The notes beneath the pieces were generated by a model. It was not told the origin of the DNA. It saw only the letters and a list, made by a program, of their open reading frames with translations, and ran no database searches. Both the position numbers and the translations under genes were made by a program. Source: Candidatus Brocadia sp. (GTDB taxonomy: Bacteria; Planctomycetota; Brocadiia; Brocadiales; Brocadiaceae). Taken from it: 64,000 nt of DNA. The stretch spans positions 1 to 64,000 of the forward strand of contig SOEU01000015.1 in NCBI GenBank assembly GCA_021646415.1, written 5' to 3'. Shown here piece after piece: positions 1 to 64,000 of the stretch (its first letter is position 1; each line of letters begins with the position of its first letter).

Positions 1-104
1 TCCTTGGTTCTATTTTGGTTCTATTGAAGATATTTGATTCGTAGGAAATTATACCGTATTTGAGCCTCGTTTCATCAATAAATACTGTATATAGACAAAT
101 TTTT

Positions 105-1025
105 TCATTTGACCCAGTCTGAAAGCGCATCCGATAGCAGGATTTGTTTTACCCGGGGGATTTTGCCGTTCTTATAAAATCCTCCTTGTTCACTGATTCC
201 CACTACGGTACCTATGGTATCAAAGACGTCCAGGAATAATAAAACAAATATAACTGAGATAAACCCTGGTTCGGCAAATATCTTTACAGGGTCGCATTTC
301 AGCAACGTTGGGTCAATCGAGGGAGGCATGCTGATAACACCCTGATATTGAACCATCCCCAGCGGAATCCCCGCAAGTGCTGTTGCAATAATCCCGTAAA
401 GAATGGCTCCTTTTATCTTCAGAGCGATCATCACTCCGATAGCCATCATACCAAAAAGAGACACCCATACCTCAGGATACTTAGGATTGCCTAAGCCAAC
501 TAAAGCGCCGGGTGTATCCACAATTACCCCGCCGTATTCAAACCCCACGAGTGCAATTAAAAGCCCAATCCCCACCGCAATTGCATTCTTCAATGAATCG
601 GGTATAATAGATATTAATAATTCCCGCAATCCAAAGAATGATAAGAGAATAAACAACATACCCGCTATTAAATTTGCGCCCAGGGCAACCTGCCATGGAT
701 AACCCATGCCGCCAGTCACGATAGGACCACACACGGTAAAGGCAAAGTAAAAATTATGCCCCATAGCAGGCGCTAAAGCGATAGGATAGTTAGCTAGAAA
801 GGCCATGAAGATGCAGGCTGTGGCGCTGGCAATGCATGTGGCTACCATCACTGAACCAAAATCCATTCCGCAGGTGGAAAGTACGGCAGGCTGTACAAAG
901 ATGATATATGACATCGTCAGGAAGGTTGTAGTACCCGCTAAGGCTTCCGTTCGGACGTTGGTATGGTTTTCTTTTAGTTTAAAGATTTTTTGAAGAAGAC
1001 GAGCCACAGAGTTCACCGAGAACAC
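105..1025 (-). pseudogene. NCS2-family purine permease, C-terminally truncated
   Basis: Membrane protein of 306 residues resembling AzgA/PbuG-type xanthine/guanine/hypoxanthine permeases, which import nucleobases with a cation. The N-terminal part is typical: TLTMSYIIF-like first helix around residues 33-45, NYPIALAPAMGHN (substrate-site loop) near 80-92, then many hydrophobic segments, and LLFLDVFDTIGTVVGI around 262-277. Full-length members have about 430-450 residues; here the reading frame loses family similarity just after the LLSDA motif and stops after DWVK, so roughly the last third, including several helices, is missing. A GTG start at 1025 is used; no clear Shine-Dalgarno precedes it. 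The break lies close to the window edge, so insertion, deletion or rearrangement cannot be told apart. mazG lies upstream on the same strand. Confidence 0.65.
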
Positions 1026-1166
1026 AAAGTTATAAGGAGATTCGCTTCATAAGTTGATTCTTGCAACCTTAGTCCCAGGATACGATGATTCTCTATAGCC
1101 GCCAAAACAATCTGTTCAGTCAATGAATTCTATATACCCTCCTCTTGGCTCTCTGTGGCTAAGGCG

Positions 1167-1970
1167 TTACTCTGAAATATTACCCTTCACTTTATTCCAA
1201 ATAGCATCCATCTCTTCAAGGGGGCATTTTTCAATATCCTTTCCCATGGATGCAAGTTCCGTCTCAACCTTTTTAAAACGATCGACAAATTTATGGATGG
1301 TCTTGTGGAGCACATTCTCCGTGTCGAGTTTCAGGAATCTGGCGAGATTAACGATAGAAAACAAGAGGTCTCCAACCTCCTCTTCGATATTTTCCGGTTT
1401 ATTTTCCTGTATCGCCTCCTTGACCTCTCCCAGTTCTTCGTCAACCTTGGCTATCACGTCCTGCATGTTTGTCCAGTCAAAACCCACCTTAGCTACCTTC
1501 TTTTGTAATTTCTGGGCCTTTTGCAGGGCGGGGAGATGTTTGGGCAGCCCATCCACAATAAATTTCCTTTCTTCACCGCCTTTTTCCTTCTTCTTGATCT
1601 CCTCCCACTGACGAATGACCTCTTCAGGGGTAGCGGCAGAGGCATCTCCAAAAACATGTGGATGGCGACGTGTCATCTTATCAAGGCACAATGCCATTAC
1701 ACCACCAATATCAAATTCCCCCTTTTCCTTTGCAATCTGGCAGTGAAAAATTATATGGAAAAAAAGATCTGCCAGTTCTTCCTTCAGTTTATCGGGATCT
1801 CCGGAATCTATCGCATCTATTACCTCGTAAGTTTCCTCTACCAGATGTGGTTTTAAAGACGCATGGCTCTGTTCCTTATCCCACGGGCACCCGTTTTTAC
1901 TGCGTAACTTCCGCATAAGTTCAATCAAATCATGAAATAATAAAATAGATTTATCTTCATCTGTATTCAT
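1167..1970 (-). CDS. mazG: Nucleoside triphosphate pyrophosphohydrolase MazG
   Basis: Predicted cytosolic enzyme that hydrolyses (d)NTPs to NMP and pyrophosphate as a house-cleaning activity. The 267-residue length matches the two-domain bacterial MazG. The first MazG domain carries NGCPWDKEQSH near residues 26-36, then HLVEETYEVIDAI and ELADLFFHIIFH, the acidic helices that bind Mg2+. The second repeats the pattern with VDEELGEVKEAI and EEVGDLLFSIVNLARFL near 195-230. ATG start at 1970. It is followed 141 bases downstream by the truncated permease. The upstream 524-base gap contains inverted repeats, so it probably has its own promoter there, although I could not pick one. Confidence 0.93.
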   Translation of the reverse strand: MNTDEDKSILLFHDLIELMRKLRSKNGCPWDKEQSHASLKPHLVEETYEVIDAIDSGDPDKLKEELADLFFHIIFHCQIAKEKGEFDIGGVMALCLDKMTRRHPHVFGDASAATPEEVIRQWEEIKKKEKGGEERKFIVDGLPKHLPALQKAQKLQKKVAKVGFDWTNMQDVIAKVDEELGEVKEAIQENKPENIEEEVGDLLFSIVNLARFLKLDTENVLHKTIHKFVDRFKKVETELASMGKDIEKCPLEEMDAIWNKVKGNISE

Positions 1971-2000
1971 TGATCATATACTCTACAAAAAAATTTGTAA

Positions 2001-2088
2001 GCAGTCAGCCATCGGTGCTCAGCATCCGAATCCCGGAAGAACAAAGTAAATATCTACTGCTAACCCCTGACCGCCGATAGCTGACTGC
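2001..2088. repeat. Imperfect inverted repeat with about 17-base arms
   Basis: The left arm, 2001-2017 (GCAGTCAGCCATCGGTG), pairs with 2072-2088 with two mismatches, around a loop of about 54 bases. It looks like a dispersed intergenic repeat rather than a terminator, because the loop is long and there is no T-run. Confidence 0.6.
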
Positions 2089-2353
2089 CGCAGACTCATG
2101 TTTTGATTACGGAATTCTAGCAATTATTTTTATTGAAGTCAAATATGCAGATGATAAACCATCTTCTATTCCTCTTCCTCAAATAATTGCGGTTATCTTG
2201 CGTGCTTCTTTCCGCTTACATATGGCTATCGCTTCACTTGGCACGTTTTTTGTTTAAACCAAAATAACATTGAAATGAGTTTTTAAATTCCCTATACTCC
2301 TGACCCGAACGAGCCGGAAAAAGACAAAAACCGAGGCACGAAATTTGTGAGCC

Positions 2354-2386
2354 AACCCTGTCAGGATTTAAAACCCTGACAGGGTT
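2354..2386. repeat. Perfect 12-base inverted repeat
   Basis: The arms AACCCTGTCAGG (2354-2365) and CCTGACAGGGTT (2375-2386) pair perfectly around a 9-base loop. On the plus strand a short T-rich tract follows, so it could terminate plus-strand transcription, but no plus-strand gene ends here. A dispersed palindromic repeat is more likely. A related shorter AACCCT/AGGGTT hairpin occurs at 57780-57794. Confidence 0.7.
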
Positions 2387-2494
2387 AGTTTTATTCATAT
2401 TTTTGCTAAAAATGTCAAAATATTTTTTATAAGATAAATAATATCCGTTAATATTGTCTTGTCTTGCATGCCTATAACGGTTAATATTTGAAAT

Positions 2495-3298
2495 ATGAAA
2501 ACGGTTGCTGGAATTGACATCGGTTCAACGACTACAAAAGCCGTAATAATGCGCGGACATACAATCATCGGCTCAAAAACTTCCTCTACAGGAACCAACT
2601 GCAAGAAAACCGTAAAACTATTGCTCAGTGAAATACTGGAAGATTGTAACCTCAGAGACAATGAACTTCAATACACCGTAGCTACCGGTTATGGTCGCAG
2701 AATAGTACCCGCAGATGAGATTGTCACAGAAATAACAGCTAATGCTAAGGCTGCCAAATGGCTTATGTGTGATAAAGTAAACGTAAGAACCCTTATCAAC
2801 ATCGGTGGACAGGACTGCAAAGTAATCTCCCTGGATGATACTGGTATAATGACAGACTTTGCAATGAACGACAAATGCGCAGCCGGAACGGGACGTTTCT
2901 TAGAGGTTATGAGCCGTATCCTTGAAGTGGAATTAGACGAGTTGGGCATACTGTCCGAAAAGGCAGAAGATATACCCCATATAAATAGTTTGTGCACGGT
3001 CTTTGGTGAGTCTGAAGTCATTTCACTATTATCCCATGGGAGAAGGGTGGAAGACATCATTGCCGGCATCCACAAGTCTATTGCCAAGCGGGTAGGTTCC
3101 ATGGTCAAAAAAATTGGCATTAAAGAAGCGGTCTTCTTTGATGGGGGTCCTGCATTTAATAAGGGACTCAAGAGTGCGCTGGAACAAGAATTGAATGTAG
3201 ATTTACACGTCCCGTCAGACCCGCAAATCACTACAGCCCTGGGAGCGGCCATCATTGCCAGTGAACATTTCACCAAGAAATATAACGCAGCATTTTAG
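2495..3298 (+). CDS. Acyl-CoA dehydratase activase (HgdC/BadF/BadG family ATPase)
   Basis: Member of the ASKHA ATPase family whose homodimer carries one [4Fe-4S] cluster and uses ATP to drive single-electron transfer to 2-hydroxyacyl-CoA dehydratases or benzoyl-CoA-type reductases. The 267-residue length equals that of HgdC-type activators. Phosphate-binding GIDIGSTTTKAVI is at residues 6-18, INIGGQDCKVI at 101-111, and NDKCAAGTGRFLE at 125-137. Cys128 and Cys167 (SLCTVFGESE) match the two cluster-ligand cysteines of the family. Late FFDGGPAFN and ALGAAI motifs complete the ATPase fold. No dehydratase or reductase subunit lies beside it, so the partner is unknown. ATG start with only a weak ribosome-binding site; neighbours on both sides are on the opposite strand, so it is monocistronic. 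Confidence 0.88.
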   Translation: MKTVAGIDIGSTTTKAVIMRGHTIIGSKTSSTGTNCKKTVKLLLSEILEDCNLRDNELQYTVATGYGRRIVPADEIVTEITANAKAAKWLMCDKVNVRTLINIGGQDCKVISLDDTGIMTDFAMNDKCAAGTGRFLEVMSRILEVELDELGILSEKAEDIPHINSLCTVFGESEVISLLSHGRRVEDIIAGIHKSIAKRVGSMVKKIGIKEAVFFDGGPAFNKGLKSALEQELNVDLHVPSDPQITTALGAAIIASEHFTKKYNAAF

Positions 3299-3313
3299 AA
3301 ATGAAATGCAGGA

Positions 3314-3775
3314 CTAGTCCTTGCGCTTTTTCAAGAGTCTTTCTTCATATTTTATTATCGTATCTTCCTGTTCCATTGTTTCAATGGAACCAGGCCTCCT
3401 TTTGCGTACTTCTGCAATAGCCTTTTTTGCATTACAACCTTTGCTTACAAGATAGCAGGCTATCATTGTTCCTGTTCTGCCAATTCCAGCATCACAATGA
3501 ACAACGATCCTTTTCTTAGAGAATATAAGGCCATTTACAAAAGAGACAAAGTCCTCGATTTGTTCTTGGGTTGGTGATGCAAGGTCTACAATGGGAATAT
3601 GTTTATACTCAAATCCAAATTCTTCTATTAAAGTTTTCGGAAGTGGTAATTCCGTTAGAGAAACTATTGCCTCAATCCCGTTATCTTTGAGAAATTCAAG
3701 GTCTGCGACTATCGACAGAGGTCTCGCCATACCGGCAATTTCATCTTGTATAACCCAACTAAAGTTTCTTGGCAT
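3314..3775 (-). CDS. Dual-specificity/tyrosine protein phosphatase
   Basis: Small cysteine phosphatase of 153 residues. The P-loop HCDAGIGRTG is at residues 93-102, giving catalytic Cys94 and Arg100 in the CX5R signature; the likely general-acid Asp lies in the IPIVDLASPT segment near 64. The compact size and the motif resemble DUSP23-like and archaeal-type phosphatases. The substrate, protein or small phosphorylated molecule, cannot be inferred. Its start overlaps the 3' end of maf by 17 bases, which implies translational coupling with maf. Confidence 0.85.
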   Translation of the reverse strand: MPRNFSWVIQDEIAGMARPLSIVADLEFLKDNGIEAIVSLTELPLPKTLIEEFGFEYKHIPIVDLASPTQEQIEDFVSFVNGLIFSKKRIVVHCDAGIGRTGTMIACYLVSKGCNAKKAIAEVRKRRPGSIETMEQEDTIIKYEERLLKKRKD

Positions 3776-4367
3776 TAGGATTATTTGTACCTATAAAATT
3801 GTTTAGCATTTCTTGAACTATTTCCAAAGGCAAACCAATTGCGTTTGAATAGCTACCTTCCATTTTTTCAATAAATTTTTTCCCTTCCCCTTGCACAGCG
3901 TATGCGCCTGCCTTATCCATAGGTTCACCTGATTTAACATACATCTCAATTTCGTTTTCACTAATATACTTTATTTTAATATGAGTCCGATCGATTCGCA
4001 ATAATTTCTTTTTTGAAGGCATATCGATAATACATACACCTGAAAGAATATCGTGTTCAGAAGCACTCAGTAAGGAAAGGATTCTCCTGGCATCTTGTGT
4101 ATCCCTTGGTTTACCCAATATTTTTTTCTCCTGTACCACAATTGTATCTGCACTAATAATTATGGCATTATCCACTCTTCTGGCAACATCACTTGCCTTT
4201 AAAAAAGCTAGATTCTGAACTAACTCTGCCGGCAAAACATTGTCGAGGAAGCATTCTTCTATATTATGTGGTATAACATCAAAATGATATCCTAACATTT
4301 TTAGCAAAGCAATCCGTCTCGGTGAATTTGAAGCTAGTACTAAACGCTTCTTAAGAATAATTTTCAT
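3759..4367 (-). CDS. maf: Maf-family nucleotide pyrophosphatase
   Basis: Predicted cytosolic pyrophosphatase acting on non-canonical or methylated NTPs (dTTP/UTP or m7GTP subfamily not resolved here). The 202 residues include LASNSPRRIALLKMLG near residues 11-26, the SADTIVV motif with the catalytic Asp near 72, ILGKPRD, and the conserved YVKSGEPMDKAGAYAVQG segment near 143-160. ATG at 4367 lies only 13 bases past the hairpin terminator that ends rplQ, so expression depends on read-through or on a promoter inside the end of rplQ. The phosphatase gene overlaps its 3' end. Confidence 0.92.
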   Translation of the reverse strand: MKIILKKRLVLASNSPRRIALLKMLGYHFDVIPHNIEECFLDNVLPAELVQNLAFLKASDVARRVDNAIIISADTIVVQEKKILGKPRDTQDARRILSLLSASEHDILSGVCIIDMPSKKKLLRIDRTHIKIKYISENEIEMYVKSGEPMDKAGAYAVQGEGKKFIEKMEGSYSNAIGLPLEIVQEMLNNFIGTNNPNAKKL

Positions 4368-4379
4368 TTTAATAAAAAA

Positions 4380-4409
4380 ACCCTTCTACTATTTACTTAG
4401 TAGAAGGGT
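4380..4409 (-). terminator. Intrinsic terminator at the end of the ribosomal-protein block
   Basis: A perfect 12-base stem (ACCCTTCTACTA at 4380-4391 with TAGTAGAAGGGT at 4398-4409) with a 6-base loop. Read on the minus strand, the stem is followed directly by seven T residues (4374-4380 on the plus strand are A). It sits 41 bases after the rplQ stop and is the only textbook rho-independent terminator I see in the core block. Confidence 0.93.
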
Positions 4410-4450
4410 AAGAATACTGTACCTGTTAAAAACCTACCGATATTTCCCAA

Positions 4451-5011
4451 TTAAGCAGTGGTAACCTCTGGTTTAATTTCCTCAGCGGATTTCGCTTCAA
4501 CTGCACCTTCGACTAACTCAAAGATTACGCGAGATGCATTATCATTGAGACGTCTGCCCAGTAAGCGCAATTTTCGGTCTCTGCCTTCCATAGTATATTC
4601 AAGTTCAGGTATTTTCCCAATACTTCCACCCGATAGAACTCCTAACCGGGTCCCTGATAGCTTTAATATTCTTGTATACCCACCATTCCTATTCATATAT
4701 CTTTGGGCAAGACCTCCCGTTTCCCGCCATTGCCCTTCTCCAAATAGTTTCCTTACGACATCAACATTTCTCAATTTTGCAAGGACCTGACGATAACAAT
4801 GGACATAACCCGGCTTATCAGTATTCTTTTTTAATAACCCTTTCTTAGCAGTCGTGATTACCTTTTCAGCAAACGATTTCGTCTCTTTTGCCTTTTCAAG
4901 TGTTGTAATAATTCTCCCATAGGTAAAAAGGCTGTTTACAATATTCTGTCTTAATGCCTTTCTGTGAGCGGCGGTCCTTGATAAATGTCTTCCTCTCATT
5001 CTGTGTCTCAT
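4451..5011 (-). CDS. rplQ: 50S ribosomal protein L17
   Basis: Large-subunit protein near the exit tunnel. The N-terminal MRHRMRGRHLSRTAAHRKAL and the YTRILKL core motif are typical. At 186 residues it is longer than the 116-130 of most bacteria: there is an insert before the last core strand and a charged tail rich in Glu and Ala after residue 168. It is the last gene of the alpha operon, 3 bases after rpoA, followed by the terminator at 4380-4409. Confidence 0.96.
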   Translation of the reverse strand: MRHRMRGRHLSRTAAHRKALRQNIVNSLFTYGRIITTLEKAKETKSFAEKVITTAKKGLLKKNTDKPGYVHCYRQVLAKLRNVDVVRKLFGEGQWRETGGLAQRYMNRNGGYTRILKLSGTRLGVLSGGSIGKIPELEYTMEGRDRKLRLLGRRLNDNASRVIFELVEGAVEAKSAEEIKPEVTTA

Positions 5012-5014
5012 GGA

Positions 5015-6031
5015 CTATCCTTTCCCTTCTTCCGTTTGTTTAATTGCCACATGCATTCCGATCGACAAGCTTAGCTGTGACAATTTTGTCTTTACTTCTT
5101 TTAAAGTAGTTTTACCAAAATTTTTTATCCTTAGGAGTTGTTCTTCCGTCTTCGCAACAAGATCTCCTACCGTCGCAATGCCCGAGGTCTCAAGACAATT
5201 GGAAGCCCTTACTGATAAATCCAGCTCTGTTATTGGCATACTTAGCTTTTTATTAAGCTCTTCCTCAGATATCTCCAGGACTGTTTCTATTCCCATTCTC
5301 TTTTCTACTTGCTGTAATTCGCGGCCTATCTCAAAATATTGTACAAACGGATTTAAATGTTTCCTCATAATTTTTGCTGCTTCAACTAAGGCCATCTCAG
5401 GGGAAACCACACTGTTTGTAAATATTTCCATAACAATCTTATCATAATTTGTACGTCTCCCAACGCGTGTTTCTTCGATAGTATAACGAACGTTTCTTAC
5501 GGGAGAAAATAATGAATCGACGGGAATTAAACCAACTTCCTGCTCATCAGATTCGTTTTCCTCAGCCGTCACATATCCTCGGCCTTTTCGCACTTCCATT
5601 TCTACAATAAAATTTATATCCTCGGAGAGCGTAGCAATGTGCAAATCTCCATTTACGATCTCCACGCTGGCATCCGTAATAATATCTTTTGCTTTTATTT
5701 CCCCTTTTTTGTTCGCATCAATTTTTATTATCTTCGGTTGGTCAGTGTGTAGTTTCACAACCAGATTTTTAATGTTCAATATTATATCTGCCACATCTTC
5801 CACAACACCAGGAATAGTAGTAAATTCATGGCTCACACCATTTATTTTAACGGATACAACCGCACTTCCCTCCAACGAAGAAAGTAAAATTCTACGTAAA
5901 CTATTGCCAATGGAATGCCCAAAACCACGCTCAAACGGAGCAGCTATAAACTTGCCATATTTATCGGTCAAAGTCTCTTTTTCCACATCCACACGGACAG
6001 GAAGTTCGAGACCTCTCCACCTTATTCGCAT
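5015..6031 (-). CDS. rpoA: DNA-directed RNA polymerase subunit alpha
   Basis: 338 residues. The N-terminal assembly domain (about 1-235) contains ERGFGHSIGNSLRRILLSS near residues 34-52. The C-terminal domain (about 265-330), which contacts UP elements and activators, contains LDLSVRASNCLETSGI and LLRIKNFGKTTLKEVK. ATG at 6031 with a G-rich stretch just upstream. It lies 156 bases after rpsD, one of the larger gaps in the block, and is followed at once by rplQ. Confidence 0.98.
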   Translation of the reverse strand: MRIRWRGLELPVRVDVEKETLTDKYGKFIAAPFERGFGHSIGNSLRRILLSSLEGSAVVSVKINGVSHEFTTIPGVVEDVADIILNIKNLVVKLHTDQPKIIKIDANKKGEIKAKDIITDASVEIVNGDLHIATLSEDINFIVEMEVRKGRGYVTAEENESDEQEVGLIPVDSLFSPVRNVRYTIEETRVGRRTNYDKIVMEIFTNSVVSPEMALVEAAKIMRKHLNPFVQYFEIGRELQQVEKRMGIETVLEISEEELNKKLSMPITELDLSVRASNCLETSGIATVGDLVAKTEEQLLRIKNFGKTTLKEVKTKLSQLSLSIGMHVAIKQTEEGKG

Positions 6032-6187
6032 ATTTTTCCCCCTAATCCAATTAATAAGGGATTTTAAAATAAATTAAATATCAGTCGTGAATAATATTAT
6101 TCTAATATGAAAAACAAAAACGTGAGGCTATCTACAAGCATTTTGCTAGTATTACAGTTGTGGGATGAATTGAACTGACCAAATAAC

Positions 6188-6814
6188 TTATTTAGAACAC
6201 AGTTCAACTATTAACTGTTCTTGAACAGGAACTGAAGTATCTTCCCTTGTAGGGAGTTGTATTACCACCCCTTCCAGCGTATCAGCTTTAAATTGAACCC
6301 AAGCGGGAAGATGCCGACCTTTTACCAATTCGATATTTGCTTTCACAATGTTTTGGCTCACCTCGCTATTTCCTGGTTTTATGATATCACCAATCTTTAC
6401 AAGGTAAGATGCAATATCTACTTTTTTACTATTAACCATTACGTGGCCATGCAAAACAAGCTGCCTTGCACTTTTTCTAGACGCTGCAAAAGAAAGCAAA
6501 TAAACAACATTATCAAGCCTTCTCTCCAGCATGTTCAAAAGATTTTCTCCCGTATTTCCCTTTTGTCTTTCTGCTTTTCTAAAATAATTCCGAAATTGTC
6601 TTTCCAAAATCCCGTAAAATCGCTTTACTTTCTGTTTTTCTCTAAATTGTATGCCATACTTCGACAATTTACCTCTGCCCCACGTAAATTGGCCTGGAGG
6701 ATATTTACGCTTTGTAATTGCACACTTTACGGTGTCACACCTCATTCCTTTAAGAAATAGTTTTTCACCCTCCCGCCTACACAATCTGCACTGCGGACCT
6801 ACATATCTTGCCAT
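6188..6814 (-). CDS. rpsD: 30S ribosomal protein S4 (zinc-type)
   Basis: 208-residue primary 16S rRNA-binding protein. The N-terminus carries four cysteines at 9, 12, 26 and 31 (QCRLC and RCDTVKC), the zinc-binding variant of S4. The S4 RNA-binding domain follows near residues 96-160 ([27 protein letters not shown]). In many bacteria S4 represses the alpha operon by binding its mRNA leader; I could not identify that structure here. It lies between rpsK and rpoA. Confidence 0.97.
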
Positions 6815-6849
6815 ATTATTCCTTTCCTGAACCTCACCTTATAACGTAT

Positions 6850-7230
6850 TTATACCCTGCGCTTTTTCCTGGGCCGACAACCGTTGTGGGGAAGCGGCGT
6901 TACATCCTCAATCGCTTTCACACTCAGACCTGCTGCTTGAAGTGCCGTAATTGCCGACTCTCTGCCTGGACCAGGTCCTTTCACCCTGATTTCAATTTCC
7001 TGGACCCCAAATCTTTGGGCTTTCTCTGCCGCACTTGACGCCGCCTTCTGAGCAGCAAAAGGAGTGCTTTTACGAGACCCTTTAAATCCAACAGTACCAG
7101 CACTTGCCCAACATATTGTCTCGCCATTAATATCTGAAATTGTGACATAAGTATTATTAAAAGTCGCTTTTATATTAGCAATTGCTCGTGTTACATTACG
7201 TCTTATCTTTTTCTTACCAATACTTGACAT
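6850..7230 (-). CDS. rpsK: 30S ribosomal protein S11
   Basis: 126-residue platform protein of the small subunit. Core motifs [16 protein letters not shown] near 16-31 and the basic C-terminus [13 protein letters not shown] are conserved. In almost all bacteria it directly follows rpsM; here a methyltransferase gene of 837 bases separates the two, and the spacing to that gene is 35 bases. Confidence 0.97.
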
Positions 7231-7265
7231 GATTATTTTATTATCCTCAAAACCAAATAAGTTCT

Positions 7266-8102
7266 TTAACTATTAACAGAACTAAGGCAATCACTCCGTT
7301 TTAATTCACGTTCATCAAAATAATTTTTTAAAACAAAATCTGTATTAAACATTTCGTCCAGTTTTTTATATTTGTCCATGTTGCAATTTCCATATTCTTT
7401 TTTTCTTCGCGCTATAATCATTAGATTTTTTGGAGTAAATTTGGGAGATACGATCTCAGTAAGTTTCACATGATAGCCAGCGCCCGTAAGGAATTGCGAC
7501 CTCAAGGCCTCTGTTAAAATGTCTGCAAAACGATATCTTAAAAGTCCAAAATCGGTTAAATCGACTAGCGGATGCCCAGACTTCAACCGACCCCGTATTT
7601 GATTCTCACAACACGGAACCACAATTATATATTTTGCCTCAAGTTTAATACCTTTGGCAATTGTCTCATCAGTGGCAATATCACATGCATGTAATGCAAT
7701 CACTAAATCAACGGGCTTTTCGGGCTGAACTTCAATAATCCTGCCGTTGATGAAATACATATTTCTAAAACCTAGGATATCTCTAATTCGCTCACACTTC
7801 TCTATCAATACTCGGTTGGTATCTACACCATAAAAAAAAGTTTTTATAGCTAACCGTTTCGAAAAAATATAATTTAAGGCGAATGACAAATATGATTTAC
7901 CGCACGAACAATCAAGAAACACAATCTCTTTATCTGTCTTATACGTTTCTATAATCCGCAGAACTTGTTCGCAAAACCCTACCACCTCATTGAATTTCTT
8001 TATTTCCCTATCTTCACCAGAATGATCAAGATTTAGATCAAGAACCTTTAATAATTCTCCGCCAGATTTTAATATCTCCTCTATTGCTTCTTTAGTTTTC
8101 AT
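7266..8102 (-). CDS. Class I SAM-dependent methyltransferase (Methyltransf_32-like) inside the alpha operon
   Basis: 278-residue predicted Rossmann-fold methyltransferase. Motif I is [15 protein letters not shown] at residues 62-76, the acidic ribose-binding motif is YGVDTN at 91-96, and [11 protein letters not shown] at 136-146 with VPCCENQ at 162-168 are the hallmark segments of the family I would name Methyltransf_32 (PF13679). The substrate is unknown; the relatives include RNA- and protein-directed enzymes. It is co-directional with rpsM (55 bases upstream) and rpsK (35 bases downstream), with no promoter or terminator visible, so co-transcription with ribosomal proteins is likely. A ribosomal protein or rRNA target is possible, but that is inference from position only. 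Confidence 0.82.
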
Positions 8103-8157
8103 GTCGATTCTCAGCTCTGTGGCATATCAAAAATCCAGGATTAAGACAGAGATCATG

Positions 8158-8541
8158 CTAACCCAGCTCTTTTACACTCTTCTTACCAGCCACTGTCTTT
8201 TTACGACCTTTTCTCGTGCGTGCATTTGTTTTAGTTCTTTGTCCCCTCACTGGTAAACCTACTTTGTGTCGTATCCCACGGTAACAGTTGATACTTTTCA
8301 TCCGCGCAATATTTTGCATTTCCTGCCTGCGCAACTGACCTTCGATGGTAAAATTCTTTTCGATATATGCACCTAGCATACTCAGTTGATCTTCATGGAG
8401 GTCCTTTGCACGTACATTCTCGTCGATATTCAAATCTTTCAATATCTTCTGCGAAAGCGCCTTCCCAATTCCATAAATGTAGGTAAGTGCAATCACTACC
8501 CTTTTGTCAGCAGGAATATCGTTTCCAGCAATTCTTGGCAT
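8158..8541 (-). CDS. rpsM: 30S ribosomal protein S13
   Basis: 127-residue head protein that contacts P-site tRNA and the B1 bridges. The N-terminus MPRIAGNDIPADKRV, the helix-two-turn-helix YIYGIGKALSQKIL near 23-36, and the basic tail GLPVRGQRTKTNARTRKG are conserved. ATG at 8541 follows an AGGAAT ribosome-binding site. It is 43 bases after rpmJ. Confidence 0.97.
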   Translation of the reverse strand: MPRIAGNDIPADKRVVIALTYIYGIGKALSQKILKDLNIDENVRAKDLHEDQLSMLGAYIEKNFTIEGQLRRQEMQNIARMKSINCYRGIRHKVGLPVRGQRTKTNARTRKGRKKTVAGKKSVKELG

Positions 8542-8584
8542 TTATATATTCCTTTCTCAATTTCTCCAAATTAATCCGAAAGCA

Positions 8585-8698
8585 TCATCCCTGCCTTTGT
8601 TTATGGCGAGGATTTGAGCAAATAACACGTACCACATTTCTTCTTCTTACTATCTTACAGTTTTCACAAATTCGCTTTACAGAAGCCCGAACTTTCAT
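8585..8698 (-). CDS. rpmJ: 50S ribosomal protein L36 (zinc-type)
   Basis: Small gene of 37 codons read directly from the minus strand between infA and rpsM. It begins [15 protein letters not shown] and ends RHKQRQG. Cys11, Cys14, Cys27 and His32 form the C-C-C-H zinc ribbon of the classical L36. Position between infA and rpsM is the conserved one. Confidence 0.95.
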
Positions 8699-8748
8699 AT
8701 CAATCACCTATACAGTAATTATGCATTATTTCAAATATCGAACTAAGT

Positions 8749-8967
8749 TTACACTTGTCTATAAATAATTCTGCCTTTATCGAGATCGTATGGTGACATT
8801 TCTATTGTCACTTTATCACCTGGCAATATCTTGATAAAATGCATCCGCATTTTTCCAGAAACATGTGCAAGTACCCTATGTCCATTCTGCAATTCTACCC
8901 AGAACATCGCATTAGGTAATGCTTCTTTTACAGTAGCTTCAACCCTAATTGGCTCTTCTTTTGCCAT
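8749..8967 (-). CDS. infA: Translation initiation factor IF-1
   Basis: 72 residues, the standard length. It is an OB-fold protein that occupies the A site during initiation, with [18 protein letters not shown] near 13-30, [15 protein letters not shown] near 39-53 and a [12 protein letters not shown]-terminus. It follows map by 23 bases and precedes rpmJ. Confidence 0.97.
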
Positions 8968-8990
8968 AAAAAAAGTATATTAAAAATCTT

Positions 8991-9743
8991 TTATAATGTC
9001 AAAATATCTGCCCCATTTTCTGTAATTACTACTGTATGTTCAAAATGCGCAGATAATTTTCTATCTTTTGTTACAACCGTCCATTTGTTATTTAACACCT
9101 CAGTATCACAATGACCCATACATATCATCGGTTCTATAGCAATCGTTACTCCCTGCATCAAAATTTCATCTGCTTCCAGTAACGATCTACTCACAAAATT
9201 AGGTACTTGAGGGTCTTCATGCATACATCTTCCAATTCCATGACCAGTATAATTTCGTATAACGGAGTAACCATTTTTCTCTACATAGTCTTGTATTGTC
9301 CGTGCAATTAAGGAAAGCTTTTCATTTGACTTTATGACACTAATTGCCAAGTAAAGCGACTTTTCACAAACATCAATAATTCGCTTGGCCTCTGCTGTTA
9401 TTTCTCCTATTGGTATTGTAAGCGCTGCATCAGCAACGTATTTACGATAGCCTACTCCAACGTCTACGCTAAGAATATCTCCGTTTTTCAGCCTTCGATT
9501 GCCTGGTATTCCATGAACCACTTCCTCATTTATTGAGGCACAGATACTTTTCGGAAACCCCCTATATCCTTTGAATATTGGTATTCCCCCTTGACTTATA
9601 ATATACTTTTCAAGCTCTGCATTTATATAGTCTGTCGTTACATCGTTCTTTGCTATTTCCTTGGCTAGCCGTAGAGCATCTGCAGTAATTTTTCCAGCCA
9701 CCCTCATTAATTCAATTTCTCGGGGTGATTTTCGAACAATCAA
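8991..9743 (-). CDS. map: Methionine aminopeptidase, type I
   Basis: 250-residue dinuclear metallopeptidase that removes the initiator methionine from nascent proteins. The metal ligands are visible: Asp94 and Asp105 (SVDVGVGYRKYVAD), the His of GHGIGRCMHEDP, the Glu of IEPMICMG and the last Glu of EHTVVITENG; His78 lies in VVHGIP. The start is TTG at 9743, one base after the adk stop, with GGAG nine bases ahead. It belongs to the secY-adk-map-infA segment of the spc operon. Confidence 0.96.
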   Translation of the reverse strand: MIVRKSPREIELMRVAGKITADALRLAKEIAKNDVTTDYINAELEKYIISQGGIPIFKGYRGFPKSICASINEEVVHGIPGNRRLKNGDILSVDVGVGYRKYVADAALTIPIGEITAEAKRIIDVCEKSLYLAISVIKSNEKLSLIARTIQDYVEKNGYSVIRNYTGHGIGRCMHEDPQVPNFVSRSLLEADEILMQGVTIAIEPMICMGHCDTEVLNNKWTVVTKDRKLSAHFEHTVVITENGADILTL

Positions 9744-9744
9744 C

Positions 9745-10428
9745 TCAAACTACTCCATAGCCAATCAAGGGTCTGTTCATCAGGGTACACTCAATGGTAT
9801 CTAATATGTTTTTAGTAATTATCTCTATATTTGCATCAGATATAATTTCTTTTAAGATACCATTCTTTTTATAATACTCAATGAGGTCTTCAGTTTGGTC
9901 GTGATAAACTCTTATCCTTTCCGATACGGTTTCTGATTTATCATCTGCACGTTGGTACAACTTTCCCCCACATTTGTCGCAAATTCCTTCTTTCGCAGAT
10001 GGAACAAATTTTAGATGATAATTAGCCCCACAATCGCTACAAATTCTCCTACCTGATAATCGGAGAACCACATTTTCTTCTGATACCGAAAAATAAAATA
10101 CCAAGTCCAACTTATTCCCGAGCTTTTCTAACATCTCATCCAATACTTTCGCCTGAGAAAGCGTCCTCGGAAATCCGTCTAATATAAATCCACCTTTACA
10201 ATCGTCCCGTAAGATACGATCTTTGATGATATCGACAACTATCTGATCCGGTACTAATAATCCTTTCTCTATATAATCGCTCGCCTTTATGCCCGTTTCA
10301 GTACCTGTCTCAACTGCCTCCCTCAATAAATTACCAGAAGATATATGCGGCAACTTTTTTACCTTACTAACGGTTTCAGCCTGTGTACCTTTACCTGCGC
10401 CAGGAGGCCCTAGAAACACAATTCTCAT
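9745..10428 (-). CDS. adk: Adenylate kinase with zinc-binding LID
   Basis: Interconverts ATP + AMP and 2 ADP. It has 227 residues with P-loop GPPGAGKGTQ at 7-16, the AMP-binding GNLLREAV near 32-39 and DGFPRTLSQA near 84-93. The LID carries Cys130, Cys133, Cys150 and Cys153, the structural zinc site of Gram-positive-type and many other adenylate kinases. Its start overlaps the secY stop by four bases (ATGA), indicating translational coupling. Confidence 0.97.
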   Translation of the reverse strand: MRIVFLGPPGAGKGTQAETVSKVKKLPHISSGNLLREAVETGTETGIKASDYIEKGLLVPDQIVVDIIKDRILRDDCKGGFILDGFPRTLSQAKVLDEMLEKLGNKLDLVFYFSVSEENVVLRLSGRRICSDCGANYHLKFVPSAKEGICDKCGGKLYQRADDKSETVSERIRVYHDQTEDLIEYYKKNGILKEIISDANIEIITKNILDTIECTLMNRPLIGYGVV

Positions 10429-11807
10429 CCCATTCTTCCTCTAATTCTAGAGCCACCGCTGAGAAAACCACTATATTGCCTCATAATCATATGAGATTCT
10501 ATCCTTTGAACCATATCAAGCGCCACCCCAACGATTATCAGCAAACCTGTCCCACCGTAAAAACCAGCTATAGCACGGTTAAGCTCAAACCCCCCCGCCA
10601 CAAGCTTAGGTAAAATTGCAATTAAAGCCAGAAAAGCAGCACCAGCTAACGTAATTTTGCCCATAATCCCTTCTAAATATTCTGCGGTCCTTTGCCCTGG
10701 CCTAATCCCAGGTATAAAACTCCCATAATCTTTCATATTATTCGACATCTCTTTAGGATTAAACTGTATGGCAGTCCAAAAATAACAAAAGAACGTTATT
10801 AGAAGAATATAAAGTATAACGTAAATTACTCCACCTTGCAAAATATCAGATAAACGTGAAGTGACCCAGTATCCAAAACTACCAGGCTCCAGCCTGACTT
10901 GGACACCCTGCATAATCGCAGCCGGAAAAATTAAAAGTGACTGTGCAAATATTATTGGCATCACACCAGCTTGATTCACGCGCAGGGGCAAAAAATGCCT
11001 TTGTCCGCCATATACCTTCCTTCCACGCGTGTGTTTCGCCTGCTGTACAGGTATGCGCCTCTGTCCTTGCGTGATATACACAACACCACCAACAATTGAG
11101 AAAAACATACCTAACAGTATGATTAATTTTACAATCCCAATCTGATGTTCAGCCGGCGTTACAGAAAAGGTAAAGTTCTGCATTACCTGAGAAAATGCCC
11201 AAGGTAAGCGGTCAATAATACCAACCATGATAACTATCGAAATCCCACTGCCTATCCCATGTTCCTCTATTTGCTCTCCAATCCACATTAAAATCATCGT
11301 CCCCGTGGTCAACAGAAGCGCAGCCATAGCCTGAAATCCAAAACCTTGGAGATATACAGGAATTACTGGAGCACCATTAATTTCGACAGTATAAAGCGTT
11401 CTCGTCATCACAAAAGCTTGAAAGAGGCATAATCCCACAGTCGCAAGGCGAGTATATTGGTTGATCTTCTTTCTTCCTACCTCACCCTCCTTCTGTAATC
11501 TTTCTAAATAGGGCACCACACCTACCAACAGTTGGAAAATGATGGATGCACTAATGTACGGCATAACCCCTAAACCAAAGATAGCACCAGAAGCCAATGC
11601 CCCCCCGGCAAACATATCTACAAGTCCTAATAACTGACCAACACCGGTTTGCGTAAACTGATTAAAGTAAGACTTCAGTACCATCGTATCGATCCCCGGA
11701 ATCGGTATATAAACACCAACACGACATAAAGCTATAAGCCCGAGAGTTATTAGTACTTTCTTACGTAGTTCAGGTATTCGAAAAATATTTCCAAATTGTT
11801 CGATCAT
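10425..11807 (-). CDS. secY: Protein translocase subunit SecY
   Basis: 460-residue core channel of the Sec translocon in the inner membrane, with about ten transmembrane segments. Signature stretches are GLGVMPYISASIIFQLL near 79-95, and RGRKVYGGQRHFLPLRVNQAG near 262-282 in the cytosolic loop that binds SecA or the ribosome. It works with SecE, encoded upstream in this block. It overlaps rplO and adk by four bases on either side. Confidence 0.97.
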   Translation of the reverse strand: MIEQFGNIFRIPELRKKVLITLGLIALCRVGVYIPIPGIDTMVLKSYFNQFTQTGVGQLLGLVDMFAGGALASGAIFGLGVMPYISASIIFQLLVGVVPYLERLQKEGEVGRKKINQYTRLATVGLCLFQAFVMTRTLYTVEINGAPVIPVYLQGFGFQAMAALLLTTGTMILMWIGEQIEEHGIGSGISIVIMVGIIDRLPWAFSQVMQNFTFSVTPAEHQIGIVKLIILLGMFFSIVGGVVYITQGQRRIPVQQAKHTRGRKVYGGQRHFLPLRVNQAGVMPIIFAQSLLIFPAAIMQGVQVRLEPGSFGYWVTSRLSDILQGGVIYVILYILLITFFCYFWTAIQFNPKEMSNNMKDYGSFIPGIRPGQRTAEYLEGIMGKITLAGAAFLALIAILPKLVAGGFELNRAIAGFYGGTGLLIIVGVALDMVQRIESHMIMRQYSGFLSGGSRIRGRMG

Positions 11808-12247
11808 GACAGGACCTTTGCTTTCCCTCCTGCTGCTTCAATCTTTTCCATTGCCACCTTACTGAATTTATGCGCTACGACGGTCAAAGAGGTTTTAATC
11901 TCACCGTCACCGAGTACTTTTATACCATCTAAAACTTTTTTAATGATCCCGGATTCTTTTAACTTGTCAATAGTTACCGTTGTGCCATTATCAAACTGAG
12001 CAATATCTTTAATATTGACGATAGCATATTTCTTTTTAAATGGATTATTAAATCCTCTCTTTGGTAACCTGCGGAAAAGAGGCGTTTGTCCACCCTCAAA
12101 TTGTATCGTTGTTTCATTCCCAGACCTTGCCGTTGCGCCTTTCCCCCCCCTACCAGAGGTTTTTCCCATCCCTGATCCTCTACCGCGACCAACTCTCCTC
12201 TTGCGTTTTCTATGAAACGGCATTGATTTTACATCCATAAAATTCAT
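11804..12247 (-). CDS. rplO: 50S ribosomal protein L15
   Basis: 147 residues. The long basic glycine-rich N-terminal arm (RVGRGRGSGMGKTSGRGGKG, about 18-37) and the FEGGQTPLFRRLPKRGF motif near 50-66 are typical. ATGA overlaps join it to rpsE upstream and secY downstream. Because rpsE and rplO overlap, there is no room for rpmD (L30), which normally sits between them. Confidence 0.97.
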   Translation of the reverse strand: MNFMDVKSMPFHRKRKRRVGRGRGSGMGKTSGRGGKGATARSGNETTIQFEGGQTPLFRRLPKRGFNNPFKKKYAIVNIKDIAQFDNGTTVTIDKLKESGIIKKVLDGIKVLGDGEIKTSLTVVAHKFSKVAMEKIEAAGGKAKVLS

Positions 12248-12729
12248 TCTATCTTCACTCCCCTTAGCTCTTCAATCTCTTCCTTTGTTCTCAAGGATTG
12301 CAATCCTATCAATGTCGCCTTGGCCACATTAAGCGGATTTCTCTTACCGTAACACTTTGTCAAGATATTCGTAATCCCTGCCGATTCAAGTACAGCCCGC
12401 GCCGAAGCCCCCGCCTTAATACCAGTTCCAGGTGATGCTGGTTTTAAAAAAATATTAGCGGCCTTAAACCTTCCCCACACCACATGTGGTATTGTTCCGC
12501 CCATCAACGGAATTTTAACCATTTGCTTCTTGGCTTCCTTAACTGCCTTACTGACGGCATTCGGTACTTCACGCGCCTTACCAAACCCAATGCCAACACT
12601 ACCTTTCTTATCACCAACAACCACAAGGGCGCTAAAACTCATTGACTTTCCACCCTTCGTTACGGTTGTACAACGATTGACCCTTATAACTGTTTCTTCT
12701 AAATTTATAGGTTCTTCAAAACGTGCCAA
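12244..12729 (-). CDS. rpsE: 30S ribosomal protein S5
   Basis: 161-residue protein involved in decoding accuracy and mRNA helicase activity. RVNRCTTVTKGGKSMSFSAL near 17-36, GKAREVPNAVSKA and MGGTIPH are conserved. The next gene, rplO, starts within its stop codon; rpmD is absent. It follows rplR by 27 bases. Confidence 0.97.
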   Translation of the reverse strand: MARFEEPINLEETVIRVNRCTTVTKGGKSMSFSALVVVGDKKGSVGIGFGKAREVPNAVSKAVKEAKKQMVKIPLMGGTIPHVVWGRFKAANIFLKPASPGTGIKAGASARAVLESAGITNILTKCYGKRNPLNVAKATLIGLQSLRTKEEIEELRGVKIE

Positions 12730-12756
12730 ATGAATCTCCTTGTAATAATCCGCTTT

Positions 12757-13125
12757 TTAAAAACTCAGATTATGCTTTCTTGCACTTTCAGCCAATGCCT
12801 TTATCCTGCCGTGGTACTTATAACCGCCTTTATCAAAGACAACTTTTGTAATTCCCTTATTCTTTGCTTCGTCAGCAATTTTTTTCCCAACAATCTCCGC
12901 TGCCTTCACGTTCCCACCATACTTGATCTGCGACTGAATGTCGGGAGATTGTGTCGATGCGGCAGCCAAAGTCCTTCCCTCAATATCATTAATAATTTGG
13001 CAATAAATATGCCTTAACGTTCGACAGACGCTTAAACGTGGTCTTTCACTAGTTCCAATTACCTTCCGTCTAATCCTCAAATGACGTCTAGTTCTTTTAC
13101 GTATTTTTTCCTTTATACGATTCAT
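12757..13125 (-). CDS. rplR: 50S ribosomal protein L18
   Basis: 122-residue 5S rRNA-binding protein of the central protuberance. The basic N-terminus, [20 protein letters not shown] near 28-47, and the C-terminal [18 protein letters not shown] near 96-113 are typical. It lies between rplF and rpsE. Confidence 0.96.
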
Positions 13126-13145
13126 AATTAAGCCCTTTATATCAG

Positions 13146-13709
13146 CTATGCACCACCAGAAGTGAATGCCTTTCCAGCCTTTCTCTTAATAACTTCACCT
13201 TCATATTTAATTCCCATCCCTTTATACGGCTCAGGTGGCTTCATTCCTCTTATTACTGCAGAAAATTGTCCTACCATTTGTTTGTCAGGACCAGACACTG
13301 TAAGTTTCGCCGGGTTGGTAGGATTAGTAACATCCACTTTTATCCCCTTTGGAATCTCCAAATGCACCGGATGTGTATAACCAAGCAATAAAACAAGGTC
13401 CTTGCCTTGTATCTTGGCATTATATCCAAGCCCAACAATTTCAAGATTTTTTGAAAAACCGTTAGTAACACCTGTAATCATGTTTGCTATAAGCGCGCGA
13501 GTCAAACCATGCAGCGCTTTATGATACTTTTCGTCAGTAGGTCTTTTTACTAAAATCTGTTTACCCTGTTGATTATATTCTATTGCAATATCAGGATGAA
13601 AGACCTGACTCAGTTTTCCTTTCGATCCTTCAACATTCAACGTGTTGCCAGCTATTGACAACTTTACATCATTTGGAACTTTAACCGGTTGCTTCCCTAT
13701 TCGCGACAT
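13146..13709 (-). CDS. rplF: 50S ribosomal protein L6
   Basis: 187 residues made of two related RNA-binding domains. [15 protein letters not shown] at the N-terminus, [14 protein letters not shown] near 68-81, and [15 protein letters not shown] near 153-167 are family markers; it contacts the sarcin-ricin loop region. It lies 20 bases before rplR and 26 bases after rpsH. Confidence 0.97.
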
Positions 13710-13735
13710 ATTAAGCCTCTATCCAGATAAAACTG

Positions 13736-14137
13736 CTACGATACAATACAAATAAGCTCGCCACCTATTTTTTGTCTCCTACATTCTTTATCACTGATAA
13801 CTCCTTTTGATGTTGAGTATATCGCAACCCCTATCCCACCAAAAACTTTTTCAACTTCCTTTGTCTTCTTATAAATTCTTCGGCTCGATTTGCTCACTCT
13901 CTCTAATTTATTGATTATTTTCTGTTTTAACGGCCCATATTTTAGATAAACCCTAACGGTATTTTGTTTATTTTCGCCCGGTATCTCTTTGAACTCTTTT
14001 ATATAACCTTCTTCTTTTAAGATTTTCAAAATTGATAACTTTAACTTTGACAAGGGAATATCAACACTCTCACGCCTTATCGTATTTGCATTTCTAATAC
14101 GCGTAAGCATATCAGAAATTGGATCTGTCATACACAT
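13736..14137 (-). CDS. rpsH: 30S ribosomal protein S8
   Basis: 133-residue central-domain assembly protein. The N-terminal TDPISDMLTRIRNA and the C-terminal segment with IYSTSKGVISDKECRRQKIG and GGELICIVS are conserved. The first ATG (14137) has AAGGA about nine bases upstream and is preferred over the ATG two codons later, although most S8 proteins would start near the latter. In E. coli S8 represses the spc operon by binding near the L5 start; no such structure was identified here. Confidence 0.96.
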   Translation of the reverse strand: MCMTDPISDMLTRIRNANTIRRESVDIPLSKLKLSILKILKEEGYIKEFKEIPGENKQNTVRVYLKYGPLKQKIINKLERVSKSSRRIYKKTKEVEKVFGGIGVAIYSTSKGVISDKECRRQKIGGELICIVS

Positions 14138-14194
14138 TGTTATATTTCCTTAAATTTTAACAGAATCTTCAGTCATTATTCACTTACTTTTTCA

Positions 14195-14380
14195 CTACCA
14201 ACTTGCCTTTTTTACCCCTGGTATCTCACCCTTTGAAGCAAGCTTTCTAAAACAAAGCCTGCAAATCTGAAACCTTCGGTAGTAAGCCCTGCGACGCCCG
14301 CATAGTTTACATCTATTATACTTTCTTGTTTGATATTTTGGTTCTTTCTTCGATTTCTCAATAAGACATTTCCTTGCCAT
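14195..14380 (-). CDS. rpsN: 30S ribosomal protein S14 type Z (zinc-type)
   Basis: 61 residues, the short zinc form. Cys24, Cys27, Cys40 and Cys43 (CKLC and CRLC) build the ribbon, and the C-terminus [12 protein letters not shown] is diagnostic. Its place between rplE and rpsH is conserved. Together with S4, L24, L33 and L36 it shows a zinc-dependent set of ribosomal proteins. Confidence 0.97.
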
Positions 14381-14389
14381 TCATACTCC

Positions 14390-14932
14390 CTATTCTGATC
14401 TAAAAGGCATACCTAATAATCTTAATAATTCGCAGGATTGCTCATTCGAATTGCCAGTGATTACCATAGTAATATCCATCCCTTGAACAAATTCAACCGT
14501 ATCCACACTTATTTCAGGAAACACGATCTGTTCTGTAAGTCCAACGGTATAGTTTCCACGACCATCAAATGACTTCGTAGAAAGCCCTCTAAAATCTCTT
14601 ATCCTTGGTAATACAATGCTGATCAAACGGTCCAAAAATTCATACATTTTTTTTCCACGCAACGTTACCTTACATCCAACAGCCTGATCTTTCCTGAGTT
14701 TAAAACCGGAAATAGCCTTTTTGGCTTTTGTAATGAGAGGCTTTTGGCCTGCTATAATTGTGAGGTGTTCTACCCCCTCCTCAATAAGTTTTTTATTCTC
14801 TGTTGCCCTACCCATGCCCATATTGATAACTATCTTCTGAAGTCTGGGTACAGATAATCTATTAGTATATCTGAACTTCTCTGTAAGTTGAGGCACCACC
14901 TGCTGTTTATACTTTTCTAACAATCTCGCCAT
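14390..14932 (-). CDS. rplE: 50S ribosomal protein L5
   Basis: 180-residue 5S rRNA-binding protein of the central protuberance. [14 protein letters not shown] near 28-41, [20 protein letters not shown] near 56-75 and [18 protein letters not shown] near 124-141 are typical. It lies nine bases before rpsN. Confidence 0.97.
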
Positions 14933-14951
14933 ATTTTAAATCCCATAACCT

Positions 14952-15287
14952 TCATTCTGCCGACACTATTTCGGAACCACAATAAACACACGCACGAAGC
15001 TTATCACCATGATCCAATATCTTTTTTTTTGTCCTCACACCCCTATTGTACTTTTTACAGCTTTTATTTTGGCAAATTGGCAGCACATTCGCGATAGAAA
15101 GGGAGGCCTCTTTTTGTATCCTCCCGCCCTGCGGATTTTTCTGACTAGGCTTTGTATGCTTGTAAACCAAATTAACACCTTTTATTACAACTCGCTCCTT
15201 ATCACGTAAAACTTTTATTATCTTTCCTGTTTTACCCGCTTCATTCCCTGCCATTACTGCAACTAAATCATTCACACGAACATGCAT
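14952..15287 (-). CDS. rplX: 50S ribosomal protein L24 with C-terminal cysteine ribbon
   Basis: Assembly-initiating large-subunit protein with an N-terminal KOW domain (MAGNEAGKTGKIIKVLRDKE near residues 12-31, then GVNLVYKHTKP). An in-frame TTG lies four codons upstream, but the ATG at 15287 has GGAG six bases ahead, giving 111 residues. Beyond the usual core, the C-terminal part carries Cys72, Cys77, Cys100 and Cys103 (C-X4-C and C-X2-C), which looks like a zinc ribbon; many L24 proteins have at most the final CxxC. It sits between rplN and rplE. Confidence 0.95.
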   Translation of the reverse strand: MHVRVNDLVAVMAGNEAGKTGKIIKVLRDKERVVIKGVNLVYKHTKPSQKNPQGGRIQKEASLSIANVLPICQNKSCKKYNRGVRTKKKILDHGDKLRACVYCGSEIVSAE

Positions 15288-15334
15288 AAATCTCTCCAAA
15301 ATGTACCTATTACCCTTGCTCTATCTGAATCAGC

Positions 15335-15703
15335 CTACACCACTTCTGCAGCCAACGATACTATCTTCATAAAATTCTTTTGCCGTAATTCCCTGGCAAC
15401 GGCACCAAAAATGCGCGTTCCTCTCGGGTTACCATCATTGTCAATAATAACTATAGCATTCTTATCAAATTTTAAATACGACCCATCGTCTCTACGAATA
15501 TTTTTTTTTGTCCTGACAACAACCCCCTTCACAACATCTCCTTTTTTCACTACTCCTTCGGGGATAGCTTTCTTTACTGCGGCAACAATAACATCACCAA
15601 CAGCCGCATATTTTCTGCCACTCCCCCCCAGCACCTTGATACATGTAGCCCTTTTGGCACCACTGTTATCTGCAATGTCCAGTTTTGTTTGTTCCATTAT
15701 CAT
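15335..15703 (-). CDS. rplN: 50S ribosomal protein L14
   Basis: 122 residues, the standard length. [20 protein letters not shown] near 8-27 and the C-terminal [20 protein letters not shown] match the family; it forms an inter-subunit bridge. The first ATG (15703) has GGAG eight bases ahead; an alternative ATG is two codons later. It is the first gene of the spc segment, with no separate promoter visible after rpsQ. Confidence 0.97.
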
Positions 15704-15724
15704 TTCAAAAACTCCAATTACTAT

Positions 15725-15994
15725 TTAATGCTTCGCTTTCTCTATGATCTTCACCAATTTTGTAGTTTTCGTTTTGCTCAGCGGCCTCGTTTCTATAATT
15801 TCTACCCTATCACCCAGCCCCGCCTGATTGTTTTCGTCGTGTGCCTTATATACGGTAGACCGTTTTATGTACTTTTCATATCTCGGATGTTTAATAAGGC
15901 GCACTACCTCTACCACTATCGTCTTGTGCATCCTATTGCCTACCACCATTCCAACAACTTTCCTCTTTCTACCGCGCGGATATCCAAGACTCAT
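15725..15994 (-). CDS. rpsQ: 30S ribosomal protein S17
   Basis: 89-residue OB-fold 16S rRNA-binding protein. RKRKVVGMVVGNRMHKTIVVEV near residues 9-30 and DRVEIIETRPLSKTK near 61-75 are conserved. Its ATG overlaps the rpmC stop by four bases. The tail ends VKIIEKAKH. Confidence 0.96.
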   Translation of the reverse strand: MSLGYPRGRKRKVVGMVVGNRMHKTIVVEVVRLIKHPRYEKYIKRSTVYKAHDENNQAGLGDRVEIIETRPLSKTKTTKLVKIIEKAKH

Positions 15995-16221
15995 TTGCTT
16001 TCCACTCCTTCATTTTGAGAATATTTATTAATACCTAAATCAATCTCCCGTAGGATAGTTTCTAATCTTGCTATATTTTTTTTAATACTTTTCCTCTGCG
16101 CAGGATTTCTGGTTTCTCCTGCCTGCCACTGGAAACAAATATTTAGTAATTCCCGCCTGCTAGCTTCAATTTCATCTATAATTTCCTGCTTAGATTTAGT
16201 TCTAATTTCACTGGCCTTCAA
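15991..16221 (-). CDS. rpmC: 50S ribosomal protein L29
   Basis: 76 residues, two helices, located at the peptide exit where SRP and trigger factor dock. Start [14 protein letters not shown] and the motif FQWQAGETRNPAQRKSIKKN near residues 30-49 are typical. Four-base overlaps link it to rplP and rpsQ. Confidence 0.95.
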   Translation of the reverse strand: MKASEIRTKSKQEIIDEIEASRRELLNICFQWQAGETRNPAQRKSIKKNIARLETILREIDLGINKYSQNEGVESK

Positions 16222-16637
16222 ATCGTCTTTCTCCTTTGAACAAGGCGTACTTTCACTGGCATTTTATGAGCGATTCTGTTAAAAGTCAGTTTGGCAATTT
16301 CCTCATTAATCCCACTCAACTCATAGAGCATAGTCCCAGGTTTTACTACGGCAACCCAAAATTCAGGCTCACCCTTACCTTTACCCATTCGAGTTTCTAT
16401 AGGCTTTGATGAAACAGATTTATGAGGGAAAACCCGTATAGTTAACTTTCCTTCCCTTGGAAGGTATTGTGAAGCTGAGACCCTCCCTGCTTCCAGTTGT
16501 TGGGCTGTTATCCAGCCTGGTTCCAAAGATTGCAAACCAAACTCACCAAAGGCTACTGTATTACCCCGTGTAGCATTTCCTTTAATTTTCTGCCTTTGCG
16601 ACTTCCTGAACTTCACCCTCTTTGGCATCAGGCGCAT
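16218..16637 (-). CDS. rplP: 50S ribosomal protein L16
   Basis: 139-residue A-site-side protein. [19 protein letters not shown] begins at the fourth codon; [20 protein letters not shown] near 31-50 and [17 protein letters not shown] near 84-100 are conserved. AAGGAG seven bases before the first ATG (16637) supports that start rather than the ATG three codons later. Either way the gene begins inside the 3' end of rpsC (56-base overlap), because S3 has a longer C-terminal tail. Confidence 0.95.
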
Positions 16638-17280
16638 GTTTCTTCTCCTTCACTGAACCAATTAAACCTTTATATATCCACACCTTTACTCCAATCACAC
16701 CATATGTGGTCTTAGCTTCTGCAAAACCATAATCGACATCAGCCCTTAAAGTATGTAAAGGAATACTTCCAAATGACATCTTTTCTGTCCGAGCAATTTC
16801 TGCCCCCCCTAGTCTGCCTGCCACCTGCATCCTCACTCCCTTCGCACCGGCATCTACGGATGCATCCATAGCCTTCTTCATCGCCCTTCTGAAGGCAGCT
16901 CTTTTCTCCAATTGCTCTGCTATGTTTTCTGCGACTAGTTGCGCATACAACTCTGGCCTGCTAATTTCTTTTATTTTTATAACGACTTCACGACCTATAA
17001 ATTTCTGCAGCTCGTCTCTGAGTTTGTCAACCTCAGCTCCTTTTCTGCCTATAATCAAACCTGGGCGTGCAGTGTGTAATGTTACTTTCGCATCTTGCCG
17101 AGTTCTTTCTATCTCAATAAAAGGTATTCCAGCAAAACCATAACTTTTCTTTATTATCTTACGTATCTTCTGATCTTCCACCAGTAAAGAACCAAAATCC
17201 TTTTTATCGGCATACCAAAGGGACTTCCAACCTTCCGTAATTCCTATCCTGAAACCTATTGGGCAAACCTTTTGACCCAT
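16582..17280 (-). CDS. rpsC: 30S ribosomal protein S3
   Basis: 232-residue protein at the mRNA entry. The N-terminus [13 protein letters not shown], the type-2 KH motif [18 protein letters not shown] near residues 75-92, and the C-terminal domain with [19 protein letters not shown] near 149-167 are typical. The last 20 residues form a charged tail that overlaps rplP by 56 bases. Confidence 0.97.
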
Positions 17281-17289
17281 TTCTTCTCC

Positions 17290-17649
17290 TCATTTATTTT
17301 TAAATATTTGACTCTTAGCCTTTTCAGACAACACCACGGTAATATGACTTGTACGTTTTAATATGCGCGCTGACATTCCGCGCGGTCTTGGACGTTGCCA
17401 TTTTCGGCTTGGTCCTGCATCCACAAGGGCCTGTGTCACGTATAACGAATCAATATCCACATCTAGATTTTCGCTTGCCGCTGCTATCGCCGCCCTTATT
17501 GTCTTATCGATCATGGAGGATGACCGTTTATGAGTTACCCTCAATATTCTTAATGCATCATTAACTGATTTCCCACGGACAAGATCTATTACATATCTTG
17601 CCTTTCGCGGAGATATCCTTGCGTATTTATAACAGGATCTGAATTCCAT
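17290..17649 (-). CDS. rplV: 50S ribosomal protein L22
   Basis: 119 residues; lines the exit tunnel with its hairpin. RISPRKARYVIDLVRGKSV near 11-29 and the hairpin segment QALVDAGPSRKWQRPRPRGM near 74-93 are conserved. It lies nine bases before rpsC and 51 after rpsS. Confidence 0.97.
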   Translation of the reverse strand: MEFRSCYKYARISPRKARYVIDLVRGKSVNDALRILRVTHKRSSSMIDKTIRAAIAAASENLDVDIDSLYVTQALVDAGPSRKWQRPRPRGMSARILKRTSHITVVLSEKAKSQIFKNK

Positions 17650-17700
17650 CGCTACCCGACCTTTCAGTGTGCCACTCTAAAAATAAACCCTTACAACTCA

Positions 17701-17985
17701 CTATCCATGCGGGGCTTCTTTCTTTTTCACACCCCCATGAGCTCTAAAAATTCTTGTTTGGGCAAATTCACCAAGCTTGTGACCAACCATATCATCCGTA
17801 ACAAAAAGTTTTTGAAATGTTTTGCCATTATGGATCATAAAAGTATGCGATACAAATTCAGGCACAATCGTACAACTTCTTGACCAAGTCCGGATAGGCT
17901 CACTACCCCCAGAATCTTTTTGCTTCAATACTTTCTTCATCAACTTACTGTCAATATATGGTCCCTTTTTAACTGAACGACTCAT
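17701..17985 (-). CDS. rpsS: 30S ribosomal protein S19
   Basis: 94-residue head protein. MSRSVKKGPYIDSKLMKKV at the N-terminus, and GKTFQKLFVTDDMVGHKLGE near 54-73, are diagnostic. It lies between rplB and rplV. Confidence 0.97.
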   Translation of the reverse strand: MSRSVKKGPYIDSKLMKKVLKQKDSGGSEPIRTWSRSCTIVPEFVSHTFMIHNGKTFQKLFVTDDMVGHKLGEFAQTRIFRAHGGVKKKEAPHG

Positions 17986-18013
17986 ATTGTCTCCTGAGTA
18001 CTAATTTTCCATC

Positions 18014-18859
18014 CTATCGATTACCCCTGGCGCCAATCCTTCTTCCTCGTATGATAAATTTATTACTTAACGACTTCTTTTTTCTCGTTTTTCCACCCTT
18101 TGCCAATAACCCGGTCCTGGAACATGGATGTCTACCACCCCCACTTCTACCTTCACCACCACCCAAGGGATGAGATACAGGATTTTGCGCAACCCCCCTT
18201 ACATGAGGTCTTCTCCCCTTCCACCGATTCCTACCAGCTTTTCCAATTCTAATATTCACATGATCTGCGTTTCCGAGCTTCCCTATTGTAGCTCTGCATC
18301 CGCAAAATACTTTTCTTACCTCACCCGACGGAAGAACAATATGTGCATAACTCCCCTCCTTAGCCATCAGTTTTGCCGCCCCACCGGCAGAACGAACAAA
18401 CCGACCACCTTGACCTGCACGCAATTCAATATTATGCACTTCCAAACCCAACGGAATATTTTTGAGCGGCATACAATTACCTATTTCAGGCTCTATTTTA
18501 TCTCCCGACATTACCGTCCGGCCAACCCTTAAATTTTCTGGAGCAAGAATATATCTTTTCTCACCATCTGCATAATGCAACAGTGCAATTCGGGCAGACC
18601 GATTGGGATCATATTCTATACTCGCAACCTTAGCCGGCACATTATCCTTCTTACGCTTAAAATCAATAAGCCTATAATGACGTCTGCTGCCTCCACCTAT
18701 ATGTTCTGCAGTTATTTTTCCTGATGAATTCCTACCACCAGTTTTTCTCAAGGGTTCCAATAACTTTTTTTCAGGTTTACTCCTCGTAACCTCTGAAAAA
18801 TCGGAAACGCTCGCGAATCTTCTTCCTGCTGTCACTGGTTTATAATATATAATACCCAT
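18014..18859 (-). CDS. rplB: 50S ribosomal protein L2
   Basis: One of the most conserved large-subunit proteins, close to the peptidyl-transferase centre. The ATG at 18859 is chosen because GAGGA lies nine bases ahead; an in-frame TTG three codons earlier is less likely. It gives 281 residues starting [35 protein letters not shown] near 42-61 and the C-terminal [20 protein letters not shown] near 220-239, with the catalytically important histidine, are intact. Confidence 0.97.
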
Positions 18860-18896
18860 AAACACCAATCCTCTTCCTGTTAGTTAGGCCCTGCTA

Positions 18897-19178
18897 TTAA
18901 TAGCCAAGATCTATAGTATTTCCTTCTTTCAGTGTAACGATGGCTTTCTTCCAATCTTTCGTTCTGCCCAACTTGAATCTAACCCTTCTCGTCTTTCCCT
19001 TCCTGACTAATGTCCGCACGTCTTCAACCTTTACATTAAAGAATTTCTCTATCGCTTCTTTTATCTGAATCTTATTTGCACGTAAATCGACCTCAAAATG
19101 ATACGAGTTTGTCGCTTCTCCATCAGCAACACTCTTTTCAGTTCTCAAAGGTTTCTTTATTATCTGATAATTATTCAT
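18897..19178 (-). CDS. rplW: 50S ribosomal protein L23
   Basis: 93 residues; docks trigger factor and SRP at the tunnel exit. IKKPLRTEKS near 7-16, YHFEVDLRANKIQIKEAIEK near 26-45 and VRTLVRKGKTRR near 53-64 match the family. It lies 14 bases after rplD. Confidence 0.95.
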   Translation of the reverse strand: MNNYQIIKKPLRTEKSVADGEATNSYHFEVDLRANKIQIKEAIEKFFNVKVEDVRTLVRKGKTRRVRFKLGRTKDWKKAIVTLKEGNTIDLGY

Positions 19179-19192
19179 TAAATGAGAACCCC

Positions 19193-19804
19193 CTATTTTA
19201 TTTTGCCCAAAGCTTCCTTTGTCAGCAGTATTTTTTCAGGCTTAAGCACTTCATACGCATTCAGTTCCGCGCTGCTCATGACTTTTACAGAAGGAATATT
19301 TCTGGCAGATTTCCAAACCATCTCATCTGCCTTTGATATAACGATCAAACATCTCAAACCACTTATTCCGAGGGCCTTTAATATCCCAGCCATCTGCTTG
19401 GTCTTAGGGGCATTAAAATTTAAATCTTCAACCACTACCAACTCATTATCCCTAGCCCTGGCAGCCAACGCCGAAAAAAGCGCCAGTTTCTTTGCCTTCT
19501 TTGGAATAGCGTAGGAATAATCTCTTGGTTTTGGACCAAACGTCACTCCTCCACCTTTCCAGAGAGGCGAACGAATACTACCAGCCCTAGCCCTGCCTGT
19601 GTGTTTTTGAACCCACGGTTTTTTTCCACCCCCGGCAACCTCTCCCCTTGTTTTTGTAGAAGCGTTGCCCTGTCTTTTATTTGCCTCATACATTAACACA
19701 ACATCCCTGAGCAGTGTATTGCGTACCGGACCACCAAACTTCTCTTTATCAAGCTGCACGCTGTCTATTTTTTCACCTTCTTTATTAAATACAGATATAT
19801 CCAT
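19193..19804 (-). CDS. rplD: 50S ribosomal protein L4
   Basis: 203 residues. The tunnel-extension loop NASTKTRGEVAGGGKKPWVQ near 47-66 and KHTGRARAGSIRSPLWKGGG near 67-86 are typical. In enterobacteria L4 regulates the S10 operon through the leader; no leader of that kind is visible here because rpsJ follows tuf by only about 95 bases. Confidence 0.97.
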   Translation of the reverse strand: MDISVFNKEGEKIDSVQLDKEKFGGPVRNTLLRDVVLMYEANKRQGNASTKTRGEVAGGGKKPWVQKHTGRARAGSIRSPLWKGGGVTFGPKPRDYSYAIPKKAKKLALFSALAARARDNELVVVEDLNFNAPKTKQMAGILKALGISGLRCLIVISKADEMVWKSARNIPSVKVMSSAELNAYEVLKPEKILLTKEALGKIK

Positions 19805-19815
19805 AGCTTACCTAC

Positions 19816-20448
19816 CTATCTTTTTGCCCTTGCCTTATTCAATACGAGATACCCTCCCTTATGTCCAGGAACGGCACCCCTGACAAACAAAAGATTCCTG
19901 TCTTTATCTATTCCAACCACATCAATATTCTTTATCGTCACACGCTCCCCTCCAAGCCTTCCTGCCATCTTCTTTCCGCGAATCACCCTTGCCGGGTCGG
20001 TGTTTGAACTAATAGAACCCGGCGGTCTATGCCTGGTGGATCCATGAGTATTGAGACCACCTTTAAAATTCCACCTCTTCATTACACCAGCATACCCCTT
20101 TCCCTTAGTCACACCAACTACATCCACCTTTTTTATATCATTAAATATATCCACGGTTATGCTTTGACCTATTTTGATGTCTGCGCCCTCATCGGGCTTT
20201 ACTTCACGCACAAATCTTTTTGGTCCTAAAGAAGACTTTGTCGCATGCCCAATCTCCGGCTTATTTGCTCTCTTCTTTTTTTTATCATCAAATCCGAGCT
20301 GAACCGCAGCGTACCCATCATTTTCGATAGTTTTTACCTGCATCACACTGCATGGCCCAGCCTGTATCAGAGTTACCGGCAACAACCTACCATCCTCAGA
20401 ATATATCTGCGTCATCCCTATTTTTTTACCAAGAAAACCATTTAACAT
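19816..20448 (-). CDS. rplC: 50S ribosomal protein L3
   Basis: 210 residues. MLNGFLGKKIGMTQIYSEDG begins the protein, and the loop reaching the peptidyl-transferase centre contains GGLNTHGSTRHRPPGSIS near residues 129-146, with MAGRLGGERVTIKN after it. ATG at 20448. It lies between rpsJ and rplD. Confidence 0.97.
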   Translation of the reverse strand: MLNGFLGKKIGMTQIYSEDGRLLPVTLIQAGPCSVMQVKTIENDGYAAVQLGFDDKKKKRANKPEIGHATKSSLGPKRFVREVKPDEGADIKIGQSITVDIFNDIKKVDVVGVTKGKGYAGVMKRWNFKGGLNTHGSTRHRPPGSISSNTDPARVIRGKKMAGRLGGERVTIKNIDVVGIDKDRNLLFVRGAVPGHKGGYLVLNKARAKR

Positions 20449-20489
20449 CCTTCTTCCACCTCAATCCTATGAAATTTGCAATCTCGAAT

Positions 20490-20798
20490 TTATGCTTTTA
20501 TTTTAATCTCTATACCGGCAGGCATATTTATTTTGTTCAAAGCATCCATAGTCTTCGCCGTAGGCTCGACAATATCTATTAGCCTCTTATGCGTTCTTAT
20601 CTCAAATTGTTCCCTGGATTTTTTGTCAACATGCGGTGATCTTAAAACAGTATACCTCTCGATCCGTGTTGGCAAGGGAACAGGGCCAAACACCTTTGCT
20701 CCGGTGCGCTTCGCCGTCTCTACAACCTCTAAAGCCGATTGATCCAGTATTCTATGATCGTAAGCTTCCATTCGTATTCTTATTTTCTGATCCAGCAC
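20490..20798 (-). CDS. rpsJ: 30S ribosomal protein S10 / NusE
   Basis: Small-subunit head protein that also acts with NusB/NusG in antitermination. The frame stays open further upstream, but a GTG at 20798 preceded by GGAG seven bases away gives a 102-residue protein starting (M)[18 protein letters not shown], which matches the normal length of about 103; the upstream residues do not resemble S10. The motif [20 protein letters not shown] near 54-73 is conserved. It opens the S10 gene set after the second tuf. Confidence 0.95.
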
Positions 20799-20892
20799 TC
20801 TAACGCTCCAATTAATGAAATAGTGAAACTTTCTTTGCAAAAGGGAATGATATTAACATATATTCAACAAAAGTCAATATTAAATTGCCGTT

Positions 20893-22095
20893 TTATTCAA
20901 TAATTTTTGTAACGACGCCGGCGCCGACAGTCTTTCCACCCTCCCGGATAGCAAACCTCAACCCCTCATCCATCGCTATCGGTGTCAGCAACTCCACATT
21001 TACCTTCACATTATCACCAGGCATCACCATCTCTGCACCACCCGTCAAGCTTACCACCCCCGTCACATCCGTCGTCCTGAAATAGAACTGCGGCCTATAC
21101 CCATTAAAAAATGGTGTATGCCTGCCACCCTCTTCCTTCGTCAATATATATGCCTCTGCCTCATACTTCCTATGCGGAGTTATACTCCCCGGTTTCGCCA
21201 ACACCTGACCCCTCTCCAAATCATCCTTCTCTATACCTCTCAGCAACACCCCAAGGTTGTCTCCCGCCTGCCCCTCATCCAACGTCTTATTAAACATCTC
21301 CACCCCTGTCACTACAGACTTCTTAATCTCCGGCCTTATCCCTACGATATCCACCTCATCGCCAACCTTCACCTTACCCCTCTCCACCCTCCCAGTTCCC
21401 ACTGTACCCCGTCCTTTGATACTAAACACATCTTCCACCGACATCAAAAACGGCTTATCTATCTCTCTTACTGGGTCGGGAATATATGCATCCACTGCCT
21501 CCATCAACTTCAACACAGGTCCGCAATTCGCGCACGTCGCCGCCCCACACCCGCACTCATTCGCCTTGAGCGCCGACCCCCTGATCACCGGTATCTCATC
21601 CCCGGGGAAATTGTACTTACTCAACAACTCGCGAACCTCCATCTCCACCAAATCCAACAACTCCTTATCCTCGAGCATATCCACCTTGTTCATAAACACC
21701 ACAATCCTCGGCACCCCAACCTGCCTCGCCAGCAATATATGCTCCCGCGTCTGCGGCATTGGCCCATCCGGCGCACTCACCACCAGTATCGCACCATCCA
21801 TCTGCGCCGCTCCGGTTATCATATTCTTCACGTAATCCGCATGCCCAGGACAATCAACATGCGCATAATGCCTCTTTTGCGTCTCGTACTCCACATGTGA
21901 TATCGCTATTGTTATACCCCTCTCCCTCTCCTCCGGCGCCTTGTCTATCGAATCATACGCCCTCTCCTTGGCCAACCCCTGCTTCGCCAATACATGTGTT
22001 ATCACTGACGTCAACGTCGTCTTCCCGTGATCCACATGCCCTATCGTCCCCACATTCACATGCGGCTTCGTCCGCTTAAATACTTCTTTACCCAT
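20893..22095 (-). CDS. tuf: Elongation factor Tu, copy 1 (str operon)
   Basis: GTPase that brings aminoacyl-tRNA to the ribosome. 400 residues: P-loop GHVDHGKT at 19-26, DCPGH at 81-85 and NKVD at 136-139, then the two beta-barrel domains. Domain 1 contains an unusual cysteine cluster, Cys181, Cys183, Cys188 and Cys191 (C-X-C-X4-C-X2-C), where E. coli EF-Tu has none. The gene is identical at protein level to copy 2 at 36725-37927, and the nucleotide sequences appear identical from just after the start codon to the stop and a few bases beyond. Codon use (many G/C-ending and strongly preferred codons) differs visibly from neighbours. It lies after fusA and before rpsJ. Confidence 0.98.
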
Positions 22096-22125
22096 CGCTC
22101 AAACCTCCGATTATTTTAAGTAACA

Positions 22126-24180
22126 TTATGCAACACTGCTGAATGCCTTTGCAGGCGCAGGTCTGTATTCTAACGGTTCCATAGTAAATGTTCCCCTACC
22201 CTGTGTAATTGACCGTAATACCGTTGAGTACCCAAACATCTCTGCAAGTGGCACATCACCCTTAATAATCCTGAGTCCACCTCTTGTACCCATTTCGAGA
22301 ATATTTGCCCTTCGACTATGGATTTCGCTTATTACATCCCCCATATATTGCTCAGGAACTACAATTTCCAAAGTCATTATTGGCTCCAGTAATATTGACT
22401 TTGCCATTTCCACACCTTTTCTCAGCGCAATACTTGCGGCAGTATAAAATGCCAAATCAGATGAATCCACAGGATGAGTTGAACCATCGGTTAGCGTAAC
22501 TTTTATATCGATGAGCGGGTATCCCCCGGCAACACCAGTCGTAGCAGTTTCCCTGATTCCTTTTTCTACTGATCTTATGTATTGCTTAGGAATCTTTCCA
22601 CCAACAATGGCATCCTCAAAAGTTACCGACTCCTCACCTTTAAAAGGTTCTAATGTAATCCACACATGTCCATATTGACCGTGGCCACCTGTCTGCTGAA
22701 TAAATTTACCTTCAACCTCAACCTTTTTGGCTATTGTTTCTCTGTAAGAAACCTTTGGAGCCCCCACATTGGCATCAACTTTATATTCGCTCAGCATTCT
22801 ATTTTTAATTACTTCCAAATGCAACTCACCCATACCCGAAATAATCATTTGCCCAGTCTCCTGGTCCATACGAACTTTAAACGTTGGGTCTTCTTTTGCC
22901 AATTTCGACAGTACAACGCCAAGTTTTTCCTTTTCAGCGTCCGTCTTGGGTTCTATCGCCATAGATATCACTGTATCAGGGAATTCCATCTTCTCTAGAA
23001 CTATGGGATTATCAGAATCACACAAGGTGTCTCCTGTGACTGTATACTTCAAACCAATTACAGCACCTATATCTCCAGCAGTAAGCTCATTCACCTGTTC
23101 ACGGGTGTTTGCGTGCATTTTATAAATACGACTAATTAATTCTTTTTTATCTTTCCCAGAATTTATTACCCTGGTACCCGAACTTATCTTGCCAGAGTAA
23201 ACCCTTATAAATGTCAAATCACCGTGCTTATCCGATGCAATTTTAAAAGCCAAGGCGCTAAAAGGTTCTGTGGGAAGCGGTTTTCTTGATACGTCCTCAT
23301 CTGTATAGGGATTTGTACCGACAATTGATTTTCTGTCGGCTGGTGAAGGCAGGTAATCGCATACGGCATCAAGGAGTGGCTGGACCCCTTTTCTTTTAAA
23401 TGCAGAACCGCACATCACAGGTACAAGTTTTAAATTAATCGTCCCTTCTCTGATCGCCTTTTTTATTTCTTCGTTTGTTATGCTCTCACCACTTAAAAAT
23501 TTTTCCGTTAGCCAATCTACTTGTTCTGCTAGCCACTCAATCATCTTTTCACGCTGAACTTCAGCATCTTTTTTATATTCCGGCGGGATCTCTTCTACGG
23601 AAAAATTGATCCCCAATTTATCAACATCATCCGAGTAGATCAAGGCCTTCATAGCTACAAGGTCAATTACACCTTTAAATCCTTGTTCTTTACCCACGGG
23701 GAGCTGAATAGGAATCGCCTTTATCCCTAATCGTTCATTAATCTCTCCCACTACTTTCATGAAATCTGCACCAATGCGGTCCATCTTATTCACAAAGCAT
23801 ATTCTAGGCACATTATATCTATCCGCCTGACGCCATACCGTCTCAGACTGCGCCTCAACACCACCCACACCGCAGAATACGCAAATGGCCCCGTCAAGTA
23901 CGCGGAGCGAACGTTCTACCTCTATTGTAAAATCCACATGGCCTGGTGTATCAATCAGATTAATTTGGTAGTCATTCCAGGTACATGTTGTAGCAGCCGC
24001 AGTAATAGTAATCCCACGTTTTTGTTCCTCTTCCATCCAATCCATTATCGCAGTTCCATCGTGTACTTCACCCATTTTATATGATTTTCCGGTGTAATAA
24101 AGAATACGCTCTGAAGTAGTCGTCTTACCGGCATCGATGTGAGCTGCAATACCAAAATTTCTCATTTTTTCAATATTCAT
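22126..24180 (-). CDS. fusA: Elongation factor G
   Basis: Translocase GTPase. The start [16 protein letters not shown] at 24180 is chosen over an in-frame start 16 codons upstream, because it matches family N-termini and avoids overlap with rpsG; AGGAAG lies about 13 bases ahead. It gives 684 residues. Motifs: [16 protein letters not shown] near 9-24, DTPGHVDF near 79, NKMDR near 133; [12 protein letters not shown] is the switch region. Domains II-V follow with SYRETI and [14 protein letters not shown] of domain IV. It belongs to the str genes rpsL-rpsG-fusA-tuf. Confidence 0.97.
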
Positions 24181-24199
24181 AATTATTAAACTTCCTGTA

Positions 24200-24682
24200 C
24201 TAAAATTTTGACCATGCAAAATGTGCAAATGCCTTATTAGCCTCAGCCATCTTATGAGTATTTTCCCGCTGGGTTATGGCTACTCCCTGCTTTTTATATG
24301 CATCCGCTAGTTCATCGGCCAATCGCTGGAACATAGGACGTCCTTTTTTTCCTTTCGCCGCGCCTATTATCCACCGAAATGCCAACGAAATTTGCCTTTG
24401 CTTTGGAACCTCTACAGGCACCTGATATGTTGCTCCACCTACACGTTTTGACCGAACCTCCACCAATGGTTTAACGTTATTTACAGCAGTTTCGAATATT
24501 TCCAAAGGTTCAACATCTGCTATCTTTTTTTCTATAATTCCCATTGCATCGTAAAATACTTTCTCTGCAACACTTTTTTTGCCCTTTCGCATAAGGCAAT
24601 TAATAAACTTTGATACCAGTTTACTCTTATATTTTATATCCGGCTGCAAATATACCCCTGTGCTCCTGTATGCAAGCGCCAT
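24200..24682 (-). CDS. rpsG: 30S ribosomal protein S7
   Basis: 160-residue head assembly protein. [20 protein letters not shown] near 21-40, [17 protein letters not shown] near 76-92, and the C-terminal [17 protein letters not shown] near 141-157 are typical. It lies between rpsL and fusA. Confidence 0.97.
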
Positions 24683-24707
24683 AAACTACATTCTCCTTCA
24701 TGAAAAT

Positions 24708-25079
24708 CTATTTTGGTGTTTTTGTCCCGTATTTGGAACGCGAACGCCTTCTGCCATCAACACCGGCACAATCCAACGTTCCTCGAATGATATGATATTT
24801 AATACCAGGAAGGTCCCTTACACGACCTCCTCTTATTAAAACAATAGAGTGTTCTTGCAAATTATGACCCTCACCTGGGATATAAGCAGTTATTTCCCTA
24901 CCATTCGACAACCGAACCCTGGCCACTTTTCTTAATGCAGAATTAGGTTTTTTTGGTGTTCTAGTCATAACTTGAAGACAAACCCCCTTCTTATGTGAGC
25001 ATTTTTCTAAGTCCGGGCTTTTACTTTTGTTTTTAGCGCCCTTTCTGCCTTTCCTGATTAATTGATTTATCGTTGGCAT
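24708..25079 (-). CDS. rpsL: 30S ribosomal protein S12
   Basis: 123-residue decoding-centre protein. [14 protein letters not shown] begins it; [19 protein letters not shown] near 38-57 keeps the lysine of the streptomycin-sensitive form, and [20 protein letters not shown] near 84-103 is conserved. It is the first of the str genes, 21 bases after rpoC. Confidence 0.97.
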
Positions 25080-25100
25080 ATTTTTCTCATCCCTATATTG

Positions 25101-28100
25101 TTAGGTTGACGTAACGAGTTCTTTTTCCTCATGTTTTTCTAACTCTCTTGAAGTGGCTACTTCACTTGGTACCACAGAAAGTGAACAATAAGACTTATAA
25201 CCTGTTCCGGCTGGCACCAGATGTCCGAGAATGACATTTTCCTTCAATCCAACCAGCTCATCAACTTTACCTTCAAGCGCTGCTCTGGTTAGAACTTTGG
25301 TTGTTTCCTGAAACGATGCTGCAGATATAAAACTGTCAGATTGCAAAGATGCTTTCGTTATGCCCATTAATAGTGGTTTTGCTGTTGCAGGTTTTCCACC
25401 CTTCCCTATTATTTTCTTATTTTCTTCTTTAAATCTAAACTTGTCAACAACTTGACCCGGCAGAAAACTTGTGTCACCGACATCATCCACTTTTACCTTT
25501 CTGAGCATTTGAGCAATAATAATCTCAATATGTTTATCATCAATTGGTACATTTTGAGACCGATAAACATTTTGAACTTCTTTCTGCATGTATGTCTGCA
25601 ACTCTTCCTCACCACTTATCCTTAAAATGTCTTGTAGTATGAGAGGCCCTTCCACCAGCGGATTACCCGCTTTAATATGATCACCTCTGTGTACTTTTAA
25701 ATGCTTACCCCGAGGAACAAGATGTTCAATTTCCATCCCCGTCTCACTCTTAACTAATATCGTGCGTTTCCCACGGCGCTTTTCGCCAACTTCCACAACA
25801 CCATCAATTTCACTCATAACCGCAGGATCTTTCGGTTTTCTTGCCTCAAAAATCTCCGCTACCCTCGGCAAACCACCTGTGATATCCTCAGTCCTTGAAA
25901 TTTCCCTCGGAGTTTTGGCAAGCAAAGTCCCAGCAGTAACAAATTCACCTTCTTCCACTTCGAGATGCGCCTTCTCCGGGATCGGATAGAGACCAAGGAT
26001 CTTACCTGTTTCATCCTCAATAATGATTTGAGGATGTAAATCTCCCTTATGTTCCATAATCACCTTCCGTTTTACACCGGTTGAAACATCAGACTCCTGC
26101 CTCATAGTCTTGCCAATCACAATATCCTCAAAACGGATTTTGCCGGACATTTCTGTTAATATGGGGATCATATGGGGGTCCCATCTCGATAGCACTTGGT
26201 GAGCAACGACGTTATCATTCTCTTTGACCAATACCTCTGCACCAAGCACTACAGTATGTTTATCAATTTGTCTTCCCTTAGAATCTATAAGTAAGATCTC
26301 ACCATTTGCGTTAATGGCGACATTTTTCTCCTGAGGATTTTTTACTACATTTAAATTGTTATATTTTACAGTTCCGGCCCGCTTTGCTTTTATCTCAGAC
26401 TCTTCCACCGAACGAGTTGCAGTACCACCGATATGAAACGTTTTCATGGTAAGCTGCGTACCAGGTTCACCAATCGATTGCGCCGCAATAATCCCTACCG
26501 CCATACCTTCCTCCACAAATTGCCCCCGTGATAAATCCATTCCGTAGCATTTTTTACAAAGCCCCAAAGGCAATTCACAAGTCAGCGGTGAACGTACTTT
26601 GATCTTTTCATATCCTAAAGCTTCTATCCTCTTTGCTTTTTCTTCCGTGATTAATTCATTTTCTCTTACAATTACTTCGTCTTTTACCAAATCTACGATA
26701 TTATTCCTCGCAACCCGCCCTGTAATTACCTTACTTAATGGTACCTCGACTTTTTCCCCGCGGTAAACAACACTCTTGGTAATACCGTTTGTAGTACCAC
26801 AATCTTGCGCTGTTATAACCACGTTCTGGGCAACATCTGCCAATTTCCTCGTCAAATACCCAGAATCTGCTGTTTTTAAAGCAGTATCAGCCAATCCTTT
26901 TCTCGCACCATGAGTGGAACTGAAATACTCCAGTACCCCTAACCCTTCCCTGAAATTCGCTTTTATTGGGGCCTCGATGATCTTACCAGAAGGTTTCGCC
27001 ATCAAACCACGCATACCGGCAAGCTGTCTTAACTGCTGAGAACTGCCCCTTGCGCCTGATGATGACATTAAATATACAGGATTCAAATACCGCTTTCCTT
27101 CCCTCACATCGTTTTTAAGCTCATTCAACATCTCCTCTGCTACTCTTTCACCGGCATAGGTCCAAGTATCTATGATCTGATTATATCTTTCACCCTCCGT
27201 TATTATACCTTTTCGATATAATTTCTGTATTTTTTCGATCTCCTCCTGGGTCTTATCAATAATCTCCTGTTTCTTCGTCGGCATTTTTACGTCCGTAACA
27301 GCAAATGAAAGGCCGGCTTTTGTACATTCCTTGAAACCTATTTCTTTAATGTTGTCCAACAAATCGATTGTTTTTGCTCTGCCAAGAAGCTTATAACAAT
27401 CTTGAATTATTCTACTGATACCTTTTAAATCCAATGTATAATTATAAAAAGGCATCCCATCGGGCAATATATTATTAAAAACAACACGGCCTACAGTTGT
27501 TTTACATAAACCATTTTTGGATTCTTCAGCACCAAACCTGTCTTTTATAATTTTCGTTTGTTTTATTCTTACCTCAATCTTTGTGTGCAAATGTACCTTT
27601 TTCTGTGACAATGCATAAACAACTTCATCAGGGCAACTAAATTTTTTGTACTTTTCTTCCTGGCTATCCGGCAAACTTGTTGTAAGAAAGGAACAGCCCA
27701 AAACGATATCCTGCGTGGGAGTAATAATTGGTTCACCCGAAGCCGGTGAAAAGATATTATTCGTAGACAGCATTAAGGTAATTGCCTCAACCTGGGCTTC
27801 TATAGAAAGGGGAAGATGTACAGCCATCTGATCGCCATCAAAATCTGCATTGAAGCCTCGGCATACTAACGGATGCAATTTGATAGCATTCCCCTCCACA
27901 AGAATGGGTTCAAAAGCCTGAATTCCCATCCTATGCAATGTGGGTGCCCTATTGAGCAACACAGGATGTCTCTTGACCACCTCTTCAAGAATATCCCAAA
28001 CTTCCTTATCTTTACGACCCAGCATTTTTTTAGCACTCTTAATCGTATCTGCAAGTCCCATCTCTTTTAATCTTCGAATTATAAATGGTTGAAACAATTC

Positions 28101-29210
28101 AAGCGCTATTTTCTTCGGCAAACCACATTGGTGCAATTTCAACTCAGGCCCCACAACTATCACTGAACGTGCAGAATAATCGACTCTTTTCCCGAGCAAG
28201 TTTTCTCTGAAACGCCCTTGCTTGCCTTTTATCATATCGGTTAATGATTTTAGGGGCCTATTATTGCTACCCAATACAGGACGCTTTCCCCTCGTATTAT
28301 CAAACAGGGCATCAACCGCCTGCTGCAACATTCTTTTTTCATTTCTTATAATTACTTCCGGGGCGTTTAAATCGATCAACTTCTTTAAGCGATTATTCCG
28401 ATTAATTATTCTCCTGTATAGGTCATTGAGATCAGATGTGGCGAAGTTCCCACTTTCCAGCAAAACCAGCGGCCTTAGATCAGGAGGAATAACCGGAATA
28501 ACGCTAAGCACCATCCAATCAGGTTTATTTCCAGAATCTCTAAATGCCTCTACAATTTCCAATCGTTTAATTATTTCTTTGGCACGTTGTTTCGACTTCG
28601 TTTGATTGAGTTCTTCACGCAATTCTTTTGATAGTGATACTAAATCAAGATTTTGTAACAGTGTCCGTATTGCCTCAGCCCCCATTCCAGCCTTGAAAGA
28701 TTGTTCCCCATATTTTTCTTTATTCGCTTTATATTCATCTTCACTAAGTATTTGATATTCTTTTAACTGAGTACTTCCGGTCTCTATTACAACGTAATCC
28801 TGGAAGTAGATAATTCGTTCCAACGAAGTGGTCTTCATCCCCAGGAGTGTCCCTAAACGGGATGGCATAGCCTTAAAGAACCAAATATGAACAATGGGTG
28901 CGGCCAAATTAATATGCCCCATACGTTTTCTTCTAACACGGGAGTGTGTAATCTTTACACCACAACGGTCGCATATGATTCCCTTATGTTTTATCCCTTT
29001 ATATTTCCCGCAAAAACACTCCCAATTACGCTCGGGACCAAAAATACGCTCGCAAAATAAACCGTCTTTCTCCGCTCTGTACGTACGATAATTAATCGTT
29101 TCTGGCTTTTTTACCTCCCCATAAGACCAACTTCTAATATCCTCAGGCGATGCAAGAGATATTTTCACCGAACTATACTCATTAATTTTATCGTACACTA
29201 TATCTGCCAT
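25101..29210 (-). CDS. rpoC: DNA-directed RNA polymerase subunit beta prime
   Basis: 1369 residues. The N-terminal zinc site ([20 protein letters not shown], about 66-85), the catalytic Mg2+ motif [15 protein letters not shown] near residue 453, and the second zinc site [19 protein letters not shown] near 880 are present. The C-terminus has no large insertions compared with standard forms. ATG at 29210. It follows rpoB by 76 bases and precedes rpsL, as in most bacteria; 21 bases separate it from rpsL with no terminator visible. Confidence 0.98.
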
Positions 29211-29286
29211 TTTAAAAACCTCTTAATAGAACCTTCTTATAGAACTTATTTAATTACTACTTGATGCAGTAAAAATTAAATTATCT

Positions 29287-32200
29287 TTAGCCCTCTTTTA
29301 ACACTTCCATTTTTTTCTTTTCTAATTTTAAACTTAACCCTAGCCCGGCAATTTCATTCGCAAGCACTTCAAAAGACGCAGGCGTACCTGCTTCAAGCGT
29401 ATTTTCACCTTTTACCATCGATTCGTAAATCTTTGTCCTTCCCTCGACATCGTCACTTTTCACAGTCAACAATTCCTGCAAATTGTGGGCTGCACCATAC
29501 GCCTCGAGCGCCCAAACTTCCATTTCACCGAATCTCTGCCCACCAAACCGTGCCTTTCCACCTAATGGTTGCTGTGTAATCAACGAGTAAGGACCTGTTG
29601 CCCTTGCATGCACCTTTTCATCTACTAAATGATGAAGTTTTAACATATACATATAACCAACAGTAACCTTTTGTTCAAAAGGTTCACCAGTGCGCCCATC
29701 ATATAAAACAGCTTTTCCGTCCTCAGGCAAGCCAGCATCCTTAAGAGTGGTCCGAATTTCATCTTCGCTCGCACCCTCAAAAATTGGAGTGACTGCCCGG
29801 AACCCCAGTTTTTTTGCTGCCCATCCTAAATGGGTCTCAAGAATCTGGCCAACATTCATTCTCGAAGGCACACCTAATGGATTCAATAACATTTCCACAC
29901 GTGTCCCATCAGCCAAGAAAGGCATATCCTCTTCCGGAAGAATCTTGGAAATAACACCTTTATTCCCGTGCCTTCCAGCCATTTTATCCCCAACAGATAG
30001 CTTCCTCTTCGTCGCAATAGATATCTTTGCGAGCTCCAAAACCCCCGTTGGTAATTCATCACCCCGTTTCAAATGGTTAATCTTTCTGTCTCTTTCGTCC
30101 TTTAAAAATTCAATTTTTTCACGATATTCATGACTAATTTCAACAACCTTATCCTTTTTCTTTTTATTGCTAAACTCTATGTTCTCAATATCAAAACGCT
30201 CTTCGAGCGTAAGGATTGACTTCACTGGCATACCACGTTCAAGCGCATATGTCTGTCTCGTTTGTATATCCACCAAAGGTTCTTTGATTTCTCCATCTAT
30301 TGCCTTCAACATTTTCACAAATTCTTTTGAAATACTCTCATCATATTTTGCTTCTATTTCGCTTATTTCCTGTAAAATTTTTTGCCTTTTGTCATCAGAC
30401 AGATAGGACTTTCTAGAAAACACCTGCGTATTAATTACAATTCCTTCCATGCCAGAAGGAACTTCAAGCGATTCATTTTTAACATCTTCACCTGCACGTC
30501 CAAAGATAGCATGCAATAACTTTTCTTCGGGAGACAATTCACTCCTGCTCTTTGGAGCAATCTTGCCAACCAATATGTCTCCAGGCTTTACCTTTGTTCC
30601 AATTCGTATTACACCATTTTCATCAAGATTACTTAACGCTTTTTCAGAAACATTGGGAATGTCACGAGTAAATTCCTCCCTTCCCAATTTTGTCTCACGA
30701 ATTTCCACCTCAAACTCATCTCTATGTATGGAAGTAAATCTGTCATCCTTAAGTAACGCCTCGCTAATCACTATAGCATCTTCAAAATTGTATCCATCCC
30801 AGGTCATAAAGGCCACCAATACATTTTTGCCTAAACTTAACTCGCCCCTGCAAGTGGCGGCTCCATCAGCAATCACCTCTCCCCTTTTTACCTTTTGGCC
30901 TTCTGCAACAATGGGTTTTTGATTCAAACATGTACCTTCATTTAATCCCACAAATTTTCTCAGGTTATAGATATCCCTATCATCGATGACAATTTCATCG
31001 GCTGTTACTTTTGTTACAATCCCAGCATTCATCGCCTGGATCGTCATACTTGAATTTTGTGCAACAAATCGTTCCATACCAGTAGCTATTATTGGTGGCT
31101 CTGTTTTTAATAGTGGAACTGCCTGCCTTTGCATATTAGAACCCATCAGTGCCCTATTCGCATCGCTATGCTCAAGGAAAGGTATCAGGCTGGCTGATAC
31201 TCCTACCAATTGTTTAGGAGAAACATCCATGTAATTTACATCTTTAAAATTCGCCTGATGAAAATCACCATTATATCTGCATAATACACTCTCCTTTTCT
31301 ACTTTCTCCTTACCACTCATTAACACATCCGCTGGAGCTATTAATTTATTTTCTTCTTCGTCTGCACGAAGATACGTTATTTTATCAGCAATCTTTCCTT
31401 TATCAATTATACGATACGGGGTAATCAAAAAACCATATTCATCCGTTGTTGCATAAATGCTCAGGGATGCAATTAAACCTATATTAGTACCTTCAGGCGT
31501 CTCGATTGGACAAACCCTACCGTAGTGAGATACATGAACATCTCTCACTTCGAAACCTGCTCTCTTTCTGTTTAATCCGCCAGGCCCTAATGCACTTAAC
31601 CTTCTTTCGTGGGTTAACTGCGCCAGAGGATTTGTCTGATCCAATACTTGGGACAGTTCACTCCGGCTAAAGAAATAGTCTATCGCTGAAAAGATAGCTT
31701 TAGAATTCACAAGGGAACGTGGTGTTAATTGTTCGGAATCTTTTACACTTAGTCTTTCCTGCACAGTTCGCCTTAGTTTTAAAAAACCCTTTCGTAACTC
31801 TTCCCCTGCCAGCTCATCAATGGTTCGAAGCCTTCGATTCCCCAAATTATCAATATCGTCTACAGATGCCCCAGCCTCACCTTTGCGTAATTTCATTATA
31901 TACCGTATGGCCTCTACATAGTCTTCCTTTTGCAGCGTCATCTCGGTTTCATTAATATTGTGCCCCAGCTTCCTGTTCAGCCTAAATCTTCCCACCAACC
32001 CCAATCTATATCGCTTTATATCGAAGAACTTATCATAAAATAGCTGCCTCGCTTTTTCTACCTGCTGCGGATTTCCTGGACGAAACCGTGCATAAATTTT
32101 TAACAGGGCATCTTCATGGGATTTCGTAAAATCAGATTCCAACGAATTCAATATCAATGGATCTTCCATCTTCTTAATTACTTCAATCTTCTTGATTTCC

Positions 32201-32982
32201 AAATCCGTAATTGTCTTTATCAGTGTATCGGAAATCTGGCGACCCGCCTCAAGAACAATTTCTCCCGTTTGAGGATTCACGATCTTGTCAACAGTATACC
32301 TGCCTCTTAATTTTGTAGCCGAGGCAAAATCTGTTATTTTTACTACTTCCGTTTCATAGAAGAGCCTGATAATATCTTCATCATTCGTATATTCCTCTGA
32401 CAAAGCCCTCAGGAAACAGGTAGCCGGCAACTTTCCGCTCTGATCGATTTTTACCGTAAGACTATCCTTTTTTCCTACTTCCAATTCGATCCAACTCCCT
32501 CTCTCTGGGATAATTCTGCACGAATGCAACCTTTTTTCAGCATGAAATTCCTCGATAAAGTCTATCCCCGGCGAGCGGTGCAACTGAGTGACAATCACCC
32601 TCTCAGTCCCATTAATAATGAATTCGCCGCCACCTATCATAACCGGTATCTCGCCCAAGTATACTTCTTCCTCAATGGGTTCGGCTCTATTCAATCTCAG
32701 CCAAATCCGAAACGGGCAACCATATGTTAACCGTAATTGTCTGCACTCATCTTGCGTATATCGTGGTTTCCCAAGATCGTATTTGATATAGTCCAAAGAC
32801 ATCGTTCCATCATAGTTACTTATTGGGAATATCTCTCTCAATATCGCTTCGATTCCATGATTCTTTCTTTTAGAGGCAGGCACATCCGCTTGCAAAAAAT
32901 CACCATACGCCTTTGTCTGAATCTGAACAAGATTTTGGATCTCTATCACCTCTTCAATTTTGCCATAATTACGGATTTCCAT
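29287..32982 (-). CDS. rpoB: DNA-directed RNA polymerase subunit beta
   Basis: 1231 residues. The rifampicin-binding region reads [20 protein letters not shown], keeping the Asp, His and Ser that are mutated in resistant strains, so the sequence predicts sensitivity. The universal [17 protein letters not shown] lies near residue 1000 and [20 protein letters not shown] near 1145. ATG at 32982, 37 bases after rplL. It forms the active site with beta prime. Confidence 0.98.
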
Positions 32983-33019
32983 AATATCCCCGTGTTTTTA
33001 AGTTAGAAAATACAAATTA

Positions 33020-33442
33020 TTATTTAATTTCTACCTTAGCGCCTGCATCCTCAAGCGATTTCCTAATCTTCTCTGCTTCCTCTTTCGAAACCCCCTCTTT
33101 AACCGTCTTAGGAGCACCTTCAACAAGGTCCTTGGCCTCCTTTAAACCCAGATTCGTTTCAGCGCGAACAGCCTTAATCACCTGGATTTTGTTTGCACCC
33201 CCATCCTTCAGAATAACATCAAATGCGGTCTTTTCCTCTGCAACTGCCGCTTTACCTTCTGCTGCAACGGCTGCTACCCCAACCGGCATGGATGCAACTG
33301 CTGCCGCAGAGACACCAAATTTCTGTTCAAACGCCTTAACGAGTTGTGAGGCTTCCAGCAATGTCATTCCCGCCACCAAATCCAGCACTTGAGCAATTTT
33401 GCCGGAAGGCTCAACTGTCTTTTCTTCACCTACCTGAGTCAT
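33020..33442 (-). CDS. rplL: 50S ribosomal protein L7/L12
   Basis: 140-residue stalk protein that recruits translational GTPases. The N-terminal dimerisation region (about 15-50, [20 protein letters not shown]), an Ala/Val-rich hinge, and the C-terminal domain with [20 protein letters not shown] near 83-102 are present. It has about ten extra residues at the N-terminus compared with the usual 120-128. It follows rplJ. Confidence 0.97.
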
Positions 33443-33477
33443 TTTAATCCTCCTACCTTTCAGGAATCCTGCAAAAA

Positions 33478-34005
33478 CTATTCACCACTTTTTTCTTTTT
33501 TATCTTTAACTGCCTGGAATACCGTTACCAGGCTACGCAAAACAGCATTAAAAGCACTTGCAACCCCTACGATGGGTGCATTGATACCTGTTATTACCTG
33601 TGTGCGAAGTACCGGCATACTTGGAAGCATTGCCAGATTATTTATATCATCAACAGAAACTGTCGCCCCTTCAACAAATCCACCACGCAAACTCAAAAAA
33701 GGTATTTTTTTCGACCACTCCAGGGTTTCTTTTGCCATGATTACCGGATCTTCCCCACCGGTTATTACCGCTGAAGGACCACGGAGCATGTCAATAATCT
33801 CCGTAACTTTTAGCTCTTTAAATGCAATCGCTGCAAGTGAATTTTTAACTATTTCCAGGCAAATCTTCTTTTTTCGCAAATCTTTTCGCAACCGATCGAA
33901 TTCTAATGCTTTTATCCCCTGATAGTTCACTACCAAATAATTGTTTGTATTGCGGTAGTTGGAAACCAATCCCTTTACAACAAGTTCTTTTAATTCATTT
34001 GCCAT
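33478..34005 (-). CDS. rplJ: 50S ribosomal protein L10
   Basis: 175 residues; base of the L7/L12 stalk. [20 protein letters not shown] near 17-36 and the C-terminal helical region that binds L12 dimers are as expected. Only 36 bases separate it from rplA, too little for the long L10 autoregulatory leader seen in some bacteria. Confidence 0.95.
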
Positions 34006-34041
34006 TGCTTTATTTCATTCCCTTCGCATTTGTTTCTAACC

Positions 34042-34722
34042 CTAAATCTGTACCATTATTCCAGGGCTCATTGTTGAAGATACTGAAACCTTTTCCAAAA
34101 ACACCCCTTTTGCTGAGGCCGGACGTGAGTTGATAATATGCTTAATAAACGTATTTATATTATCCTCTAAATCTTTTTCTGAAAACGAAACCTTCCCAAC
34201 TATGGTATGGACGTTTCCTCCCGCATCAGTTCTGTACTCAATTTTACCTGCCTTAAACTCCTTTACAGCCGTTTCAATGTTATCTGTCACCGTCCCCGAC
34301 TTAGGCGAAGGCATCTTACCCTGCGGCCCTAGAACCCTACCAAGTTTACCTACCAACCTCATCATATCAGAAGCTGCAATTGCAACATCAAAATCAGCCC
34401 ATCCGCCCTCAACCTTTTTTACTAATTCTTCAGCCCCAACCTCATCCGCACCTGCTTTTTTTGCTATTGCAGCCTTTTCACCGGCAGCAAAAACAATTAC
34501 TTTAAGACTTTTACCAATACCATTGGGCAACGAAACAGACCCTCTGACAAGTTGATCCGATTGCTTCGGGTCAATACCCAGTTTCATTGCAACCTCAACG
34601 CTTTCGTCAAATTTCGCCGATTTAAAAGACTTAAGCAACTTAACGGCTTCTTTTAAATCGTACTTTTTCCCTGAATCTACAATATTCCAGGACTCTAAAT
34701 ATCTCTTGCTTCTTTTTGCCAT
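34042..34722 (-). CDS. rplA: 50S ribosomal protein L1
   Basis: Primary rRNA-binding protein of the L1 stalk and often a translational repressor of rplKA. The start MAKRSKRY at 34722 is preferred over an ATG two codons earlier since AAGGA lies about ten bases ahead of it; the result is 226 residues. GIDPKQSDQLVRGSVSLPNG near 48-67 and RVLGPQGKMPSPKSGTV near 133-149 are family markers. Confidence 0.97.
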   Translation of the reverse strand: MAKRSKRYLESWNIVDSGKKYDLKEAVKLLKSFKSAKFDESVEVAMKLGIDPKQSDQLVRGSVSLPNGIGKSLKVIVFAAGEKAAIAKKAGADEVGAEELVKKVEGGWADFDVAIAASDMMRLVGKLGRVLGPQGKMPSPKSGTVTDNIETAVKEFKAGKIEYRTDAGGNVHTIVGKVSFSEKDLEDNINTFIKHIINSRPASAKGVFLEKVSVSSTMSPGIMVQI

Positions 34723-34769
34723 CTGCATACTTTCCTTTCAAACAGCCAAAACATGCACTTTTATGGAAA

Positions 34770-35195
34770 TTAGTCTACCACCTTAATTCCCATATTGCGG
34801 GCAGTTCCTTCTACTACTTTTATAGCAGCATCCAAATTATCAGCATTCAAATCAGCCAGTTTTTTACTTGCAATTTCTTTTAATTGTTGCATAGTTACCT
34901 GCCCCACCTTTTGCTTGTTTGGCTCAGAAGAGCCTTTCGCAATGCCAGCCAGTTGCTTTAACAACACTGAGGCAGGGGGAGATTTTAAAACAAATGTAAA
35001 TGTTTTATCCTTAAAAACCGTAATCTCTACCGGTGTCAAAACACCTTGTAAATCTTTTGTCTTGTCATTAAATTGCTTTACGAATTGCCCTATATTTACT
35101 CCATGCTGACCAAGAGCTGGTCCTACTGGTGGTGCTGGGGTAGCCTGCCCTCCCGGACATTGTAGTTTAATCTTTGCCAAGATCTCTTTTGCCAT
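34770..35195 (-). CDS. rplK: 50S ribosomal protein L11
   Basis: 141 residues, the standard length. [20 protein letters not shown] near 10-29 and the C-terminal [14 protein letters not shown] are typical. It binds the GTPase-associated centre of 23S rRNA. It lies 15 bases after nusG and before rplA. Confidence 0.98.
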
Positions 35196-35210
35196 CTTAT
35201 ACTCCTACTA

Positions 35211-35759
35211 TCAAATTGCCTCAACCTGCCAATATTCCAACTCAACCGGAGTTGCCCTGCCAAACACCGTAAGCATTATTTTTACACGACCGCTGGCTGG
35301 TAACACTTCTTCAACAATCCCGTCGTAATTTTCAAATGGCCCTTCCTTAACTCTTACCTTCTCACCTTCTCTGAATTCAATCTTTGCCCGGGGTTTTTCT
35401 TCTTTATGCTCAACGTCAGACAACAGCTTCTCCACTTCGTAGCTCGCCATAGGCACCGGCTTGTTCTGCCCACCAATAAAATCGCCGGCACCAGGTGTTT
35501 CGCGGATCAGAAACCAAACTTCCTTCGGTATCTGGCCATGCTCATCTACCTCGACCTCGGCCATTATATAACCCGGATATATTTTTCTTTCTGTTATCCT
35601 TTTCTTACCACCCTTAATTTCCGAAACCTTCTCACTGGGAACCAAAACATTCGTGATTAACCCTTCTAAGCCACGCGCCTTAATGAGCTCTATCAAACTA
35701 TCCCTTACTTTGTCCTCTTTATTGCTCTGAACGCGTAAAACAAACCATTGCTTAGACAT
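35211..35759 (-). CDS. nusG: Transcription elongation/antitermination factor NusG
   Basis: Processivity factor that binds the RNA polymerase clamp and links it to Rho or ribosomal S10. The start MSKQWFVLRVQSNKEDKVRD (35759) is chosen; an open GTG-started extension of 17 codons upstream is hydrophobic and unlike the family. It gives 182 residues with the NGN domain (about 1-115; RKIYPGYIMAEVEVD, ETPGAGDFIG) and the KOW domain (FREGEKVRVKEGPFENYDG near 128-146). No good Shine-Dalgarno is visible ahead of the start, and an unusually long gap of 197 bases separates it from secE. Confidence 0.95.
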   Translation of the reverse strand: MSKQWFVLRVQSNKEDKVRDSLIELIKARGLEGLITNVLVPSEKVSEIKGGKKRITERKIYPGYIMAEVEVDEHGQIPKEVWFLIRETPGAGDFIGGQNKPVPMASYEVEKLLSDVEHKEEKPRAKIEFREGEKVRVKEGPFENYDGIVEEVLPASGRVKIMLTVFGRATPVELEYWQVEAI

Positions 35760-35956
35760 TTTAATATTTAAACCTATAGAAAAAAACCACAAAAAGCACC
35801 CTATAACCACTGCAAGACAAAGATTAATCTGCGTTATTTAATCACGAGGAAGGAATCAAAAGAATTGACAGTCTGAGGAGCATCCAAAACTCATCATCAT
35901 TGCCACACTGGGACGTAATACCCATCCTTTCACCCAAGCCACCGACATACATTACA

Positions 35957-36418
35957 TTAAAGCACGCCAATGTACTCCATTACCACAGACACAAACCAAT
36001 CAACACCCAATATAAACATTCCTATTACAATAACTGACACGATAACAACCGCCGTAGAACCAACCAACTCATATCTTGTTGGCCATGAAACTTTTTGAAG
36101 TTCACCCTGAGTATCAATGAGAAATTCAACCGTCTTTTTACCGCTATTATCTAAAGGCCTAATTCCCGTCTCAAAACCTACGACAAAAATACCAATTAAA
36201 AAACCCAAAAAAACAAAAAGCAAAAAGGCACACACTAGCCCCCAAGACAAACTAATGTCAATTAACGGAATCCTCGCACTTCCGGCAACATTTGGCAAGT
36301 CTATCAAAACATTATACAGCGAGACAGAAGCAAACAACGCAAGGATGCCTAATGCAATTCCTACGGCAATTCTGCTATATACCCCAAACCCTTTTCTATA
36401 AACCCCAAAAAACGACAT
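35957..36418 (-). CDS. secE: Preprotein translocase subunit SecE
   Basis: 153 residues. The conserved C-terminal module DTQGELQKVSWPTRYELVGS near 100-119 is followed by the essential transmembrane helix. Two further hydrophobic segments precede it (about 16-38 and 54-78), so the protein resembles the three-helix E. coli type rather than the one-helix form. It partners with SecY. It lies directly after tRNA-Trp. Confidence 0.93.
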   Translation of the reverse strand: MSFFGVYRKGFGVYSRIAVGIALGILALFASVSLYNVLIDLPNVAGSARIPLIDISLSWGLVCAFLLFVFLGFLIGIFVVGFETGIRPLDNSGKKTVEFLIDTQGELQKVSWPTRYELVGSTAVVIVSVIVIGMFILGVDWFVSVVMEYIGVL

Positions 36419-36437
36419 CTTGTAATCTCTTTATATA

Positions 36438-36514
36438 TGGCAGGTCTGGAGGGACTCGAACCCCCAACGGCCGGATTTGGAGTCCGGTGCTCTACCAATT
36501 AGAGCTACAGACCT
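36438..36514 (-). tRNA. tRNA-Trp (CCA)
   Basis: Cloverleaf read on the minus strand: acceptor arm AGGTCTG/CAGACCT, D arm GCTCTAATTGGTAGAGC, anticodon loop CTCCAAA with anticodon CCA, T loop TTCGAGT, discriminator G and encoded 3' CCA. It sits between rpmG and secE, the common site for tRNA-Trp. Confidence 0.97.
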
Positions 36515-36557
36515 TTATTTTAATGCGAAAACAATTTAATCAACATAAAGCAAAAAT

Positions 36558-36707
36558 CTACTTCTTGTATTCTTTGTGATCTGTGTGCTTCCTGCAATAC
36601 CTGCAAAACTTCTTCAGCTCCAACTTTTCTGTTTGTTGTGTCTTTTTAGGCGTTCTATAATTCCTACTAGAACATATTTTACACACCATAGTCACATATT
36701 CACGCAT
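36558..36707 (-). CDS. rpmG: 50S ribosomal protein L33 (zinc-type)
   Basis: 49-codon gene read directly between tuf and tRNA-Trp. It runs from MREYVTMVCKICSSRNYRTP to DHKEYKK. Cys9, Cys12, Cys35 and Cys38 make the zinc ribbon. A later ATG (codon 7) would shorten it by six residues. The location before tRNA-Trp and secE is the conserved one. Confidence 0.95.
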   Translation of the reverse strand: MREYVTMVCKICSSRNYRTPKKTQQTEKLELKKFCRYCRKHTDHKEYKK

Positions 36708-36724
36708 CGCATATTCCTGAGTTT

Positions 36725-37927
36725 TTATTCAATAATTTTTGTAACGACGCCGGCGCCGACAGTCTTTCCACCCTCCCGGATAGCAAACCTCAACCCCTCA
36801 TCCATCGCTATCGGTGTCAGCAACTCCACATTTACCTTCACATTATCACCAGGCATCACCATCTCTGCACCACCCGTCAAGCTTACCACCCCCGTCACAT
36901 CCGTCGTCCTGAAATAGAACTGCGGCCTATACCCATTAAAAAATGGTGTATGCCTGCCACCCTCTTCCTTCGTCAATATATATGCCTCTGCCTCATACTT
37001 CCTATGCGGAGTTATACTCCCCGGTTTCGCCAACACCTGACCCCTCTCCAAATCATCCTTCTCTATACCTCTCAGCAACACCCCAAGGTTGTCTCCCGCC
37101 TGCCCCTCATCCAACGTCTTATTAAACATCTCCACCCCTGTCACTACAGACTTCTTAATCTCCGGCCTTATCCCTACGATATCCACCTCATCGCCAACCT
37201 TCACCTTACCCCTCTCCACCCTCCCAGTTCCCACTGTACCCCGTCCTTTGATACTAAACACATCTTCCACCGACATCAAAAACGGCTTATCTATCTCTCT
37301 TACTGGGTCGGGAATATATGCATCCACTGCCTCCATCAACTTCAACACAGGTCCGCAATTCGCGCACGTCGCCGCCCCACACCCGCACTCATTCGCCTTG
37401 AGCGCCGACCCCCTGATCACCGGTATCTCATCCCCGGGGAAATTGTACTTACTCAACAACTCGCGAACCTCCATCTCCACCAAATCCAACAACTCCTTAT
37501 CCTCGAGCATATCCACCTTGTTCATAAACACCACAATCCTCGGCACCCCAACCTGCCTCGCCAGCAATATATGCTCCCGCGTCTGCGGCATTGGCCCATC
37601 CGGCGCACTCACCACCAGTATCGCACCATCCATCTGCGCCGCTCCGGTTATCATATTCTTCACGTAATCCGCATGCCCAGGACAATCAACATGCGCATAA
37701 TGCCTCTTTTGCGTCTCGTACTCCACATGTGATATCGCTATTGTTATACCCCTCTCCCTCTCCTCCGGCGCCTTGTCTATCGAATCATACGCCCTCTCCT
37801 TGGCCAACCCCTGCTTCGCCAATACATGTGTTATCACTGACGTCAACGTCGTCTTCCCGTGATCCACATGCCCTATCGTCCCCACATTCACATGCGGCTT
37901 CGTCCGCTTAAATACTTCTTTACCCAT
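36725..37927 (-). CDS. tuf: Elongation factor Tu, copy 2 (tufB-type operon)
   Basis: 400 residues, identical to copy 1 at 20893-22095, including the cysteine cluster at Cys181, Cys183, Cys188 and Cys191. The offset between copies is 15832 bases, and identity stops just outside the gene: upstream sequences diverge right after the ATG, downstream after about five bases. It is preceded by tRNA-Thr(GGT), tRNA-Gly, tRNA-Tyr and tRNA-Thr(TGT), the same order as the E. coli tufB operon, and followed by rpmG. Near-perfect identity over this distance implies recent gene conversion or duplication. Confidence 0.98.
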
Positions 37928-37996
37928 AGACTCCCCTTCCCTAATTAATTCCCAGCCCTATATACCCTATATATTAGTTTTATATTTTATTTTATA

Positions 37997-38071
37997 TGGA
38001 GCTGCTGATGGGATTTGAACCCATGGCCTCGTCCTTACCAAGGACGTGCTCCACCACTGAGCTACAGCAGC
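37997..38071 (-). tRNA. tRNA-Thr (GGT)
   Basis: Minus-strand cloverleaf with acceptor GCTGCTG/CAGCAGC, anticodon loop TTGGTAA (anticodon GGT), T loop TTCAAAT, discriminator T and encoded CCA. It is the last of four tRNA genes leading into the second tuf gene. Confidence 0.97.
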
Positions 38072-38219
38072 AAGTACAAGGTAATATGAATCTAACAACC
38101 TACCTCAGCACTTCAGTTGCCACCCCTCGCTATACAAATGCAGAAGTCATGTATATTACCATGAAAAAAAATAAATGTCAAACACAAAGTACATTTTTAT
38201 TTTATTTTTAAGCAGATCA

Positions 38220-38290
38220 AGCGGGCGATGGGAATCGAACCCACATGACTAGCTTGGAAGGCTAGGGCTCTACCATTGAGCTACGCCCGC
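38220..38290 (-). tRNA. tRNA-Gly (TCC)
   Basis: Minus-strand cloverleaf with acceptor GCGGGCG/CGCCCGC, anticodon loop CTTCCAA (anticodon TCC) and T loop TTCGATT. Unlike its neighbours it does not encode the 3' CCA (TGATC follows the discriminator), so it needs CCA-adding enzyme. Confidence 0.96.
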
Positions 38291-38318
38291 AGAAATCAAC
38301 TTCAATTCCACTAAAAAC

Positions 38319-38403
38319 TGGTGGGTGGAGGAGGATTCGAACCTCCGAAGGCTATGCCAACAGATTTACAGTCTGTCCCCTTTGGCCACTCGGGAATCCA
38401 CCC
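38319..38403 (-). tRNA. tRNA-Tyr (GTA)
   Basis: 85-base class II tRNA on the minus strand with acceptor GGGTGGA/TCCACCC, anticodon loop CTGTAAA (anticodon GTA), a long variable arm, T loop TTCGAAT and encoded CCA. Confidence 0.97.
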
Positions 38404-38448
38404 TATCTAATTATTCTGTTTCTTAAGCTTTGTCCCTGCAACACATTC

Positions 38449-38523
38449 TGGAGCTAGCGGTGGGACTCGAACCCACAACCTGCGGTTTACAAAACCGCTG
38501 CTCCGCCATTGAGCTACGCTAGC
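38449..38523 (-). tRNA. tRNA-Thr (TGT)
   Basis: Minus-strand cloverleaf with acceptor GCTAGCG/CGCTAGC, anticodon loop TTTGTAA (anticodon TGT), T loop TTCGAGT and encoded CCA. It is the first gene after the candidate promoter at 38538-38565 and so probably the first transcribed gene of the 34-kb block. Confidence 0.97.
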
Positions 38524-38537
38524 TCAGAAAAAGGATT

Positions 38538-38565
38538 ATGATATCAAAACACACAAATTATTCAA
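38538..38565 (-). promoter_or_regulatory. Candidate sigma-70-type promoter ahead of the tRNA-tuf-secE block
   Basis: On the minus strand, TTGAAT (complement of 38560-38565) and TATCAT (complement of 38538-38543) are 16 bases apart and lie about 15 bases before tRNA-Thr(TGT). The position between aroC and the tRNA cluster fits, but the -35 match is only partial. Confidence 0.4.
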
Positions 38566-38584
38566 GTAAAATTTACAACTACCT

Positions 38585-39721
38585 TCAAAAACACGAAAGA
38601 TACCCTTCGAAATTACGTTTCACCTCGTCAATACTATCCTCTCCAAATTTTTCCAAAAATGCTCTGGCAATTTCAAAGGCGATCATAGATTCACAAACAA
38701 CAGAAGCAGCTGGAACCGCACAAACGTCCGATCTTTCATAGGTAGCCGTGATTGGCTCCTTTGTCAACAAATCCACAGATCTTAATGGCTTTTTCAATGT
38801 CGGAATAGGTTTCATATACGCCCTCGCTATAATCGGTTCCCCATTACTTAGACCACCTTCTATTCCTCCGGCATTGTTTGTCATCCTTTTAAATCCACCT
38901 GTTAACGACTTACCCTGTTTTGGCTTTTCATAAAAAATCTCGTCATGCACCTCCGAACCAAATCTGTCGGCTGCAGTACAACCCAAACCTAATTCGACAC
39001 CCTTGATTGCCTGAACAGACATCAAGGCACAGGCAATCCTTGCGTCCACCCTTAAATCCCATTGCGTATGGTTTCCCAATCCCACAGGCAATCCATACGC
39101 AACAACTTCAATAACACCCCCGAGTGAATCCCCTTTTTCTGCCGTTTCTTTAATCTTTTCAATAATTCTTTCCTCAATATCCTGATCGATACAGTATATG
39201 GGGCTTTTTTCACGAATTTTTTGTGCGACGTCTATGTCTTTAAGGAGTTTATCTGAATTAATACCCCCGATCCCTTTTACGTAACCAAATACACCGATTC
39301 CAAAAAGAGAGAGTAAAATCTTTGCCACAGCACCAACTGCCACCCTGGCAGCAGTCTCTCTTGCACTTGCCCGTTCCAGAATGTTCCGCGCATCTTTTTG
39401 GTTATATTTTAGAACACCAGCCAGGTCTGCATGGCCTGGCCTGGGACGAGTAACGGCAGGCAACTCATCAATTTTATAATCACTGTTTTTGATCATTAAA
39501 CAAATGGGACTACCTAAGGTTATATTTTTCCTAATCCCTGAAAGAATTTCCACGCGGTCTTCCTCAATCTGCATCCTCCCACCCCTGCCTAATCCACCTT
39601 GTCTACGCTTCATTTCCTTGTTGATAACTGCTTCGTCAATAAACACCCCCGCCGGAAACCCTTCAATCATCGCGACAAGACATTTCCCGTGAGATTCTCC
39701 TGCAGTTTTAAAATATAACAT
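38585..39721 (-). CDS. aroC: Chorismate synthase
   Basis: Last enzyme of the shikimate pathway: converts 5-enolpyruvylshikimate-3-phosphate to chorismate using reduced FMN. 378 residues with [18 protein letters not shown] near 8-25, [18 protein letters not shown] near 45-62 and [18 protein letters not shown] near 122-139; all are conserved substrate/FMN-binding segments. ATG at 39721. It is transcribed divergently from the LolC/E-like gene and its stop lies 62 bases before the tRNA cluster. Confidence 0.97.
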
Positions 39722-39756
39722 TCCATGTCTCCAAAAATGGCAAATTTATTATTTCA

Positions 39757-39784
39757 TTGCCTAAAAATTTATATATGCTAGAAT
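39757..39784 (+). promoter_or_regulatory. Candidate promoter for the LolC/E-like gene
   Basis: TTGCCT (39757-39762) and TAGAAT (39779-39784) with a 16-base spacer, 50 bases before the ATG at 39835. The -10 is five of six; the -35 is weak. It lies in the divergent aroC/lolC gap. Confidence 0.3.
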
Positions 39785-39834
39785 TCGGGAATTATATATT
39801 TAACAATTCAAAATAACAATGCAAAATCTGTCCG

Positions 39835-41097
39835 ATGTATAATCTTTTCATTAGTCTGCGCTATCTGCGTAAGAGAAAGATATCTTTTTTTGCAGTTGCT
39901 GGAGTTGCCGTTGGAGTAATGACCTTGATCGTTGTACTTTCCGTAATGAATGGATTTGATCAGGAACTCCGAAGCAGGATTCGAGGTACACTGGCGCATA
40001 TTATTATTTTAAAAGGCGGCATGTACGGACTCGAAGATTATAAACAAGTCATCGAAAAAGTGAAAACCTTTGAGCATGTAGCAGCCTGTGCACCCTATGT
40101 AGAGGGTCCGGCACTTATCAAATTGAGAAATAGAAAGGAATTCGTCTACTTCAAAGGAATTGATCCTGATGCAGAAGCAAGCGTGGGTGATTTTAAGTCA
40201 TATATTAGCCCGTTCGGAAATCAACCCGAAGATTTACTAAAAACCCACGGAGAAAAAAATACCGCCAGCACATTTGGTGGTTCAGAATTATTCAGGATCG
40301 GTCCTGGTGAACCTGAAAAAGACCCGGGGAGTTTCATCCAAAATGGCGAACAAATCGTGCTGGTCACACTGAAAGAATGGGATAAAATTAGTGTGAAGGC
40401 ATTCATTGTTACGGGAAAATTCAAATCGGGAATGTACGATTTTGATAAAAACTATGTATACATCCCTCTTTCAGTGGCACAGGAGTTAACTGGTTCAAAG
40501 GAAAAAGATGCCGTTACCGGGATAAGCGTAAAATTAGATGATTACCGTTACGCCAATCAGGTACGAGACAAACTACAGGCTGCACTGGGCTTTGAATATT
40601 ATGTACAAACATGGGAAGATGCAAGAAGAACTTTTTTGACAGCCGTAATGATGGAAAGACGCGTAATGGCATTTATACTATTTTTCATCATAGTGGTAGC
40701 AGGATTTAATATCCTGGCCATACTCACCATGATTGTCCTTGAAAAATCCAAGGATATCGGCATTCTCAAAGCACTCGGTGCAACCACTCACGGTATTATG
40801 TCTATCTTCCTTTTAAATGGATTCCTTATCGGCAGCATTGGTGCAAGCATTGGATCTGCTGCAGGGTTATCAATTGTTTTAAGGATTAATTGGATTGAAA
40901 ATGCTTTATACCATATGACAGGGTGGAGACCATTCCCACCTGAGGTTTATTATTTTAATCAGATCCCAACGGTAGTAAATCCGATTAGTATCGTATGTAC
41001 AGCTGCCATTGCCATTGCAAGTAGCGTGATATTTAGTCTCTATCCCGCTTTAAGGGCCGCACGACTCGACCCCGTGGAGACGTTGCGTTATGAATAA
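39835..41097 (+). CDS. LolC/LolE-family lipoprotein-releasing ABC transporter permease
   Basis: 420-residue inner-membrane protein with the FtsX/MacB layout: one transmembrane helix near residues 17-40 (FFAVAGVAVGVMTLIVVLSV), a large periplasmic domain (about 42-275), and three C-terminal helices (about 283-303, 325-350, 380-400). The N-terminal start MYNLFISLRYLRKRK, NGFDQELRSRI and the EKSKDIGILKALGAT coupling loop near 301-315 are typical of LolC/E, which extracts lipoproteins for outer-membrane delivery. The usual ATPase LolD is not adjacent; the next gene, 250 bases on, is a DnaJ-TPR protein. A different FtsX-like transporter role is possible. Confidence 0.88.
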   Translation: MYNLFISLRYLRKRKISFFAVAGVAVGVMTLIVVLSVMNGFDQELRSRIRGTLAHIIILKGGMYGLEDYKQVIEKVKTFEHVAACAPYVEGPALIKLRNRKEFVYFKGIDPDAEASVGDFKSYISPFGNQPEDLLKTHGEKNTASTFGGSELFRIGPGEPEKDPGSFIQNGEQIVLVTLKEWDKISVKAFIVTGKFKSGMYDFDKNYVYIPLSVAQELTGSKEKDAVTGISVKLDDYRYANQVRDKLQAALGFEYYVQTWEDARRTFLTAVMMERRVMAFILFFIIVVAGFNILAILTMIVLEKSKDIGILKALGATTHGIMSIFLLNGFLIGSIGASIGSAAGLSIVLRINWIENALYHMTGWRPFPPEVYYFNQIPTVVNPISIVCTAAIAIASSVIFSLYPALRAARLDPVETLRYE

Positions 41098-41127
41098 CTG
41101 CTTATACCCTGAATTTAATCAAAACTA

Positions 41128-41156
41128 TTGACAGGTAACAAAATAGCTGATAGCAT
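41128..41156 (+). promoter_or_regulatory. Candidate sigma-70-type promoter ahead of the DnaJ-TPR gene
   Basis: A perfect -35 TTGACA (41128-41133) is followed 17 bases later by TAGCAT (41151-41156, four of six). The leader to the GTG at 41347 would be about 180 bases. The stretch between the permease stop and this gene holds nothing else I can support. Confidence 0.4.
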
Positions 41157-41346
41157 TACTTCATTCATTCGTTTACCGTTTTATCTTCGTATCAAACCTT
41201 ACTGGGCATTATGTCTTATAAAAGGGTATGAAATTGTAGCGCCAACCCTTATAGTCAGGATTGGGAGGTGGTAAACACTGTGCTACAGATAGAATTTATA
41301 TTTTCTCACAAAATATCTCTTTATTGTTTCACTATAGATATTAACC

Positions 41347-42162
41347 GTGGTAAATTATTACGATATCCTCGAAGTACATCAAGAAGTAAGTGCAGAAGAG
41401 ATAAAGCGCTCGTTTCGAACGCTTATCAAAAAATATCATCCCGATATCCACAGTCAGAATAAGCTGTGGGCTGAATCAAAGGCCAAGATTATTATACAAG
41501 CATACAAGACGCTCTCTGACTCTGTAACGCGCGAGCAATACGACAAAAAACACAAACATCTCTTCCAGGTAAATAGAAAACCAAGACCCACACAAAAAGA
41601 AACAACAATAAACGGTGATATTCAAGCACGCATACGTGTTATTTTCTTTGACCTCTTAGAAGGCCATACAAATAATGCTATCGATAATTACGAACGTCTA
41701 TTAAAAGATTTTGATACTATTGACTTTCTTTCGTACTTAAATTATCGGGATTATATCGACTGTAAATTTTTATTGGCCGAGGCTTATGAAAAACTCAAAA
41801 AATACGATATTGCCATCGAACTTTACGAATTCATCCTCGAAAGAGGAAAAGGTTCCACAAACCGAAGACATTTGCTCCACGAGATTAAGGAACGGATAAG
41901 AAACATCTATTGTCGCAACCTGGCAAGATATGCCTCCCCCGAAAAGGCTTTGAGCTATTATGAAAAGGTGCTGAAGCTCAATTTATACAAAAACGAAAAT
42001 GCCTTTATCTACAAAAAAATGGCCGAGTGTTTTCTTAGAATGGAAGAATATGAAAATGCCCTAAAACATCTGAATATTGCCTTATCGTTAAAGCCAAACC
42101 TTCAAGGTGCAAATAAACTGAAGACAAAACTCAAACAACATATCCCGGACTTTGCCAGATAG
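41347..42162 (+). CDS. DnaJ-domain protein with TPR repeats
   Basis: 271 residues. An N-terminal J domain (about 1-70; YYDILEVHQEVSAEEIKRSF, then HPD at residues 31-33) would stimulate an Hsp70 ATPase. The C-terminal part (about 95-265) has helical repeats of the TPR type, e.g. AIELYEFILERGKG and ALKHLNIALSLKP. It lacks the zinc-finger and substrate domains of true DnaJ, so it is a specialised co-chaperone of unknown client. The start is a GTG at 41347 with no clear Shine-Dalgarno. It is followed 12 bases later by purC, suggesting an operon. Confidence 0.85.
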   Translation: MVNYYDILEVHQEVSAEEIKRSFRTLIKKYHPDIHSQNKLWAESKAKIIIQAYKTLSDSVTREQYDKKHKHLFQVNRKPRPTQKETTINGDIQARIRVIFFDLLEGHTNNAIDNYERLLKDFDTIDFLSYLNYRDYIDCKFLLAEAYEKLKKYDIAIELYEFILERGKGSTNRRHLLHEIKERIRNIYCRNLARYASPEKALSYYEKVLKLNLYKNENAFIYKKMAECFLRMEEYENALKHLNIALSLKPNLQGANKLKTKLKQHIPDFAR

Positions 42163-42173
42163 AACCAAAACCA

Positions 42174-43079
42174 ATGAACAAAGAAACCCTTCCCCTCCTT
42201 ACCACGAACATCCCGGAACTCAAATTATGCAACCGTGGTAAGGTACGAGACATTTATGAAATTAATGACACCTTATTAATCATTGCCACAGACCGTATCT
42301 CAGCATTCGATGTAGTTCTGCCAAGCGGTATTCCATACAAAGGGAAGGTACTCACCGGACTTTCTGAATTTTGGTTCAAATATACTGCAGACATCATCGA
42401 AAACCACCTTATTACCACCCAGATTGAGAAAATGAATAACGACTTTATTGCGAAGCATAAAGGCATCCTGCAGGGCCGCTCCATGCTTGTGAAAAGGGTG
42501 GATGTCATCCCGGTAGAATGTGTAATCCGCGGTTATTTAGCCGGTTCCGGCTGGAAAGAATATCAGAAAACCCAGTCAATCTGTGGAATAAAGTTACCTG
42601 CCGGGCTGAAAGAATCTGACAAGCTTCCGGAGCCCATCTTTACCCCTTCTACCAAGGCAGCAACAGGACACGACGAAAACATTACCTTTTCAAAGGTTAT
42701 CGATATGGTTGGCAAGAAACTCGCTGAAGAATTGAAGGAAAAGAGCATGAAAATTTATCTCACGGCAAGCGACTACGCAAGGGACAGAGGTATTATCATC
42801 TGTGACACCAAGTTTGAATGGGGTATCACAAAAGATAGCAAGACGATACTGATTGATGAGGTGCTCACGCCGGATTCGTCACGTTTCTGGCCGCAAGAAG
42901 GCTATGAACCGGGAAAACCACAACACTCCTACGACAAGCAGTTTATCCGTGATTATCTCGAGAGCATCCACTGGGACAAGAAACCACCGGCGCCACCCCT
43001 CCCTCCTCATATCATCCAAAAAACTTCTGAAAAATACCTTGGTGCCTATAAAGCACTCACGGGGAAAAGCCTGATTTGA
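42174..43079 (+). CDS. purC: Phosphoribosylaminoimidazole-succinocarboxamide synthase
   Basis: Purine biosynthesis enzyme (SAICAR synthetase) that joins CAIR and aspartate using ATP. The 301 residues match the longer, yeast-like form rather than the 240-residue form. GKVRDIYEINDTLLIIATDR near 22-41, SAFDVVLPSGIPYKGKVLTG near 43-62, ECVIRGYLAGSGWKEY near 114-129 and IIDEVLTPDSSRFWP-like ILIDEVLTPDSSRFWP near 224-239 are conserved. It lies between the DnaJ-TPR gene and the inositol-phosphatase gene. Confidence 0.96.
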   Translation: MNKETLPLLTTNIPELKLCNRGKVRDIYEINDTLLIIATDRISAFDVVLPSGIPYKGKVLTGLSEFWFKYTADIIENHLITTQIEKMNNDFIAKHKGILQGRSMLVKRVDVIPVECVIRGYLAGSGWKEYQKTQSICGIKLPAGLKESDKLPEPIFTPSTKAATGHDENITFSKVIDMVGKKLAEELKEKSMKIYLTASDYARDRGIIICDTKFEWGITKDSKTILIDEVLTPDSSRFWPQEGYEPGKPQHSYDKQFIRDYLESIHWDKKPPAPPLPPHIIQKTSEKYLGAYKALTGKSLI

Positions 43080-43111
43080 AAAACTTCTTTTCGCTATAAG
43101 AAACGCAACGA

Positions 43112-43921
43112 ATGACAAAAAATTCAAATGATTTAAATACCTATCTTGAAGTTGCAAGGGAGGCCGCCCTTCGCGCTGGCGTTATTTTAAAAGAACATTT
43201 TGGGAAAGTGTGTCCCTCAATGATTGACGAAAAGGCCAAAAACGATTACGTCACCGAAGTTGATAAAAAATCTGAGGAAATCATCAAAAACTATATTAAA
43301 TCTCATTTTAGCAACCACAACATATTGGCCGAAGAATCTTTTGAAGAGAGAAAAGAGTCCTCTTTCCTATGGATCATTGATCCCCTGGACGGCACTTTAA
43401 ACTATATCCACGGCCTGCCGAATTTCGCCATCTCTATTGCTTTAGAAATTGAAGGAAATTTGGCAATAGGTCTCATTTACGAACCTCTCAGGGAAAACAT
43501 TTATTCCGCAATGAAGGGGCACGGATCTTTTAAAAATAACAGGCGTATCCATGTCTCTTACTCCACCACTCTGAGTACATCTCTGATTGCTACCGGTTTT
43601 CCTTATAGAATTAAAGACATTATTGACCTTTATCTTAAGGTATTTAAGGATTTTTTTATGCATGCTACAGGGATCAGAAGAGGCGGCTCGGCCTGTCTTG
43701 ACCTTGCATATACCGCAGACGGCATCTTTGGAGGATTCTTTGAATGCGCCCTCTCACCATGGGACATGGCGGCAGGCGCACTCCTGGTAGAAGAGGCAGG
43801 CGGTGTGGTCACAGACTTTAAAGGTGACAAACAATATTTAAAAACGGGGAATATCATCGCCGGCACCAAAGGGGTTCATCAGGAGATGCTAAAGATTATC
43901 CAAAATACCTTTAAAAACTGA
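43112..43921 (+). CDS. Inositol monophosphatase-family phosphatase (SuhB/CysQ-like)
   Basis: 269-residue Mg2+/Li+-type phosphatase. The metal motif DPLDGT is at residues 90-95, the upstream acidic pair is at AEESFEE near 73-79, and WDMAAGALLVEEAGG near 213-227 is the second signature. It could hydrolyse inositol monophosphate or related sugar phosphates; SuhB also acts in rRNA antitermination in some bacteria, which I cannot infer here. It follows purC by 32 bases on the same strand. Confidence 0.92.
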   Translation: MTKNSNDLNTYLEVAREAALRAGVILKEHFGKVCPSMIDEKAKNDYVTEVDKKSEEIIKNYIKSHFSNHNILAEESFEERKESSFLWIIDPLDGTLNYIHGLPNFAISIALEIEGNLAIGLIYEPLRENIYSAMKGHGSFKNNRRIHVSYSTTLSTSLIATGFPYRIKDIIDLYLKVFKDFFMHATGIRRGGSACLDLAYTADGIFGGFFECALSPWDMAAGALLVEEAGGVVTDFKGDKQYLKTGNIIAGTKGVHQEMLKIIQNTFKN

Positions 43922-43930
43922 CAATTCCTT

Positions 43931-44257
43931 GTGACCAATGACGCGTTTCATCACGCCTGGCGCATACCAGCTGAGTCAAAAGCAAAAGGGGTTAAAAAAG
44001 AAGAATTGAGGAAGCTACAAAATGGATTGAGCAATTTCAGGCTGAACGATGCCATAGAATCAGGGCTGGTAAAGACCCCACGGGTTGTCATCAGAGACGA
44101 CGGCGTTCCGGATGCAAGGACTTACAAATCGAACTCTACCACATTTATGAATGGGTTAGAGCTGTCAATGAACGCGGTCGTTTGGTGCGTGGCAATGGGC
44201 TGCATCCAAAGTCCCGCTGATATTTCAAGTATTCTTGAGAATACAATTTCGAGATAA
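43931..44257 (+). CDS. Small protein of unknown function
   Basis: I do not recognise this 108-residue frame. It begins with GTG at 43931, ten bases after the phosphatase stop, without a visible Shine-Dalgarno, and ends one base before the convergent pssA stop. It is mostly soluble and helix-like, with basic segments (SKAKGVKKEELRKLQNG), a VIRDDGVPDARTYKSNST stretch and MNAVVWCVAMGC near the C-terminus. It could be a real small protein or the tail of a larger lost gene; the lack of a ribosome-binding site favours caution. Confidence 0.4.
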   Translation: MTNDAFHHAWRIPAESKAKGVKKEELRKLQNGLSNFRLNDAIESGLVKTPRVVIRDDGVPDARTYKSNSTTFMNGLELSMNAVVWCVAMGCIQSPADISSILENTISR

Positions 44258-44258
44258 T

Positions 44259-44975
44259 TTATGTTGTAGAGTACCCCTTGCTTAGATGCTTGCCTTTTAC
44301 TACCCCATACATCGAACATATTATCAAATAACAACTTAATACCGTTGATAATGCCAATTCCGGGGTAATTACAAAGAATAAAATGGCCGCAGAGAATTCT
44401 AGCACCATAGCCAAAATGCCTTGCTTAAAACCGATTTTGCTCGTGATATTAAAAAATGGAACCTTGCTGACCATAAATAGGCCCAGTGCAAAAGTAATAA
44501 AGGGTAAAAGTATAGTGACTACATCCGGTCCGAATCTTGTTTGCACAAAGTGGTGAAGGATGACAAGTTGTGCAATCGTTCCTCCTGAAAGGGTGGTGGG
44601 TAATCCCGTGAAAAAATGCCTTGGGATATTTACACCTTCGTCTTTTTGCACGTTAAATCTTGCCAACCGGAAAGCAGCACATATCATAAAAAACAGGCCA
44701 ATGCCCCACAAAAAGATAACCGGAAAATTGTCGCACGTCTTAATCATAAGAACAGCTGGAGCAATGCCGAATGTTACCAAATCTGCCATAGAATCCAGCT
44801 GAGCACCCGTCTTGCTAGTACTCTTCATCATGCGGGCAAGTCTGCCATCAAAGGCATCCAATGCCATGGCAACTACAATCAACCATGCGGCAAGCTCAAA
44901 ACTCCGGCTTGAAACACATAAAATCGAAACAAAACCGCATATGATATTTCCTATGGTTACCAAAGTGGGTAACAT
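44259..44975 (-). CDS. pssA: CDP-diacylglycerol-serine O-phosphatidyltransferase
   Basis: Membrane enzyme that makes phosphatidylserine, the precursor of phosphatidylethanolamine. The CDP-alcohol phosphotransferase signature D-G-X2-A-R-X8-G-X3-D-X3-D is complete (DGRLARMM ... GAQLDSMAD, near residues 42-64). About six to eight hydrophobic segments span the rest. The ATG at 44975 gives 238 residues starting MLPTLVTIGNIICGF, matching family N-termini; a TTG 17 codons earlier is less likely. It converges on the small unknown gene. Confidence 0.93.
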   Translation of the reverse strand: MLPTLVTIGNIICGFVSILCVSSRSFELAAWLIVVAMALDAFDGRLARMMKSTSKTGAQLDSMADLVTFGIAPAVLMIKTCDNFPVIFLWGIGLFFMICAAFRLARFNVQKDEGVNIPRHFFTGLPTTLSGGTIAQLVILHHFVQTRFGPDVVTILLPFITFALGLFMVSKVPFFNITSKIGFKQGILAMVLEFSAAILFFVITPELALSTVLSCYLIICSMYGVVKGKHLSKGYSTT

Positions 44976-45195
44976 TTTTTTTATTTCCAATGTAAACCTC
45001 CAGTTGAAGTTGGATACACGATACAAGATTTTCTTTTCTTGGTTACACTATATATTTGGATTCACAAATAATGTACCTAGTATACAGAAAAATTATGTTC
45101 TTGTATTAATTTCATAAAAGCAAGATATTGCGATATTTATGGCATATCAAAAATGAGAAAAAAAACAAAGTATCGGGTCGTATTGCTGAAATCGC

Positions 45196-45231
45196 AGTAT
45201 AATTACTGCGTTTATTAAGTATAATTACTGC
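45196..45231. repeat. 14-base direct repeat spaced 22 bases apart
   Basis: AGTATAATTACTGC occurs at 45196-45209 and again at 45218-45231, exactly 22 bases (about two helical turns) apart. The second copy overlaps the end of the CYTH gene. Each copy is partly palindromic. It could be an operator-like site or a short duplication. Confidence 0.5.
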
Positions 45232-45899
45232 AGTGAAGAGAGACCGTGTTTTCCAACCAACATCATCCCTTTTTTGTATTTTGAATCGACGGCGGGTTGC
45301 AATTTTAACTGATTTTGCAGGTCATCGGCAACTTCCTTGAGCTGTTCAACTCTCCCGTTTCTTAATTCTACTTCACATTCCCGATATTGTTTTTGACCCT
45401 TGTGTCCACGAAATGTTACTTCATCAAGAGATAATTCTGCCTTAAATCCTGCATTACCTTCAATTGTTGCAGTATGGCGCAGCGTCTCTACCACTAATAC
45501 CTTCCTTAATGCTTGCCCATGGAGGTTTAACATATCGATGATTGGTGGTGGGATCGTTAGTTTTTCCTCTTCATTCCAGAGATTTATTTCATCACGAGAA
45601 AATGTCCATTCATATTCCTTGCGTTCAAAAATAGGGCCTTGTTGATTTTCAGACGACTTGCATGCACCCACATAGCTTTTACCCCTTTGACGGATGCGCA
45701 GGCCGAAATCAGAATTGAGGAGCGTATATCGGGGCGTATCAAAGTAAATATCAGTCTGAAAACACGGCTTTTCTTTAGCGTATTGGAAACCCAGGATTTT
45801 TACAACATTCAGAAAGGCATCCAAACCAAGCCCATCAGGACAAATAAACTTTGCCTCAATTTCTGACTTGTCTCTTTTGTCGTGGAAATCCGTGTTCAT
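45225..45899 (-). CDS. CYTH-domain protein (class IV adenylate cyclase / thiamine triphosphatase-like)
   Basis: 224 residues. The N-terminal E-X-E-X-K signature is EIEAKF near residues 14-19, and the rest shows the alternating basic and acidic residues of the triphosphate tunnel (YFDTPRYTLLNSDFGLRIRQ near 52-71, ERKEYEW, VETLRHTATIEG, ELSLDEVTFRGHKG). Such proteins act on triphosphate substrates: inorganic triphosphate, thiamine triphosphate or ATP. Which one cannot be told. It is 14 bases downstream of the D-aminoacylase gene on the same strand, likely an operon. Confidence 0.87.
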   Translation of the reverse strand: MNTDFHDKRDKSEIEAKFICPDGLGLDAFLNVVKILGFQYAKEKPCFQTDIYFDTPRYTLLNSDFGLRIRQRGKSYVGACKSSENQQGPIFERKEYEWTFSRDEINLWNEEEKLTIPPPIIDMLNLHGQALRKVLVVETLRHTATIEGNAGFKAELSLDEVTFRGHKGQKQYRECEVELRNGRVEQLKEVADDLQNQLKLQPAVDSKYKKGMMLVGKHGLSSLQ

Positions 45900-45913
45900 T
45901 CACCGGCAAATAA

Positions 45914-47497
45914 TTACACTATTTTTCGCAATATATGTCCATTCGTTGCGCCATTGTGCCTGCCATTACTTACGGTAATCTTTCCATTTACTATCACGTA
46001 TTCTATCCCTTCTGAATATTGATGGGGTTCCGTAAATGTGCTTTTATCAGTAATCTTGTCAGGATTAAAAATGGTTACGTCTGCAAAATATTCCTCTCTT
46101 ATTAAACCTCTCCTGTCCAGCCCAACTTTTTGTGCAGGCAGTCCCGTCATCTTCTGAATCGCCTTCTCATCAGGAATGAGTTTCTTTTCCCGGCAAAATC
46201 TTCCCAAAACACGGGAAAAAGTTCCGTAGCTCCGTGGATGAGGTTTGCTTTCATTCAGGATCCCCTGCCTGGCGCGCAGAGAACTATCAGAGCCAACAAA
46301 TACAAAATCCCAGCCCAGTATCTTCTCCAGATTTTCTTCACACATACTGAACAAAAAAATATCTACCCTCGTATCTTCATCTACAAGCACATCAAAAACA
46401 GTTTCTACCGGGGGCTTATTGAGACCCTTTGCAATCTCAGAGATCGATTTACCTTCCATCCACTTGTTTTTATCATAATAGACAGATGAAATCATAAGTC
46501 CATTCCAAAAGGTATCATCGTACTCCTGGGATACTTCCTTTGCAATGCGTTTTCGGGTATTTGCATCTTTTAACCTTTGTATTTGCTTTTCGGTACCACC
46601 TTCATAGACCCAATTTGGCAGTACAACATCCAGATCGGTAGCAGCAGCAATATAGGGATAGCGATCACAGGTAACGTCGGTCCCTTCGCTAATAGCATGT
46701 TCAATAATCGTTTTTATGTCTTCGATCTTATGCCAGTTTCGGTTTCCAGATGTCTTAAGGTGGGATACCTGCAATCTGACCCCCGAGCGTTTTGACACTT
46801 CAATTGCCTCTGTAAGGGCATCTTCAAGCATATCTCCTTCATTCCGAATATGGGTTGTATAAAAGCCGCCATATTTCTCAACTACCCTGCACATCTCCGT
46901 AATCTCCCCCATCGTTGCGTAACATCCCGGCGGATAGATCAGACCACTGGACATGCCAAACGCCCCGGCCTGCATGGCTTCTTCCAGGTCTTTCTTCATG
47001 GAAATTAATTCATACGGATCAGGCCTTCTATTTTCATATTCAATGACACATGCCCTGATATTCCCATGGCCGACAAGAAATGCCCTGTTGATAGAACTCT
47101 TCCTTTTTTCTGCGGTATCGTAAAACTCAGCAGCCGATTGCCAGGTGGGAACGATACCGTATTTTGCTAATCCCTGGGATCTTCTCTCCAATAGCCTTCC
47201 GCGCAAAGGGAAGGCAGACAAACCGCAGTTCCCACAAATCTCTGTGGTAACGCCATCAAGTATCTTGCTATCACTTTCTGGGCGGACAAGCCATAAAAAA
47301 TCACTATGGGAATGAATATCAATAAATCCTGGGGCAACAATCATCCCCTTTGCAGAAATGGTAGGGCACCTGTTATCAGGAATATATGGGGCTAAAAGGG
47401 TAATCTTATCATGCTTGATGCCAATATCCAGATTTTGTCTGGGTATACCTGTTCCATCAATTACAGTTCCGCCTTTTATGATAAGATCAAAATCCAT
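45914..47497 (-). CDS. N-acyl-D-amino-acid deacylase (D-aminoacylase)
   Basis: 527-residue amidohydrolase. The metal-binding HSHSDF lies at residues 62-67 after GFIDI, with further expected ligands in the AFGMSSGLIYPPGCYATMGE and YTTHIRNEGD segments near 183-225 and QVSHLKTSG near 248. GSDSSLRARQG near 406 and the small C-terminal strand (TIFNPDKITDKSTFTEPHQ) complete the family pattern. It would release D-amino acids from N-acylated forms, for example in cell-wall recycling. The gene product keeps all hallmarks. It lies upstream of the CYTH gene. Confidence 0.9.
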   Translation of the reverse strand: MDFDLIIKGGTVIDGTGIPRQNLDIGIKHDKITLLAPYIPDNRCPTISAKGMIVAPGFIDIHSHSDFLWLVRPESDSKILDGVTTEICGNCGLSAFPLRGRLLERRSQGLAKYGIVPTWQSAAEFYDTAEKRKSSINRAFLVGHGNIRACVIEYENRRPDPYELISMKKDLEEAMQAGAFGMSSGLIYPPGCYATMGEITEMCRVVEKYGGFYTTHIRNEGDMLEDALTEAIEVSKRSGVRLQVSHLKTSGNRNWHKIEDIKTIIEHAISEGTDVTCDRYPYIAAATDLDVVLPNWVYEGGTEKQIQRLKDANTRKRIAKEVSQEYDDTFWNGLMISSVYYDKNKWMEGKSISEIAKGLNKPPVETVFDVLVDEDTRVDIFLFSMCEENLEKILGWDFVFVGSDSSLRARQGILNESKPHPRSYGTFSRVLGRFCREKKLIPDEKAIQKMTGLPAQKVGLDRRGLIREEYFADVTIFNPDKITDKSTFTEPHQYSEGIEYVIVNGKITVSNGRHNGATNGHILRKIV

Positions 47498-47568
47498 TGC
47501 TGCCTCGTCAGGATTAAGGAATAGAGTTTTATTGACGGGGAGTGAATAGGTATTTCACTTTTGAGAAG

Positions 47569-47778
47569 TTATTTTTCTTCTACCAGAGAAGAAGGCTCAT
47601 CCAGGCCCAGCACCCTATCAATATCCTTGTGTGCAGAGCTCATATCCTTCTTCATGGTATCGAGGTGTCTTTTGTTATGATACTCATCGGTGGCAGAGCA
47701 GCCGGCCAAACACCCGAAAACGGCCACACTTACAATAAAAAAGAGAATTTTTGTCATAGAAGTTTTCTTCTTTATCAT
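47569..47778 (-). CDS. Small lipoprotein
   Basis: 69 residues. MTKILFFIVSVAVFGCLAGC gives a signal peptide with lipobox LAGC, so Cys27 would be lipidated. The mature part is about 43 residues, charged and helix-like, with no recognisable domain. It starts immediately after the rpoN stop (rpoN ends at 47779), so it is likely the last gene of the dnaX-ybaB-recR-rpoN run. Confidence 0.75.
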   Translation of the reverse strand: MIKKKTSMTKILFFIVSVAVFGCLAGCSATDEYHNKRHLDTMKKDMSSAHKDIDRVLGLDEPSSLVEEK

Positions 47779-49218
47779 TTAATATTCCTTTCGCTGTCTT
47801 GAGGATGGTATCTTCATAATCCGTCGATATTTTGTTACAGTTCTTCTGGCAATAGCTATACCGGATGCATGTAATTTTTCAGCAACTTCTTCATCGCTCA
47901 ATGGATTTGCCTTATTTTCTTTTGCAACGATCTCGGCAAGCTTCTGCCTTATTGCTTCCCATGATTCCATCGACCCGTCTACATTCTGAAAACCACCCGT
48001 AAAGAAGAATTTCATCTCAAATATGCCCTGAGGTGTTTGAATATACTTATGCGCAATGGCACGGCTTACCGTTGAAACGTGTACTCCAACAACATCCGCA
48101 ACATCTTGCATCTTGAGCGTTCGAAGGCGATGGATTCCTTCATCAAGAAAATCCTTTTGTAGTTCTACTATTTTACAGGCCACCTTATACAACGTGCTCC
48201 GCCTCTGTTCAATAGCATCAATAAGCCATTTCGCCGATTCAATTTTCTTTTGTATATACTGGCGCGTCGATGTATCAGTACCATTCTCACTCAAAAATTT
48301 CTTATAAAAAGAGCTGATATGTAAATGGGGCAGATTGGTGTTGTCAATAAGGAACACCTCGTATTTTCCATCAATATATTCTACTTTTACTTCTGGAACT
48401 ACATACGGAATAGTCTCATCACAAAAAAGAGAGCCAGGCTTGGGGTTCAACGTACGTATGAACTCCACTTGTCTCTTTACCACCTCCAGGCTGTACCCGA
48501 TCTTCTTTGCTATGAGGGGATATTTCTTCATCTCGATATCTTCCAGGTGATTGAGGAGCAGTTCCTTTGTCAGTTGATAATTTGGGTCACGTTTGTCCAG
48601 CTGGAGCAATAAACATTCTTGCAGGTTCCTGGCACCGACACCGGGTGGTTCCAGTGTCTGAATAATCTTCAAGGCCTCTTTGACTTCTTCAAGAGAAAGA
48701 GGTCTTTCAAGGGATTGCACAATTTCTTCCAACGGACTAGCCAAATATCCGGATTTGTCTATCGAATAAATGGTATTTTCACACGCCTCCATGAGATGGT
48801 CCGGAATCTCAATCAATGACAACTGTCCCATTAAATAATCATGAAGTGACATCGGCTTGGCAGCCGTGTTCTCTAATGCTTCTTGCTTTTGATCACGCTC
48901 TTCCGAAGCGTTATTTCTTCGTACTGTTGTTTGTGAATAGTAATCACGCCAATCTTCGGCAATCTCACCCAATTTATCAATTTCGTCAACCTTCTCATTC
49001 TCTTCGGCAACCAGAACTACATCGTCCCCCTCCTTGGGATTTTCGTCTTTCTTCTCGTCTAATACCTCTTCAAGCACAGGATTATCTACCATCTCTTGCT
49101 GTATATGCTCAACAAGGGCCAATAATGGTAACTGTAAAATCTCAATTGATTGGATGATTTGGGGGGACAATTTCAGCTTTTGTTGAAGCTGCGGTAATAA
49201 GGATGATTGCATTTTCAT
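47779..49218 (-). CDS. rpoN: RNA polymerase sigma-54 factor
   Basis: 479 residues. Region I at the N-terminus is Gln/Leu-rich (LLPQLQQKLKLSPQIIQSIE near 7-26), which holds polymerase until an AAA+ activator acts. The core-binding domain covers about 120-300, the helix-turn-helix near 365-385 (MQDVADVVGVHVSTVSRAIA), and the RpoN box RRTVTKYRRIMKIP near 457-470 recognises the -24 element. Its presence means enhancer-binding activators exist elsewhere in the genome; none is in the window. Confidence 0.97.
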   Translation of the reverse strand: MKMQSSLLPQLQQKLKLSPQIIQSIEILQLPLLALVEHIQQEMVDNPVLEEVLDEKKDENPKEGDDVVLVAEENEKVDEIDKLGEIAEDWRDYYSQTTVRRNNASEERDQKQEALENTAAKPMSLHDYLMGQLSLIEIPDHLMEACENTIYSIDKSGYLASPLEEIVQSLERPLSLEEVKEALKIIQTLEPPGVGARNLQECLLLQLDKRDPNYQLTKELLLNHLEDIEMKKYPLIAKKIGYSLEVVKRQVEFIRTLNPKPGSLFCDETIPYVVPEVKVEYIDGKYEVFLIDNTNLPHLHISSFYKKFLSENGTDTSTRQYIQKKIESAKWLIDAIEQRRSTLYKVACKIVELQKDFLDEGIHRLRTLKMQDVADVVGVHVSTVSRAIAHKYIQTPQGIFEMKFFFTGGFQNVDGSMESWEAIRQKLAEIVAKENKANPLSDEEVAEKLHASGIAIARRTVTKYRRIMKIPSSRQRKEY

Positions 49219-49246
49219 GAAACATCACCTTCCATAAAAAACGAAC

Positions 49247-49855
49247 TTAAACTCCTAACATCTCACTTCTACCACTGATGGCATCGGCAACAATCGCCGT
49301 ATTTGCATATTCAAGATAACTTCCCGTTGGCAATCCGCGCGCAAGCCTTGTAGTCCTAATCCCTAAGATATACAATTGTTTATGAATATACAAAGCAGTC
49401 GCATCTCCTTCCATGTTGAGATTCGTAGCCAAAAGGACTTCTTTTACGTGATCAGCCTTCACTCGCTGCAAAAGTTTTTCAATTGTCAGAGATTCTGGGT
49501 GGATACCCTCTAATGGAGAAATATGTCCCTGAAGTACATGATAAAGGCCACGGTATTTCCCCGTCTTTTCTATCGTCAGAAAGTCCGCAAGTTGTTCGAC
49601 GACACAAATCATAGATCTGTCTCTCGACGTATCACTGCAAATGTGACATGGATCGTTTTCTGAAACATTGAAACAGACCGAACACGTCTTTGCATGCTTT
49701 TTTACATCACGGATGGCATAGGCAAGCTGCATAGCCTCTTCTACCGGCAGTTTTAAGATATGACACGCAAGACGTTCTGCCGTTTTCTGTCCTATGCCAG
49801 GCATCTTGCTGAATTCATCGATAAGTTTTATCACGGAATGGGGATATGCGTTCAA
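49247..49855 (-). CDS. recR: Recombination mediator RecR
   Basis: 202 residues. The helix-hairpin-helix MPGIGQKTAERLACHILKLP near 18-37, the zinc finger CSVCFNVSENDPCHIC near 57-72, and the TOPRIM domain (about 80-175; ICVVEQLADFLTIEK) are intact. TTG start at 49855. It acts with RecF/RecO to load RecA. It lies between ybaB and rpoN, in the frequent dnaX-ybaB-recR arrangement. Confidence 0.97.
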   Translation of the reverse strand: MNAYPHSVIKLIDEFSKMPGIGQKTAERLACHILKLPVEEAMQLAYAIRDVKKHAKTCSVCFNVSENDPCHICSDTSRDRSMICVVEQLADFLTIEKTGKYRGLYHVLQGHISPLEGIHPESLTIEKLLQRVKADHVKEVLLATNLNMEGDATALYIHKQLYILGIRTTRLARGLPTGSYLEYANTAIVADAISGRSEMLGV

Positions 49856-49899
49856 AATAAAAAACCTCTTAAATCACTCTTTGTAATCATTTCCGCCAC

Positions 49900-50250
49900 T
49901 TACATACCACCAAACAATCCCTGCATACCGGGCATATTTAGCCCCCCTGTAATTTTTCCCATTTCAGATTGGTATAACTCCTGTGATTTCTTAAGTGCTT
50001 GTGAAACAGCAGAAAGAATCAGGTCTTCAAGCATTTGGACGTCTTTTGGATCCACCACCTCTGGATCAATCTTAATAGAAAGAATCTCCTGTTTACCATT
50101 CATGTGCACAGTGACCATACCACCGCCGGAGCTGGCCTCTACGACGCGTTCCTTCAAATCATTCTGAATCTCTTCCATCTGCTTCTGCATTTTTTGTGCC
50201 TGTTTCTGCGCCTGTTTCATCATTTCTGCAATATTACCAAAACCTTTCAT
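49900..50250 (-). CDS. YbaB/EbfC nucleoid-associated protein
   Basis: 116-residue small DNA-binding protein. The N-terminal helix is rich in Gln, Met and Lys ([20 protein letters not shown] near 10-29), followed by the beta sheet with [20 protein letters not shown] near 43-62. It lies between dnaX and recR, the usual place. Confidence 0.95.
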
Positions 50251-50271
50251 CGTGTTGACCTCCTCTCTTAT

Positions 50272-51936
50272 TTATTTGACCTTGACGACATGTCCACCAA
50301 AAAGGTCCAGGGTCTTTTTTACTGTAGGCTCAGAAAGTAAAGAATCGACCGGCTGCGGATCAGAAGATTCATGCACTGAGGATACATTTGCTTTTCTTTT
50401 TTCAGGATTTCCATTTTTGGATATCACAAGTTTTAGTCTCACATTTCCCTGCACCACCTCTTTGGCGCATTGTTCGATAAGTTTCTTTTCTTCGGTTTGA
50501 TCAAGTTTTTCCTTGTGAAAGGAAAAATTACCGGGAAATTCTATGGTAATTTCTCCATCCTTGAACCCAACAAATCGACCTTCTTTCAAAAGTGCCCAGG
50601 TTGACTTTTTTTTGTTCTGGGTCATGAGAAGAACCTTCTCCCAAACAGTTTTTTCATCACACAGGTTCTCGAAATTACCACTTTTAGTCGCTGTTGTATG
50701 ATATTCTTCCGATACCGATTCCAAAACCATTGACGCAGTAACAGATTTTTGAACCGGCACTATTTCCTCATTTTTCCCCACCGGCCCGGTTTTGCAGCGT
50801 ACAAGTCTTTCTTCCAATGATGCAATCTTCTCTACAATTTCATTCAATGAACCAACAGATTCCATCCGGCACAACTTAATTACAGCCATTTCCAGCAAAA
50901 TACGCTGCAAGAGAGAATCTGTCGTGCGCATCTTCGCATCCGAAAGGATTTGGACCATATACATGAGGGTATCACAAGAAAAAGATTTTCCATATCGTTG
51001 CACGAAAGAGGCATTAAACTCAAACCACGTTGCCTCTTGACCACAGGAAGAAAAGATCAAAAGATCCCTGACACACGGAAGCAACTGATCAATAAATTCT
51101 CCAGGTGTCTTTCCTTCGGTTAAAACCTCATCTACAATCCTCAAGGCAGAGGATACATCCTTTTTTACAAAGCTGTCAAACATGCCCTGTATCTTATCTT
51201 CATCAATACAACCTAAAACGAAGCTTACGTCTTCCGGAGATATCTTATCCTTGCAAAACGAAAGGAGTTGGTCCAGGACTGACTGAGAATCTCGCAACCC
51301 ACCCCTGGCATATCTTGCAATCATGTAAATGGCAGCGGGTTCGACCTGCACACCTTCAGATTTACAAATATCCAAAAGCCGCTTTTCAATATCGTGGATG
51401 GAAATATTTTTAAAATCAAATCGCTGACATCGGGATTGTACCGTTTCGGGAAGACGATTGGCTGCTGTTGTAGCAAAAATAAACTTAACGTGTGCCGGTG
51501 GTTCTTCGAGTGTCTTCAGAAGTGCGTTAAACGCCTCACGGGTAAGCATATGGACTTCATCGATGATATAAATTTTATAACGAGCCCGGGACGGGGCATA
51601 ACCAACGTTTTGCCGGATATTCCGCACCTCATCAATCCCCCGATTGGATGCACCATCAATCTCCAGAACATCGATATCGTTACCCTCCGAGATGCATCGG
51701 CAAATATCACAGATATTGCAGGGAGTATCCGTGGGACCGTGTTGGCAGTTTAGCGCCTTTGACAATATCCTTGCCATCGAAGTTTTCCCCACCCCTCGTG
51801 GTCCTGCCAGCAAATAGGCATGAGCAACCCTGTTGGAACGGATAGCATTCCTGAGGGTTATTACAATGGGCTCTTGCCCCACCAGGTCCTCAAATGTTTG
51901 AGGACGATATCTGCGGGCTAATACAACATACGACAT
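50272..51936 (-). CDS. dnaX: DNA polymerase III subunit gamma/tau
   Basis: 554 residues. The clamp-loader ATPase has Walker A GPRGVGKT at 45-52, zinc cysteines Cys64, Cys73, Cys76 and Cys79, and Walker B IDEVHML near 125-131 with SRC/sensor residues (QSRCQRFDF) near 170. The region from about 365 is a divergent charged tail. I see no clear slippery A-run for gamma frameshift production. ATG at 51936; a strong promoter lies at 51987-52015. Confidence 0.96.
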   Translation of the reverse strand: MSYVVLARRYRPQTFEDLVGQEPIVITLRNAIRSNRVAHAYLLAGPRGVGKTSMARILSKALNCQHGPTDTPCNICDICRCISEGNDIDVLEIDGASNRGIDEVRNIRQNVGYAPSRARYKIYIIDEVHMLTREAFNALLKTLEEPPAHVKFIFATTAANRLPETVQSRCQRFDFKNISIHDIEKRLLDICKSEGVQVEPAAIYMIARYARGGLRDSQSVLDQLLSFCKDKISPEDVSFVLGCIDEDKIQGMFDSFVKKDVSSALRIVDEVLTEGKTPGEFIDQLLPCVRDLLIFSSCGQEATWFEFNASFVQRYGKSFSCDTLMYMVQILSDAKMRTTDSLLQRILLEMAVIKLCRMESVGSLNEIVEKIASLEERLVRCKTGPVGKNEEIVPVQKSVTASMVLESVSEEYHTTATKSGNFENLCDEKTVWEKVLLMTQNKKKSTWALLKEGRFVGFKDGEITIEFPGNFSFHKEKLDQTEEKKLIEQCAKEVVQGNVRLKLVISKNGNPEKRKANVSSVHESSDPQPVDSLLSEPTVKKTLDLFGGHVVKVK

Positions 51937-51986
51937 TAACAGTCACCTCAATAATCACATCAAACGCGATGTTCATCAATATATTA

Positions 51987-52015
51987 ATTATACTTTCTCC
52001 TTTACCCTATAGCAA
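51987..52015 (-). promoter_or_regulatory. Sigma-70-type promoter ahead of dnaX
   Basis: On the minus strand, TTGCTA (complement of 52010-52015) and a perfect TATAAT (complement of 51987-51992) have a 17-base spacer. It lies about 50 bases before the dnaX ATG and downstream of the SRP RNA. Confidence 0.6.
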
Positions 52016-52129
52016 CGCACTTTCTTCCGCCGATTTTTCAGTGAGCCAAAACCAAAGGAAAAGCAAGAACTATTACCACAAAGAGTTGCAGAAAAGGCCG
52101 TGCACTTTTTTCCGTTCCCATTTCTATTA

Positions 52130-52366
52130 GCTTATCCATGCAGTAAGCTCAGGCCAGACTGGCTCACGGCACATAAGGATCGATGCTTATGGCTGCTTGC
52201 TTCCGCACCTGACCAAGTTCACACAATCTCTTATTGCATGAGATCCGGCCCTCATCACCACTTACATTGATAAAGCAAATAGTCGTGAACCCTCGAAAAA
52301 GCGATCGATCCTGCTATAGCGGGTTGCAGGCTACAGGGAACCGCTAGCTCCCCATCTAGCACGGCC
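52130..52366 (-). ncRNA. ffs: Signal recognition particle RNA, large type with Alu domain
   Basis: Read on the minus strand, the S-domain signature GTCAGGTGCGGAAGCAAGCA (52194-52213), with its GGAA tetraloop and the symmetric loop that binds Ffh, is unmistakable. The 5' part matches the Alu-domain pattern of the large bacterial SRP RNA: GCCGTGCTAGATGGGGAGCT followed by AGCGGTTCCCTGTAGCC and CTATAGCAGG. About 237 bases; the ends are approximate. It lies between tRNA-Ser(GGA), only about 15 bases upstream, and dnaX, the usual neighbour of ffs. Confidence 0.9.
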
Positions 52367-52381
52367 TATTAATAACAAAAC

Positions 52382-52474
52382 TGGCGGAGAGGGCGGGAGT
52401 CGAACCCGCGATACCGATTTTGTCGGTATACGCGCTTTCCAAGCGCGCTCATTCGGCCACTCTGACACCTCTCC
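52382..52474 (-). tRNA. tRNA-Ser (GGA)
   Basis: 93-base class II tRNA on the minus strand with acceptor GGAGAGG/CCTCTCC, anticodon loop TTGGAAA (anticodon GGA), a long variable arm, discriminator G and encoded CCA. It lies just before the SRP RNA and may be co-transcribed with it. Confidence 0.97.
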
Positions 52475-52634
52475 CAAAAATCATAGCAAAACAGAACCTT
52501 CTTAATCCTGGAAACTTTTATTGATAAAATATCAAAGTGCAAATTCTAAAATACCCTTTTCAACGGCATTTTCCACTTACATTTTTCACTTCGCATTTGT
52601 TTTTCACAGGTCTGAGGCAACACCCGCTGGCTAC

Positions 52635-52726
52635 TGGCGGAGAGGGTGGGATTCGAACCCACGTCCCGCTGTTAAGCGAGAAACGGTTTTCGAGACCGCC
52701 CCGATCAACCACTCTGGCACCTCTCC
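52635..52726 (-). tRNA. tRNA-Ser (CGA)
   Basis: 92-base class II tRNA on the minus strand, acceptor GGAGAGG/CCTCTCC identical to the neighbouring tRNA-Ser, anticodon loop CTCGAAA (anticodon CGA), long variable arm and encoded CCA. About 160 bases separate the two tRNA-Ser genes; I see nothing else in that gap. Confidence 0.97.
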
Positions 52727-52775
52727 GGGTCTTTCAAATAACACGAACCACTTAAGCCGTTTAAGCAGATAAACA

Positions 52776-53246
52776 TTATTTCGTACGACAGTTTTCCAAA
52801 AAGAACTTTTGTAACAAACACTTACACTCGCTGGCAAGGATATTGGGTATAACTTCCAAACGGTGGTTAAACCTGGGCTCCTGGACAAGATTCATCACGG
52901 ATGTGCATGCCCCAGCCTTTTTATCTACAGTTCCATAAACTAGCGTGTCTACCCTTGCCTGTACTAATGCCCCGGCACACATTGCGCAAGGCTCTAAGGT
53001 AACATAGATCGTCGTCCCGGTTAAACGCCAGTTTTGCAAATAGGCTGCAGCCTGAGTTATTGCTATCATTTCGGCATGGGCAGTTGGGTCACTGAGCATT
53101 TCCCGCTGGTTATGTGCACGGGCAATAATACGGTTCTCGCAGACAATCACAGCCCCAACGGGCACCTCGTCCTTCTCTACAGCCTTTTCTGCCTCAGCAA
53201 TAGCCTGCCTCATGAAATATTCATGTGTATCGGTAGTTTCAAACAT
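52776..53246 (-). CDS. tadA: tRNA-specific adenosine deaminase TadA
   Basis: Converts A34 to inosine in the anticodon of tRNA-Arg(ACG). 156 residues with the zinc site His57-Ala-Glu59 and PCAMC giving Cys87 and Cys90; Glu59 is the proton shuttle. GAVIV and NWRLTGTTIYVTLEPC are typical. Its natural substrate, tRNA-Arg(ACG), lies about 40 bases upstream at 53289-53362. Confidence 0.96.
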   Translation of the reverse strand: MFETTDTHEYFMRQAIAEAEKAVEKDEVPVGAVIVCENRIIARAHNQREMLSDPTAHAEMIAITQAAAYLQNWRLTGTTIYVTLEPCAMCAGALVQARVDTLVYGTVDKKAGACTSVMNLVQEPRFNHRLEVIPNILASECKCLLQKFFLENCRTK

Positions 53247-53288
53247 CTTTTGGAATTATCTGTTTACCCGTTAAGTGAAATTTTAAAA

Positions 53289-53362
53289 CGCGCCCAGGAG
53301 GATTTGAACCTCCAACCTCCGGATTCGTAGTCCGTGACTCTATCCAATTGAGCTATGGGCGC
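53289..53362 (-). tRNA. tRNA-Arg (ACG)
   Basis: 74-base tRNA on the minus strand with acceptor GCGCCCA/TGGGCGC, anticodon loop CTACGAA (anticodon ACG, to be edited to ICG), T loop TTCAAAT and discriminator G. The 3' CCA is not encoded. Confidence 0.97.
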
Positions 53363-53525
53363 TAACGATAATTTTCTGGCTAAACAGTTACAAAAAAAAC
53401 CTATCTTCACAAAACAGCGGATTCGTAAGCAAATTGTATTTAAAAGCAAAGGATTAATACTATTGGTGGAGGCGTGCGCATCGATAAGCGATAAAAAACA
53501 AGTATAAGCATATCAAAAGTCATTG

Positions 53526-54224
53526 TCAAGATATAATCCCCTTGTCCTTGAAACTTACAAAACACTCGTTTCCGATGATGACATGATCCAACACCCTTAT
53601 GCCAACAATATTTCCCGCCTCTAACAACCGTTGGGTAATCTGGATGTCTTCTTTGCTTGGTTCCGGATCACCGGAGGGATGATTATGCACAAAGACCACT
53701 GAGGCCGCAGACTCCTTAATTGCAGGATTGAATACCTCTCTCGGATGGACGATACTGGATGTCAGGCTGCCGGAAGAGATGGTTAATTCTTTCATAATAC
53801 GGTTTTTATTGTCGAGTAAGACAATCAAAAAGATTTCTTGTTTCCTTCCCCGCAAACGTTCATGGAAATGACCAAAAATATCGTTACTACATTTAAATTG
53901 CTGAAGGGGTTTCACCGAAATGGTAGAAAAACGTTTTGCAATGGCCAAAGACGCCTTGATCTGGGCAGCACGCGCCGGGCCTATTCCTTTTATTTTGCAC
54001 AATTCACCGACCGAAGCCAAGCTCAGCCTTCGAAAGTCCCCATATTCCGAGAGAAGCTTTTTGGCTAAATCAACTGCGCTGTAATTTGTAGTACCGTCAC
54101 GGATGATGATTCCCAGGAGTTCAGCATCTGTCAGGTGCTCATCACCACTTTGAATGAGCCTTTCCCGGGGTCTTTCATGGGTGGGAAGCTGTTTGATCGT
54201 AGGATGTTTCTTTTCTTCCTTCAT
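53526..54224 (-). CDS. RadC-family JAB-domain protein
   Basis: 232 residues from the ATG at 54224, which matches family N-termini (ERPRERLIQSG); a GTG ten codons earlier is also open. A helix-hairpin-helix segment (LCKIKGIGPARAAQIKASLA near 78-97) is followed by the MPN/JAB metalloprotease-like motif HNHPSGDPEPSKEDI near 182-196. Originally named for DNA repair, but the function of most members is unknown. It is transcribed away from the DUF2284 gene. Confidence 0.93.
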   Translation of the reverse strand: MKEEKKHPTIKQLPTHERPRERLIQSGDEHLTDAELLGIIIRDGTTNYSAVDLAKKLLSEYGDFRRLSLASVGELCKIKGIGPARAAQIKASLAIAKRFSTISVKPLQQFKCSNDIFGHFHERLRGRKQEIFLIVLLDNKNRIMKELTISSGSLTSSIVHPREVFNPAIKESAASVVFVHNHPSGDPEPSKEDIQITQRLLEAGNIVGIRVLDHVIIGNECFVSFKDKGIIS

Positions 54225-54373
54225 AACCACGTCATAATATCGCATCAGTGGCACACAGTAACCCTGAAGTTGTTTATTTTTATGTGCCGAATTTCATTTT
54301 TCTGACAAGATTATACCGTATGAATTGCCACTGTCAATAAAATGTCCTTGCGTGCATTTTCCGGAAAAAAGAT

Positions 54374-54402
54374 TTGATTAAACCCCTCGCCTTGTTTATA
54401 GT
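54374..54402 (+). promoter_or_regulatory. Sigma-70-type promoter and strong ribosome-binding site for the DUF2284 gene
   Basis: TTGATT (54374-54379) and TATAGT (54397-54402) with a 17-base spacer, 41 bases before the ATG. A perfect AGGAGG at 54429-54434 is eight bases from that ATG, the clearest ribosome-binding site in the window. Confidence 0.6.
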
Positions 54403-54442
54403 AACACTGGATACAAGAATAACCTTTTAGGAGGTTTTACCT

Positions 54443-55009
54443 ATGCACATCAAGGATTCTGCAATGCCTGAAATTCAAGCCGATCTTCCACCACTTCAGT
54501 CCCCGAACGATTTGCGTAATGTATTGATCAAAAAAGCGATAGAACTCGGTTGCGAACGGGCAGTCATTATTCATCCCAACACAATTACCGTTGGACGATG
54601 GGTCCAATTGAAATGCAAATACGGATGTGAAGAATACGGGAAAAAACTCACCTGCCCGCCCCACTCACCATCCCATGAAGAAATGAAAGAAATTCTCAAA
54701 GAATATAACAAGGCATTACTTCTCCACGGGCACCAGAGCTGGCAGATGCGGTACATTACCGCTGAGATCGAAAAAATGGCGTTTGCAATGGGATTTTATA
54801 AAGCCTTTGGACTCGGGGCAGGCCCTTGCAAATTGTGTGAAAATTGTGAAACCACCGCATCCTGTGCCCGTACCATGGATGCCAGACCCTCCATGGAGGC
54901 ATGCGGTATCGACGTCTATCAGACAGCAAGAAATCATAACTTAAAAATAGAAACATTGAAAAACAACAACGAAGAGGTCAATATATACGGCCTGGTCTTA
55001 CTGGAATAA
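54443..55009 (+). CDS. DUF2284 cysteine-rich metal-binding protein
   Basis: 188 residues, matching DUF2284, a family of predicted metal- or iron-sulfur-binding proteins of unknown function. The cysteine pattern is visible: CKYGCEEYGKKLTCPPHSPS near 54-73, then CKLCENC near 132-138, a further Cys in SCARTMDARPSMEACG near 144-159. Early charged region and IHPNTITVGRW precede. It has a strong promoter and ribosome-binding site and is followed 21 bases later by a phasin-like gene, then a UbiB kinase. Confidence 0.85.
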   Translation: MHIKDSAMPEIQADLPPLQSPNDLRNVLIKKAIELGCERAVIIHPNTITVGRWVQLKCKYGCEEYGKKLTCPPHSPSHEEMKEILKEYNKALLLHGHQSWQMRYITAEIEKMAFAMGFYKAFGLGAGPCKLCENCETTASCARTMDARPSMEACGIDVYQTARNHNLKIETLKNNNEEVNIYGLVLLE

Positions 55010-55030
55010 ATTTATTCATGGAGGAAAAAT

Positions 55031-55345
55031 ATGATGACAGATATTATCAGTAAGGTAATCAACCTCGGTTTTGGCTCATTGATTGTGACAAAAGAGAATA
55101 TTGAAGAACTCATTGATGAAATGGTAAAGAAAGGAGAAATCAAGAAGGACGAAGCAAAGTCACAGGTAAACGAGTTATTAAAAAGAGTGTCATCAAGCAA
55201 ACAAGAAATTATGTCTATGATTGAAAAAATTGTGGAAAATGTGCTCCACAAGCTGGATATACCAACCCGAAACGAACTTCAACAGATGCAGAAGAAACTG
55301 GAGGAGATTATAAAAAAACTGGAATCCAGAGAAGACCAGACGTAA
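55031..55345 (+). CDS. Phasin-family-like coiled-coil protein
   Basis: 104 residues, strongly helical and heptad-like. GFGSLIVTKENIEELIDEMV near 14-33 and a following KKGEIKKDEAKSQVNELLKR near 34-53 resemble the polyhydroxyalkanoate granule protein/phasin (PhaF/PhaI-like) pattern common in proteins next to UbiB kinases. The C-terminal half is a coiled coil (EIIKKLESRED at the end). No PHA synthase is in the window. GGAGG lies ahead of MMTD (ATG at 55031). Confidence 0.75.
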   Translation: MMTDIISKVINLGFGSLIVTKENIEELIDEMVKKGEIKKDEAKSQVNELLKRVSSSKQEIMSMIEKIVENVLHKLDIPTRNELQQMQKKLEEIIKKLESREDQT

Positions 55346-55393
55346 TAACAAGTACCAAATAACAAGCATCAAAAAACAAATAAATCCCAATTA

Positions 55394-55466
55394 ACCAAAT
55401 TCCAAACTAAGAATTTTGATCATTTGACTTTGTAATTTGCAATTTATTTGAAATTTGGAATTTGGT
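55394..55466. repeat. 13-base perfect inverted repeat between the phasin-like gene and the UbiB gene
   Basis: ACCAAATTCCAAA (55394-55406) pairs with TTTGGAATTTGGT (55454-55466). It lies in the 176-base AT-rich gap between the two genes, where no other feature is supported. It looks like a dispersed intergenic repeat; no T-run follows. Confidence 0.6.
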
Positions 55467-55521
55467 ATTTATTAGAAAACCTGTCTGTTTTCATTTGCCA
55501 GGCTTTGGAAACGAGTAATAC

Positions 55522-57210
55522 ATGCGACTCCGAAAAATAGGCCAGAAGATCCGTGATATACGCCGCCTTAACCAAATTCTGAGGATATTAACCAAACATG
55601 GTTTTGGTTTTGCCATCCAACAACTTCATTTAGAAGAGTATGTTATCGGCAGGGGCATTATCAAAACCCGGATATTACGCCGCTTTACAGAACCTCTGGA
55701 ATCCCGGGCCGTCCGACTCCGGAAGGTATTGGAAGACCTCGGTCCCACATTTATAAAATTTGGACAAATCCTGAGTGTTCGACCGGACCTGATTCCTTTA
55801 GACCTTTGCAATGAACTGAGCAAACTCCAGGACCGTGTCCCTCCCTTTGGTTACGAAGACGTCAGAAAGCAGATAAAGGAATCCTTTGGGAGATACCCTG
55901 AAGAATTATTTTCCGAATTTGACCCAGCTCCTTTTGCTTCAGCATCGTTAGGGCAAGCGCATCGGGCACGACTCAAAACGGATGAAGAAGTGGTTGTGAA
56001 GGTGCAGCGCCCCGATATCCGTAAAATGATCGAAACGGATATTGATATCCTTTACACCCTTGCCCAATTGGCCAGTCGGTATATGGAGGAACTCAAGGTC
56101 TACGACCCTGTTAGCATTGTCAATGAATTTTCAAAGACTATTATGAAGGAAATTGATTTTACCCACGAGGCCCACAATATCGACAGATTTCGCAAAAATT
56201 TTAGAGATAGCACAACCATTCATATCCCCAGGGTCTTTTGGGATTATACCAAACCAAAGGTCGTCACTACAGAGGAAATTAAAGGTATCAGGATGAATGA
56301 TTACCTGACCCAGCCCCATCCTGAAGAAGAAAAAAGGGCCGTTGCCGCAAATGGTGCAAATGCCGTCCTGCAACAAATATTTATTGACGGATTCTTTCAT
56401 GCAGATCCTCACCCGGGGAATATCTTCATCCTTCCCGACAATGCCGCTGCTTTTATCGATTTTGGGATTGTAGGCAGGCTGGATGAAGAGGCACGTGACG
56501 CCATAGTAAACCTTTTGATTGCTGTATCCAATAGAAACATAAATGGTGTTGTAAAGGCATTGGAAATGCTTGGTGCCTTCACTGAGGAAGTATCCATACG
56601 GGAGTTCAAACATGATATTAGCGATTTTGTTGAGCGGTACTCCGATGTTCCATTAAAACAGGTAGAAATATCCACGATATTGCCCCAAGCCGTTGATTTG
56701 ATGACACGACATAAACTAAAGATACCCCCACAATTTCATGTTCTGTTCAAGGCCATTGCTACCATGGACGGTGTTGCCAGACAGTTAGACCCTGAATTTA
56801 ATACTATCGCCCATACCCGACCTTTAGTGGAAAGGCTTGTACATGAAAGATACGACCCGAAACGCATATTCAAGGACATGACCCTTTACTCCTCGGAATT
56901 ATTGGATATCCTTAAAATAATCCCAAAAGATGCGTATGAAATTGTAAAAAAGATAAAGATGGGAACCCTAAAGATCGAATTCGAGCACCAGGGACTCTCA
57001 AAATTCATATCCGAGATGGACAAATCCAGTAATCGGATTTCATTTAGCCTGGTTATCTCCGCCCTGATTATCGGCTCTTCCCTTATTATTATGGCCAATA
57101 GAGGCCCCATGGTATACGGCTTCCCGGTACTGGGCATTCTTGGATTTGTCTTTGCGGGCATTCTTGGATTGGGACTGGCAATAGGGGTTTTGAGATCCGG
57201 GCGTTTGTAA
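55522..57210 (+). CDS. ABC1/AarF/UbiB-family atypical protein kinase
   Basis: 562-residue membrane-anchored kinase-like ATPase, of the family that supports ubiquinone or other isoprenoid-quinone synthesis and lipid traffic. The KxGQ motif is FIKFGQILSVRPDLIP near 77-92, the Ala-rich replacement of the P-loop is FASASLGQAHRARL near 136-149, the catalytic loop FHADPHPGNIF near 292-302, and the metal motif IDFGIVG near 313. Two hydrophobic segments at the C-terminus (about 512-530 and 535-555) anchor it. It follows the phasin-like gene. Confidence 0.92.
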   Translation: MRLRKIGQKIRDIRRLNQILRILTKHGFGFAIQQLHLEEYVIGRGIIKTRILRRFTEPLESRAVRLRKVLEDLGPTFIKFGQILSVRPDLIPLDLCNELSKLQDRVPPFGYEDVRKQIKESFGRYPEELFSEFDPAPFASASLGQAHRARLKTDEEVVVKVQRPDIRKMIETDIDILYTLAQLASRYMEELKVYDPVSIVNEFSKTIMKEIDFTHEAHNIDRFRKNFRDSTTIHIPRVFWDYTKPKVVTTEEIKGIRMNDYLTQPHPEEEKRAVAANGANAVLQQIFIDGFFHADPHPGNIFILPDNAAAFIDFGIVGRLDEEARDAIVNLLIAVSNRNINGVVKALEMLGAFTEEVSIREFKHDISDFVERYSDVPLKQVEISTILPQAVDLMTRHKLKIPPQFHVLFKAIATMDGVARQLDPEFNTIAHTRPLVERLVHERYDPKRIFKDMTLYSSELLDILKIIPKDAYEIVKKIKMGTLKIEFEHQGLSKFISEMDKSSNRISFSLVISALIIGSSLIIMANRGPMVYGFPVLGILGFVFAGILGLGLAIGVLRSGRL

Positions 57211-57328
57211 ACCTGATTGTATAGGGAATTTCATTTTATAAAGAAAAACAATTAGTCTTGCGTATACAAAACATAAAGATGTTACTCTATTTGGAGAAAA
57301 CCGGTTGGTGCAAAGCTGATTTAAAGCG

Positions 57329-57466
57329 ATGAAATCATCGGTTTTCTTTAAGAAATTCAGTGAAAGCAAGCTCGGAGATGATATGGATTTTACCGAATGG
57401 TCATCTGTTTATCAAATGCATAATCGGCTCATAGAAAAAAGATTGGGCTTGAAGGCAAAAAAATAA
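57329..57466 (+). CDS. Small open frame of unknown function, 45 residues
   Basis: Starts MKSSVFFKKFSESKLGDDMD and ends RLGLKAKK, with a helical, charged character. I do not recognise a family. No clear Shine-Dalgarno precedes the ATG. It could be a small protein, for example an antitoxin-like one, or a chance frame. It lies about 120 bases after the UbiB gene. Confidence 0.3.
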   Translation: MKSSVFFKKFSESKLGDDMDFTEWSSVYQMHNRLIEKRLGLKAKK

Positions 57467-57520
57467 AAGGAATGGGCGTTCAACTTAGGTAAAAGCCCAA
57501 AGGGCTTGCATATGAAAGCC

Positions 57521-57535
57521 CAGGGCAACGCCCTG
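57521..57535. repeat. REP-like palindrome CAGGGC-AAC-GCCCTG (left of the transposase remnant)
   Basis: Six-base perfect arms with a three-base loop, on a CCCAGGGC... core. A similar, longer palindrome occurs at 57816-57834 on the other side of the transposase remnant, in inverted loop orientation (AAC versus GTT). Confidence 0.7.
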
Positions 57536-57596
57536 AGTAAGAGTATAACAATATCTTTAAGCTCTGAAGGAGCGTAATAACAACGGATGGAAGATC

Positions 57597-57766
57597 ATGT
57601 TTCAGTCGTTAACAAATATTCTCGTTCACATTATATTTTGCACTAAAGATAGACAATCTTTGATTAATCAAAAAAGTATCACAAAAATAAAACATTTCAG
57701 GAAGAATTCTTAGAGTTTTTGAATAAATATCAGGTGAAATATGATGAACAATACCTCTGGGATTAA
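57597..57766 (+). pseudogene. Degenerate IS200/REP-associated tyrosine (RAYT-type Y1) transposase
   Basis: The N-terminus starts MFQSLTNILVHIIFCTKDRQ, matching the start of the IS200/RAYT transposase family, and stops after 38 residues (57597-57713). A second, overlapping frame (57689-57766) reads KTFQEEFLEFLNKYQVKYDE and ends QYLWD, matching the typical C-terminus. About 90 residues of the middle, including the HUH motif and the catalytic Tyr, are gone, so it is inactive. It is flanked by CCAGGGC-type palindromes. Confidence 0.8.
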
Positions 57767-57779
57767 TATACTCTTATGT

Positions 57780-57794
57780 AACCCTTTCAGGGTT
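57780..57794. repeat. AACCCT/AGGGTT short hairpin
   Basis: Six-base perfect arms around a TTC loop, 14 bases after the transposase remnant. It shares its arm sequence with the outer part of the inverted repeat at 2354-2386. Confidence 0.5.
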
Positions 57795-57815
57795 AATTCC
57801 TGTTTATTTCTCCTT

Positions 57816-57834
57816 CCCAGGGCGTTGCCCTGGG
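57816..57834. repeat. REP-like palindrome CCCAGGGC-GTT-GCCCTGGG (right of the transposase remnant)
   Basis: Eight-base perfect arms with a three-base loop. With 57521-57535 it brackets the dead transposase at 57597-57766. Confidence 0.75.
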
Positions 57835-57920
57835 CTATCTTATTATAATCCTGTTAGGGTTGAAAGAAATTGATAATACTATTGGATATATCCTTGACTG
57901 TCACATCGGACACAAAGTTA

Positions 57921-57997
57921 CTACAAACAGTTCGTACCTACGGGACTTTTACAAGCGAATTATTCTTTTAGCTCCGTCAGAAGCATACTGTTTGTAG
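57921..57997. repeat. 10-base inverted repeat bounding a possible third repeat element
   Basis: CTACAAACAG (57921-57930) and CTGTTTGTAG (57988-57997) pair perfectly; the interior includes TAGCTCCGTCAGAAGCATAC. It resembles a known class of dispersed bacterial palindromes, but I recall that only loosely. Confidence 0.5.
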
Positions 57998-58142
57998 GTA
58001 GATTATATCCCCTACAGATGATTAACCCCGTAGGAGTGGCCTGTTTATTCTCTTGGCTGGTTCAGATTTCATGCGAGAGGCCTGCCCGGGTACATTGTAG
58101 CTATATTTATGCAAGGTTATATAATTATGAACTAATAAAGTT

Positions 58143-59048
58143 ATGTCCGAAGCAAATATCCTGGACGACCTTATTGAATCATTTATAAACTACCTCCTCG
58201 TTGAATGCGGTTTATCTAAGAATACTATCCTCAGTTACAGCCATGACCTGCAAATATTTACCACTTTTCTGCTTTCTAAAAACATATCGGACTTTAGCAG
58301 CGTTCGTCCTGATACGATCACCAGCTTCATTATTTCTGAAAAAAAGCGCGGCCTCTCCACCAACTCCATCGCCCGCACCATTGTGGCCATCCGTATGTTA
58401 TACAAATTTCTCCTCTCGGAGGGGAAATTACAGCGAAATCCTTTTACGGTGATCGATTCACCAAAGCTCTGGAAGAGATTGCCAGAAGTGATCCCCGTCC
58501 ATAAGATCGACGATCTCCTTTCAATCCCCGATACAAAAACGAAATTAGGGATGAGAAACAAGGCCATTCTTGAACTTTTGTATGCTACCGGTGCAAGGGT
58601 GTCAGAGGTCGTTGCAATTCAGATGAACTGTATTAACCTCGAATACAGTTATGTAAAGTGCAGAGGCAAAGGCGCAAAGGAGCGCATCGTACCCCTTGGG
58701 ACAAAGGCAATCGATGCCATTCAAACGTATGTAAAAACCGCCAGGCCAAAGATAAAAAACAGTCAGGATAGCACTTATTTATTTCTTTCAAAGGCAGGAA
58801 GGCCCCTCCGGAGGGAGAATGTATGGGTCATTGTTAAAAATTGTGCCTTAAAAGCCGGTATCCATGGGCACATCTCACCACACAAGCTGAGACACTCATT
58901 TGCTACCCACCTCCTGGAAAATGGTGCCGATCTTCGTTCAGTACAAGAAATGCTGGGACATGTCAATGTCTCCACCACCCAAATCTATACCCACGTTAGC
59001 AAACAACACCTCAAAGCCATACATCGACAATACCACCCACGATCTTAA
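58143..59048 (+). CDS. Tyrosine recombinase XerC/XerD-type
   Basis: 301 residues. An N-terminal core-binding SAM-like domain (about 10-100) is followed by the catalytic domain with Arg152, Lys176, His247-X2-Arg250, His273 and nucleophile Tyr282 (IYTHV). The length and motif HKLRHSFATHLLENGADLRS near 247-266 fit chromosome-dimer-resolving XerC/D rather than phage integrases. ATG at 58143. It lies beside repeat-rich DNA but no other phage genes are present. Confidence 0.92.
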   Translation: MSEANILDDLIESFINYLLVECGLSKNTILSYSHDLQIFTTFLLSKNISDFSSVRPDTITSFIISEKKRGLSTNSIARTIVAIRMLYKFLLSEGKLQRNPFTVIDSPKLWKRLPEVIPVHKIDDLLSIPDTKTKLGMRNKAILELLYATGARVSEVVAIQMNCINLEYSYVKCRGKGAKERIVPLGTKAIDAIQTYVKTARPKIKNSQDSTYLFLSKAGRPLRRENVWVIVKNCALKAGIHGHISPHKLRHSFATHLLENGADLRSVQEMLGHVNVSTTQIYTHVSKQHLKAIHRQYHPRS

Positions 59049-59200
59049 CGTTGCAAGGTAAAAGAGAGAAGGAACAAGAAAATGCAGCGGTTCAGGAGGG
59101 TAAACAAAAAGACAGAGAAAAAAGAAAGGCTTCTTTAAAACAAACCTCCTGAAGCAGCTCAAGAAGCAAAAGAAATAATGAAAACCATCACAACCTTCTC

Positions 59201-61423
59201 TTACCACAAGCCACACAACTGTTTATCCTGCGTCGGTATTTTCCCAAACTCCTCAGCTGGCAAAGGCTCGCAGAACAAATATCCCTGCATCTCGTCACAT
59301 TGTCTTTGCTTAAGAAAGATGAGCTGTTCTTCCGTCTCAACTCCTTCGGCAACAACCTTAAATTTCAGACTTTGTGCCAGGGCGATTACTGATTCCACGA
59401 TCACCTTGTCATTTTGGTCGGTCACAATACCGTTTACGAAATGCTGACTAATTTTAAGCTTCTTAACAGGAAATTTCTTGAGATAATACAAAGAAGAAAA
59501 GCCTGTGCCAAAATCATCGATGGCGATTTGAACGCCCAGATCGCTCAGCTTGCTCAATTTATGAATAGTAGCTTCTATATCTTGCATAGCAATACTCTCG
59601 GTGATTTCCAAACCCAGAAAATGCGGATCCAGGCCAGTTTTTTGCAGTGCCGACATAACGGTCTCTACCAGATTGGGTTGCTGGAATGTATGCGCCGAAA
59701 GGTTCACCGCTATGCACAGAGGTTGAAATCCTGCATCCTGCCAGGCCTTGCATTGTACACAGACGGTATATAACACCAATTCATCGATGAAAACGATCAG
59801 CCTGGTATTTTCTGATAAGGCGAGGAATTCTTCAGGGGTAATCAGACCCCGATCAGGATGCCGCCAACGCACGAGGGCTTCCATACCAACGATCTGACCA
59901 GTGCCGATATTCACCAGCGGTTGGTAGTATACCACAAATTCCCCGCGGTCCAGCGCTCGGCGGAGATTCCTTTCCATAATCATCTTTTCAAAGGATGCAG
60001 CATGCATGGCTTCAGTATAGAATTGATAATTATTTCTCCCCTGTTCCTTGGCATGATACATAGCGGTATCGGCGTTCTTCAGCAAGGTTTCTGCATCTGC
60101 GCCATCATTGGGATATATGGCAATTCCAATGCTCGTACTAATATAGAGTTCATGTTCTCTGATCATCAAAGGCTGCTGGATAGTATCGAGGATTTTTCTG
60201 GCAATATTGCTTACATCTTCCGATTCATTAATTCCTAACAATAACAAAGTAAATTCATCGCCTGCAAAGCGGGCAACGGTATCTTCTTCTCGTATACATC
60301 TTCTCAGTCTGTTAGCGATTTCATGAAGTAGCAGATCCCCCACACTATGCCCAAGCGTATCATTTATGCTTTTGAATCTGTCCAGATCCAGAAACATCAC
60401 GGCAAGTTTCTCATTCGTACGATGTACGTGTGCCAGCGACAGTGTCAGGCGGTCGTTAAATAATAGCCGATTAGGTAATGAAGTAAGGGTGTCGTGAAAA
60501 GCCATATGTTTGATTTTTTCCTCTACCCGCTTGCGCTCTTCGATCTCCACCCGCAGTCCTTCGTTTGCCTTCACCAGTGCCGCAGTTCGCTCTGCCACAT
60601 GTTGTTCCAGAGACTCATTCAGCGACCGCAGTTCTTTCTCAAGTTGTTTGCGCTCGGTAATGTCCTGGACTACTCCACTCATTTTAATAGCCTTGCCAGT
60701 ATTATCAAAAATAACTTCAGCCTGTTCATAAACAATATGCACCGTACCGTCTGGTAAAACTATACGGTGGTCAATATTGTTAAATTTTCTTTCGTATAAG
60801 GCATCATGAAAAAATTTCTCGACCAATTCTCTCTCATCATGATGAACGGCATTCAGGAACGCCTCATATGTCGGACAAAATGACTGTGGAGCGAAACCAA
60901 AGATGCGATAAACCTCATCAGACCAATACAATTCATTTTTCACGGTGTCCCATTCCCAATTTCCCAGGTGAGCAATTCTTTGTGCATTGGCAAGGCTGGC
61001 TTCGCTTTTCCGCAACGCCTCTTCTGCCTGCCTGCGCTTCCGCCGTTCCTCCACTTCGATCAATTCCCGCTCAATGGCCGGAACCAGTCGTGCCAGATTG
61101 TCCTTCATAATATAATCATGAGCACCGGCCTTCATTGCAGAAACAGCAAGATCCTCTCCTATAGAACCGGAAACGATAATAAATGGAATGTCTAGTCCGC
61201 TGAGCTTTAACTGCGTCAGAGCCCCAATTGCACTAAAGAACGGCATGTAATGGTCTGCAAGGACGATATCCCATTCCTGTTTTTCGAGCATCATCTTCAT
61301 AGCTGAGGCTGTTTCAACTCGCTCAAATGCCGGCTCATAACCTCCGCGCCGCAGTTCACGAAGCATCAATTCAATGTCGTCCATTGAATCATCCACAATC
61401 AATACGCGGAGTGGTTTTTTCAT
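59201..61423 (-). CDS. REC-PAS-GGDEF-EAL signalling protein
   Basis: 740 residues. An N-terminal receiver domain (acidic pair Asp11/Asp12, phospho-acceptor Asp57) is followed by a PAS/PAC domain (about 145-270; GNWEWDTVKNELYWSDEVYR), a coiled coil, GGDEF (about 310-470) with the variant RFAGDEF near 386, and EAL (about 485-735) with MEALVRW near 512, ITESIAMQ, DDFGTGFSS and AEGVETEEQ. The catalytic EAL residues are present, so cyclic-di-GMP phosphodiesterase activity is likely; A replaces the first Gly in GGDEF, so cyclase activity is uncertain. Its start abuts the upstream receiver gene's stop with no gap. Confidence 0.93.
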   Translation of the reverse strand: MKKPLRVLIVDDSMDDIELMLRELRRGGYEPAFERVETASAMKMMLEKQEWDIVLADHYMPFFSAIGALTQLKLSGLDIPFIIVSGSIGEDLAVSAMKAGAHDYIMKDNLARLVPAIERELIEVEERRKRRQAEEALRKSEASLANAQRIAHLGNWEWDTVKNELYWSDEVYRIFGFAPQSFCPTYEAFLNAVHHDERELVEKFFHDALYERKFNNIDHRIVLPDGTVHIVYEQAEVIFDNTGKAIKMSGVVQDITERKQLEKELRSLNESLEQHVAERTAALVKANEGLRVEIEERKRVEEKIKHMAFHDTLTSLPNRLLFNDRLTLSLAHVHRTNEKLAVMFLDLDRFKSINDTLGHSVGDLLLHEIANRLRRCIREEDTVARFAGDEFTLLLLGINESEDVSNIARKILDTIQQPLMIREHELYISTSIGIAIYPNDGADAETLLKNADTAMYHAKEQGRNNYQFYTEAMHAASFEKMIMERNLRRALDRGEFVVYYQPLVNIGTGQIVGMEALVRWRHPDRGLITPEEFLALSENTRLIVFIDELVLYTVCVQCKAWQDAGFQPLCIAVNLSAHTFQQPNLVETVMSALQKTGLDPHFLGLEITESIAMQDIEATIHKLSKLSDLGVQIAIDDFGTGFSSLYYLKKFPVKKLKISQHFVNGIVTDQNDKVIVESVIALAQSLKFKVVAEGVETEEQLIFLKQRQCDEMQGYLFCEPLPAEEFGKIPTQDKQLCGLW

Positions 61424-61906
61424 TTAATGCCTTCCTCCTGTATTAATCGGAGATTTGTTCAGGAGAAGCCAATAAACCCCTAACCGCCCCACAGCCTCGG
61501 AGAATTGGGTAAAATCCACCGGTTTTTGAATGTAACTGTTAGCGCCGAGCTTGTAACCATTTATCAGGTCCCGCTCTTCGTTCGACGAAGTAAGAATAAC
61601 CACGGGAAGGTATTTCGTTCGTTCATTAGCACGCAGGTGGTGTAACACCTCCAGACCATCCACTTTTGGCAGTTTCAAATCCAGCAAGACGACTTCCGGC
61701 TGGTTACTCATGTCACGTCCGGCGTACTTACCCCTGCAGAAGAGATAATCCAGCGCTTCGACTCCATCACTTGCCACTACCACCTCATTCGCAATATTGT
61801 ACTTCCTGAATGCACGCAGTGTCAGTTCTACATCGTCTGGATTGTCTTCTACAAGCAGGATAACTTTGGATTGCGTATTTGATCTCATAGATTGTTGATT
61901 TGTCAT
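61424..61906 (-). CDS. Stand-alone CheY-like response regulator (Rcp1-type)
   Basis: 160 residues from the ATG at 61906; earlier in-frame starts exist. Receiver domain with acidic residues Glu20 and Asp21 (VEDNPDD), phospho-acceptor Asp76 (VLLDLKLPKVDG), a Ser/Thr switch in ILTSSNEE and Lys in IQKPVDF. No output domain. The EDNPDDVELT start resembles Rcp1-type receivers partnered with phytochrome-like kinases. It is directly followed by the REC-PAS-GGDEF-EAL gene. Confidence 0.92.
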   Translation of the reverse strand: MTNQQSMRSNTQSKVILLVEDNPDDVELTLRAFRKYNIANEVVVASDGVEALDYLFCRGKYAGRDMSNQPEVVLLDLKLPKVDGLEVLHHLRANERTKYLPVVILTSSNEERDLINGYKLGANSYIQKPVDFTQFSEAVGRLGVYWLLLNKSPINTGGRH

Positions 61907-62044
61907 AATTACGCTCATTTGCCATATCAAGACTGGCAACGAATATCGCTATAAATCAGGTTGGGGTTGGCATCAACTTTTGACTGCTTAACTGCCAGAA
62001 ACTTTATCGATTGATTTCCCGAAAACAGAGTTTCTTACCCATTG

Positions 62045-62069
62045 CGTTCCCAAACGGAATTTGGGAACG
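62045..62069. repeat. Hairpin 1, 10-base perfect arms
   Basis: CGTTCCCAAA (62045-62054) pairs with TTTGGGAACG (62060-62069) around a five-base loop. Confidence 0.85.
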
Positions 62070-62086
62070 AGCAGGTAAACCACACC

Positions 62087-62169
62087 GGTAGGAGCCGTCT
62101 CCTGACGGCGATTGGTTATCACAACGGATTGCAAGCGCCACAAGTCGCCAACAGGAGTTGGCTCCTACC
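62087..62169. repeat. Hairpin 2, imperfect arms of about 25 bases
   Basis: GGTAGGAGCC (62087-62096) pairs perfectly with GGCTCCTACC (62160-62169), and the next 15 bases on each side still match at 11 positions (CTCCTG and GGCGA blocks). The loop is about 33 bases. The pattern resembles REP/BIME-type elements. Confidence 0.8.
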
Positions 62170-62236
62170 ATCTTCGTTGGTTCAATCGTCCCCGATTGAA
62201 CCGAAACATTTTGCATGAATCCTTATAACAGCTTGT

Positions 62237-62301
62237 GTAGGGTGCGTCCTATGCACCATCCATACGTTGGAGAGTGTTTTGGTGCGTAGGACGCACCCTA
62301 C
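62237..62301. repeat. Hairpin 3, 21-base arms with one mismatch
   Basis: The left arm at 62237-62257 begins GTAGGGTGCGTCCTATGCA and pairs with 62281-62301 at all but one position (a G-T in RNA), around a 23-base loop. It is the longest near-perfect stem in the window. Confidence 0.85.
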
Positions 62302-62345
62302 GATGACTTGTCGTTGAATCAGGCATTCGGCAACTTTAATAGTGC

Positions 62346-62369
62346 AGTGGCAATTCATGAATTGCCACT
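62346..62369. repeat. Hairpin 4, perfect 24-base palindrome
   Basis: AGTGGCAATTCA (62346-62357) followed directly by TGAATTGCCACT (62358-62369), with no loop. It lies about 60 bases from the kinase stop codon. Confidence 0.85.
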
Positions 62370-62429
62370 ACAGAGCTGTTTTGAAATTCCTAACAGAAAT
62401 TGTAAATTATTGCTCCCAAATTTGCAATC

Positions 62430-64000
62430 TCAAATCGTAAAATAGAACGTTGCCCCCTGATCCACTGCACCTTCAGCCCAAATCTGACCGCCGTGGCGAT
62501 GGATAATGCGCTGCACGGTGGCCAACCCGATGCCGGTGCCCTCAAACTCCGTTGTTGAGTGGAGGCGCTGAAATGCGCCAAATAATTTGTTGACGAAGGC
62601 CATGTCGAATCCGGCACCATTGTCACGCACAAAATACACCGTTTGTCCGTCGTGTGGTTTAACGCCAAGTTCTATCCTTGCCCGCGGACGCTTTCTGGTA
62701 AACTTCCATGCATTACTGAGTAAGTTCTTAAGCGCTATCCCTAATAATCGCGGATCACCATCGACAACCAATTTTTCAGCAATAACAAAGTCCGCCTGAC
62801 GTCCCGGTTCTGCCTCCAGGAGTTCCGACACGATCTTCTTCGCCAGCGCACTCAGGTCGACTTTTTTACAGATCATTTCGCTGCGGGTTATACGGGAGAG
62901 ATTCAGCAGGTCATCGATAAGTTGCCCCATATAGTTGCTGGCCGCGCATACACGCTGGAGGTAGTTTTTCCCCTGTGCATCCAGCTTGTCAGAGTAGTCT
63001 TCCATCAGCGCCTTACTGAAACCATCGATGCCCCGCAACGGCGCGCGTAAATCATGCGATACAGAATAGCAGAACGCTTCCAACTCTTTGTTGGTGGCAG
63101 CAAGCCGATTCGTAAGAAATTCAAGGTGATCGCGTTGTTTCCTCAATTCTTCCTCTGTTCGCTTGCGCTCTGTGATATCTTCCTTAATCGCTACGAAATG
63201 GGTAATGACACCCTCAGGGCTTCTGATAGGTGAAATGGATGCATACTCCCAATAAAGCTCACCATTTTTTTTCTTGTTATGAAATTCTCCTTCCCATTCT
63301 CCGCCGGAAGTAATAGTGTCCCATAAATATTTATATTCTTCGGGTGGTTTCTCGCCGGATTTTAAGATACGGGGGTTTTGCCCGATTACTTCTTCCGGTG
63401 CGTAACCTGTTACCCGGCTGAATTTGGGATTTACGTATTCGATGTTACCCCTTACATCCGTAATTACAACCGAACATGAGCTTTGTTCAACAGCGTTAAA
63501 TAACTTGCGAAGCTCTTCTTCTACCCGCCTGCGCTCTGTAATTTCCACTTTGAGTTCGTTGTTTGCCTTTACCAGCGCCGCCGTTCGTTCTGCTATGCGT
63601 TGTTCCAGAGAGTCGTTGAGTACCTTCAGCGCTTCCTCTATCCGCTTGCGCTCGGTAATGTCCTGAACCGTTCCATTCATCTGAATCGCTTTACCGGTAT
63701 TATCAAAGAGAACCTCGGCCTGTTCGTGGACAATGCAAACTGAGCCATCCGGCAAAACTATGCTATGATCGATGCTGTAAGGCTTTTTTTCATATAAAGC
63801 CTCATTGACGGATTTTTTTACAAATTCCCTGTCGGCAGGATGAACAGAATTCAGGAATGCCTCATATGTGGCTCCAAATGACTGAGGAGTTAAACCAAAG
63901 ATACGATAAATTTCATCCGACCAGTGTAATTCATTTCTTATTATATCCCATTCCCAATTTCCCAGGTGGGCGATTCTCTGGGCATTGGCAAGACTGGCCT
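62430..64000 (-). CDS. PAS-PAS sensor histidine kinase, N-terminus beyond the window
   Basis: The minus-strand frame stays open to the window edge, so the 5' end is cut. Visible domains, in order: a PAS/PAC domain (about 63650-64000; NWEWD, WSDEIYRIFG), a coiled coil, a second PAS with PAC (CSVVITDVRGNIEYVNPKFS, about 63180-63490), HisKA with the phospho-His in SVSHDLRAPLRGIDGFSKAL near 63050, and HATPase with NLLSNAWKF, FVRDNGAGFDMAF and GTGIGLATVQRI ending near 62500. The first PAS is highly similar to that of the REC-PAS-GGDEF-EAL protein. No transmembrane region is visible in the part present. Confidence 0.92.
   Translation of the reverse strand, partial: ASLANAQRIAHLGNWEWDIIRNELHWSDEIYRIFGLTPQSFGATYEAFLNSVHPADREFVKKSVNEALYEKKPYSIDHSIVLPDGSVCIVHEQAEVLFDNTGKAIQMNGTVQDITERKRIEEALKVLNDSLEQRIAERTAALVKANNELKVEITERRRVEEELRKLFNAVEQSSCSVVITDVRGNIEYVNPKFSRVTGYAPEEVIGQNPRILKSGEKPPEEYKYLWDTITSGGEWEGEFHNKKKNGELYWEYASISPIRSPEGVITHFVAIKEDITERKRTEEELRKQRDHLEFLTNRLAATNKELEAFCYSVSHDLRAPLRGIDGFSKALMEDYSDKLDAQGKNYLQRVCAASNYMGQLIDDLLNLSRITRSEMICKKVDLSALAKKIVSELLEAEPGRQADFVIAEKLVVDGDPRLLGIALKNLLSNAWKFTRKRPRARIELGVKPHDGQTVYFVRDNGAGFDMAFVNKLFGAFQRLHSTTEFEGTGIGLATVQRIIHRHGGQIWAEGAVDQGATFYFTI

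Follow-up and report, generated by a model that had tools for sequence, protein, structure and literature searches.

The methyltransferase gene and its operon

The window, a 64,000-nucleotide stretch of DNA from Candidatus Brocadia sp., contains a series of genes on the minus strand that run in the 5′ to 3′ order rpsM, methyltransferase, rpsK, rpsD, rpoA and rplQ, with infA, map, adk and secY lying farther upstream (Table 1). The names map, adk, secY and rplQ are those that we presume from the translations. An earlier note had proposed that an 837-base class I methyltransferase gene with Methyltransf_32-type motifs was inserted between rpsM and rpsK, in the same direction and with short gaps. 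This is borne out on each point. The open reading frame lies on the same strand as its neighbors, and is separated by 55 nt from rpsM and by 35 nt from rpsK. A Pfam scan places its product as a class I SAM-dependent methyltransferase of the family PF13679 (Methyltransf_32; E = 1.6e-34), scoring 119.4 bits where the cut-off is 27, with a full-length match to positions 1-142 of the 143 in the profile.

Table 1. Features of the ribosomal protein locus and of the encoded methyltransferase.
Feature	Position	Strand	Comment
infA	8749-8967	-	Pfam scan
rpmJ-like frame	8588-8698	-	36 aa, upstream of rpsM; named by translation
rpsM (S13)	8158-8541	-	directly upstream of the methyltransferase; Ribosomal_S13, E 3.5e-34
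Methyltransferase gene	7266-8102	-	ATG start, 278 aa plus stop
SAM-binding loop SCGKSY	7890-7907	-	residues 66-71; invariant in 28/28 aligned orthologues
Motif LHACxxATD	7668-7694	-	residues 137-145; H138, C140, D145 invariant in 28/28
Motif VPCC	7608-7619	-	residues 162-165; invariant in 28/28
C-terminal motif PKN	7425-7433	-	residues 224-226; invariant in 28/28
rpsK (S11)	6850-7230	-	directly downstream of the methyltransferase; Ribosomal_S11, E 5.3e-46
rpsD (S4)	6188-6814	-	Pfam scan
rpoA	5015-6031	-	Pfam scan
rplQ	4451-5011	-	named by translation and position, without Pfam scan
Terminator-like hairpin	4380-4409	-	12 pairs plus T run, after rplQ

Between infA and rpsD, no terminator-like site was found on the coding strand; a strong one comes after rplQ. 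No other terminator-like site found on this strand between positions 4300 and 12400 has so long a stem or so long a T run. The simplest reading is therefore that the methyltransferase gene belongs to the operon, and the gaps, the common orientation and the lack of a terminator suggest that it is co-transcribed with its neighbors. In seven genomes of one family (f2) the stop codon of the methyltransferase overlaps or touches rpsK, with gaps of -1 to -10 relative to a projected rpsK start, as expected for a single transcript. A scan of positions 1-30000 for RNA families revealed no known leader, with one sub-threshold match to an lncRNA, and the intergenic gaps gave RNA folds no better than those of shuffled sequences.

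Distribution in the class and phylum

We examined 75 genomes of the GTDB class of Planctomycetota that holds Candidatus Brocadia, in which nine families were seen, locating the neighboring genes by tblastn on fetched loci. The complete rpsM-methyltransferase-rpsK arrangement is found on one contig, in the same order and orientation, in 68 of the 75, and this recurrence excludes a chance arrangement. Those relatives that bear a name are Candidatus Brocadia, Jettenia and Loosdrechtia. Three more genomes (G014, G059 and G070) have a partial arrangement running to the end of a contig, and one (G019) is uninformative because its contig begins inside rpsK. The insert is missing from the last three, two belonging to family f6 (G062 and G063) and one to f7 (G064), where rpsM and rpsK are 68, 30 and 16 nt apart, respectively. 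Outside the class, the two genes are likewise adjacent, at a distance of 18-171 nt, in 26 genomes of the phylum that were picked by hand. This makes 29 informative Planctomycetota genomes lacking the insert, in every one of which rpsM and rpsK are separated by 16-171 nt. Taking the 68 loci against families f6 and f7 and these 26 genomes, the insert is a class-level trait missing from two of the nine families.

The earlier note had stated that rpsM and rpsK are adjacent in nearly all bacteria; this holds for the 29 insert-free genomes of our comparison, which extended to this phylum. Its suggestion of lineage specificity agrees with the confinement of the insert to one class. A different location in close relatives, which the note had named as a finding that would count against its reading, is not what we see: the gene is in the same place in the 68 genomes, the remainder being accounted for by four contig ends and three insert-free loci. 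Our searches of the open-licence literature yielded no previous description of the arrangement.

A homologue of the methyltransferase is present in 58 of 59 relatives and in 73 of the 75 class genomes, and the window protein used as a query gives a single match within its own genome. Outside the class, Methyltransf_32 homologues do not lie beside these ribosomal genes, and their neighbors are varied and mostly non-ribosomal. The gap between the methyltransferase gene and rpsK is longest among the 68 complete loci in L030 (genome G020), at 286 nt. In Candidatus Brocadia sapporoensis (G010, loci L050 and L053) a break near residue 236 interrupts the methyltransferase frame, and the remainder lies in another frame; this could reflect either an assembly error or decay.

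Conserved residues and predicted fold

All of 28 divergent orthologues, with identities down to 39%, match PF13679, and 38 columns of their alignment are invariant. These include the motifs of Table 1, together with D94, C103, R170, T197, R201 and GY.V. With these residues conserved, the protein looks enzymatically active. Across 89 inserted proteins, a number that includes copies from two sources, the median pI is 8.7; the window protein has a pI of 8.3. A scan of the window protein against NCBIfam at E values up to 1 returned no family; there was thus no match to KsgA (TIGR00755) or RsmG/GidB (TIGR00138).

AlphaFold predicts a class I fold for the window protein, in a model whose confidence is moderate (pLDDT 73.6, pTM 0.74) and weaker after residue 160. 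Searching solved structures by sequence revealed no close relative, the best matches being generic methyltransferases, and comparison using Foldseek and VIA-align likewise indicates a generic class I fold. The 50 matches listed include the rRNA and tRNA methyltransferases RsmG, TrmR, tRNA m1A58 enzymes and Bud23 with Z of 9.6-10.7, and among those same matches catechol and other small-molecule methyltransferases tie with the RNA enzymes at equal Z. The similarity to RsmG/GidB (Z 10.7, rmsd 4.3 over 198 residues, 12% identity) is tied with that to unrelated methyltransferases. Since RsmG, catechol methyltransferases, TrmR and others score alike, structural comparison leaves the substrate undecided.

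Descent and selection

In a tree of 81 rows, 60 inserted proteins fall on one side of a branch with support of 100/99, separated from 21 other homologues. Most of the latter are about 400 residues long and have an additional N-terminal portion; families f16 and f45 have a short form. The approximately 400-residue proteins of other Planctomycetota share the domain with the window protein at 28-37% identity, but they differ from the inserted proteins in having about 120 additional N-terminal residues, in not lying beside these ribosomal genes and in forming a separate clade. A host tree calculated from five operon proteins puts the rows that carry the insert in two places, the order Brocadiales and f8 plus f9, requiring two changes. 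Constraining these rows to a single clade was not rejected (p-AU 0.136). Judged from these trees, one insertion followed by vertical descent would be the simplest reading, with the lack of the insert in f6 and f7 due either to loss or to its never having been acquired.

The dN/dS ratio of the methyltransferase gene lies between 0.03 and 0.18 in all eight comparisons of the window gene with those of eight Brocadiaceae loci. The gene is under purifying selection. Most of its ribosomal neighbors have lower ratios, and the methyltransferase evolves faster than they do.

Similarity to METTL25 and Trm13

The human proteins METTL25A and METTL25B-RRNAD1 are, we take it, members of PF13679. The window protein shares that domain with them, and differs in being bacterial, in its short form and in its fixed position within a ribosomal operon. 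We found no characterized member or substrate of Methyltransf_32 in the open-licence literature on the function of Methyltransf_32, METTL25 and Trm13, and a table in a 2026 review gives the targets of METTL25A/B as unknown (PMC13410288).

There is a weak match to the TRM13 family (PF05206) in 22 of the 28 orthologues at E values up to 0.1, the best being 5.1e-6. The window protein itself scores 13.9 bits, below the cut-off of 26, and one short-form homologue from family f16 exceeds it at 28.1 bits. A review of Trm13 describes a His-x-Cys and a Cys-Cys close to the SAM site, along with a late Glu, and for the yeast enzyme lists the conserved residues K307, H350 and E467 near SAM, with H308 and cysteines that include C310, C347 and C348 (PMC10608323). 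The invariant H138-A-C140 and C164-C165 of the window protein recall the residues so described, a likeness drawn from that description. No zinc-finger family was detected in the window protein by Pfam scan.

A possible function in the translation apparatus

The place of the gene gives a pointer to what the protein does. The rpsM-rpsK pair is unbroken in every other Planctomycetota genome of our comparison, and the gene is fixed between its members in 68 to 71 of the 75 class genomes; for a protein family lacking an assigned function, such a fixed place in an operon is a strong indication. It suggests that the enzyme may modify the translation machinery. The Trm13-like features and the company of the genes for S13, S11 and S4 make an RNA of the translation apparatus the most likely target. 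RNA as the substrate is what the distant Trm13-like motifs and the operon company would imply; these weak sequence hints, together with the gene position, favor RNA over protein. Among RNAs we infer 16S rRNA rather than tRNA. We therefore favor a stable, vertically maintained operon gene whose product methylates RNA of the translation apparatus, with 16S rRNA as the first choice, and would give this a probability of about 45%. The SAM-dependent methyltransferase would be made together with S13, S11, S4 and the α subunit of RNA polymerase, and would methylate its RNA target, if 16S rRNA then during assembly of the 30S subunit. Placement in the operon would make the supply of the enzyme track the production of ribosomes.

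Against this, position in an operon does not in itself prove function. Moreover, the three genomes of f6 and f7 do without the insert, homologues outside the class do not lie beside these ribosomal genes, and one relative, Candidatus Brocadia sapporoensis, has the broken frame described above. A more specific proposal, that the enzyme introduces a modification of 16S rRNA or tRNA not catalogued in other bacteria, in lineages mostly without RsmG and RsmI, we regard as doubtful.

If that proposal is correct, the METTL25/Methyltransf_32 family would gain its first defined activity, and Trm13 would have a counterpart in bacteria. A whole class, anammox bacteria included, would have a dedicated methyltransferase inside its core ribosomal operon. 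What we describe is a known protein family in a new arrangement that extends across the lineage, and a ribosome or RNA role for it is plausible.

Alternative targets and explanations

A function like that of eukaryotic Trm13, methylating the ribose or base of a tRNA, is in our view unlikely. Trm13 2′-O-methylates position 4 of tRNA, as the review cited above describes it (PMC10608323), and the weak matches of most orthologues and the above-threshold score of the f16 homologue are consistent with a related activity; yet the window protein is below the TRM13 cut-off, no link to a tRNA gene was seen, and a 2025 survey found no TRM13 in bacteria (PMC12155479). The target might instead be a ribosomal protein encoded alongside (S11, S13 or S4), in the manner of PrmA acting on L11. 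The methyltransferase gene lies directly between those for S13 and S11 in all 68 complete loci, and Escherichia coli S11 bears an N-terminal methyl group. However, the N-terminus of S11 is variable in insert-bearing genomes (beginning MSS, MSK, MAK, MGK or MTN) with no motif specific to them, and the Trm13-like features point to RNA, so that we consider a protein target decidedly unlikely. We consider it improbable that the gene is a passenger; on this view a small-molecule or orphan methyltransferase would have entered the operon a single time and stayed there since its removal would disturb the operon. The varied neighbors of homologues elsewhere and the faster evolution of the gene would be in keeping with this, but the active-site motifs are intact across sequences that are only 39% identical and dN/dS is well below 1, whereas a mere spacer would decay.

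There remains replacement of a known 16S rRNA methyltransferase. Of 73 class genomes, 66, that of the window among them, have a separate KsgA above cut-off and all have some match, and RsmD is above cut-off in 20 of 22. Because both are present, the inserted methyltransferase replaces neither, and we reject it as a substitute for them. RsmG (m7G527) could be another matter, being above cut-off in just one of the 22 class genomes tested, and its structures rank with the best of the fold matches. Across 294 genomes of the phylum, RsmG (E ≤ 1e-10) was found in 12 of 49 with a homologue of the methyltransferase (E ≤ 1e-10) and in 160 of 245 others (p = 1.6e-7, uncorrected for kinship), in counts read by hand that score some rows as RsmG-negative for absence from the list of positives, on the assumption that they formed part of the sample, and that place G019 among the genomes without the methyltransferase, despite a contig that starts within rpsK. 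Striking as they are, these raw counts are confounded by kinship. The tree offers only four independent pairs, of which on average one differs in the expected direction, none against it and three show no difference; RsmG loss does not track the methyltransferase gene in independent lineages. Furthermore, G064 lacks both the methyltransferase and RsmG, G018 has both, and the fold match is unspecific. Substitution for RsmG thus seems very improbable.

RsmI (2′-O-C1402) is, like RsmG, missing from most class genomes, each being above cut-off in 1 of 22. The absence of RsmI in 21 of 22 class genomes says little, because only 40 of 294 phylum genomes have it above cut-off. We also set aside the methyltransferase as an RsmI substitute; G084 and G169 carry RsmI together with a 400-residue homologue.

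Other observations

In all 20 insert-bearing rows listed, the tail of S13 has RKG and then R or K; the residue after RKG is P in many insert-free genomes, including the three from the same class, and R or K in some (f11, f16 and f64). At three loci of family f16 (L131, L134 and L135) the short-form Methyltransf_32 homologues have related long proteins as neighbors at a distance of no more than a few kb. The long protein scanned at L134 contains Peptidase_U32 and DUF3656, which we take to be domains of RNA-hydroxylating enzymes.

Within the window, a plus-strand frame at 2495-3298, near the end of the ribosomal operon, has a translation that by eye resembles a BadF/HgdC-type activator ATPase. 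Two minus-strand frames at 20893-22095 and 36725-37927 are each exactly 400 aa long and have the same pattern of shadow frames. They are probably a duplicated gene, which we would guess to be tuf.
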